Assembly (NCBI GenBank): GCA_937900875.1
Contig: CALCGD010000118.1
Location: forward strand, 1 to 39,668
Length of the DNA: 39,668 nt
Source of the DNA: an uncultured Flavobacteriales bacterium
Lineage (GTDB): Bacteria; Bacteroidota; Bacteroidia; UBA10329
Direction of reading: 5' to 3'
Part shown: piece after piece, positions 1 to 39,668 of the stretch
Position numbering within the stretch: the first letter of the stretch is position 1
How the letters are laid out: every line of letters begins with the position of its first letter
The notes under the pieces: model-generated
Database searches by the model: none
The model's input: the letters and a program-made list of their open reading frames with translations, nothing else
What the model was told of the DNA's origin: nothing
Position numbers and translations under genes: made by a program

Positions 1-681
1 GACAATACCGCAGGCGCAACAGATAGTATGTATGTGTGGTTTCTTTCGTCACATACACACAAGTACGGAACCGACTATGATATTTATAAGCGTAATCCTG
101 ACGGAAGCCAAGGAGATCAATTGTATGAAGGCTTGTACGATACGGAGTACACTTTTAACCAAGGGTATTATGACTGGGAGCACCCAGGAAACCTGTACTT
201 AGATGAGGTATATGGAGAATTGATGCCGATTAATAGAAGAGATGGACTAATTCAAATTGCGAAGTACCAAATTCCCGGAAGTGCAAACGAAACGCAGCCA
301 TTTGTTGGGTTCGGCCTGACAACAGATGATGAAATGATGCTTGCGTTTATTCAATACACACTTGAGCCAGTTGCCGCTAACCCTGACGGAATTTTTGATT
401 TCGGAAGAAACGAACCGTCTTTTATGAGCGTGTATCCTAATCCAACAAATGGAAAATCTACAGTTAGTTTTAGCCTTTCTGAAAATGCAGATGTGCAATT
501 ATCTGTGTATAACAGTCTCGGACAGGAAGTAAAGCAAGTTTATTCTGGTGCTGTTAAGGCAGGAGAAACCAACTTCAACATTGAGGTTGCAAACGGCTCC
601 GACCCGAACGGATTGTACCTTATTCAGCTAATTGTGGACGGTAAGATTTACACCGAAAGACTGCTTCATTTAGCACATTGA
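1..681 (+). CDS. Secreted copper type II monooxygenase-like protein with T9SS sorting tail (5' truncated by window edge)
   Basis: The reading frame is open to the first base, so the gene begins outside the window; 226 residues are visible. The first part resembles the C-terminal domain of copper type II ascorbate-dependent monooxygenases (PHM/dopamine beta-hydroxylase superfamily). It has an HTHKYG motif at visible residues 18-23, matching the His-x-His copper ligands, and a TDDEMM motif around residues 108-113, whose Met would be the third CuM ligand. From about residue 140 a type A T9SS sorting domain follows (VYPNPTNG, then YNSLGQEV, ending in a short basic/hydrophobic strand), so the protein is probably exported and anchored or released by type IX secretion. 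The substrate cannot be inferred. The family call rests on motif recognition and is fairly sure; the N-terminal half with the CuH site is not visible. Confidence 0.75.
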   Translation, partial: DNTAGATDSMYVWFLSSHTHKYGTDYDIYKRNPDGSQGDQLYEGLYDTEYTFNQGYYDWEHPGNLYLDEVYGELMPINRRDGLIQIAKYQIPGSANETQPFVGFGLTTDDEMMLAFIQYTLEPVAANPDGIFDFGRNEPSFMSVYPNPTNGKSTVSFSLSENADVQLSVYNSLGQEVKQVYSGAVKAGETNFNIEVANGSDPNGLYLIQLIVDGKIYTERLLHLAH

Positions 682-702
682 TTAAATTATTGCAATTAGC
701 CG

Positions 703-732
703 TTGTAAGCACCACTTCTTTTTTTAAATTTG
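703..732 (+). promoter_or_regulatory. Bacteroidota-type promoter for rplU-rpmA
   Basis: TAAATTTG at 725-732 matches the Bacteroidota -7 consensus TAnnTTTG exactly. A TTG at 703-705 lies 19 bases upstream, the expected place for the -33 element. Transcription should start near 737-739, giving a leader of about 35 bases before the rplU ATG at 772. This is the best-formed promoter in the window. Confidence 0.7.
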
Positions 733-735
733 CAG

Positions 736-748
736 CCCCGTTTTGGGG
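736..748 (+). promoter_or_regulatory. GC hairpin at the 5' end of the rplU leader
   Basis: CCCC (736-739) and GGGG (745-748) flank a five-base loop and would fold into a short hairpin almost exactly at the predicted transcription start. It could protect the 5' end of the mRNA or form part of an L21 autoregulatory leader. The structure is short and no function is shown. Confidence 0.35.
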
Positions 749-771
749 AGTTAAATACAATTCTGTTTAAG

Positions 772-1224
772 ATGTACGCAATAGTTGATATAGCTGGTCA
801 GCAGTTCAAGGTTGAAAAAGACACGAAAGTGTTTGCTCACCGATTAGAAGGAAAAGAAGGTTCTAAAGTGACTTTCGATAAAGTTCTTCTTCTAGAGGAA
901 AATGGAAAAGTTTCTGTTGGAGCACCAACCGTTGCTGGAGCCACAGTTTCTGCCAAAATCGTTTCTCACCTAAAAGATGAGAAAGTTCTTGTATTCAAGA
1001 AGAAAAGACGAAAAGGATACCAAAAACTGAATGGCCACAGACAATCCATTACAGAGTTGGTAATTGAAGGAATTTCTGCAAAAGGAGCTGCTACAAAAGC
1101 AGAGCCAAAGACAGAAGTTAAAGAAGCGGCTCCTAAAGCTGAGGCAAAAGCACCTGCTAAGCCAAAAGCTGAAAAGAAAGAGACTGCTCCAAAGGCAGAA
1201 AAGAAATCAGACGATAAAGCATAA
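772..1224 (+). CDS. rplU: 50S ribosomal protein L21
   Basis: Ribosomal protein L21 of the large subunit, 150 residues. The start is taken at ATG 772 ([11 protein letters not shown]), the conserved L21 N-terminus; an in-frame TTG at 730 lies inside the promoter box and is unlikely to be used. The L21 core covers about residues 1-103 and includes the basic [10 protein letters not shown] segment that contacts 23S rRNA. After it comes a roughly 45-residue tail of repeated Ala, Lys, Glu and Pro, a low-complexity extension also known from other Bacteroidota L21 proteins. rpmA follows 22 bases downstream, the usual rplU-rpmA pairing. No Shine-Dalgarno sequence is visible. Confidence 0.96.
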
Positions 1225-1246
1225 TTCAGTTTAAAAGAAAGTAACC

Positions 1247-1504
1247 ATGGCACATAAGAAAGGAGCCGGTAGTTCCAAAAACGGAAGAGAATCAGAAAGT
1301 AAGAGACTAGGAGTTAAAATCTTCGGTGGTCAAGGTGCTATTGCTGGTAACATCATCGTAAGACAAAGAGGAACTGCTCATCATCCAGGAGAAAATGTTG
1401 GAATTGGGAAAGACCATACCCTTTTTGCTCTTGTAGATGGAACAGTAGAATTCAGAAAGAGAAAAGACAACCGTTCGTTTGTTTCGATAGTTCCTGTGAG
1501 CTAA
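1247..1504 (+). CDS. rpmA: 50S ribosomal protein L27
   Basis: Ribosomal protein L27, 85 residues, the normal length. It starts [16 protein letters not shown], the conserved N-terminal arm that reaches the peptidyl-transferase centre; the cleavable N-terminal extension known from Firmicutes is absent. The GGQ-containing segment and [17 protein letters not shown] core are intact. It is cotranscribed with rplU and followed 23 bases later by a strong intrinsic terminator, so the two genes form a closed operon. Confidence 0.97.
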
Positions 1505-1527
1505 ACGAACCGATAGGCGTTATTAAG

Positions 1528-1565
1528 AAATCCCTTGTGCTTCGGTTCAAGGGATTTTTTGTTTT
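1528..1565 (+). terminator. Intrinsic terminator after rpmA
   Basis: AAATCCCTTG (1528-1537) pairs perfectly with CAAGGGATTT (1548-1557) around a ten-base loop. The 3' arm runs into a T-rich tail (1555-1565). It separates rplU-rpmA from serS, which has its own -7 box just beyond. Confidence 0.88.
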
Positions 1566-1572
1566 CAGTAGA

Positions 1573-1580
1573 TAAATTTG
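1573..1580 (+). promoter_or_regulatory. -7 promoter box for the serS operon
   Basis: TAAATTTG at 1573-1580 matches TAnnTTTG and sits 18 bases before the serS ATG. No well-spaced -33 TTG is present; the nearest one, in the terminator tail, is only 11 bases away. The box lies immediately after the rpmA terminator, where a new promoter is needed. Confidence 0.5.
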
Positions 1581-1597
1581 ACGACTCAGAAAAAGTC

Positions 1598-2878
1598 ATG
1601 TTACAAACCACATACATAAAAGAGAATAGAGCAGAACTTATCGAACGATTAACTGTTCGAGGAATTGATGCAACCGAAATGGTTGATCAAATCATAGAAC
1701 TTGACGACAAAAGGAAGTCTACTCAAGCTGACCTCGATTCAATCTTGGCAGAATCAAACCTGATTGCCAAGGAAATTGGAGCCCTCTACAAGCAGGGAAA
1801 GGCGGATGAGGCCAATGCCGCCAAAGCAAAGGCTGGAGAATCGAAAGAGGCAGCCTCTGGTTATCAAGAGGCCATGGCTTCGGTGCAGGAAAGTCTGAAT
1901 CAGTTACTTTATCAATTGCCAAATGTGCCGCATCTAAGCGTTCCTAATGGTAATTCTGATGCCGATAACGAACTAGTTTCTGTGCATGGAACAAAACCAA
2001 GTTTTGCGTTCGCACCGGTGCCGCATTGGGATTTGGTGAAAACCCACAATCTGGTAGACTTTGAATTGGGAGTGAAGATCACGGGCGCTGGCTTCCCTGT
2101 TTATTTAGGCAAGGGGGCAAGATTGCAACGCTCGCTCATCAATTTCTTTTTAGATGAAGCAAGAGATGCTGGGTACACCGAAATTATTCCACCCTTTGTT
2201 GTGAACGAAGCATCTGGTTTTGGAACTGGACAATTGCCCGATAAGGAAGGTCAGATGTATCATATGGCAGAAGATAACCTGTACATGATTCCTACGGCAG
2301 AAGTGCCCTTAACCAATATTTTTAGAGATGTAATTCTGAAAGAAGAAGAGCTGCCTAAAAAACTAACCGCATATTCTCCTTGTTTTAGAAGAGAGGCAGG
2401 TTCATACGGTAAAGATGTAAAAGGATTAAATCGTCTTCATCAGTTTGATAAAGTAGAAGTGGTACAAGTTGTAGCACCAGAAAAAAGTTACGAGGCGCTA
2501 GATTCTATGGTTGCTCACGTAACAGGTTTGTTAGACAAGCTTGGACTTCATTACAGGGTGCTTCGTCTGTGTGGTGGCGATCTTGGGTTTACTTCTGCGC
2601 TTACGTACGATATGGAAGTTTGGTCTGGTGGGCAAGGCCGCTGGCTTGAAGTGAGTTCAGTTTCAAATTTTGAAACGTTTCAGGCAAATCGATTAAAGCT
2701 GCGATACCGAAAAGGCACAGATAAACCTCAACTGGCCCATACCCTTAATGGCAGTGCATTGGCATTACCTAGAATTATGGCAGCGTTAATTGAGAACAAC
2801 CAGACCGAAACCGGAATCAATATCCCAGAAGTTTTACATCAATACACAGGTTTTAAGTCTATTGAGTTTGATGCTTAA
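1598..2878 (+). CDS. serS: Serine--tRNA ligase
   Basis: Charges tRNA-Ser (and tRNA-Sec where present) with serine in the cytoplasm. It is 426 residues from ATG 1598 (MLQTTYIKENRAELIERL), which matches the conserved SerRS start; the frame is open further upstream, but that part lies in the terminator. The N-terminal long coiled-coil arm that grips the tRNA variable arm covers about residues 1-105. The class II catalytic core follows, with the TAEVPLTN serine-binding motif, motif 2 (CFRREAGSYGKD) and motif 3 (NGSALALPRIMAALIENNQ). It is the first gene of a run in which the next gene starts inside its last codons, which suggests translational coupling. Confidence 0.97.
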   Translation: MLQTTYIKENRAELIERLTVRGIDATEMVDQIIELDDKRKSTQADLDSILAESNLIAKEIGALYKQGKADEANAAKAKAGESKEAASGYQEAMASVQESLNQLLYQLPNVPHLSVPNGNSDADNELVSVHGTKPSFAFAPVPHWDLVKTHNLVDFELGVKITGAGFPVYLGKGARLQRSLINFFLDEARDAGYTEIIPPFVVNEASGFGTGQLPDKEGQMYHMAEDNLYMIPTAEVPLTNIFRDVILKEEELPKKLTAYSPCFRREAGSYGKDVKGLNRLHQFDKVEVVQVVAPEKSYEALDSMVAHVTGLLDKLGLHYRVLRLCGGDLGFTSALTYDMEVWSGGQGRWLEVSSVSNFETFQANRLKLRYRKGTDKPQLAHTLNGSALALPRIMAALIENNQTETGINIPEVLHQYTGFKSIEFDA

Positions 2879-3425
2879 TTGGCGAAATAGTATCGTCTTT
2901 GTGGGAATAAGTATTCTCATGGTTTCCTGTCGTCCTGATTTTACTGACGAAACACAAGCAGTGAACAGTATGGTTGGAGTGATAGACCACGTTCAAAATT
3001 CCTCTTCTGAAATTGATTCTAGGTTAGTGAAACAATACATCCAAGACATTAAGCAGAAATGCGCCAAAATTCAGAACGAAATGACTGATACTTTGGAATT
3101 AGAGCAGGCGCAAATGCTAGTCAGTTTTTGCGCGCTTGAAGGTCATCTTACAAGTTGCATAGAACGTAAGGAGCTGGTTGATGTTCAGGTGATTGAAACC
3201 AGAAATCAGTTGTTCAATCTTCAAACAGATTTGATGCAGCAAGTAGCGGATAAAGACAGTGCAAATTCATTTATTGAGTCTGAGTTTTTGTATGTTGAAA
3301 GTTTGAGCGAAGGAATTCAGCAAATAACTACGGAGCTAAATGGCTGTTTTTCCACCTATTCTGAACTAAAAGAAGAAATAGACCGTTTATTGATAGCATT
3401 GCCAGACAGCGCAGCCGATGATTAA
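2871..3425 (+). CDS. Putative lipoprotein, small, alpha-helical, unknown function
   Basis: I do not recognise a family. The start is ATG 2871, which overlaps the serS stop by 8 bases and gives 184 residues. Residues 7-19 are hydrophobic and end in LMVSC, a lipobox-like sequence with Cys20 as the likely lipidated residue, so export and anchoring in the envelope are expected. The rest is rich in Glu, Gln, Ser and Leu and looks helical or coiled-coil, with three further Cys residues. It overlaps the following TPR gene by 8 bases. The tight coupling suggests the two products act together at the envelope, but this is inference from position only. Confidence 0.75.
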   Translation: MLNWRNSIVFVGISILMVSCRPDFTDETQAVNSMVGVIDHVQNSSSEIDSRLVKQYIQDIKQKCAKIQNEMTDTLELEQAQMLVSFCALEGHLTSCIERKELVDVQVIETRNQLFNLQTDLMQQVADKDSANSFIESEFLYVESLSEGIQQITTELNGCFSTYSELKEEIDRLLIALPDSAADD

Positions 3426-5235
3426 AAAGTTGAGTTTTCTATTTCTTGTTTTTCTGTTGCCCCTGTCCATTTTAGCTCAAACGGATACAGATGAGCAACT
3501 GGCTGCTCAGTATTTTAAGAATGGTGAATACGAAAAGGCAGAAGTATATTACAAAAAGCTTTTTAAGCGCTATAACGATGAATTTTTCTATCAGTACTAC
3601 ATCGATTGTTTGCTCAATCTTGAGAATTTTAATGAAGCTGAAAAGGTTGTTTCTAAACGAATAAAGCAGGAAGGAAGCCCCGTCCTTTATGTACACTTAG
3701 GGTATGTTCTGAAGACCGCAGGTGACGAAAAAAAATCGCAACAAGCGTATGCGAAGGCAATTGCCGAATTACCCCCATTTCAAAGACAAATTGAAGCACT
3801 GGCAGACGCCTTTTCTGACAAGGGCGAATTTGCTTATGTAGTGCGTACTTACGACAAGGGACGGAAACTTTTAAACGGCATTTATAACTATCGATTTGAG
3901 CTTGCAGGTGTTCATAATAGAACGGGAGATTTCGATTTAGCGCTCAATGAATATTTAGAGGCTTTATCCGAAGATGAGTCTCAAATTGTTCAGGTGAAAA
4001 CCGAATTGCTTGATGTATTCCAATCTGACCAATCAAACACCAAAACGGAATATTTTGAAGAAGCGCTGGTTGGTCGTATTCAAAGAGAAGCACAGCGAAA
4101 CATTTTTCCAGAATTGCTCATTTGGCATTTTGAACAGCAAAAAGAATTCAGCAAGGCATTTATTCAAGCCAAAGCCTTGGATAGGAGGAACAAGGAAGAT
4201 GGTGCTAGATTAATTCAGTTGGGGCATATCTGCAGAGCAAATGAGGAGTTCGACCTTGCGATTGAGGCCTATCAATATGTGATTAAAAAAGGGCGAGACA
4301 ACTATTTCTACTTGAGCAGTAAAAAAGACTTGGTAAACACGCTTTACGAAAAAGCCATTTATGGTGGGGCTTACACTGCCGAAGAACTGATTGAACTGGA
4401 AGCTTCTTTTCTCTCAACCCTTGACGATTTCGGTCGGAATGGGAATGTTGCCCAAATGATGATGAATTTGGCCGAGTTGTACACTTTTCATATGCACAGA
4501 ACCAATGATGGAATCAATCTCTTATATGAAGTGATTGAACTGCCAGGAATTGACCAGAAAAATTTGGCGAATGCAAAAATTCAACTTGCCGATGCCTTAC
4601 TTTTCGTGGGAGAAGTTTGGGAAACAACACTGCTTTATTCGCAGGCTGAAAAGATGTTTAAGACGGACGATATTGGACGTACGGCTAAACTGAAAAATGC
4701 CAAGCTTGCCTATTACACCGGTCAATTTGATTGGGCGCAGGCTCAGTTGAATATTCTTAAAGCAGCCACCAGCGATTTCATTGCAAATGATGCCCTGTAT
4801 TTAGCCATGTTAATTGGCGATAATTCCTACATGGATTCTACATATGCCGCTTTAAGTGCGTTCGCCCGTGCAGATCTTTTACTCTATCAAAACAAGGTTG
4901 ATAGCGCTAAGATGGCGCTTGATAGTATCGAAGAATTTTTTCCTGGTCATAGCTTAATGGATGACATTCTTTTTAAGCGCGGAGAAATGGCCGAGAAAGT
5001 AAATGAACCCGAAAAAGCCATTGAGTATTACCATCAGATTTGGAAAAAATATCCAGAAGATTTATTGGCTGATGATGCGGTTTACAAAATGGCGCAACTG
5101 AACGAATTTCAGCTAAAAAACACCTCAAAGGCCATGGAATACTACCAAGAGTTGCTACTCGGATACCCAGGAAGCCTTTATACCGTTGAGGCAAGAAAAC
5201 GCTACCGCGCACTGCGTGGCGATTTGTTGAACTAG
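3418..5235 (+). CDS. Secreted tetratricopeptide-repeat protein
   Basis: 605 residues. It starts with a clear signal peptide (MIKKL, a hydrophobic core, cleavage probably after SILA before QTD), so it acts in the periplasm or outer membrane. The mature part is made of helical TPR-like repeats throughout, for example AAQYFKNGEYEKAEVYYKKL near residues 29-48 and a BamD/YbgF-like C-terminal repeat containing YYQELLLGYPGS. TPR proteins are usually scaffolds for protein complexes; no catalytic domain is seen. It overlaps the upstream lipoprotein gene by 8 bases, and a short gap separates it from the DUF4286 gene. The partner and exact role are unknown. Confidence 0.85.
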   Translation: MIKKLSFLFLVFLLPLSILAQTDTDEQLAAQYFKNGEYEKAEVYYKKLFKRYNDEFFYQYYIDCLLNLENFNEAEKVVSKRIKQEGSPVLYVHLGYVLKTAGDEKKSQQAYAKAIAELPPFQRQIEALADAFSDKGEFAYVVRTYDKGRKLLNGIYNYRFELAGVHNRTGDFDLALNEYLEALSEDESQIVQVKTELLDVFQSDQSNTKTEYFEEALVGRIQREAQRNIFPELLIWHFEQQKEFSKAFIQAKALDRRNKEDGARLIQLGHICRANEEFDLAIEAYQYVIKKGRDNYFYLSSKKDLVNTLYEKAIYGGAYTAEELIELEASFLSTLDDFGRNGNVAQMMMNLAELYTFHMHRTNDGINLLYEVIELPGIDQKNLANAKIQLADALLFVGEVWETTLLYSQAEKMFKTDDIGRTAKLKNAKLAYYTGQFDWAQAQLNILKAATSDFIANDALYLAMLIGDNSYMDSTYAALSAFARADLLLYQNKVDSAKMALDSIEEFFPGHSLMDDILFKRGEMAEKVNEPEKAIEYYHQIWKKYPEDLLADDAVYKMAQLNEFQLKNTSKAMEYYQELLLGYPGSLYTVEARKRYRALRGDLLN

Positions 5236-5253
5236 TCTTTAGGGCATTTCCCC

Positions 5254-5261
5254 TTTCTTTG
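5254..5261 (+). promoter_or_regulatory. Possible -7 box upstream of the DUF4286-rsmA pair
   Basis: TTTCTTTG is one mismatch from TAnnTTTG. TTG triplets at 5224-5226 and 5227-5229 lie 27 and 24 bases upstream, slightly long for a -33 box. If used, transcription would begin at or next to the ATG at 5266, giving a leaderless mRNA. Confidence 0.3.
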
Positions 5262-5265
5262 CCGC

Positions 5266-5571
5266 ATGATTATTTACAACGTAACGGTCAGCATCAATCA
5301 TGATGTGCATGATGAATGGGTCAAATGGATGAAGGATGTCCATATTCCAGATGTGATGGCAACAGGCTTTTTTCTAGAATACCGCTTTGCACGTGTTTTG
5401 CTGGTTGATGAAGCAGATGGAGTCAGTTATTCTATACAGTATTTGTGCAAAAACATGGCTGATTTGCAAGTCTATCATGGCTCTCATGCACCCAAATTAC
5501 AAGCTGAGGTGAACAAGAAATACGAAGGGAAATTCGCAGCATTTCGAACGGTTTTAGAGACAGTTGATTAA
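5266..5571 (+). CDS. DUF4286 family protein
   Basis: 101 residues, matching the size and pattern of the DUF4286 family: it opens MIIYNVTVSINHDVHDEWVKWM, and later has an HIPDVMATGFF segment and a QYLCKNMADLQVY segment. The fold is probably a ferredoxin-like alpha/beta sandwich similar to dimeric alpha-beta barrel proteins. The stop codon overlaps the rsmA start (TAATG), so the two are translationally coupled. From my knowledge of the group, DUF4286 next to rsmA recurs in Bacteroidota. No biochemical function is known to me; the context hints at rRNA modification or ribosome assembly. Confidence 0.8.
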   Translation: MIIYNVTVSINHDVHDEWVKWMKDVHIPDVMATGFFLEYRFARVLLVDEADGVSYSIQYLCKNMADLQVYHGSHAPKLQAEVNKKYEGKFAAFRTVLETVD

Positions 5572-6332
5572 TGGTTAAGGCTAAAAAACATCTTGGGCAG
5601 CATTTTCTGAAAGACCAGAAAATTGCTTCTGATGTTGCAAATGCTTTAACCAATCATGGCGATTACAAAGATGTGTTGGAGGTTGGGCCAGGAACTGGTG
5701 TTCTAACCCAATTCTTAATGGGAAAAGACTTTAATCTTCATGCAGTGGAAATGGACCGAGAGTCTGTTGCTTTTTTGAAACAGAATTTCATTCAACTAAC
5801 CGATAATCTCATTGAAGGAGACTTTCTAAAGCTAGATTTCTCAGAAATTACCAAAGGACCGCTTTGCATTATTGGAAACTTCCCCTACAACATTTCTACC
5901 CAGATATACTTTAAAGTGCTGGAGAACAAGGATAAGGTTCCCGAAGTTTTAGGCATGTTGCAAAAGGAAGTGGCAGAGAGAATTGCTGCTCCGCCAGGGT
6001 CTAAAACTTATGGTATTCTAAGCGTGTTGGTGCAAGCCTTTTATGATGTTGAGTTGCTTTTTACCGTGGGTCCAGAAGTGTTCAATCCACCACCCAAAGT
6101 AAACTCGGCAGTGCTTCGAATTACTCGTAATCAGGTTGAAAAACTGGATTGTGATGAGAAGAAGTTCAAAATGGTAGTAAAGACGGCATTTAATCAAAGG
6201 CGCAAGACCTTGAGGAATGCACTCAAATCCCTTACTTTTGCTACCGCTCCAAACGAGCATATTCTTACTCTAAGGGCCGAGCGCCTTTCGGTTTCCGATT
6301 ATGTTCAAATCACGAGGTGTTTGGCCGAGTGA
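5571..6332 (+). CDS. rsmA: 16S rRNA (adenine(1518)-N(6)/adenine(1519)-N(6))-dimethyltransferase
   Basis: RsmA (KsgA) dimethylates the two adjacent adenines in the 3' terminal hairpin of 16S rRNA during late 30S assembly, using S-adenosylmethionine. It is 253 residues, a typical length. Visible motifs are the N-terminal KKHLGQHFL, SAM motif I EVGPGTGVLT (residues 37-46) and the catalytic motif IV NFPY at 103-106 (family form N-L/F-P-Y). The C-terminal region with NQRRKTLRNAL is also characteristic. The start overlaps the stop of the DUF4286 gene by one base. mgtE follows about 40 bases downstream on the same strand. Confidence 0.96.
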   Translation: MVKAKKHLGQHFLKDQKIASDVANALTNHGDYKDVLEVGPGTGVLTQFLMGKDFNLHAVEMDRESVAFLKQNFIQLTDNLIEGDFLKLDFSEITKGPLCIIGNFPYNISTQIYFKVLENKDKVPEVLGMLQKEVAERIAAPPGSKTYGILSVLVQAFYDVELLFTVGPEVFNPPPKVNSAVLRITRNQVEKLDCDEKKFKMVVKTAFNQRRKTLRNALKSLTFATAPNEHILTLRAERLSVSDYVQITRCLAE

Positions 6333-6371
6333 TAAAAAAGCCAAGTTTAACGAAAACTACGCCCTTGACCC

Positions 6372-7751
6372 ATGCAATTCGAACTAACGAAGGACTTCCT
6401 AGAAGAACTAAAGGACGATATAGCAAGGTTTGATAGAAACGCTGTTTCTTCCAAAGTAAAAGAATTACACGCAGCAGATATTGCCGAAATTCTGGATGAG
6501 GTGAACCTCATTGAGGCACAGTTCATCTTCAAATTGTTGGATGATGAATTGGGTTCTGATGTTATTGTTGAACTGGATGAAGACGTTCGAGAGCGCTTTT
6601 TGGCATCACTTACCGATGCTGAAATTGCAGAATACGTTGATCAACTTGACACCGATGATGCAGCCGACCTTATTGGAGAACTTCCAGAAAAACGCCAAGA
6701 AGATGTATTGGCTCAGGTTGATGATGACGAGCAAGCAAGTGATATCGCTCAGCTTCTTACATATGACGAAGATTCTGCTGGTGGTTTAATGGCTACGGAG
6801 CTCATTAAAGTTAACGTGAATTGGAATATCGTTACCTGCGTGCGTGAAATGCGAAAGCAAGCTGAAGATGTTAATCAGGTTTTTACCGTATATGTGGTTG
6901 ATGATAAGGATGTGCTGTTGGGTATCGTTTCACTCAAAAAAATGCTCCTTAATTCTACCAGAACCCTAATTAAAGATATTTATAAAGAAGGCATTCTTTC
7001 AGTAGAAGCCACCATGGAGGCTGAAGATGTGGCCAAATTGATGGAGAAGTATGACCTTGTGGTTGTGCCTGTCGTGGACCGCCAGCACAGACTCTTGGGA
7101 AGAATTACAGTTGATGATATCATGGATGTGGTAAGGGAGGAAACTTCCAAGGATTATCAGATGATGTCTGGTATTTCTGAAAACATCGAAACCACAGATA
7201 CCGTGTGGATTATGAGCCGTGCGCGATTGCCTTGGCTATTAGTTGCCATGTTTGGTGGCATTGCAGGCGCTATGGTTATTGGAAACTACGAGCACGAATT
7301 GCAGATCAATCCGCAGATGGCATTCTTCATTCCGCTGGTGGTGGCAATGGGTGGCAATGTTGGTATTCAATCTTCGGCACTTATCGTGCAAGGTTTAGCT
7401 AACGATACCTTGAGTAAGGATGGAATGATTAAGCGTATCCTGAAAGAACTGATGGTAGGTTTAGTTAACGGGCTGGCTTGTACCGCGGTGTTAATGGTAT
7501 ACAGCGGTGTTTTCGGCTATCCGCTCGAACTCAGTTTAACTATTGGCGCTTCATTACTTGCGGTTATCCTTTTTGCAGCAGCTTTCGGCACATTTATGCC
7601 CCTCACTTTAAATAGAATGAAGATTGACCCAGCCTTAGCAACGGGGCCCTTCATTACCACAAGCAACGACATAATTGGCCTGTTTTTCTACTTTATGATT
7701 GGCAGATTGATGTACGGACCTTGGTTACAAGAAATCCTTGCATCTTACTAA
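6372..7751 (+). CDS. mgtE: Magnesium transporter MgtE
   Basis: Inner-membrane Mg2+ channel/transporter of 459 residues. Domain order is typical: an acidic N-terminal helical domain (about 1-125, containing DTDDAADLIGELP), a pair of CBS domains (about 130-260, including AGGLMATELIKV and the second TVDDIMDVV), a linker (plug) helix, then five membrane segments from about 275 to 455. The transmembrane part carries GGNVGIQSSAL and a late NDIIGL segment near the pore. The acidic N-terminal and CBS domains sense cytoplasmic Mg2+ in this family. The start ATG 6372 is the only sensible one. The next gene begins 13 bases after the stop. Confidence 0.95.
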   Translation: MQFELTKDFLEELKDDIARFDRNAVSSKVKELHAADIAEILDEVNLIEAQFIFKLLDDELGSDVIVELDEDVRERFLASLTDAEIAEYVDQLDTDDAADLIGELPEKRQEDVLAQVDDDEQASDIAQLLTYDEDSAGGLMATELIKVNVNWNIVTCVREMRKQAEDVNQVFTVYVVDDKDVLLGIVSLKKMLLNSTRTLIKDIYKEGILSVEATMEAEDVAKLMEKYDLVVVPVVDRQHRLLGRITVDDIMDVVREETSKDYQMMSGISENIETTDTVWIMSRARLPWLLVAMFGGIAGAMVIGNYEHELQINPQMAFFIPLVVAMGGNVGIQSSALIVQGLANDTLSKDGMIKRILKELMVGLVNGLACTAVLMVYSGVFGYPLELSLTIGASLLAVILFAAAFGTFMPLTLNRMKIDPALATGPFITTSNDIIGLFFYFMIGRLMYGPWLQEILASY

Positions 7752-7756
7752 TTTCG
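7749..7756 (+). promoter_or_regulatory. Possible -7 box for the hydroxyacid dehydrogenase gene
   Basis: TAATTTCG overlaps the mgtE stop codon and lies eight bases before ATG 7765. It is the TTCG variant of TAnnTTTG seen at several starts in this window. A start site at about 7762 would make the mRNA essentially leaderless. Readthrough from mgtE is the alternative. Confidence 0.35.
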
Positions 7757-7764
7757 CTGCCTAA

Positions 7765-8712
7765 ATGAGAATACTCTTTATTGATACCGTTCACGAGCAT
7801 TTGGCATCTCATCTTACACGGATGGATTTTGAATGTGTAGACGGAACTAAATGGACGAGAGCGGAAATATTATCGGCCGCTGATTCCTTCGATGGGGCTG
7901 TAATTCGCAGTAGAATTAAGCTTGACAAAGAATTTCTAGATGCAGCCAAAAACCTGCGGTTTATAGCTAGAGCTGGTGCGGGTATGGAAAACATTGATGT
8001 CGATTACGCCAAAATGCTTGGGATAGAATGCTTTAATGCTCCCGAAGGAAACAGAGATGCAGTAGCCGAACATGCTATTGGTATGCTTTTAAGCTTGTTT
8101 AACCATATTAACACGTCAGACATTGAAGTGAGAAAAGGCTTGTGGCTGCGCGAAGAGAATAGGGGTGTAGAATTGCTCGGGCGTACCGTAGGTATTATTG
8201 GATATGGAAATACCGGGCAAGCTCTTGCCAAGCGACTAGCTGGTTTTGGGGTTCTGACTTACGCATACGATAAGCATAAAAAAGGCTTTGCAGATAGTTT
8301 GGTTATTGAAACCAATATGGAAAGCATTTATCAGGAAGCAGAAGTCATTTCGCTGCATGTTCCACTAACTGAAGAAACCAGTCATATGATTAATGACGAG
8401 TTTTTCTCAAAATTGAACTATCCCATCTTTCTAATTAACACGTCAAGAGGCAAGGTGGTTGATACCGAAGCGCTTGTAAGAGCCATTGAAAGTGGAAAGG
8501 TTTTAGGTGCATGTTTAGACGTACTAGAGTATGAGAAATTTAATTTCGAGCAAATTGAAAGTCAGGCAATTCCAGCTGCGTTGCAGTATTTGATAGACTC
8601 ACCAAGGGTTATTCTAACCCCTCATATTGCAGGTTGGACTAACGAAAGCAATGCCAAAATGGCCCATGTTTTGGGAGAAAAAATTCAACTCGCTTATTCT
8701 AAGGTTCATTAA
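7765..8712 (+). CDS. NAD(P)-dependent D-2-hydroxyacid dehydrogenase (phosphoglycerate dehydrogenase-like)
   Basis: 315 residues, the length of the short SerA-like D-2-hydroxyacid dehydrogenases without an ACT domain. The nucleotide-binding motif GYGNTG is at 146-151. The catalytic triad of the family is present: Arg228 in NTSRGK, a Glu at about 255 in LDVLE, and His287 in LTPHIAGWT. It could be the first enzyme of serine synthesis (3-phosphoglycerate dehydrogenase) or act on another 2-hydroxy acid; serC is not nearby to decide. It faces the T9SS cargo gene, with only two bases between the two stop codons. Confidence 0.88.
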   Translation: MRILFIDTVHEHLASHLTRMDFECVDGTKWTRAEILSAADSFDGAVIRSRIKLDKEFLDAAKNLRFIARAGAGMENIDVDYAKMLGIECFNAPEGNRDAVAEHAIGMLLSLFNHINTSDIEVRKGLWLREENRGVELLGRTVGIIGYGNTGQALAKRLAGFGVLTYAYDKHKKGFADSLVIETNMESIYQEAEVISLHVPLTEETSHMINDEFFSKLNYPIFLINTSRGKVVDTEALVRAIESGKVLGACLDVLEYEKFNFEQIESQAIPAALQYLIDSPRVILTPHIAGWTNESNAKMAHVLGEKIQLAYSKVH

Positions 8713-8714
8713 AA

Positions 8715-9692
8715 CTACCGAAGTACAATCTTTCTCGTTGTAACACCCTTGTTGGATTTAATCTGAACAATGGCCATCCCCGAAAGGCCTGCTATATCAA
8801 TCTGAATACGGTTAGTTCCGTTTGCCGTGGTAGCAGCAACTTCCTGTCCTAGGATGTCGTAAACCTTAACGACCATAATCTCCTCATCTACATCTGTAAA
8901 TGCAATCTCAATTGCTCTGTCAAATTGTCTAATTGTTAACCCAGATTCCGAGTGTTCCTGAACGCTGGTAGGTATAACTTCAGATAAGGTGATATTGTCA
9001 ACAGCAAACGATGGGTCTGAGCCTGTTCCATCATCTGCGCTAACCCACTTAAACGCAATTTTAAGGTTAGCAAGATTGTTTACGCCAGCAGGAAGCGTAT
9101 AAGAGTAATGCGTCCAAGTTCCTTGTCCGGTTGGGCAACCCAAAGCCGTTTTTGCAGGATCATTTAATAAAGCCCAGGCAGAGCCGTCAAAGTATTGCAC
9201 CAGTGCATTGTCTATTGAACCTTCTCCTCCTTCCAGGTAGTCGAATTCAAGTAAAATATTCTCAAACCCGGAACAGTCGATTGCAGGTGATTCTGCCCTT
9301 ATATCAGTTGCGGACTGGAAGCCGAAACTACCAATGCCACCAACATTGTAACTGGCACCCAAATCGGCATCCACAATAGGAAATCCCTGAAATTCAACAT
9401 AAACAGCACCAACATGTAGTGTCTGGTTTGTAAGCGATGCGTTGTCTATGCAACCTTGGCCACAAGTGCCTAATCCAGTAAAAGCTTCAGTTCCGCTAAT
9501 GTAGAATTTGTTGGAAGCGTTGTTTCCGGCAGTAAGATCAAGAACTGTCCAACTTCCGTTGGTTCCAGAATAAGCCGCAGCAAACTGACCTTGATTGCAA
9601 CCTATACCAAAGTCTTCCGTCCAAAAAGCGGTTTGAGCTGAGGCGGAAAATCCTAATGCAAGGAAAATACCGAAAGAGTAGATTGATTTCAT
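8715..9692 (-). CDS. Secreted T9SS cargo with MAM/jelly-roll-like domain
   Basis: 325 residues from ATG 9692 (MKSIYSFGIF); an upstream in-frame GTG at 9710 would put six polar residues before the signal peptide and is less likely. The signal peptide ends SASAQ. The middle part (about 25-240) looks like a choice-of-anchor J or MAM-type beta sandwich: it has paired Cys residues (GTCGQGC, DCSGF, GCPTG), a strand pattern around LLEFDYLEGG and the closing FAVDNITLSE. The last 80 or so residues are a type A T9SS sorting domain (KVYDILGQEV, then a TRKIVLR end). It is an outer-surface or secreted binding protein of unknown ligand. The gene lies downstream of lysC on the same strand. Confidence 0.8.
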   Translation of the reverse strand: MKSIYSFGIFLALGFSASAQTAFWTEDFGIGCNQGQFAAAYSGTNGSWTVLDLTAGNNASNKFYISGTEAFTGLGTCGQGCIDNASLTNQTLHVGAVYVEFQGFPIVDADLGASYNVGGIGSFGFQSATDIRAESPAIDCSGFENILLEFDYLEGGEGSIDNALVQYFDGSAWALLNDPAKTALGCPTGQGTWTHYSYTLPAGVNNLANLKIAFKWVSADDGTGSDPSFAVDNITLSEVIPTSVQEHSESGLTIRQFDRAIEIAFTDVDEEIMVVKVYDILGQEVAATTANGTNRIQIDIAGLSGMAIVQIKSNKGVTTRKIVLR

Positions 9693-9731
9693 GTTTTGAG
9701 TGTTAGACACTGAAAATATGAAATTGCATTG

Positions 9732-10985
9732 TTATTTCACAACTAACTGAGCCGAGGTTCTATTTCGTTGTTCAAGTAATATATCTCGTTGTCCTACTAG
9801 TTTTTCTATGGTTTCTTCATCGAAGTGTCTGACGGTAATAAGCTCACAACCTTCATTATAGAACAGGTCGAATCCTGTAAGTTTTTCTTTTAAAAGGATG
9901 ATTTTGGACTCGTCAAAATCAAAACTAAACGAAAAGCTAATTGCTGAGTTTTGCATAGTGTTCGACTTAATTCTGAGTTCATGTAGGGTGCTGAAAATCT
10001 CAATAAAATGATTTTCTGCCACAAACGAATGGTCCTTAGGCGAGATGGAAACAAGTGCTTGGTTCTTCTTGACTATGTAGTTTGGAACAGTCACTGGCTT
10101 TGAGCCGTCAGCCACAATTGTGCCTTTTGCTTTTGGTTCAATAAACGACTTAACGTACAATGGAATGTTTGCGTTTTGCAGTGGTTTAATTGTCTTCGGA
10201 TGAATTACGCTCGTTCCAAAATAAGCCAACTCCATCGCATCGAAGTAGGACATCTCTGAAATTAGGACTGTGTCTGAAAAATACTTTGGGTCGGCATTTA
10301 AAACACCTGGTACATCTTTCCATATGGTTACGTCTGTTGCGTTAGTGCAATGCGCAAGAATAGCAGCCGTAAAATCGGATCCCTCTCGTCCTAAAGTGGT
10401 TGTGAAATTCTCACTTGTACCGCCAATGAAGCCTTGTGTAACTACAACCGACTGGTTGCTGAAAGCCCGCTTCAAAGTGGATTCTGTCAATTTTTTTGTC
10501 TCTTCCCAGTCAACATTTGCATTCTGATACGTGTTGTCTGTTCTGATTAAATCTCGTGCATCTACCCACGAATTTTGAATGCCAACATACTTGAGATACG
10601 CAGACACTATTTTAGTAGAAAGCATCTCGCCAATAGAGACAATTTGGTCGTATTGAAAATGCTTATCAAGCCCTTCTGGGTCGTCAAGTGCCCATTCAAC
10701 TTCTACAAGTGTATTATTGATATCGTCTAGTGCCGATTTAGCTTTTGGACCAAAAAGTTCCTCAACAATTTTTGCATGTTCTAGCCTAATTACCTCAAGC
10801 AATTCTTGAGTTGGTTGGTTGGCCATGTGTGCATTAAGCAGTGCCTCCAGATTATTGGTGGTTTTACCCATTGCACTCACTACAATTATTAACGGGTCGC
10901 CTAGGTATTGCCCAATAATATGGTGTACGTTTTTTATGCTTTGGGCGTCTTTTACCGATGCCCCACCAAACTTAAAAACCTTCAT
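9732..10985 (-). CDS. lysC: Aspartate kinase (monofunctional)
   Basis: Phosphorylates aspartate as the first step towards lysine/diaminopimelate, threonine and methionine; diaminopimelate also feeds the cell wall. It is 417 residues and starts MKVFKFGGASVKDA, the nucleotide-binding KFGG motif of the amino-acid kinase fold. An ATP/aspartate-binding region with GREGSDFTAA follows, and the C-terminal part from about residue 300 forms ACT regulatory domains, so feedback inhibition by an end product is expected. There is no fused homoserine dehydrogenase. The GNAT gene upstream ends at the base next to its start, so the two are one transcript. The allosteric effector cannot be read from the sequence. 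Confidence 0.93.
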   Translation of the reverse strand: MKVFKFGGASVKDAQSIKNVHHIIGQYLGDPLIIVVSAMGKTTNNLEALLNAHMANQPTQELLEVIRLEHAKIVEELFGPKAKSALDDINNTLVEVEWALDDPEGLDKHFQYDQIVSIGEMLSTKIVSAYLKYVGIQNSWVDARDLIRTDNTYQNANVDWEETKKLTESTLKRAFSNQSVVVTQGFIGGTSENFTTTLGREGSDFTAAILAHCTNATDVTIWKDVPGVLNADPKYFSDTVLISEMSYFDAMELAYFGTSVIHPKTIKPLQNANIPLYVKSFIEPKAKGTIVADGSKPVTVPNYIVKKNQALVSISPKDHSFVAENHFIEIFSTLHELRIKSNTMQNSAISFSFSFDFDESKIILLKEKLTGFDLFYNEGCELITVRHFDEETIEKLVGQRDILLEQRNRTSAQLVVK

Positions 10986-11471
10986 TTATGCTGGATATGA
11001 TTGAATTTGTTCTCTCGTAAATTTTCCGTTGAGCCATTCACCATCTAACTCAGCATTGTACTTTTTGTAAAAGCGAATGGCCGGTTCGTTCCAATCCAAA
11101 ACTTGCCATTCCATGCGGGCAGAGTTTCGCTCCTTAGCCACGGCAATAACTGCTTCAAATAACTGATGACCAATACCCATTCCTCGGCTTGCGTCTGTTA
11201 CAATGATGTCTTCAAGAAACAAGCTTCTTCCTTTCCAAGTAGAATATTTCTCATAATAAACAGCAATACCGAGTATGTCAGAATTGGATTCGGCTACAAA
11301 CAAACCGTAGATTGGGTTTTCACCAAAACCATCGTTCTCAAGTTCACCTAACGTTAGTGTCACTTCATTTGGTGCTTTTTCGTACAGGGCTAATTCTTTA
11401 ATCAGCCCAAGCACTTCAGGCAGGTCTGTTTTTCTTCCTTTTCTAACCATGAAGTCGATAGGTTCTGTCAT
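10986..11471 (-). CDS. GNAT family N-acetyltransferase (diamine/thialysine acetyltransferase-like)
   Basis: 161 residues with the GNAT fold. The acetyl-CoA pyrophosphate loop is SRGMGIGHQL at about 114-123, and a LEDIIV strand precedes it. The early ELALYEKAPNEV and late WNEPAIRFYKKYNA segments are those of the spermidine/spermine and thialysine acetyltransferase group, so a small amine is the likely substrate. Its stop directly abuts the start of the aspartate kinase gene, which points to coexpression; a link with lysine-like metabolites is speculative. A TACCTTTA box lies just upstream. Confidence 0.88.
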   Translation of the reverse strand: MTEPIDFMVRKGRKTDLPEVLGLIKELALYEKAPNEVTLTLGELENDGFGENPIYGLFVAESNSDILGIAVYYEKYSTWKGRSLFLEDIIVTDASRGMGIGHQLFEAVIAVAKERNSARMEWQVLDWNEPAIRFYKKYNAELDGEWLNGKFTREQIQSYPA

Positions 11472-11475
11472 TGGC

Positions 11476-11483
11476 TAAAGGTA
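11476..11483 (-). promoter_or_regulatory. Possible -7 box for the GNAT-lysC transcript
   Basis: On the minus strand this reads TACCTTTA, one mismatch from TAnnTTTG, five bases before the ATG. Transcription would begin at or near the start codon. The same eight-base sequence occurs on the plus strand at 11538-11545 ahead of the fbp leader. No -33 TTG is seen at the right spacing. Confidence 0.35.
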
Positions 11484-11537
11484 GAAAATGCAGGTACTTT
11501 GAGATGGTTTTAGGCACGAATGTTTAAAAAAGAAACT

Positions 11538-11696
11538 TACCTTTAACCGTTCTCAAAAAGTGAAAGAAATTCAACTTTCAATCATGAGAAACAGATAAGG
11601 CTGCTCACATCAAGAAACTCGGATAATAGAATAAGGGAAATGCGCTAAGACCTGCCTCAAGCGGGTCTTTCATTTTTTTCGTCAAATAGAGAAACC
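11538..11696 (+). promoter_or_regulatory. Structured leader region upstream of fbp (candidate attenuator or riboswitch)
   Basis: This fills most of the 225-base gap between the divergent GNAT and fbp genes. A possible -7 box, TACCTTTA, is at 11538-11545. A nested hairpin follows: TTCTCA (11550-11555) pairs with TGAGAA (11585-11590), and inside it GAAAG (11562-11566) pairs with CTTTC (11575-11579). An unpaired A/G-rich stretch (11591-11646) leads to an intrinsic terminator hairpin at 11647-11679. I see no other promoter between that terminator and the fbp ATG at 11697, so fbp transcription seems to have to pass through it. The arrangement is that of a regulated leader, or of a separate small RNA of about 130 bases. 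It matches no riboswitch class I can name. Confidence 0.45.
11647..11679 (+). terminator. Intrinsic terminator just upstream of fbp
   Basis: AAGACCTGC (11647-11655) pairs with GCGGGTCTT (11661-11669), nine pairs with one G-U, around a CTCAA loop. Seven Ts follow at 11673-11679, after a short TCA spacer. On the opposite strand there is no T tract, so it works for plus-strand transcription only. It ends 17 bases before the fbp start codon. Confidence 0.7.
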
Positions 11697-12713
11697 ATGG
11701 AAAAATTAATGTCGCTAGGCGAATTTATCGTTGATAAACAAGATGATTTTAAGTATGCCAAAGGAGAGTTGTCTAGACTGTTAAGCGCCATAGGGTTGGC
11801 AGCTCGTGTGGTTAATAGAGAGGTGAATAAGGCCGGATTGATGAAGGACATTCTTGGAGATGTTGGGGGTAAAAATGTGCAGGGAGAAACTCAAAAGAAA
11901 CTAGATGTATATGCTGACGAAGAATTCATTCGAGCACTGAAAGACAGGGGAGAGGTCTGTGGATTGGCATCCGAAGAAAAGGAAGGAGTAATCGAATTCA
12001 AATCAGGTTATGCTGTAGATGGCCAGTATGTGGTTGCTATTGACCCGCTAGACGGTTCTTCAAATATTGATGTAAATGTTTCCATCGGAACGATTTTTTC
12101 AATTTACCGAAGAACATCAGAATCTGGCCCTGCCACGTTTGATGATTTTATGCAAAAAGGAACGGAGCAAGTTGCAGCAGGCTACGTAATCTACGGTTCT
12201 AGTACCATGCTAGTTTATACTACCGGAAATGGTGTAAACGGCTTTACATTAGACCCGTCAATCGGGGCATTTTTTCTATCTCATCCTGATATGACGATTC
12301 CGAAGGACGGAAAGATTTACAGTATAAACGAGGGTAATTACGTTCATTTTCCTACTGGAGTTAAGCAATATCTCAAGTATTGTCAGGTAGAAGATGCCCC
12401 TACAAATAGACCATATACTTCAAGATACATTGGTTCCGCGGTTGCCGATTTTCATCGAAACCTTATTAAAGGTGGAATCTATATTTATCCAACCACAACG
12501 GCATCGCCAAACGGTAAGTTGAGATTGCTGTATGAAGCTAATCCGTTTGCATTTTTAATGGAGCAAGCTGGCGGACTTGCCACGGACGGTTTTGGCCGCA
12601 TATTAGAGATTCAGCCAACGTCATTGCACCAACGAACCCCGCTGTTCATCGGTTCGGAAAACATGGTTAAAAAAGCCATGTCACTTATGGAAGAACACTC
12701 ACCACGTAGCTAG
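11697..12713 (+). CDS. fbp: Fructose-1,6-bisphosphatase, class 1
   Basis: Hydrolyses fructose 1,6-bisphosphate to fructose 6-phosphate in gluconeogenesis. It is 338 residues, normal for class 1. Metal and substrate motifs are intact: the SEEK segment at 92-95 (Glu93, Glu94) and the DPLDGSSN signature at 116-123. The C-terminal region contains the sugar-phosphate-binding [17 protein letters not shown] segment and [14 protein letters not shown]. mfd follows after 18 bases without a visible promoter, so fbp and mfd are probably cotranscribed. A terminator hairpin sits directly in front of the start codon, suggesting control by antitermination. Confidence 0.96.
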
Positions 12714-12731
12714 TTAAAACTCTAAGATAGG

Positions 12732-15700
12732 ATGACCCAAGATGAGCTTGTAGGGCTCTTTGACTCGTCTGAGTCTTTAAAGAAGTTGCTTGCCTCAATT
12801 AAAGAGGCTAAGTCAAAAGTTCGCTTGCGCGGAGTTGCGGGTTCTGCCTATGCTTTTTTGGCTGCGGAGGTTATAAAAAACTCTCAAGACCACCACGTTT
12901 TTGTACTCTCAGACAAGGAACAAGCCGCCTATTTCCTTAGCGATATTGAGCTGCTGACGGGGAAGAAAAAAGTGCTTTTTTACCCTATGTCTTATCGTAG
13001 GGCATATGAAATTGAGGAAACGGATAACAGCAACGTAATTCAGCGTGGCGAGGTGCTGAATGCTTTGCAAGCCAGTACGAGTCAACAAATCATTGTTACA
13101 TATTCTAAGGCACTTACCGAAAAGGTAATTTCTAAAAAGATGCTTCGGAAAAGCACTTTTGGGATTAGCATTGGTGAGGAAATAGACCTAGATTTTATTA
13201 ATGAGATGCTGCATGAATTCCATTTCGAAAGAGTGGATCAGGTATACGAACCTGGGCAATTTGCTATTCGTGGTGGAATTATTGACGTGTTTTCGTTTGC
13301 ACAAGAACTCCCTTATAGAATTGAACTTTTTGGCGATGAGGTTGATAGCATTCGAGCGTTTGATCCTGCGGAACAACTATCTGTAAAGTCGCTTAGAAAA
13401 GCAACGATTGTACCTAATGTGCAAGACGAAATTCTCTTAACCGAAAAAGTCCCGTTTTTCGAGTTTCTACCTGCTAAAACTACCATGTGGGTGCATGATA
13501 TTGAGGAATTGCAGCTTAAGGTTGATGATGAACTAAGAGAGGCGAAGAATATTTATGCCCAGCTTGAAAATGTAATTGGTCAGTCTAAACCGGAAGAGAA
13601 ATACATTAATTCTAACGATATTTTAAAGGCATTTGAAGATTACCGAATGGTCGAATTTGGCCAACGTAGCTTTCATAAAGATGCGGTTGAAATTCAGTTT
13701 GACATGGCTCCGCAGCCGGTAGTGAATAAGGATTTTAGGTTGCTGCAGCAGATACTGATTCAGAATAAAACCCAAGGCTATAAGAATGTGCTATTGGTAG
13801 ATAATCCCGGTCAGATTGAACGGCTTTCTACCATTTTTGATGACTTGCCTCTGCCAGCTGGAACGCGAGTAGAACGACCACTGTTTACCTCCATGGTATT
13901 CTCGGTGCATGAAGGATTTGTGAATCACGAACAAAAGTTAGCCTGTTTTACAGATCATCAAATTTTTGAGCGCTACCATCGATTCCGTTTACGGCAAGGA
14001 TATAAGCGAGGCAAAGAAGCGCTCACATTAAAAGAACTTTCTGGCTTAAATCCGGGAGATTACGTTACTCACATCGATCATGGAGTTGGCAAGTTTGCTG
14101 GTCTCGAAAAGATTGACGTGAATGGCAAACTGCAGGAAACCATCCGGCTTGTTTACAAGGACAACGATATTTTATACGTGAGTATCCACTCGCTTCATAG
14201 AATTTCTAAGTATTCGAGTAAAGAAGGAGCAGAGCCCAAGATTAATAAGATTGGTTCTCCCGTTTGGAAAACCTTGAAGGCAAAAACTAAGAAGCAGGTT
14301 AAGGATATTGCAAAAGACCTAATTAAACTTTATGCACAAAGACGTGCTCAGAAGGGTTTTGCTTTTACACCAGACACATACCTTCAAACAGAGTTAGAAG
14401 CGTCTTTTATTTACGAAGACACGCCTGATCAGGAAAAAGCCACTGTTGCTCTCAAAGAAGACATGGAAAAGGAATATCCGATGGATAGGCTGATTTGTGG
14501 GGATGTAGGCTTTGGCAAGACCGAAATTGCTATACGCGCTGCTTTTAAAGCTGTTGCAGATGGAAAGCAGGTTGCTGTGTTGGTTCCAACCACCATTTTG
14601 GCACTTCAACACGCTAGAACGTTTAGAGAACGGCTAAAGGAATTTCCGTGCAATGTTGATTACATCAACAGGTTTAAAACCCGAAAGCAGCAAAACGACA
14701 CACTCAAAAAAGTTGCCGAAGGTCAGGTCGATATTTTAATAGGCACGCACAGAATAGTTGGGAAGGATGTTCAGTTTAAGGACCTCGGTTTGTTGATTAT
14801 TGATGAGGAGCAGAAGTTTGGCGTTTCTGTAAAGGACAAGTTGAAAAAAATGAAGGTGAATGTGGACACCCTCACCCTTACCGCTACACCTATCCCCCGC
14901 ACGCTTCAGTTTTCGCTTATGGGAGCTAGAGACCTTTCGGTTATTAATACTCCCCCGCCTAATAGACACCCAGTTATTACCGAATTACATACGATTAATG
15001 ATACCCTTATTCGGGACGCTATTATGTATGAAGTGGGCAGAGGCGGCCAAGTATTTTTCGTCAATAATAGAGTTGAAAATATTAAGGAAGTGGCCGGAAT
15101 GATTGGGCGACTTTGTCCCGATGTTAGAGTTGCTATTGGTCATGGGCAAATGGAACCAGCTAAGTTGGAAGACACCATGATGCGGTTTGTAGAGGGCGAA
15201 TACGATGTGTTGGTAGCTACTACAATTATTGAAAGCGGTTTGGATATTCCCAACGCCAATACCATCATAATAAACAACGCCAACAATTTCGGCTTGAGTG
15301 ATTTGCACCAAATGCGCGGTAGAGTAGGTAGGTCGAACCGAAAAGCGTTCTGTTATTTGTTAGCGCCACCTATTACTATGCTTACTCCTGAAGCCAAGAA
15401 AAGATTGAAGGCAATTGAAGAGTTTTCTGAGTTAGGCAGTGGGTTTAACATTGCTATGCGCGACCTTGATATTAGAGGAGCTGGAAATCTATTAGGAGCT
15501 GAGCAAAGCGGATTCATCAGCGAAATTGGTATAGAGATGTACCATAAAATATTGGATGAGGCTGTTAATGAATTGAAGGAAACTGAGTTTAAAGACCTCT
15601 TTAAAGATGCTCCTAAACGCGAGTTTGTTTCGGACTGTCAGGTTGATACTGATTTGGAAATTCTATTGCCAGACACATATGTAAATAGCATTGCAGAACG

Positions 15701-16127
15701 ATTAGCTCTTTACAGAGAACTAGATGATCTAAGTTCGATTAAAGATTTACAACGATTTGAAGCTAAAGTCACAGATAGGTTTGGTCCAATACCAGATCAA
15801 GGGAAACAGCTTTTGGCAACAATCAAGTTGAGATGGGTAGCTAAGGCTATTGGATTTGAAAGGCTAATTCTTAAAAATGAGAAGTTAGCTTGCTATTTCA
15901 TTTCAGATCCAGAAAGTGGCTATTATCAAGGGCCAGTGTTTTCGGAAGTGCTCAATTATGTAAAAAGTTTCCCGAACAAAGTGGTGATGCGGCAGCGTAA
16001 TGATAAGCTAAGCCTCACGTTTCAGAACGTGGCGAAAATAGATGAGGCGCTTAATGTTCTTTCCGAGGTTTCTCCTCAACTATCTCAACCGTTTCTCCAC
16101 GTTCCCGAGCAAGCGAGCGCAGAATAA
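12732..16127 (+). CDS. mfd: Transcription-repair coupling factor
   Basis: Mfd removes RNA polymerase stalled at DNA lesions and recruits UvrA for nucleotide excision repair. It is 1131 residues, full length. In order: a UvrB-like N-terminal module, the RNA-polymerase-interacting domain beginning near GDYVTHIDHGVGKFAG (about residue 442), the RecG-like helicase motor with Walker A GDVGFGKTE (about 589-597), the DEEQ box near 690, the TATPIPRTLQFSL motif, HQMRGRVGRS, and the C-terminal D7 domain. The last 77 bases overlap the convergent hydrolase gene on the other strand. No terminator is visible at its end. Confidence 0.97.
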   Translation: MTQDELVGLFDSSESLKKLLASIKEAKSKVRLRGVAGSAYAFLAAEVIKNSQDHHVFVLSDKEQAAYFLSDIELLTGKKKVLFYPMSYRRAYEIEETDNSNVIQRGEVLNALQASTSQQIIVTYSKALTEKVISKKMLRKSTFGISIGEEIDLDFINEMLHEFHFERVDQVYEPGQFAIRGGIIDVFSFAQELPYRIELFGDEVDSIRAFDPAEQLSVKSLRKATIVPNVQDEILLTEKVPFFEFLPAKTTMWVHDIEELQLKVDDELREAKNIYAQLENVIGQSKPEEKYINSNDILKAFEDYRMVEFGQRSFHKDAVEIQFDMAPQPVVNKDFRLLQQILIQNKTQGYKNVLLVDNPGQIERLSTIFDDLPLPAGTRVERPLFTSMVFSVHEGFVNHEQKLACFTDHQIFERYHRFRLRQGYKRGKEALTLKELSGLNPGDYVTHIDHGVGKFAGLEKIDVNGKLQETIRLVYKDNDILYVSIHSLHRISKYSSKEGAEPKINKIGSPVWKTLKAKTKKQVKDIAKDLIKLYAQRRAQKGFAFTPDTYLQTELEASFIYEDTPDQEKATVALKEDMEKEYPMDRLICGDVGFGKTEIAIRAAFKAVADGKQVAVLVPTTILALQHARTFRERLKEFPCNVDYINRFKTRKQQNDTLKKVAEGQVDILIGTHRIVGKDVQFKDLGLLIIDEEQKFGVSVKDKLKKMKVNVDTLTLTATPIPRTLQFSLMGARDLSVINTPPPNRHPVITELHTINDTLIRDAIMYEVGRGGQVFFVNNRVENIKEVAGMIGRLCPDVRVAIGHGQMEPAKLEDTMMRFVEGEYDVLVATTIIESGLDIPNANTIIINNANNFGLSDLHQMRGRVGRSNRKAFCYLLAPPITMLTPEAKKRLKAIEEFSELGSGFNIAMRDLDIRGAGNLLGAEQSGFISEIGIEMYHKILDEAVNELKETEFKDLFKDAPKREFVSDCQVDTDLEILLPDTYVNSIAERLALYRELDDLSSIKDLQRFEAKVTDRFGPIPDQGKQLLATIKLRWVAKAIGFERLILKNEKLACYFISDPESGYYQGPVFSEVLNYVKSFPNKVVMRQRNDKLSLTFQNVAKIDEALNVLSEVSPQLSQPFLHVPEQASAE

Positions 16128-16995
16128 AATCGTGAATATGCTCGGCAATTAATTTGCCCTTGTCTTCCTGAAGAAAATGCCCAGCGTGTTCGATAATAAT
16201 CTCTGGTTCGTTTTTAACAGTAGGAATATTTTCTCTAAACCATCTATCCGCACCTTTTGTAATTGGGTCAGAATCTGAGAACATAATTAGCGCAGGCTTA
16301 TCCCAAGTTTTTAGAACTTCTCTTGCGCGCTTCATTTGTCGCACGCCATCATCTTTAGAATTGGTAGGCACTAATCTTGGCCATGCTCTCGCTCCAGCTT
16401 TGTACTTGTCATCTGGAAAAGGAGCTTCATAGCCGGTTAAAACCTGAACTTGAGGAGATCTATAAGTTCCCCATTTCATAATATTCTTGATAGGGAACTT
16501 TGGTGAGAATCGAGAAAACGCCCTCCAAAGTTTAAAAGACAATGGCATTGGTCGGTTACCGATTGGCAGCGTAGTGTTCATTATTACCACTCGCTTAAAC
16601 AGCTCAGGATGTTTGCCCAGCACACTTAAACCTATGAGGCCGCCCCAATCTTGAACAACAAGGGTAATGTCTTTTAATTCAGCCCGCTCTATAAACTTAA
16701 TAAGCGTGCGATAATGCATGTAAAAGGAATAATCTTTTACCCTTGTAAACTTGTCTGATCGGCCAAAGCCAAAGAAATCTGGTGCTATTACCCTATAGTC
16801 TTTCTTAAGAGGAGCAATCATCGTTCTGTAGAGGTAACTCCAAGTTGGCTCGCCATGAAGGCACAAAATAATTTCACCTTCCCCTTCATCTATATAGTGG
16901 AAACGGCCGCCATTAATTTCCATATAATGAGGGTCATAAGGGTATCCCGGTAAACCGTAAAACCGCTCGTCTGGAGTACGCATCATCTCAATCAT
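16051..16995 (-). CDS. Haloalkane dehalogenase-like alpha/beta hydrolase
   Basis: 314 residues with an alpha/beta-hydrolase fold close to the HLD-I haloalkane dehalogenases (DhlA type). The N-terminus RTPDERFYGLPGYPY and oxyanion motif HGEPTWSYLYR (47-57) are those of the family. The nucleophile elbow is VVQDWGG, with Asp116 as nucleophile and the following Trp117 as a halide-stabilising residue. The acid is probably Asp243 (SDSDP) and the base His273 (EHAGHF). The cap region holds APFPDDKYKAGARA, and a second halide Trp may be Trp157. The product would be an alcohol plus halide. After the hydrolase core a charged 20-residue tail extends into the antisense overlap with mfd. An epoxide hydrolase or other esterase role is less likely. 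Confidence 0.82.
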   Translation of the reverse strand: MIEMMRTPDERFYGLPGYPYDPHYMEINGGRFHYIDEGEGEIILCLHGEPTWSYLYRTMIAPLKKDYRVIAPDFFGFGRSDKFTRVKDYSFYMHYRTLIKFIERAELKDITLVVQDWGGLIGLSVLGKHPELFKRVVIMNTTLPIGNRPMPLSFKLWRAFSRFSPKFPIKNIMKWGTYRSPQVQVLTGYEAPFPDDKYKAGARAWPRLVPTNSKDDGVRQMKRAREVLKTWDKPALIMFSDSDPITKGADRWFRENIPTVKNEPEIIIEHAGHFLQEDKGKLIAEHIHDFILRSLARERGETVEIVEEKPRKEH

Positions 16996-17071
16996 GTGAA
17001 CAAGATAAAATCTTCAATGATTGGTTGTTGCGGAAAACCAAATTCCATAATAAATAAGGTGAGAATTGATG

Positions 17072-17758
17072 CTATTTTTTAGTCGCCTCAACGTAAAGAG
17101 ACTCGTCTTCCCTCAATTCACTATCAACCAATAGCTTTGGATTTCTACCGTGTCTGAAGGTCTCCTTCTTCACATCTGTAAACCCAGCCTCTTCTAAAAG
17201 ATGTTTGAAAGTTTCAAAATCGTACATAAAAAGGTGGCCATGACTACGCGCTATTCGATTGATGCTAATCATAGGCGTGGGTTCTGGCCTATCGTCCGGA
17301 CATGGTATAGTAACCGTTTCGCCAGCTCGATGCTTATTGTATAAATCGATAAAAAGCTCACCATCTGGCACTGCTATTCTTACTGTTCCGCCAGGTTTTA
17401 AAATTCTATAAAACTCTTTTAAATTGTCTTTTGTAGACTGAAATGGGATGTGCTCTAAACAATGCTCCGTGTAAATTCCTTCCAGCGCTCCATTTGAAAT
17501 TGGATAATTGTGCTTTTTAATGGTGGAAATATCCCACGGAATAACGTTGGGTTTCCATTCTATATCCGTATTGATGAAATCATCATAAATATTATATCCG
17601 CAGCCGATTTGAAGGTATTCTTTACCCTTAATTAGTTTGCTGGAAACGAAAATTCTTTTGTTGAGAATCCAAGGCGTAATAAATCGATTGAACACCTGAT
17701 GAAACTTGGTGTATGAAGTAATCGGTCTGTTCCAAGAAAATTTGCCAGTAGCTTCCAT
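17072..17758 (-). CDS. Class I SAM-dependent methyltransferase
   Basis: 228 residues. A Rossmann-type methyltransferase: SAM motif I is LQIGCGYN (49-56), followed by INTDIEW, then EHCLEHIP (98-105) and LKPGGTVRIAVPDG (120-133). This pattern resembles the predicted methyltransferases of COG4627, often found near surface-sugar genes. The start ATG 17758 is supported by a TACATTTG box just upstream. The substrate is unknown. It sits between a permease gene and the dehalogenase-like gene, all on the minus strand, and I see no functional link between them. Confidence 0.8.
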   Translation of the reverse strand: MEATGKFSWNRPITSYTKFHQVFNRFITPWILNKRIFVSSKLIKGKEYLQIGCGYNIYDDFINTDIEWKPNVIPWDISTIKKHNYPISNGALEGIYTEHCLEHIPFQSTKDNLKEFYRILKPGGTVRIAVPDGELFIDLYNKHRAGETVTIPCPDDRPEPTPMISINRIARSHGHLFMYDFETFKHLLEEAGFTDVKKETFRHGRNPKLLVDSELREDESLYVEATKK

Positions 17759-17775
17759 TCGTAAAAATTTCGAGG

Positions 17776-17783
17776 CAAATGTA
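17776..17783 (-). promoter_or_regulatory. -7 promoter box for the methyltransferase gene
   Basis: On the minus strand TACATTTG matches TAnnTTTG exactly. It lies 17 bases before the start codon and just after the permease stop codon. No -33 TTG is visible at the right distance, inside the permease gene. Confidence 0.45.
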
Positions 17784-17786
17784 AGG

Positions 17787-19034
17787 TCATTTACTTCTGA
17801 TAGCCTCCACTGGGCTAAGCTGAGAAGCTAAATAAGCAGGTATAATTCCTGACACAAGACCGATGATTACCGAAATCCCTATTCCTAGCATAATGTTATA
17901 AAAAGTGAGATAAAGATCAATATCTAAAAGACTACTTGCGGCAAAAGTTAGTAGGTACACAATGGCAAGTCCTGTTATTCCTCCCATAAGGCTTAAGAAG
18001 ATTGCTTCTGACAGAAACTCTAACATGATAAACCAGTTTTTAGCACCCAATGATTTCTCAATTCCAATTAGGTGTGTTCGCTCTTTAACAGACACAAACA
18101 TGATATTGGCGATACCGAAACCACCAACCAAAATGGAGAAGCCTCCAATGATTGTTCCTGCAATATTCATCATCTGAAAAAGGCTGTCCAACGAGTTCGA
18201 AATCACGCTGATTTCATTTAACGCAAAGTCGTCATCTGCCCGAGGCTTTAGTCTTCGAATGCTGCGCATAACTCCCCTCAATTCGTCCTTCATTTCATCT
18301 GTAGCCACGCCAGATTTTCCTCTAACCATAATCGTAGGGTTGGCGCTTCGCGAATTGATTTTCATAACCTGCCTAGCGTAATGGATGGGCGCCAAAACCT
18401 GATTATCTACCGAGTTGCCGAATATGCTTTCTCCTTCAATTCCGAACACACCAATAACGGTTAGCTTTCGCTTAAAGACTTTAATCTGTTTTCCAACTGG
18501 GTTTTCAGTTCCAAACAAGCCTTGCGCCACGGCCATCCCAATAATGCAGACGTTTTTCCCTGCATTAGACTCAAGCAAAGTGAAATATCTTCCTGCGGCT
18601 AAATCAAACGATTTAATCTGGTCATAATCGTGCGTTACAGCCACAAAACTTACGTTTTCCATACTGTTTGAAGCGTACTCAATAGTCTTGCCTTTGCTGG
18701 CCATAAACACCACAGCCTCTGCGGTCTGACTTCTCCTTTTTAATTCCTTGAAATCGTTCAAGTCTGGGTCTGGCCGTTGCCAATATTTCCACCATTGGTA
18801 ATTATTACCAGTTGCCCAAGGCCATTTTTGAACGTAAACCGTGTTGTCTCCAAGCGATTGAACATTATCTCTAATGTTCTTTTCCATAGAATCGACAAAC
18901 GTAAAAACCAGGATAATGGCCATAATGCCGATAGTAATTCCTAGAAGCGAAAGAATGGTTCTAAGCTTGTTTGCCACCAACGCATTCCAAGCCATCTTAA
19001 CGCTTTCCTTAAACAGTTTTAAAAAGATGATCAT
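17787..19034 (-). CDS. ABC transporter permease, MacB/FtsX type
   Basis: 415 residues from ATG 19034 (MIIFLKLFKESVKMAWNAL); an in-frame TTG at 19079 overlaps the -7 box and is not used. The first membrane helix (NKLRTILSLLGITIGIMAIILVF) is followed by a periplasmic MacB-type core domain of about 220 residues. Three helices near the C-terminus (about 285-410) form the FtsX part, ending YLASQLSPVEAIRSK. Such permeases are mechanotransmitters in MacB-like efflux or in lipoprotein release. The matching type of ATPase is encoded at 36047-36781, 17 kb away, rather than next to it. Substrate unknown. Confidence 0.9.
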   Translation of the reverse strand: MIIFLKLFKESVKMAWNALVANKLRTILSLLGITIGIMAIILVFTFVDSMEKNIRDNVQSLGDNTVYVQKWPWATGNNYQWWKYWQRPDPDLNDFKELKRRSQTAEAVVFMASKGKTIEYASNSMENVSFVAVTHDYDQIKSFDLAAGRYFTLLESNAGKNVCIIGMAVAQGLFGTENPVGKQIKVFKRKLTVIGVFGIEGESIFGNSVDNQVLAPIHYARQVMKINSRSANPTIMVRGKSGVATDEMKDELRGVMRSIRRLKPRADDDFALNEISVISNSLDSLFQMMNIAGTIIGGFSILVGGFGIANIMFVSVKERTHLIGIEKSLGAKNWFIMLEFLSEAIFLSLMGGITGLAIVYLLTFAASSLLDIDLYLTFYNIMLGIGISVIIGLVSGIIPAYLASQLSPVEAIRSK

Positions 19035-19076
19035 TTGTGTTGAAAACTTCGGTGGAATTGCACTTTGCAATAGCCT

Positions 19077-19084
19077 CAAAGATA
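19077..19084 (-). promoter_or_regulatory. -7 promoter box for the ABC permease gene
   Basis: Minus-strand TATCTTTG matches TAnnTTTG exactly and would give a leader of about 37 bases before ATG 19034. The only TTG upstream is 11 bases away, shorter than usual. Confidence 0.45.
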
Positions 19085-19105
19085 ACCGAATTGTGCAAAA
19101 AAGGC

Positions 19106-19113
19106 TACCTTTG
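19106..19113 (+). promoter_or_regulatory. Candidate -7 promoter box for purH and the rod operon
   Basis: TACCTTTG matches TAnnTTTG exactly and would give a leader of about 100 bases to the purH start at 19220. A weaker TTCATTTG box at 19195-19202 lies closer to the gene. It is arranged back to back with the permease box at 19077-19084, 21 bases apart. Confidence 0.4.
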
Positions 19114-19219
19114 GCGTGCTTGAAAAAAGCTTCCGAAAGCCTTAATTTTTGTTGGATTGAGATTTGCCTCAGAAGAATGTTTTCTGGCTATTTATTCATT
19201 TGATTACTAACCGTTTCCA

Positions 19220-20728
19220 GTGTCCGAAAAAACTATTAAAAACGCCCTTATTTCAGTGTTCCATAAAGAAGGGCTGGAACCAATTGTTAAACAACTTATT
19301 AAGCACGGAGTAAATATTTACTCTACTGGCGGAACCCAAACCTATTTGGAAGGGTTGGGAGCTACAGTGCTTCCGGTGGAAGAGCTGACGTCTTATCCAT
19401 CAATTTTGGGTGGAAGAGTAAAAACGCTTCATCCAAAAGTGTTTGGTGGTATTCTAGGGCGTAGAGAAAATGAAGGAGACCTTAAGCAATTGGAGGAATA
19501 CGCTATTCCTGAATTGGATTTAGTTATCGTAGATCTTTATCCTTTTGAAGATACAGTTGCTAGTGGCGCTGCGGAGGCGGATATTATTGAGAAAATAGAC
19601 ATTGGCGGGATTTCGCTGATTCGTGCAGCAGCCAAAAACTTTAAGGATGTGGTTATTGTTCCATCCGAAAACCAATATGCTGCACTTTCTGCACTATTAG
19701 AAAATTCGGCATCAACAACATTAGAGCAACGCAAGCAGTTTGCTACTGCTGCATTTGCAGTTTCGTCTCATTACGATTCAGCCATTCTTGGCTACTTTTC
19801 TGGAAGCGGATTTTCGCACCAAGAGAAGGGTACTAAAGCTTTGCGATATGGTGAAAACCCACATCAATCTGGGTTTTTTCATGGAGATATTAATGCGTTG
19901 TTTGAGCAACTACACGGGAAAGAACTTAGCTACAATAACTTACTGGATGTTGACGCGGCAGTTAGCCTCATAGGAGATTTTGATGAAACGACTTTTGCCA
20001 TTCTAAAGCACAACAATGCTTGTGGATTGGCCAGCAGACCAAAACTGGTTGACGCTTGGAAAGCAGCTTTGGCTGGCGACCCAGTTTCGGCATTTGGTGG
20101 AGTGCTTATTACGAATGTTGAAGTAGATGCAGAAACCGCATCTGAAATGAACGATTTGTTTTTTGAAGTAGTGATTGCTCCATCGTACAGTAAAGAAGCT
20201 TTGGAAATTCTCGGACAGAAAAAGAATCGAGTCATTTTAATTCAGAAACCATGCAAATTTCCAAAGCGACAGTTTAGATCATTACTCAACGGTGTTTTGG
20301 AACAAGACAAGGATTTAAGCACACAGTCTGCTGCGGATATGTCGCCAGTAACGGATAATAAGCCTTCATCTGAGCAATACGAAGACCTTGTATTTGCAAA
20401 TAAATTGGTGAAGCACACCAAGTCTAACACCATTGTTTTGGCTAAGAATAAGCAGTTGTTGGCTAGCGGTTGCGGCATGACATCGAGAGTAGATGCATTA
20501 AACTTTGCAATTACTAAGTCAAAGTCCTTTAACTTCGATTTAAACGGAGCAGTTATGGCGTCAGATGCATTCTTCCCATTTCCAGATTGTGTTGAAATTG
20601 CACACAACCAAGGAATTAATACAGTGGTACAACCAGGCGGAAGTATTAAAGATTCACAATCTATAGACTACTGCAACAATAATGGAATGGCCATGGTGGT
20701 TACCGGTGTAAGACATTTTAAACACTAA
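19220..20728 (+). CDS. purH: Bifunctional AICAR formyltransferase/IMP cyclohydrolase
   Basis: Catalyses the last two steps of IMP synthesis: formylation of AICAR with 10-formyl-tetrahydrofolate and ring closure. It is 502 residues. The N-terminal MGS-like cyclohydrolase domain covers about 1-145 (KNALISVFHKEGLE, STGGTQTYLE, GGRVKTLHPKVFGGIL). The C-terminal transformylase domain follows (LRYGENPHQSG, the KHNNACG catalytic segment near 262-268, ending VVTGVRHFKH). The start codon is GTG. mreB begins five bases after the stop, so purine synthesis and rod-shape genes look cotranscribed. Confidence 0.96.
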   Translation: MSEKTIKNALISVFHKEGLEPIVKQLIKHGVNIYSTGGTQTYLEGLGATVLPVEELTSYPSILGGRVKTLHPKVFGGILGRRENEGDLKQLEEYAIPELDLVIVDLYPFEDTVASGAAEADIIEKIDIGGISLIRAAAKNFKDVVIVPSENQYAALSALLENSASTTLEQRKQFATAAFAVSSHYDSAILGYFSGSGFSHQEKGTKALRYGENPHQSGFFHGDINALFEQLHGKELSYNNLLDVDAAVSLIGDFDETTFAILKHNNACGLASRPKLVDAWKAALAGDPVSAFGGVLITNVEVDAETASEMNDLFFEVVIAPSYSKEALEILGQKKNRVILIQKPCKFPKRQFRSLLNGVLEQDKDLSTQSAADMSPVTDNKPSSEQYEDLVFANKLVKHTKSNTIVLAKNKQLLASGCGMTSRVDALNFAITKSKSFNFDLNGAVMASDAFFPFPDCVEIAHNQGINTVVQPGGSIKDSQSIDYCNNNGMAMVVTGVRHFKH

Positions 20729-20733
20729 GCAGC

Positions 20734-21759
20734 ATGGGGCTATTCGACTACTTCAAACAAGAAATTGCAATTGACCTTGGTACGGCAAACACGCTCATTA
20801 TCTATAACGATAAGGTAGTGGTGGATGAGCCGTCTATCGTGGCAAGAGACATTCAAACAGGAAAGATTGTTGCCATTGGGAAGAAGGCCCAGCAAATGCA
20901 TGGTAAGACGCATAAGAACATCGAAACCATTCGTCCACTTAAGGATGGGGTGATTGCAGATTTCGAGGCGGCCGAGCAAATGATTAAGGGGTTTATACAA
21001 ATGATTAATCCTGGCAGGCGCTATTTCATTCCGCCACAAATTAGGATGGTTATCTGTATTCCATCGGGTATAACAGAGGTAGAAAAACGTGCAGTTCGTG
21101 ATTCCGCTGAGCACGCTGGGGCTAAAGATGTGCGATTGATTCAGGAACCAATGGCAGCAGCTATCGGTATTGGAATTGATGTTGAAGAGCCAATGGGAAA
21201 TATGATTATTGATATCGGTGGTGGTACCAGCGAGATTGCAGTAATCGCGCTTGGAGGAATTGTTTGTGATCGATCTATCCGTGTAGCGGGAGATGACTTT
21301 ACCGCTGACATCGAAGATTATATGCGAAGACAGCACAATATCCTCATTGGAGAGCGGTCTGCAGAAAGAATTAAGATTGAAGTAGGGTCGGCACTTACCG
21401 AGTTGGAAAATCCGCCACCAGACTATGCCGTTCACGGACGTGATTTAATGACTGGAATTCCGAAAGAAATAACGGTTTCTTACCAAGAAGTAGCTCACGC
21501 ACTGGATAAATCGATTACCAAAATCGAAACGGCTATCCTTAATAACTTGGAGATGACGCCACCTGAACTATCTGCAGATATTTACCGAACTGGGCTTTAT
21601 TTGGCGGGCGGTGGCTCTATGCTTAGAGGGTTGGATAAACGGATCTCGTTAAAGACAAAATTACCGGTACACATTGCGGACGACCCGTTGAGAGCAGTAG
21701 CTCGTGGTACTGGTATTGCACTTAAAAACATAGACCGATTCCCATTCCTTATGAGGTAA
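20734..21759 (+). CDS. mreB: Rod shape-determining protein MreB
   Basis: Bacterial actin homologue that guides the elongasome along the inner membrane. It is 341 residues, full length. It starts MGLFDYFKQEIAIDLGTANTL, with a short amphipathic start that can bind membrane and the phosphate-1 motif DLGTANT. The phosphate-2 and adenosine motifs are IDIGGGTSEIAV (about 164-175) and LAGGGSMLRGL (about 290-300). It is the first rod gene of the cluster, five bases after purH and 24 bases before mreC. Confidence 0.97.
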   Translation: MGLFDYFKQEIAIDLGTANTLIIYNDKVVVDEPSIVARDIQTGKIVAIGKKAQQMHGKTHKNIETIRPLKDGVIADFEAAEQMIKGFIQMINPGRRYFIPPQIRMVICIPSGITEVEKRAVRDSAEHAGAKDVRLIQEPMAAAIGIGIDVEEPMGNMIIDIGGGTSEIAVIALGGIVCDRSIRVAGDDFTADIEDYMRRQHNILIGERSAERIKIEVGSALTELENPPPDYAVHGRDLMTGIPKEITVSYQEVAHALDKSITKIETAILNNLEMTPPELSADIYRTGLYLAGGGSMLRGLDKRISLKTKLPVHIADDPLRAVARGTGIALKNIDRFPFLMR

Positions 21760-21783
21760 TCGGGTTGGTATGACAGATGAATT

Positions 21784-22620
21784 ATGAGGAACATCCTGCT
21801 TTTTGTTTACAGGAATCATGTGTTCTTCGTCTTCCTGCTTCTTGAGCTGGTTTCGTTCTCGTTAATAGTAAGAAACAGCAATTTTCATCGGGGTAGTTTC
21901 CTAAACTCGAGCAACCAACTATCGGGTTCCATTTATGAATTTAACAATGGAATTACGGAGTATTTTAAGCTCAAAACCATTAATGATGACTTGGCGCTGG
22001 AAAACGCAGCTCTTCGTTCTTTGCTCAATTACTCTAAGTACAGTTCTGCTGCTAAGCGGTACGAAGTAATGGACTCGCTAAACCGGCAGCATTACACATA
22101 CATTCCAGCTAAGATTGTAAATAGTTCTACTGATAGAAGAAGCAATTATCTAACCATTAACAGAGGAATTTTGCATGGCGTACAGCCCGAAATGGCTGTT
22201 TTATCGTCTAATGGAATTGTAGGAATTGTAAAGGATGTTTCGAAGGATTATGCCACCGTCATATCTGTGCTCCATAAAAGTTCGAGCATAAGTGCCCGAC
22301 TGGTCGATTCTGGATATATCGGTTCGTTGGTTTGGGATGGAAAAGACCCAAGAGTTACGCAGTTAATGGACATTCCAAATCATGTGGAATTGAAGAAGGG
22401 AATGTTGATTCAGACTTCTGGATTTTCTGCACTTTTCCCAACCGGAATAGACATAGGAACCGTTCGTTCTTCAGAAATAAAACCAGGCGATAATTTCCAT
22501 TCTATAGCTGTAGATATGCTAACGGATTTCAACTCGGTAAGCATGGTTTATGTGGTGAATAATTTGAAGCGAATGGAGCAGGTTGAGTTAGAAAATCAGA
22601 CCCAAGAGAATGAACAGTGA
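21784..22620 (+). CDS. mreC: Rod shape-determining protein MreC
   Basis: 278 residues. One N-terminal membrane helix (about 9-30) anchors it in the inner membrane. A coiled-coil follows (about 55-85, LKTINDDLALENAALRSLL), and the periplasmic double beta-barrel domain carries ILHGVQPEMAVLSSNGIVGIVKDV. MreC links MreB, MreD and the PBP2/RodA synthase. Its end overlaps mreD by 11 bases, supporting translational coupling. Confidence 0.94.
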   Translation: MRNILLFVYRNHVFFVFLLLELVSFSLIVRNSNFHRGSFLNSSNQLSGSIYEFNNGITEYFKLKTINDDLALENAALRSLLNYSKYSSAAKRYEVMDSLNRQHYTYIPAKIVNSSTDRRSNYLTINRGILHGVQPEMAVLSSNGIVGIVKDVSKDYATVISVLHKSSSISARLVDSGYIGSLVWDGKDPRVTQLMDIPNHVELKKGMLIQTSGFSALFPTGIDIGTVRSSEIKPGDNFHSIAVDMLTDFNSVSMVYVVNNLKRMEQVELENQTQENEQ

Positions 22621-23125
22621 TTTTCTAAAATACATAGGGCAGTTTGTGCTTGTTTGCCTACTACAGGTATTGGTTTTTAATAACCTTAACCTGAATGGTT
22701 ACATCAACGCTTTCCCATATATCTATTTAGTGCTTAGTTTACCCATTTCCATGGGGAGAATTCCCGTTTTATTTATTGGTTTTTTCTTGGGATTGACCAT
22801 TGATATTTTCTCAAATACGGGAGGGTTACATGCCGCTGCTACCACGCTGTTGGCATTTTACAGGCCGCTTTATCTCAAGGCCCAGTCGCCAAGAGAAGAT
22901 TATGAGTTAGCCACCGTACCTAACCTGAAAACATTTGGGATTGCTTGGTACCTTCCGTATGCGGCACTTATGGTTCTACTGCACCATCTTTCCCTCTTTT
23001 ATTTGGAAACGTTCAGATTGGCAGATTTTTTCTTTACGCTGCTAAAAGCTATTCTAAGTACTGGATTAACGCTATTTTTCATACTGGCTGCAGAATTTTT
23101 ATTCGTTAGCAATAAGCGTAGATAA
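22610..23125 (+). CDS. mreD: Rod shape-determining protein MreD
   Basis: 171 residues and strongly hydrophobic with about five membrane segments, the expected size and profile for MreD. Sequence is poorly conserved in this family, so position is important: it lies between mreC (11-base overlap) and mrdA (one-base overlap, TAATG). A GFFLGLTIDIFSNTGGLHA segment matches the MreD pattern of a glycine-rich loop near Asp. Confidence 0.9.
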   Translation: MNSDFLKYIGQFVLVCLLQVLVFNNLNLNGYINAFPYIYLVLSLPISMGRIPVLFIGFFLGLTIDIFSNTGGLHAAATTLLAFYRPLYLKAQSPREDYELATVPNLKTFGIAWYLPYAALMVLLHHLSLFYLETFRLADFFFTLLKAILSTGLTLFFILAAEFLFVSNKRR

Positions 23126-24948
23126 TGGCGTTTCAGTCTAAACATACGGATCGTATGTATGTGGTGATGGGCATTGTCGTACTCATCTCGCTTTCATTTT
23201 TGGGGCGTTTGTTTTACATCCAAGTTGTCGATCATTCATATCAACTTTCTGCCGAAAATAACGTGCTGCGTTACGAGACTGAATTCCCAGCAAGAGGATT
23301 GATGTATGATAGAGATGGGCGGTTGCTTGTATACAATGAAGCAGCATATGATCTTATGGTAATTCCGCGTCAAGCAAAGAATATCGACACCGCCACCATC
23401 TGTTCCATTCTCGAAATCTCCAAAGAGGATTTTATCCGAAAACTGAACAAGGCATCAACTTATTCTTCAAGAAAACCAAGCGTTTTTGAGAAGCAGATTT
23501 CGGTTGAGACCTATGCTAATCTGCAGGAAAAACTACATCGCTTGAATGGCTTTTTTGTGCAAAAAAGAACCCTCAGAAAGTATCCGTTTCCAATTGCAGC
23601 ACATTTGCTAGGGTATGTAGGGGAAGCCAATAACTCCACCCTTGAAAACGACCCATACTACAAACGAGGGGATTATTTGGGGATAAGTGGATTGGAAAAG
23701 TCGTATGAAGAGGAGTTACGAGGGAAAAAAGGTGTTAGCGTGATTATGGTCGATGTTTTTAACCGGCCAAAAGGCAGTTATAAAGAAGGGAAGTACGATA
23801 CAATTGCAGTGGCAGGAAAAACCTTGGTATCAAGCATAGATGCCGAATTGCAAGCATATGGAGAGTTGCTAATGCAGAATAAAACCGGAGGAATTGTAGC
23901 CATAGAACCATCTACAGGAGAAATCTTGGCTTTGATTAGCGCTCCAACCTTCGACCCAAATATGCTAGTTGGTCGAGTTAGATCATCTAATTACAATCAA
24001 TTGCTAAATGACACACTCAAGCCATTGTTTAATCGTGCTTTAATGAGCGAGCAAAACCCTCCAGGGTCAACTTTTAAGTTGATCAATGCACTTATTGGTC
24101 AGCAGGTGGGGGTTCTAAACGAAAACACAACTTATCGTTGTCCGAGGGGTTATGTTTCAGGAAATTTCAGAATGGGCTGTCATGATCATAGATCACCTTT
24201 AAACCTCAGAGAGTCAATCCAGCATTCTTGTAATGCGTATTACGGCAATGTTTTTCGAAATATTATTGACCACACAGGAAAGCCTTGGGAGGGCTTCGAA
24301 ATTTGGAGAAACCATGTTTTAAGCTTTGGATTAGGCACGAAATTTAATACAGATTTGCCTGTGGAGTATGCTGGCCATGTTCCTACAAAGGCATTTTACA
24401 ATAAATATTACGGAGAGTACCGATGGAAATCTCTGACCATAATTTCAATGGCAATTGGGCAAGGCGAGCTTGGAACAACGCCACTGCAGTTGGCAAATAT
24501 GACCGCAGCATTGGCTAACAGAGGTTATTACTACCCACCTCATTTGGTAAAAGCGATAGACGGAGAACCTATAGAAAACAGGTTTACAGAGAAGCATGAA
24601 ACCACTATAGATCGTAAATATTTTGACCCTGTAATAGACGGCATGGCAATGGTTTTTGAACTTGGAGGAACCGGTTACCGATCTAGACTAGATAGTATTG
24701 TAATGTGCGGGAAAACAGGAACTGCTCAAAATCCACATGGCGAGGATCACTCAATTTTCATCTGTTTTGCGCCCAAGGATAACCCAAAAATTGCCCTGGC
24801 TGTATTTGTGGAAAATGCAGGTGGCGGTAGTAAATACGCTGCGCCAATCGCTAGTCTAATGGTGGAAAAATATCTGACTGACACTGTGGCTCGCCCACAT
24901 TTAGAACAGCCTATTTTAGACGCGAACCTTATAAACCCTCCAAATTGA
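23125..24948 (+). CDS. mrdA: Penicillin-binding protein 2 (peptidoglycan D,D-transpeptidase)
   Basis: Class B PBP of 607 residues that cross-links peptidoglycan during elongation, with RodA as its glycosyltransferase partner. One N-terminal membrane helix (about 11-33) precedes the pedestal dimerisation domain. The transpeptidase motifs are complete: STFK with catalytic Ser315 (PPGSTFKL), SCN at 368-370 and KTG at 530-532 (CGKTGTAQNPHG). It overlaps mreD by one base and rodA by four. The protein should act in the periplasm and be a beta-lactam target. Confidence 0.97.
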   Translation: MAFQSKHTDRMYVVMGIVVLISLSFLGRLFYIQVVDHSYQLSAENNVLRYETEFPARGLMYDRDGRLLVYNEAAYDLMVIPRQAKNIDTATICSILEISKEDFIRKLNKASTYSSRKPSVFEKQISVETYANLQEKLHRLNGFFVQKRTLRKYPFPIAAHLLGYVGEANNSTLENDPYYKRGDYLGISGLEKSYEEELRGKKGVSVIMVDVFNRPKGSYKEGKYDTIAVAGKTLVSSIDAELQAYGELLMQNKTGGIVAIEPSTGEILALISAPTFDPNMLVGRVRSSNYNQLLNDTLKPLFNRALMSEQNPPGSTFKLINALIGQQVGVLNENTTYRCPRGYVSGNFRMGCHDHRSPLNLRESIQHSCNAYYGNVFRNIIDHTGKPWEGFEIWRNHVLSFGLGTKFNTDLPVEYAGHVPTKAFYNKYYGEYRWKSLTIISMAIGQGELGTTPLQLANMTAALANRGYYYPPHLVKAIDGEPIENRFTEKHETTIDRKYFDPVIDGMAMVFELGGTGYRSRLDSIVMCGKTGTAQNPHGEDHSIFICFAPKDNPKIALAVFVENAGGGSKYAAPIASLMVEKYLTDTVARPHLEQPILDANLINPPN

Positions 24949-26210
24949 GAGACCAACGAAGCATATTTGATGGCATCGATTGGGTTATGGTGTTTCTCTA
25001 TTTGGCCTTGGTACTAATGGGTTGGGTTAATATTTATGCAGCGGTTTATAATGAAGAACATCAGAGTATTATAGACGCTACACAGCGTTACGGCAAACAA
25101 CTTATTTGGATTGGATTATCAGTTTTTGTGGCTCTGATTATTATGCTCATTGACGGCAAGTTCTATTCCACCTTTGCCATTCCAATATATGTGGTTGTAA
25201 TGCTACTGCTTATCGTTGTGCTGGTTACTGCAAGAGATGTGTCTGGTGCACGATCTTGGATAGATATTGGTTCTTTCAAGTTACAGCCGTCCGAATTCGC
25301 AAAGAGCGCCACTGCACTTGCGTTAGCCTACTATCTCAGCACACTCAATATTCGGATGGATGATTTGAAAACAAAGTTGATAGCCGCTTTAATTCTGGCA
25401 CTACCTGCGGCTCTAATTTTACTTCAAAACGACACTGGTTCAGCGTTAGTTTTTGGTGCGTTCGCGCTCGTATTGTATAGAGAAGGCCTTTCGGGAAACT
25501 TCCTCCTTTTTGGTTTAGCGATGGCACTTTTATTCATCTTTTCGCTTCTTTTTAGCCTGCTCACTATGCTAATTATACTCAGTGTAATTTGCTTAACGCT
25601 TTTTCTTTTCCAGCGCAAGAAAACCGGATTATTAGCACTTGGCTTTGGTTCTGCATTGGTCGTGTTAATGGGCTTTGTGTTTAGCGTAGATTACATCTTC
25701 AATAATGTATTGGAGCCGCATCAGCAGGTTAGAATAGATGTTTTGTTGGGCAAGACAGACGACCCAACAGGAGCGGGGTATAACGTAAATCAAAGTAAAA
25801 TAGCCATTGGGTCTGGTGGTTTTACCGGTAAAGGATTTCTGAAAGGAACCCAAACTAAGTATGACTTTGTGCCAGAACAAACCACCGATTTTATATTCTG
25901 TACGGTGGGTGAGGAGTGGGGGTTTATCGGAAGTTTTTTCGTGATAATTCTTTTCTCGGCTTTGATCTTAAGAATTATTCAAATTTCTGAGAGGCAACGG
26001 TCTGCCTTTACCCGAATCTATGGCTATTGTGTTGCTACCATTCTGCTGTTCCATTTCCTGATAAACATTGGAATGACCATTGGGCTAATGCCTGTAATTG
26101 GTATTCCATTACCATTCTTTAGTTATGGCGGTTCATCCCTTTTAGGATTTACCATTCTGCTGTTCATTTTTGTGAAACTAGATGGGTACCGACTCACCCA
26201 ATTGCGTTGA
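24945..26210 (+). CDS. rodA: Peptidoglycan glycosyltransferase RodA
   Basis: SEDS-family membrane glycosyltransferase that polymerises lipid II. It is 421 residues with about ten membrane segments. The family motifs ARSWIDIGSFKLQPSEFAK and the C-terminal PLPFFSYGGSSLLGF are visible. The start is TTG at 24945 inside the mrdA stop (TTGA, four-base overlap). The TTG start is favoured over the internal ATG at 24987 because RSIFDGIDWVMV matches the conserved RodA N-terminus. Confidence 0.95.
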   Translation: MRDQRSIFDGIDWVMVFLYLALVLMGWVNIYAAVYNEEHQSIIDATQRYGKQLIWIGLSVFVALIIMLIDGKFYSTFAIPIYVVVMLLLIVVLVTARDVSGARSWIDIGSFKLQPSEFAKSATALALAYYLSTLNIRMDDLKTKLIAALILALPAALILLQNDTGSALVFGAFALVLYREGLSGNFLLFGLAMALLFIFSLLFSLLTMLIILSVICLTLFLFQRKKTGLLALGFGSALVVLMGFVFSVDYIFNNVLEPHQQVRIDVLLGKTDDPTGAGYNVNQSKIAIGSGGFTGKGFLKGTQTKYDFVPEQTTDFIFCTVGEEWGFIGSFFVIILFSALILRIIQISERQRSAFTRIYGYCVATILLFHFLINIGMTIGLMPVIGIPLPFFSYGGSSLLGFTILLFIFVKLDGYRLTQLR

Positions 26211-26249
26211 TTTAACCAAAGTTCTACTCTGGAAAAACTAAAATCATAT

Positions 26250-27830
26250 TTGCCAATTATCCTCGGTGTGATAATCGCGGGAATTAACCTAGTGTTGTTT
26301 TCGGCAGGACTCAACATCAAGTATGTTCTTTTTGTTTTGCTTGTTCTGGGAGGTAGTTTTGCCGTAGAGCGGTTCTCTAACCCTAGGAGAGAATTGTATT
26401 CGATGGCAATGTTGGCCGTGGCAGGTTCAATTTTTATCTACACAGTTTTTCCTAACATTTTTGTAGATGATACTGGCTTTGTCATTCGCTATATGAATAT
26501 GGCGAGAGAAGGCTGTTTTTATTGTTACAATGCTTCTGATGGCCCAGTTTTCGGGGTTTCTAGTTTCTTGTATGGTTTGGCAACAATGGGGCTTGCCATG
26601 ACCAATATAGCATCCAACGAATCCATCATCATTGGGCTCAATTTCTTAGGTCTTTTGGTGTCTTTATTCGTATTGGCCCGAACGTTTTTAAAACTCACTT
26701 CCAGCGTATTCTTATCGGTTTCGGGCGTGGCTTTTATTGTGCTCGCTTCTACTCGGTTTTTATTCTCTTCAACAGCGGGATTAGAAACCAATTTTCACCT
26801 AGCAATCGTTCTTACTGGCATATACTTTTTCGTATCAGACAACCGAAAGTGGATGTGGCTATTTTTTGGTTTGTCAGTTATTTCTAAGCTGGATACAGTC
26901 CCTTTAATTACCATACTATCAGCTATTCATTTATTCGAGAACAGGAAAGATTATTTCGGAAAATCTTGGTTGAAGAATTGGCTAGTAGGGGTGTTATATG
27001 CTGGTGTTCCAATTGTAGCATTTTTGGCAATTACTTTCATGCTATTTGATGGACCACTACCACAATCGGCTTATGCAAAGTTGTATCATCATTCACATCC
27101 ATCAACTCATTGGTTTCCGTTTTTAGAACTTATGATGGATAAAGGAAATAGGACTTCTTTATTCCTGACTTCTCTTTCGTTTCCACTGATTCATTTGACT
27201 ATTTCGCTTTTCAGAAATACGTTCAAGCTGCATGATTTTTTCTTCATTCTTGGATTTGCGGCTACCATGTTGCTTTTCTATTTCTACAACCCTGTGGAGC
27301 GTATGGTTTGGTATTATGCTTTGCCAGAACTGCTGCTTTTTTCACAGCTAATGTTCTCGGTTGTTTGGCTGATTCGACAAACCATGGAGATAAAGACAGA
27401 AAGACTGCGTACTGGATCTTACGCGCTAATTTTTTCTGCATTATGCATTGCCGCGGTACCTATGACAATGGGAGAGAAACAATGGATGGACCGATATCTT
27501 ACCACAGTTGAACTAGAACGATTGGAAATTGGCAATTTCATTTCAGAATTTCCTGCTTCGGATAGTTTGGTTTCTGCTCACGGTCACTTTGGAGCTAATT
27601 ACGGTGGGTATATTTTGGATGTCAGTGGATTGAACTCCAAGTTGGCTACCGATTTTGAACTTAATACAGACTCTATTTTAAAAATGTTTAAACCACGCTA
27701 TTTAATTAATCATGCCAACTCGGCAACATTAGATGCGGTGCGTAATAATGGCTATTCGGCATTAAGAGAGTGGAATGCAGTAGAAGAGTACGGCTATCCT
27801 AAATGGGTCTTGTACGAAAGACAAGATTAG
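26250..27830 (+). CDS. Multi-pass membrane protein, probable GT-C glycosyltransferase
   Basis: About 526 residues with roughly ten to twelve membrane helices, then a soluble C-terminal part of about 100 residues. After the early helices a DDTGFVIRYM segment gives the acidic pair typical of the first extracytoplasmic loop of GT-C enzymes, which use polyprenyl-phosphate sugars. A SSTAGLETNFH segment follows. The exact family is not clear to me. The start is uncertain: no ATG is available; TTG 26250 is listed, while CTG 26229 would add the plausible MEKLKSYL start with positive charges before helix 1. It lies 39 bases after rodA in the same frame and ends at a strong terminator, so it is probably the last gene of the rod operon. 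Confidence 0.65.
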   Translation: MPIILGVIIAGINLVLFSAGLNIKYVLFVLLVLGGSFAVERFSNPRRELYSMAMLAVAGSIFIYTVFPNIFVDDTGFVIRYMNMAREGCFYCYNASDGPVFGVSSFLYGLATMGLAMTNIASNESIIIGLNFLGLLVSLFVLARTFLKLTSSVFLSVSGVAFIVLASTRFLFSSTAGLETNFHLAIVLTGIYFFVSDNRKWMWLFFGLSVISKLDTVPLITILSAIHLFENRKDYFGKSWLKNWLVGVLYAGVPIVAFLAITFMLFDGPLPQSAYAKLYHHSHPSTHWFPFLELMMDKGNRTSLFLTSLSFPLIHLTISLFRNTFKLHDFFFILGFAATMLLFYFYNPVERMVWYYALPELLLFSQLMFSVVWLIRQTMEIKTERLRTGSYALIFSALCIAAVPMTMGEKQWMDRYLTTVELERLEIGNFISEFPASDSLVSAHGHFGANYGGYILDVSGLNSKLATDFELNTDSILKMFKPRYLINHANSATLDAVRNNGYSALREWNAVEEYGYPKWVLYERQD

Positions 27831-27856
27831 ACTAATACAGATAAAATTGTGGATAC

Positions 27857-27892
27857 AAAAAATCCCCGCTGGAAGACCAACGGGGATTTTAT
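27857..27892. terminator. Bidirectional terminator between the rod operon and ppiD
   Basis: AAATCCCCG (27860-27868) pairs with CGGGGATTT (27881-27889), with A and T runs on both outer sides. The loop itself can add a short TGG/CCA stem. Convergent genes on both sides end here, so it serves both strands. Confidence 0.88.
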
Positions 27893-27911
27893 AATTCTTA
27901 GAAAGTAGTTC

Positions 27912-29993
27912 TTAATAGAACTTAGCTCTATTATCTACTATATCTGCTTTTTCCTTTAAAGCTTCAAACACCTCATAATCAACTCTAGAAGAAAGGGAAG
28001 CATTTAGACTCACTGCATTTGCAGCATAGTTTGCCTGTGCTGGAACTTCAGATTTCGCTTCTAAATAGATAACATACACGCCTTGTTCGCCTTTAATGGA
28101 TTTGGATATATCTCCAACTTCCATTCCGTCAGCAGTGCCTAATACGGCAGGTTCTCTACCAAGACCTTGAATGGCGGCAGAAGCAAATGTTACATTGGCT
28201 TTAATCTCAACCGGAAGGTTCATTTTATCCGCAATAGTTTGGATATCTCCAGCTCTTGCTGCATCAAATTCCTTCATGAAATTGGCAGCCTTCTTTTCCT
28301 TAATAGCACCCGCTTCAAGCTCTTCTTTGATTTCATCAATCTCAGTAAAGCCCTCTTCTCGAACTGCAGTTAAAGTTGCTACAACAAACGTGTTGCCAAT
28401 TTCAAATGCCTTGCTTACATCCTCTTTCTTAGCTGTAAATGCCCAACGTACAAGTTCTCTTGGACTTTCAAGACCAACAATTGTTTTATCGTTAGCCTTC
28501 AAGTTGCTAGCAATACGTTTGTTAAGGCCTCTGCTAGTTACTTCCTGATCAAAAGAAGCTAGAGATGTTACGCTTCTAGCGAACTCATCAGCTTCGCCAA
28601 AAATGGCTTGAAATGTTTTTGTGCTAGCATCAATTCGTCTGTCAATGAAGGTTACTGCACGTTTTTCAGTGCTTCCTTTTTGATCTAGCACTTCAATAAT
28701 GTGGAACCCAAACCTTGATTCAACGATTACTAAATCACCTTTCGCTCCATCAAAACAAGCATCGTTAAAGGTTGGAACCATCTGTCCCTCTTTAAACCAA
28801 CCTAGGTCACCACCTTTTGCTCCTGAACCAGGGTCAGCTGAATGCTGGGTTGCTAAGAAGGCAAAATCACCACCGTTTTGAATCAATGCGAAAAGACTAT
28901 CAGCCTTTGCCTGAGCGGCCTCTTTGCTGCTAACCTGATCTGGGCTAATAAGAATGTGACGTGCACTTACAGAATCGGGAGATGTTTTAACGCCAATCAA
29001 TTTGGCCATTCTATAAGTTTGAGATTCTAAATAAGGACCGTAAACAAATCCTTGTTCAGCAGCAAACATCAAAGAGTCAATGCTTGGGTTTAAAGAACCA
29101 GCAGGAAGCCATCTTGGGTTGAACTTCACATCAGACTCTCTGTTCACAAGAAGTGTATCGTTAGAAGCGCTTTCGAACTCCAACTTCAATCGCTCAGCCC
29201 AAATTCTAACCTTCTCGATGTCTTCTTGAGAAGGGCTAACCACAAAAGAAACAAACTCGATGTCTCTCGAAGCATCTTGCTCGTATTTATCTTTGTGGCT
29301 GTTGTAATATGCTTTTACGTCAGCATCGGAAACACTAACAGTAGTGTCTGCAACAGAATCGTATCTCTTAAGAACGTATTTGATTGTAGTGTTTTGGTTT
29401 TTGGCCAAGAAATCACGTTCCGATTCAGCTTTGGTTACATACAACCCCTTCTTAATGAGGTTGTTGTATTTCTCGCTTATTCTGAACTTAGCTATGTCTT
29501 TTTCAAAACGAACCCATTGCGCCTTAATGGCCTCATCTTCCTCCATTCTAGAGAAGAACTGAGCAATTTGAGCTCGGTCAAACTGACCAGTTTCTGGATT
29601 TGTAAATGCTTGTACAACCTGTGGGTGAGGATTGTTTCCTTGAACGAGGTCATATAGCTCTTCGTTGCTAACACGAACACCAGCAGCTTCCAATTCGTTT
29701 CCAAAAACGATATCTCGAACCATTTGATTCCAAGTTTGCTCGCGAAGCTGGTCTTCTGTTTGTCCGTCAATTGTAGACTGACCAGTTTGTGACTTGTAGT
29801 TTGCAACAGTCTCGTCAATTTTTTCCTGGAACTTTCTACCATCTACCGTAGTGCCAGCAATCTCACCAACTTCGGTAGTGCTGCCAGTAAAAAGGCTGTC
29901 CAACATTGTAGGGTCAAGAACGAACAGCAACATAGCTCCTCCAATCATAACCATGAGAAGGGTTGACTTCTCTCTAATCTTACCAATTACCAT
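27912..29993 (-). CDS. ppiD: Peptidyl-prolyl isomerase PpiD-like (SurA N-terminal/PpiC domains)
   Basis: Periplasmic folding factor anchored in the inner membrane, 693 residues. One membrane helix near residues 10-28 is followed by a SurA_N-like chaperone region. The parvulin (PpiC) domain is at about 343-437 (SARHILIS, GGDFAFLATQHSADPGSGAKG, GDLGWF, FGFHIIEV). A second, degenerate parvulin-like or chaperone region makes up the C-terminal 250 residues. It probably aids newly exported proteins at the Sec exit, which fits secA lying upstream on the same strand. It has its own promoter at 30022-30055. Confidence 0.92.
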   Translation of the reverse strand: MVIGKIREKSTLLMVMIGGAMLLFVLDPTMLDSLFTGSTTEVGEIAGTTVDGRKFQEKIDETVANYKSQTGQSTIDGQTEDQLREQTWNQMVRDIVFGNELEAAGVRVSNEELYDLVQGNNPHPQVVQAFTNPETGQFDRAQIAQFFSRMEEDEAIKAQWVRFEKDIAKFRISEKYNNLIKKGLYVTKAESERDFLAKNQNTTIKYVLKRYDSVADTTVSVSDADVKAYYNSHKDKYEQDASRDIEFVSFVVSPSQEDIEKVRIWAERLKLEFESASNDTLLVNRESDVKFNPRWLPAGSLNPSIDSLMFAAEQGFVYGPYLESQTYRMAKLIGVKTSPDSVSARHILISPDQVSSKEAAQAKADSLFALIQNGGDFAFLATQHSADPGSGAKGGDLGWFKEGQMVPTFNDACFDGAKGDLVIVESRFGFHIIEVLDQKGSTEKRAVTFIDRRIDASTKTFQAIFGEADEFARSVTSLASFDQEVTSRGLNKRIASNLKANDKTIVGLESPRELVRWAFTAKKEDVSKAFEIGNTFVVATLTAVREEGFTEIDEIKEELEAGAIKEKKAANFMKEFDAARAGDIQTIADKMNLPVEIKANVTFASAAIQGLGREPAVLGTADGMEVGDISKSIKGEQGVYVIYLEAKSEVPAQANYAANAVSLNASLSSRVDYEVFEALKEKADIVDNRAKFY

Positions 29994-30021
29994 GTGTAAT
30001 TACTCTTAAAATTTAGGGTCG

Positions 30022-30055
30022 CGAATATACGTGTTGTACACGGATATAAAAACAA
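30022..30055 (-). promoter_or_regulatory. Promoter for ppiD
   Basis: Minus-strand TATATTCG (30029-30022) is the TTCG form of the -7 box. A TTG (30055-30053) lies 23 bases upstream, within the accepted range for -33. The leader would be about 25 bases. It follows the DinB-like gene end, so ppiD need not depend on secA transcription. Confidence 0.45.
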
Positions 30056-30088
30056 TCGATTTGTGCTGAAAATTAGTGAACCAGGGCG

Positions 30089-30589
30089 TTAGACAGTTTT
30101 CTTACCGTACATCTGCACGATGAGAGATAATTGACCGCAATGCGTGCCTTCATGCCGAATGGTGTGCATAGCCATGAAACGCTTGCTTTTATTTTCGCCA
30201 AAAGCAATTCCAGTTTCGTTGTCTTGGTCGAGTTCAACTTCAGATAAGCCCGATAGGTTTTCAATAGTTACTGTGTGAATTTGTTTCCAAGCAGCTAAGA
30301 CTTCGTCTAAAGAAGGCGGATTGGTTGGCTTTGAATCTTTTGAAGAGCCAATTTTGAAATCATTCAACCAAGGAAAATCTAATCCTGAATGCCCAAGACT
30401 TTGAAGCCCAACGCTGTTTTCTGCCCAGCACAGGTGTGCCAAAATCCAATACGGACTGTTGGTTGTATAGCCATTTACCTCAAACTCTCGGTACATGTCT
30501 TCGTCTTTCAGCTTACCGAGATAGAAACGAGTCAGATTTCTCTGTTCGTCCAACATTTTGGCTAATACATTCCCTGAGGTGTATTCCAT
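30089..30589 (-). CDS. DinB-like metal-binding protein
   Basis: 166 residues with the DinB/YfiT-like four-helix bundle pattern (DinB_2 type). The putative metal-binding His residues are in LAHLCWAEN (about 51-59) and in TIRHEGTHCGQL (about 145-156). Members include thiol-dependent transferases such as bacillithiol or mycothiol enzymes, but many have no known function. The start ATG overlaps the secA stop by one base (TAATG), so it is translationally coupled to secA. No link to secretion is known to me. Confidence 0.85.
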   Translation of the reverse strand: MEYTSGNVLAKMLDEQRNLTRFYLGKLKDEDMYREFEVNGYTTNSPYWILAHLCWAENSVGLQSLGHSGLDFPWLNDFKIGSSKDSKPTNPPSLDEVLAAWKQIHTVTIENLSGLSEVELDQDNETGIAFGENKSKRFMAMHTIRHEGTHCGQLSLIVQMYGKKTV

Positions 30590-33500
30590 TACGCCTTACC
30601 GTGACACTGCTTGTATTTCTTGCCGCTTCCACATGGGCATGGGTCATTACGACCAATCTTTTCTCCAACAGTAACTGGCTCAGGCTTTTTCTGTGGTCCA
30701 GTAGGCAAAGCTTGTTGTCCACCACCGTTTTGAGATGGAGCAGCTTGTCTTTGCGCAACCTCTGGTCTAGAAGCGGTAACTTTTTCCTTTCGCTCTTGCG
30801 CTTCCCTTACGTTTGTGTTTTCGGCATTTGGAAGATCACCTTTAAACAAGAATGAAATCACCTCTCGGTTCATTCTATCCAACATTTTTTGGAACAGACC
30901 GAAACTTTCAAACTTGTAGATTAAGAGTGGGTCTTTTTGTTCGTACGATGCATTTTGAACAGATGTTTTCAGTTCGTCCATCTCGCGTAAGTGCTCTTTC
31001 CACTGCTCGTCTATAATGGCAAGAATGATGTTTTTCTCGAACGCCAAAGCGAGGTTCGAACCTTTTAACTCATAGGTTTTAGCAAGATTCACAACTACGT
31101 TGAGATTCTTGATTCCATCGGTAAAAGGAATGACGATGTTTTTGAATTTTTCGCCTTGAGTCTCGAATACATTGGCAATAACTGGAAAAGCACGTTCCGC
31201 AATCATACTCTTCTTGCGCGTGTACATCTGTACCAATCCGTGCACAAACTTGTCCATTAATGGATCAATCTTGGTATTGAAGAATTCGTCTTCTGTGATT
31301 GGCGACTCAACAGAAAACGTTCGAATAACATCAAGTTTGAATCCTTCAAAATCGCGTGCCTCATGAAACTCATCTAGCAATGCACCAGCTGTATCATGAA
31401 TCATGTTTAGAACATCTACAGAAAGTCGCTCGCCTTGCAAAGCGTGTCTTCTTCGCTTGTAAATAACCTCACGCTGGGCGTTCATCACATCATCATACTC
31501 CAACAATCGCTTACGAATACCGTAGTTGTTCTCTTCAACTTTCTTCTGTGCTCGCTCTATGGATTTGGAAACCATTCCATGTTGGATCACCTCTCCTTCC
31601 TCATAACCCATTTTGTCCATCAACTTTGCTATTCGGTCTGAACCGAAAAGTCGCATTAAGTTGTCTTCTAATGAGATGTAGAATTGTGAAGAACCAGGGT
31701 CTCCCTGACGACCAGCACGTCCTCGTAACTGACGGTCAACTCGTCTACTTTCGTGACGCTCTGTGCCTATAATAGCAAGACCACCAGAGGCTTTTACCGC
31801 ATCTGTAAGCTTAATATCTGTACCACGACCAGCCATGTTTGTTGCGATTGTTACCGCTCCAGGCTTACCAGCGTTGGCGACTACATCTGCTTCCTTGGCG
31901 TGAAGTTTTGCGTTCAAAACAGTATGGTCAATCTTCTTCATTTTGAGCATACGGCTCAAAAGTTCAGAGATTTCTACTGAAGTTGTACCAACCAAAACAG
32001 GTCTTCCGTCTCCAGTCAATTTCACCACATCATCAATCACCGCATTGTACTTTTCGCGGGTTGTTTTGTATACCAAATCCTCTTTGTCGTCTCTCACAAT
32101 TGGTCGGTTGGTGGGGGCAACCATTACATCCAACTTGTAGATGTCCCATAATTCTTTTGCTTCTGTTTCGGCTGTTCCGGTCATACCAGAAAGCTTATGA
32201 TACATACGGAAGTAATTCTGAAGTGTAACTGTGGCCCAGGTTTGCGTGGCAGCTTCAACCTTTAAGTTTTCTTTCGATTCTATAGCCTGGTGTAGTCCAT
32301 CCGAATAACGTCTGCCGTCCATAATACGACCCGTCTGCTCGTCTACAATTTTCACCTTATTGTCCATGATTACATACTCCACATCTTTTTCAAAAAGGGT
32401 GTATGCTTTAAAGAGTTGGTTCATGGCATGAACACGAGCGCTTTTGATTGCAAAGTCGCGCATTAACTCATCTTTCTTCTTGGCCTTGTCTTGGTCCGTG
32501 AGGCCGAGTTTTTCAATCTCCGCAATTCCTGAACCCACATCTGTAAGCACAAAGAATTGGTCGTCATCCATGTTTTTGGTGATGAGCTCTAATCCTTTTT
32601 CGGTTAGCTCAATCGAGTTGTGCTTTTCGTCAATGATGAAGAACAGTTCGGCATCAACTTTATGCATTTCCTTGTTCTGGTCTTGCATGTAGTAATTCTC
32701 CGTTTTCTGAAGAATTTGCTTCACTCCAGGCTCACTTAAGAATTTGATAAGTGCCTTGTTTTTTGGAAGTGCACGATAGCAACGCAATAGCGCCATTCCA
32801 CCTTCGCTTTCTTTATACCCGTCATTGCCAGATGCAATCAGTTTCTTGGCTTCTGCCAATGCTGTATTAAAGTAGCTTCTCTGAACCTGAAGTAGCTTTT
32901 CAACTTTTGGTTTCAGGTCATCAAATTCGTGCTTATCTCCTTGAGGAACCGGGCCAGAAATGATTAGCGGTGTTCTTGCATCATCAATAAAAACCGAGTC
33001 AACCTCATCCACAATAGCGTAGTTGTGCTTGCGCTGAACTAAGTCGCCAGCTTCACGCGCCATGTTGTCTCTCAGGTAATCGAAACCGAACTCGTTGTTT
33101 GTTCCGAAGGTGATATCAGCATTGTAAGCCGCACGTCTTTCATTTGAATTCGGCTGATGCTTATCGATACAGTCCACTTTTAATCCGTGAAATTCGTACA
33201 ATGGACCCATCCATTCAGAGTCACGTTTTGCCAAGTAATCGTTCACCGTTACTAGGTGAACTCCGCGCCCTGCAAGCGCATTTAGGTACACGGGCAAAGT
33301 TGCAACTAGGGTCTTTCCTTCACCTGTTGCCATCTCTGCAATTCGACCTTTGTGAAGGGCAACACCTCCAATCAACTGTACATCATAATGCACCATGTCC
33401 CAAGAGACTTCTGTGCCACCAGCCAACCATGTTTTTGGGAAAGTTGCTCTATCTCCATTGATTGCGACATAACCTTTGTTGGCAGCTAAATCGCGATCCA

Positions 33501-33912
33501 TATCGGTAGCCGAAACCGTTAGCGAACCTTGTTCTTTTAGTCTGCGGGCGGTTTCTTTTACAACCGCAAATGCTTCTGGGAGAATTTCCAAAAGCACCTC
33601 CTCAATTTTATCTGTGACGGTTTCTTCAATCTTATCAATCTGTTCGTAGAGTGTTTCCTTTTCCTCGATGTCCGTATCGGGGTTGTCTGCTTTCGCGTTA
33701 AGAGCGGCAATTTCGTCCCTCTCGGATTTTAAATGCTCGTCAATCCGCTGTTTAAACTCGTTGGTTTTTCCTCTTAATTCGTCATCAGAGATAGACTGAA
33801 CTTGGTTGGAAAACTCTGCGATTTGCTCAACATACGGTTGAATTTCCTCGATATCCTTGTCCGATTTTGAACCAAAGAATTTTCGAGCAATGTTGTTTAT
33901 GAAATTGATCAT
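30589..33912 (-). CDS. secA: Protein translocase subunit SecA
   Basis: ATPase motor that pushes preproteins through SecYEG, cytoplasmic and membrane-bound. It is 1107 residues, about 200 longer than the E. coli form, as is usual for Bacteroidota, with insertions in the N-terminal 130 residues and nucleotide-binding domain 1. Walker A is MATGEGKTL (about 194-202), and [19 protein letters not shown] carries Walker B. The motor II motifs [10 protein letters not shown] and [14 protein letters not shown] are intact. The C-terminus ends with the zinc motif [13 protein letters not shown] that binds SecB or ribosomes. A DinB-like gene overlaps its stop by one base. Confidence 0.98.
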
Positions 33913-33996
33913 AGTGTGAATTCAGTTTCGAATGACTGGCCTTTGTCAACAACCATACCCCGTGGGGATAAGAAGACAACCTGTCATATGCGGGCG

Positions 33997-34004
33997 CGAA
34001 TTTA
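33997..34004 (-). promoter_or_regulatory. -7 promoter box for secA
   Basis: Minus-strand TAAATTCG, the TTCG variant also seen ahead of the methyltransferase gene at 37587. It implies a leader of about 80 bases to the ATG at 33912, with a short CCCC-GGGG inverted repeat at 33958-33967 inside it. No -33 TTG is present at the right spacing. Confidence 0.4.
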
Positions 34005-34064
34005 AGCCTTTTTTGTGTCGGATTCGGCTAAAATGACCGTAGAATTTACCTCAGTATCTTCGGT

Positions 34065-35105
34065 CTACTGGTTCTCTAATGGATAAATGTTTTCTATTGG
34101 TATGGCTCCGTTGCCATGTTCCTTTTTCAATTGAAGTTTTCCGTCAATTACTGTGGGTGTTTCAAACGGATTATTGGTGATGAGAAATGGACCATCCAAA
34201 TCAATAAAGTCTGCCAAGGGGGCAATTTGTGCGGCAGCCAGAATGGCACAGCTAGATTCCGTCATGCAGCCAATCATAGTACCTAGGCCTAAATTTTTAC
34301 ACAACTGCAGCATTTTTAATGCCTCTGAAAGGCCAGTACTTTTCATCAGTTTGATGTTAACTCCATGAAAAAGCTCTTCAATTTGATGGAGGTCAGAAAG
34401 TCTTTTTATGCTTTCATCTGCAAAAATAGGCAGCGAACTTTTCTCTTTCAATCGTTTCCAGATTTCGGGAGGAGTATTTACCGGCAAGGGTTGTTCAACC
34501 AAAAGCACATTTTTGGTACTCATGAAGTCAAGATAATTCAAAGCCGTTTTCTCATCCAACCAACCCTGATTGGCGTCAAGAATAAATGGTTTATCCGTAA
34601 GGCTGCGCAGAAATGTTATTTTCTCCTTATCGTCTGGCCCGCCAAGTTTAATCTTCAATTGATGAAAGTGGGCTGCTTCCTGCACTTTTACTCTCAATTC
34701 ATCCTTTGATCCCATGCCAATGGTGAAAGCTGTGATAGGAGTTTCGCTGGCGTGTATTCCCAGCAATTCTCGGGTGGTAATTGCTTGTGACTTCGCTTTC
34801 AGGTCATGCAGAGCAATATCTATAGACGCTTTTGCAGCATTGTCATGGTCTGAAATTGAGTCTAAGCTTTCCAGTATTTGAGAAAGATTGTCTAGGTTCC
34901 AGTCTGATGAATCTATGCCGGAAAGAAATTGTGAAACTGAATCTAAACTTTCTCCTAAATAGGGAGGCATAGATGCTTCTCCATATCCAAAAATTCCATT
35001 TTCCACCAACCTAACTTGAACGGTAGGAGTAGATGTTCTTGACCCAGTAGCCAGTCTGAATGGATGTTTGAGTTGAAGATGATACGGTACAAATTGCAGT
35101 TTCAT
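34065..35105 (-). CDS. Dipeptide epimerase (enolase superfamily)
   Basis: 346 residues of the muconate-lactonising subgroup of the enolase superfamily, closest in pattern to L-Ala-D/L-Glu epimerases. The catalytic KIK motif is at 151-153; metal ligands are Asp177 (LDANQGW), Glu204 (VEQP) and Asp230 (ADES); the opposing Lys lies in NIKLMKS (252 or 255). The DLDGP end motif (302-306) is characteristic of dipeptide epimerases. Its likely role is recycling murein-derived Ala-Glu dipeptides, which would suit the many wall genes here, but substrate specificity in this group is broad. The gene is alone between a terminator and the secA promoter. Confidence 0.85.
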   Translation of the reverse strand: MKLQFVPYHLQLKHPFRLATGSRTSTPTVQVRLVENGIFGYGEASMPPYLGESLDSVSQFLSGIDSSDWNLDNLSQILESLDSISDHDNAAKASIDIALHDLKAKSQAITTRELLGIHASETPITAFTIGMGSKDELRVKVQEAAHFHQLKIKLGGPDDKEKITFLRSLTDKPFILDANQGWLDEKTALNYLDFMSTKNVLLVEQPLPVNTPPEIWKRLKEKSSLPIFADESIKRLSDLHQIEELFHGVNIKLMKSTGLSEALKMLQLCKNLGLGTMIGCMTESSCAILAAAQIAPLADFIDLDGPFLITNNPFETPTVIDGKLQLKKEHGNGAIPIENIYPLENQ

Positions 35106-35122
35106 TTACGCCAAATTAGCGC

Positions 35123-35156
35123 AAAAAAGAACGGCCCTGTCGTGAGACAGAGCCGT
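35123..35156 (-). terminator. Intrinsic terminator after the DUF2795 gene
   Basis: On the minus strand ACGGCTCTGTC pairs with GACAGGGCCGT over 11 positions (one G-U) around a TCAC loop, followed by TCTTTTTT. It separates the DUF2795 transcript from the dipeptide epimerase gene. Confidence 0.9.
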
Positions 35157-35180
35157 TGTATTGTGTAGAGTAATAAAAAC

Positions 35181-35402
35181 TCAGTATTCGTCTTCGTTAA
35201 AGAAGAAATCGTCTTTTGTTGGATAATCTGGCCAAATATCTTCAATGCTTTCAAACACCTCGCTGTCGTCTTCAATTTCTTGAAGATTCTCAACCACTTC
35301 CATAGGAGCACCTGATCTCATTGCGAAATCAATCAGCTCATCCTTTGTTGCTGGCCAAGGTGCGTCTTCAAGACGTGATGCTAATTCGAGAGTCCAATAC
35401 AT
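35181..35402 (-). CDS. DUF2795 family small acidic protein
   Basis: 73 residues, very acidic in the C-terminal half (EDDSEVFESIEDIWPDYP, then FFFNEDEY). The N-terminal half (WTLELASRLEDAPWPATKDELIDFAMRSGAP) matches DUF2795, a short helical domain common in Bacteroidota. No signal peptide, so cytoplasmic. Function unknown. It has its own TAGCTTTG box 32 bases upstream and a strong terminator, which suggests a highly expressed single-gene transcript. Confidence 0.85.
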   Translation of the reverse strand: MYWTLELASRLEDAPWPATKDELIDFAMRSGAPMEVVENLQEIEDDSEVFESIEDIWPDYPTKDDFFFNEDEY

Positions 35403-35433
35403 GCTAATTCTATTTTACCTGTTCAATTTCGCG

Positions 35434-35441
35434 CAAAGCTA
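35434..35441 (-). promoter_or_regulatory. -7 promoter box for the DUF2795 gene
   Basis: Minus-strand TAGCTTTG matches TAnnTTTG exactly, 32 bases before the ATG, in the 99-base gap after the adenosyltransferase gene. No -33 TTG at standard spacing. Confidence 0.5.
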
Positions 35442-35501
35442 AAAATTTAATCGAGACATGAAATAGGGAGTGAAAATTTCCTTGGAAAGGCTTAAAATCA
35501 G

Positions 35502-36050
35502 CTATTTACGTGGTCTCCAAGGGACTTCTTTCTCTTCATTGTATTGAGTGGTTTTTCTGCTCAGCACAAAAAGATAGTCGGAAAGGCGGTTGAGATATTT
35601 AATAACCACAGGAGAAACTGGTTCTTTTTCGTTGAGAAGCACTGTTAATCTCTCTGCTCTTCGGCAGACACAGCGTGCAATATGACAGAAACTGATGGTA
35701 TCGTTGCCACCAGGAAGTACGAAAGAGCGCATCTCGGGGAGCGTTTCATTCATGCGATCAATCTCTTTTTCAAGAAACTCGATATCGGATTCATGCAAAT
35801 CTGGAACAACAAGGTTTGACTTACTTGGATCTGAGGCCAAAATTGCGCCTATTGTAAAAAGCCTGTCTTGAATTTCGGCCAATGTTTCTTTTGCAAAAGG
35901 GTCAATGTCGCGGAAACGAACAAGTCCGATGTACGAGTTTAATTCGTCAACCGTACCGTAGCTTTCTATTCGAATATGGTGCTTAGGAACTCGCGCCCCA
36001 CCGAATAGTCCGGTAGTTCCGTCATCACCTGTTTTAGTGTAGATTTTCAT
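35502..36050 (-). CDS. PduO-type corrinoid adenosyltransferase
   Basis: ATP:cob(I)alamin adenosyltransferase that makes adenosylcobalamin, 182 residues. Family motifs are [15 protein letters not shown] at the N-terminus (ATP binding), [13 protein letters not shown], the central LPGG plus CRRAERL, and [14 protein letters not shown]. It overlaps the ABC ATPase gene by four bases (ATGA), hence coexpressed with it. No B12 riboswitch is seen upstream and no other cobalamin gene lies in the window, so it more likely serves salvage or a B12-dependent enzyme encoded elsewhere. Confidence 0.94.
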
Positions 36051-36781
36051 GACGATTGAAGCACAGTTTGAATATTCTGGTTCAGTTCATCGGTCTCCAC
36101 CAATCCATCTTTGAGTCTAATAATACGATGTGCGTGCTGTGCAATTTCTTCTTCGTGCGTTACCACAACAATCGTGTTTCCGTTTCGATGAATTTCTTCA
36201 AACAAGCCCATAATTTCAATGGAGGTTTTCGAGTCTAGATTTCCAGTTGGCTCATCGGCCAAAATCAATGCAGGGTTATTAACCAGTGCCCTTGCAACAG
36301 CAACCCGTTGCCTCTGACCGCCCGACAGTTCGTTTGGTTGATGAGACATTCTATCGCCTAATCCAACCTGATGAAGCACTTTTTCACCTCGTTCAATCCT
36401 GTCTGACTTTCCAAATCCAGCATAAATTAAAGGCAGTGTTACATTGTCTAAAGCCGTTGAACGGGGTAAAAGATTGAAGGTCTGAAACACAAAACCAATC
36501 TTCTTATTTCTTACCTCGGCCAACTGATTGTCTGACATCTGACTTACGTCTTGTCCGTCAAGAAAATATTGTCCGCCAGAAGGAGTGTCTAGACAACCAA
36601 TCATGTTCATTAGCGTGGATTTTCCTGAACCGGATGGCCCCATAAGCGCTACGTACTCGCCTTGTTTTATGGTAATGCTTATGTCTCTTAGGGCATGTAC
36701 CGCCTCTGTACCCATAACGTACACTTTAGAAATGTGCTCCGTTCGAATGACGTCTTTGATTGGTGTAAAATTGATTTCCAT
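36047..36781 (-). CDS. ABC transporter ATP-binding protein, MacB/LolD type
   Basis: 244 residues. Walker [10 protein letters not shown] (about 49-57), Q-loop in [10 protein letters not shown], signature [15 protein letters not shown], Walker [14 protein letters not shown] and the His switch VVTHE are all intact. The LLPR Q-loop and the ADEPTGNLD form are typical of ATPases pairing with MacB/FtsX-like permeases or LolCE. No permease gene is adjacent; one of the matching kind is at 17787-19034. It overlaps the downstream adenosyltransferase gene by four bases. Confidence 0.94.
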
Positions 36782-36799
36782 CTACGCGCTAAATTACAA

Positions 36800-37582
36800 T
36801 CAATACCTGATGGTAAAGTGTTGTTTGGGCTGTTCTGTTCGTAGGAAAACAATTCCTACCTGAAACAAATCGAGCGTTACCATAACACGCTCATGTGCCT
36901 TGATGTTCTCCCAAGCTTCGGCCATTCCTTTGCTCCAATAGATATCGTCAAATAGCAGCACAGAATTGGTGTCGCATTTTTCCAAGCATTGCTCGAAGTA
37001 GCGGATAGTTGGTTCTTTCTGATGGTTACCATCTATGAAAGCCCAATCGAGTTTCTCTGTTGAATCTAGAAAAGGTTGAAGTGTATCGTCAAAGTTTCCT
37101 TCGATGATTGTTGAATTGATTTTCGCTTTCTGAAATTGTTCTCTAGCAACAGCAGCTGTATTCGGGCAACCCTCAAACGTGGTAAGCATACTATTTGGGT
37201 TTCCGAGTGATTGGTAAAGGCTTCCAATTCCAAGCGAAGTGCCTAACTCAACCATGGTTTCTGGCTCAAAACGCTTTGAAAGTCGAAACAGCAATTCGCC
37301 CCATTTTCCGCCTTTAGCCGAGTTTTTAGCGATGTCAGAAATCTTGCGTTTGTTCGAGGAATTGACCGTTGATCCAGCGCCAAGGTCCGTTATTTCAATC
37401 TCGCTATGGTTGTTCAACAGTCCCTGTCGAAAGGCTTCAATAGTGTGGTATTCTGCAAAATCTGACGAGTTGTAAATCACATTTTCAAGCAGTTCGTATA
37501 CGAAAGGCGAATGAATGCCATGACGGTTTTGTGCCTTTATAAGGTATTTCGCATACTGACCGGCTCGCCACAAATGAGACAT
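36800..37582 (-). CDS. O-methyltransferase-like SAM-dependent methyltransferase
   Basis: 260 residues. The N-terminus with KNRHGIHSPFVYEL-like sequence (here AQNRHGIHSPFVYELLE, 17-33) marks a conserved Bacteroidota family. SAM motif I is VELGTSLGIGS (111-121), an acidic FEG follows at the end of the second strand, and AFIDGNHQ (181-188) is the metal/SAM strand seen in catechol-type O-methyltransferases. Substrate unknown. It starts at ATG 37582 directly behind a TAAATTCG box and is followed by the ABC ATPase gene after 18 bases. Confidence 0.82.
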   Translation of the reverse strand: MSHLWRAGQYAKYLIKAQNRHGIHSPFVYELLENVIYNSSDFAEYHTIEAFRQGLLNNHSEIEITDLGAGSTVNSSNKRKISDIAKNSAKGGKWGELLFRLSKRFEPETMVELGTSLGIGSLYQSLGNPNSMLTTFEGCPNTAAVAREQFQKAKINSTIIEGNFDDTLQPFLDSTEKLDWAFIDGNHQKEPTIRYFEQCLEKCDTNSVLLFDDIYWSKGMAEAWENIKAHERVMVTLDLFQVGIVFLRTEQPKQHFTIRY

Positions 37583-37586
37583 TTGG

Positions 37587-37594
37587 CGAATTTA
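37587..37594 (-). promoter_or_regulatory. -7 promoter box for the methyltransferase-ABC-PduO transcript
   Basis: Minus-strand TAAATTCG ends four bases before the ATG. Start of transcription would fall on or beside the start codon, so a leaderless mRNA is predicted. A TTG lies only nine bases upstream, not at -33. Confidence 0.4.
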
Positions 37595-37626
37595 GCGCTT
37601 ACGCAACAGTTCTAACGAGAAGCGAG

Positions 37627-37634
37627 TATGTTTG
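37627..37634 (+). promoter_or_regulatory. -7 promoter box for the PhoD-like gene
   Basis: TATGTTTG matches TAnnTTTG exactly, 17 bases before the ATG at 37652. It is divergent from the box at 37587-37594, with 32 bases between them. No -33 TTG at the expected place. Confidence 0.45.
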
Positions 37635-37651
37635 TTTAACACGATTCATCT

Positions 37652-39427
37652 ATGAAGTCAACACTCCTTTTTTTCATTGTCTTTTTTCCGCTTTTCACGT
37701 TCGCACAAAGCATTACTTCTGGTCCTGTGGTTGGCGGTCTTACTTCAGAATCGGCTCGGTTTTACGTTCGAACCGATGTGCCTACCGAGTTTGAATTGGA
37801 ATTGGACACCCTCGAGAATTTTGCAACCTCTTTTTTGGTTACAGATAGTACACGCAGCAATCAATTTGCCACGGTAATAACCGATGTTTCAGGCCTTCAG
37901 CCGTATAAACAATACCACTATCGGTATTTAATAAACGGTCAACCTCAAGATTCGGTCTATCAATTCACTTCCTTTCCAGAAGAAGGAGATGTAGGCCATT
38001 ATAAGATTGCTGTAGGCTCTTGCAACTACTTCGAAAATTTCCCGCTATTCGGTCATATAAAAGCATTTGACCCAATGCTTTTTGTGCATTTGGGAGATTG
38101 GAAATACCCACCAAGCACCTTTGGTTGGGATTACAATTTGTACCCAGATAGGATAGCTAATTCATTTTCCTTTCGCTACAATGATGCAAACATGAGCGGA
38201 TATATTCTTAATGGAATGGCTATTGATTATGTGTATGACGATTCTTATTGCCACAACGGCAATCAGGGAGCAACGCACCCTAGAACAGAAATCGTTCAAC
38301 TTGGACCTGACTCGTTCTTTTACGATTTACAAACCGTTGAGTTTAATCCTGAAGTTATCCCTGGTGCTATTCGTGGCTATTTCGACCATTTTCCAGGATA
38401 TGAGGCGGTAGATACGACCATCGGAATTCATCATTCATTTAAGTTGGGAAACATGGAATTTTTCATGCTGGATTTGAGGAATTCGGCAACTCCCCAAAAT
38501 GAGCCTTTTGTTTATCATCAAGAAACAAACACATACACGTTTGAACCGGGCCCAGACCATTCGCTAATGAGTGCTGGCCAGCGACAATGGCTTTTGAACG
38601 GACTGCAAAACTCTACGGCCGACTGGAAGATAATTGGTAGCAGTGTAATGTTCAATAAACGGTTTGTTCAGTTTAGAGAGATTGCAACTCAGTTAGCTGC
38701 TCTTAGCCCTGCATTAATAGATTACGTTTCTAGTTTATCTTATTTCTGGAATGCGTATCCAGCAGATCAAGAAACCCTGCTCAATTTTATTGAGGAGAAT
38801 GACTTAAAGGATGTCATCGTTATCTCTGGAGATAGCCATAGCTCGATGGTAGACGATGGCACAAATGCGGGGCTTCCTGAGTTGAGCGCAAGCGGACTTA
38901 CTTCAGAAGATGAAGGCTACCTGAACCATTCGCTGGATTCGGTTATTGATTTGATTGGATACGACTACGGTACAATTGATTCTCTTTGGAATGGAGGCGG
39001 AAATGGGGTTGACAACAACAATTTCTCTGATAGCTACGGTACCATGGAGGTATTTGGGAAAGATTCTATGAGACTGTGCGCTATGGACGAATTAGGGCAG
39101 GAGATGGGCTGCATCATCATTTACCATTCTTCTAGTCCTATGAATGTTGGTTCTTCTTTAATTACTCCTAAAGAGCGCTTGTTTCTCGCTTTTCCGAACC
39201 CAACAAAAGATTTGGTACGAGTAGAGTTTAGGAACGGACATATTCCTTCTTCTAAAGCCATGATGCAACTAACATCAACTCAAGGAAAGACAATAAAATT
39301 TTGGCGCGGCACCGATATTCAGAACAACATGACCATTAATCTTGGCGAATTGAGCGCAGGAAATTACACGCTCACGTACTTGGACGCGAAGAAAATGGAC
39401 ACCAGAAAGATTGTAGTCAGCGATTAG
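37652..39427 (+). CDS. Secreted PhoD-like phosphatase with T9SS sorting domain
   Basis: 591 residues. Signal peptide ends FTFAQ (about residue 19). An N-terminal Ig-like domain (about 22-108) precedes the metallophosphatase core, as in alkaline phosphatase D. Core motifs: VGSCNY (121-126), HLGDW (146-150), LDLRNS (273-278), GDSHSS (393-398). The usual DDH motif reads VYDDSYCHN (194-202), so the His after the Asp pair is Ser. A type A T9SS domain ends the protein (FPNPTKDLVRVEF to TRKIVVSD). It probably hydrolyses phosphodiesters or monoesters outside the cell. Its stop overlaps the stop of the facing MscS gene by four bases. Confidence 0.85.
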   Translation: MKSTLLFFIVFFPLFTFAQSITSGPVVGGLTSESARFYVRTDVPTEFELELDTLENFATSFLVTDSTRSNQFATVITDVSGLQPYKQYHYRYLINGQPQDSVYQFTSFPEEGDVGHYKIAVGSCNYFENFPLFGHIKAFDPMLFVHLGDWKYPPSTFGWDYNLYPDRIANSFSFRYNDANMSGYILNGMAIDYVYDDSYCHNGNQGATHPRTEIVQLGPDSFFYDLQTVEFNPEVIPGAIRGYFDHFPGYEAVDTTIGIHHSFKLGNMEFFMLDLRNSATPQNEPFVYHQETNTYTFEPGPDHSLMSAGQRQWLLNGLQNSTADWKIIGSSVMFNKRFVQFREIATQLAALSPALIDYVSSLSYFWNAYPADQETLLNFIEENDLKDVIVISGDSHSSMVDDGTNAGLPELSASGLTSEDEGYLNHSLDSVIDLIGYDYGTIDSLWNGGGNGVDNNNFSDSYGTMEVFGKDSMRLCAMDELGQEMGCIIIYHSSSPMNVGSSLITPKERLFLAFPNPTKDLVRVEFRNGHIPSSKAMMQLTSTQGKTIKFWRGTDIQNNMTINLGELSAGNYTLTYLDAKKMDTRKIVVSD

Positions 39428-39668
39428 GCTTTCGCTGGCATATGCACATCCATTTGTGGAAACGGAATAGTGATTTTGGCTGCATCTAACGCCTCTTTTC
39501 CAGCTTCGTATATGTCAAAATAAACATCCCAATAATCTTCCGCTTTACAGTGCGGTCTAACAGCTAGGTTAATCGAACTATCTCCAAGTCCAACAACACC
39601 AACAAAAGGAGCTGGGTCTTTCATCACTTTTGGATGATTAATCATTACGCCCATCAGCACCTCTCGGG
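39424..39668 (-). CDS. mscS: Small-conductance mechanosensitive channel MscS (C-terminal part, truncated by window edge)
   Basis: The frame is open to the window edge on the minus strand, so the N-terminal and membrane parts lie outside. The visible 81 residues are the C-terminal cytoplasmic alpha/beta domain of MscS: REVLMGVMINHPKV, GLGDSSINLAVRPHCK, EDYWDVYFDIYEAGKEALD and the closing IPFPQMDVHM beta-barrel strand. An internal GTG at 39660 is not the true start because the preceding residues also match the family. The channel opens on membrane tension to relieve osmotic shock. Confidence 0.9.
   Translation of the reverse strand, partial: REVLMGVMINHPKVMKDPAPFVGVVGLGDSSINLAVRPHCKAEDYWDVYFDIYEAGKEALDAAKITIPFPQMDVHMPAKA

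Follow-up and report, generated by a model that had tools for sequence, protein, structure and literature searches.

The region at 11483-11696, directly upstream of the fructose-1,6-bisphosphatase gene fbp in an uncultured Flavobacteriales bacterium, is best explained, with high probability, as the scar left by deletion of a gene encoding a collar-like secreted protein, with fbp now presumably reached by transcriptional read-through. Gene loss accounts for the anatomy of the region. Specifically, in the window (the whole 39,668-nucleotide stretch of DNA analyzed), both ends of the collar-like gene persist, its middle is absent, and the same genes flank it as in congeners. These features are established by profile matches, by spacing, by synteny, and by the absence of the gene from the genome. 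The original prediction viewed most of this region (11538-11696) as a structured leader that controls fbp by antitermination, or as the source of a small RNA. The arrangement can be explained without a dedicated regulatory RNA, which has no positive support.

The collar-like gene and its neighborhood

The gene downstream of the scar, fbp (11697-12713, forward strand), specifies a protein carrying the Pfam FBPase N-terminal (PF00316, E=4.3e-73) and C-terminal (PF18913, E=3e-47) domains, and it is 83-91% identical in seven congeners. The left border of the locus is a divergent gene for a GNAT acetyltransferase (10986-11471, reverse strand; PF00583), placed by tblastn synteny. All five congeners with enough flanking sequence share the window's layout, with lysC and GNAT as divergent left-hand neighbors and fbp-mfd on the right-hand side. 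Family- and order-level searches yielded genus members only, and a search of the named genome collection yielded no member as close to the window as the congeners. Adjoining lysC in the window is a gene (8715-9710, reverse strand) whose secreted product has a C-terminus resembling a sorting domain. It has no tblastn match in the congener stretches compared, and it may represent another local difference in gene content.

Each of eight other genomes of the genus possesses one copy of the collar-like gene. It encodes a secreted protein of ~205 amino acids with an N-terminal NVGIGTTTP motif and a weak match to the phage tail-collar domain that falls below the Pfam cut-off (E=0.00082), and it terminates in RRFFKLAYIMKL or a near variant. 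In seven of the eight, fbp is the next gene downstream on the same strand, and a terminator hairpin separates the two. The contig of the remaining genome, G001, stops after the collar-like gene's terminator. The window's genome harbors no collar-like gene; its matches are confined to the N-terminal repeat portion of other proteins.

Linkage of a collar-domain-like gene to fbp spans two or more families of the class (loci L003-L009, L019, L020, L022, and L023). This neighborhood is conserved, and a functional link to gluconeogenesis is not obvious. In family f4, which belongs to the same class and lies outside the genus, a gap of 36-40 nt separates the collar-like gene from fbp downstream, and neither a terminator nor a recognizable promoter was found in it. 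Judging from this layout, the two f4 genes appear operon-like, as in a co-transcribed pair.

Remains of the lost gene in front of fbp

The upstream end of the lost gene survives as its promoter region. A profile built from the promoter regions of six congener collar-like genes matches the window at 11483-11552 on the forward strand (E=5.9e-9, supported by alignment), and the next best match in the window has E=0.68. Inside this match, upstream of the terminator, lies the putative -7 box TACCTTTA at 11538-11545, in line with the possible -7 box of the original prediction. The corresponding boxes of the congener collar-like genes are TATCTTTG, TATCTTTA, or TATATTTA. Promoters used by the Bacteroidota sigma factor sigma-ABfr carry TAnnTTTG at -7 (PMC7366714). 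The window has a box of this type, but the -33 TTTG motif was not identified there.

The downstream end survives as a decayed 3' coding end and its terminator. Positions 11597-11626 (forward strand) encode KAAHIKKLG*, the counterpart of KLAYIMKL* in congeners, and the congener profile that combines 3' end and terminator matches 11603-11680 with E=5.5e-10. None of 500 shuffles of 11556-11645 reached the score of this remnant. The match is significant only with the terminator included; the coding part alone gives E=6. A mid-gene profile of the collar-like coding sequence has no match in the window. The -7 box and an equivalent point in the 3' end are 660-670 nt apart in six congeners and 65 nt apart in the window, and therefore about 600 bp have been lost. 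The junction falls within 11553-11602 (forward strand), where ~600 bp of coding sequence are missing relative to congeners.

The terminator (11647-11679, forward strand) matches the congener terminator profile with E=1.4e-8. Its hairpin, at 11647-11669, consists of nine pairs closing a 5-base loop, AAGACCTGC CTCAA GCGGGTCTT, followed by TCATTTTTTT, and its folding energy is -13.1 kcal/mol (z -3.1). It thus has the form of an intrinsic, Rho-independent terminator, a G+C-rich hairpin directly before a T run, and the fbp ATG at 11697 begins 17 bases past that run. Stem and tail agree with the hairpin described in the original prediction. The stem is retained in all eight aligned genomes, with 97% of cells paired, and G001, outside that alignment, has the same terminator just before its contig stops. 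Across the alignment, one pair has changed on both sides, which is within the shuffle range for covariation. To function as a terminator for the upstream gene, the hairpin needs just such retention of its stem, and as far as sequence comparison goes, the alignment backs only a kept terminator stem and supplies no evidence for a switch. Within the genome, the stem occurs once and is not a repeated family. In the congener G008 (locus L008), the stem, which lies some 80 to 40 bases ahead of fbp, is broken in its inner part and has gained an outer AATAGAGA/TCTCTATT extension, such that the hairpin is retained in altered form. In the nearest families (f44, f4, and f23), no terminator was detected ahead of fbp.

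Elsewhere in the genus, the order is lysC and GNAT on the reverse strand, followed by the promoter, the collar-like gene, the intrinsic terminator, fbp, and mfd. In the window's genome, loss of ~600 bp, nearly the whole collar-like gene, most likely fused the promoter to the gene's 3' end and terminator. On this account, the terminator arose to end the mRNA of the collar-like gene and not for sensing. Because the assembly is a draft broken into 355 contigs, a mis-join at the deletion point retains a residual probability as an alternative.

Transcription of fbp behind the terminator

Most likely, transcription that starts at the lost gene's promoter, which we infer to be still active, reads through the inherited, leaky terminator into fbp. 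Incomplete termination at the hairpin would yield a non-coding stub of ~130 nt together with full-length fbp mRNA. Read-through past the end of the collar-like gene would serve fbp in congeners as well. It is the simplest account because, in the genus, the terminator separates the collar-like gene from fbp and, in each of eight genomes, no consensus promoter follows the terminator. In the window, no TAnnTTTG-like box was found in the 75 bases before fbp, and a scan of 105 fbp upstream regions found no consensus -7 box before fbp in the genus. This result agrees with the earlier failure to find a promoter between terminator and fbp. The absent box is only suggestive, given how often fbp lacks a consensus box elsewhere: of the 92 fbp upstream regions not linked to a collar-like gene, 12 match the -7 element under a strict pattern and 28 under a loose one.

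The same scarcity of consensus boxes in other Bacteroidota lends some weight to a different account, in which a separate, non-consensus promoter that overlaps the terminator or the lost gene's 3' end serves fbp, and neither the upstream promoter nor the terminator matters for this gene. Such a promoter is compatible with the deletion scar and competes only with the read-through step. We consider it unlikely, though not negligible: across the genus, the hairpin is the only conserved element seen between the collar stop codon and fbp, and the 36-40-nt gap in family f4 leaves scant room for a promoter.

Read-through would make the congener locus resemble operons with internal, partial intrinsic terminators, in which a terminator likewise separates co-directional genes and the downstream gene lacks a recognizable promoter. 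The genus shares this arrangement as collar-like gene, terminator, and fbp. Downstream expression in such operons proceeds by read-through, which in the genus is presumed. The window differs in that the upstream gene is deleted, and the terminator now lies in the presumed 5' untranslated region of fbp. We speculate, at low probability, that the hairpin, present in nine genus genomes and not found in the nearest families, acts as a set-point or regulated partial terminator uncoupling fbp from the collar-like gene, and that the deletion made it a 5'-UTR attenuator.

Antitermination and small RNA

Superficially, the window has the same order of promoter, terminator, and structural gene as transcription-attenuation leaders. 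In regulated antitermination, a riboswitch, a protein-binding leader, or a leader peptide would control fbp through 11538-11679. The terminator does lie between fbp and the only recognizable promoter in the window, and throughout the genus a terminator precedes fbp with no recognizable promoter after it. However, attenuation leaders have a conserved leader, an antiterminator, and a sensor domain, and the window has none of these. Its leader is a deletion junction. What precedes the terminator in congeners is no leader, being the coding sequence of another gene.

Structure within the leader points the same way. The nested hairpin of the original prediction can indeed be drawn (11549-11592, -10.6 kcal/mol), and the 12-codon GTG open reading frame is present; the junction region contains most of the former and the latter. 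Neither has a homologous counterpart in congeners; the terminator hairpin is conserved in the genus, as the 3' end of the collar-like gene. Taken whole, without the terminator, the leader (11545-11640) folds like shuffled sequence (z -0.42; 54 of 200 shuffles fold at least as well), and a leader-peptide role for the reading frame is unsupported. No mutually exclusive antiterminator pairing was detected: the best upstream pairings with the two terminator arms were matched by 57 and 32 of 200 shuffles. Rfam 15 gives no match in the window at the gathering score, and a permissive threshold adds only weak matches on the antisense strand (E 0.8 to 5). The nearest families, again, have no detected terminator before fbp. 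Dedicated antitermination control is thus unsupported, and we regard it as very improbable. Among the titles and abstracts covered on fbp leaders and on partial termination, none reported fbp attenuation in Bacteroidota.

A terminated transcript of ~130 nt, the other half of the original prediction, is expected from the retained promoter and terminator, but that it functions as a small RNA spanning about 11546-11679, perhaps a novel trans-acting RNA created by the deletion, is extremely improbable given that the region matches only itself within its own genome and that leader structure is not above chance; the junction is unique to this genome, so a homologous RNA is not expected in congeners.

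Deletion of a single gene can therefore mimic an attenuation leader, complete with promoter, structured stub, terminator, and gene. Such mimicry is a trap for predictions of leaders and small RNAs from one genome. The findings also bear on the transcription of fbp: this gene of central metabolism lies behind a terminator that is conserved in the genus.
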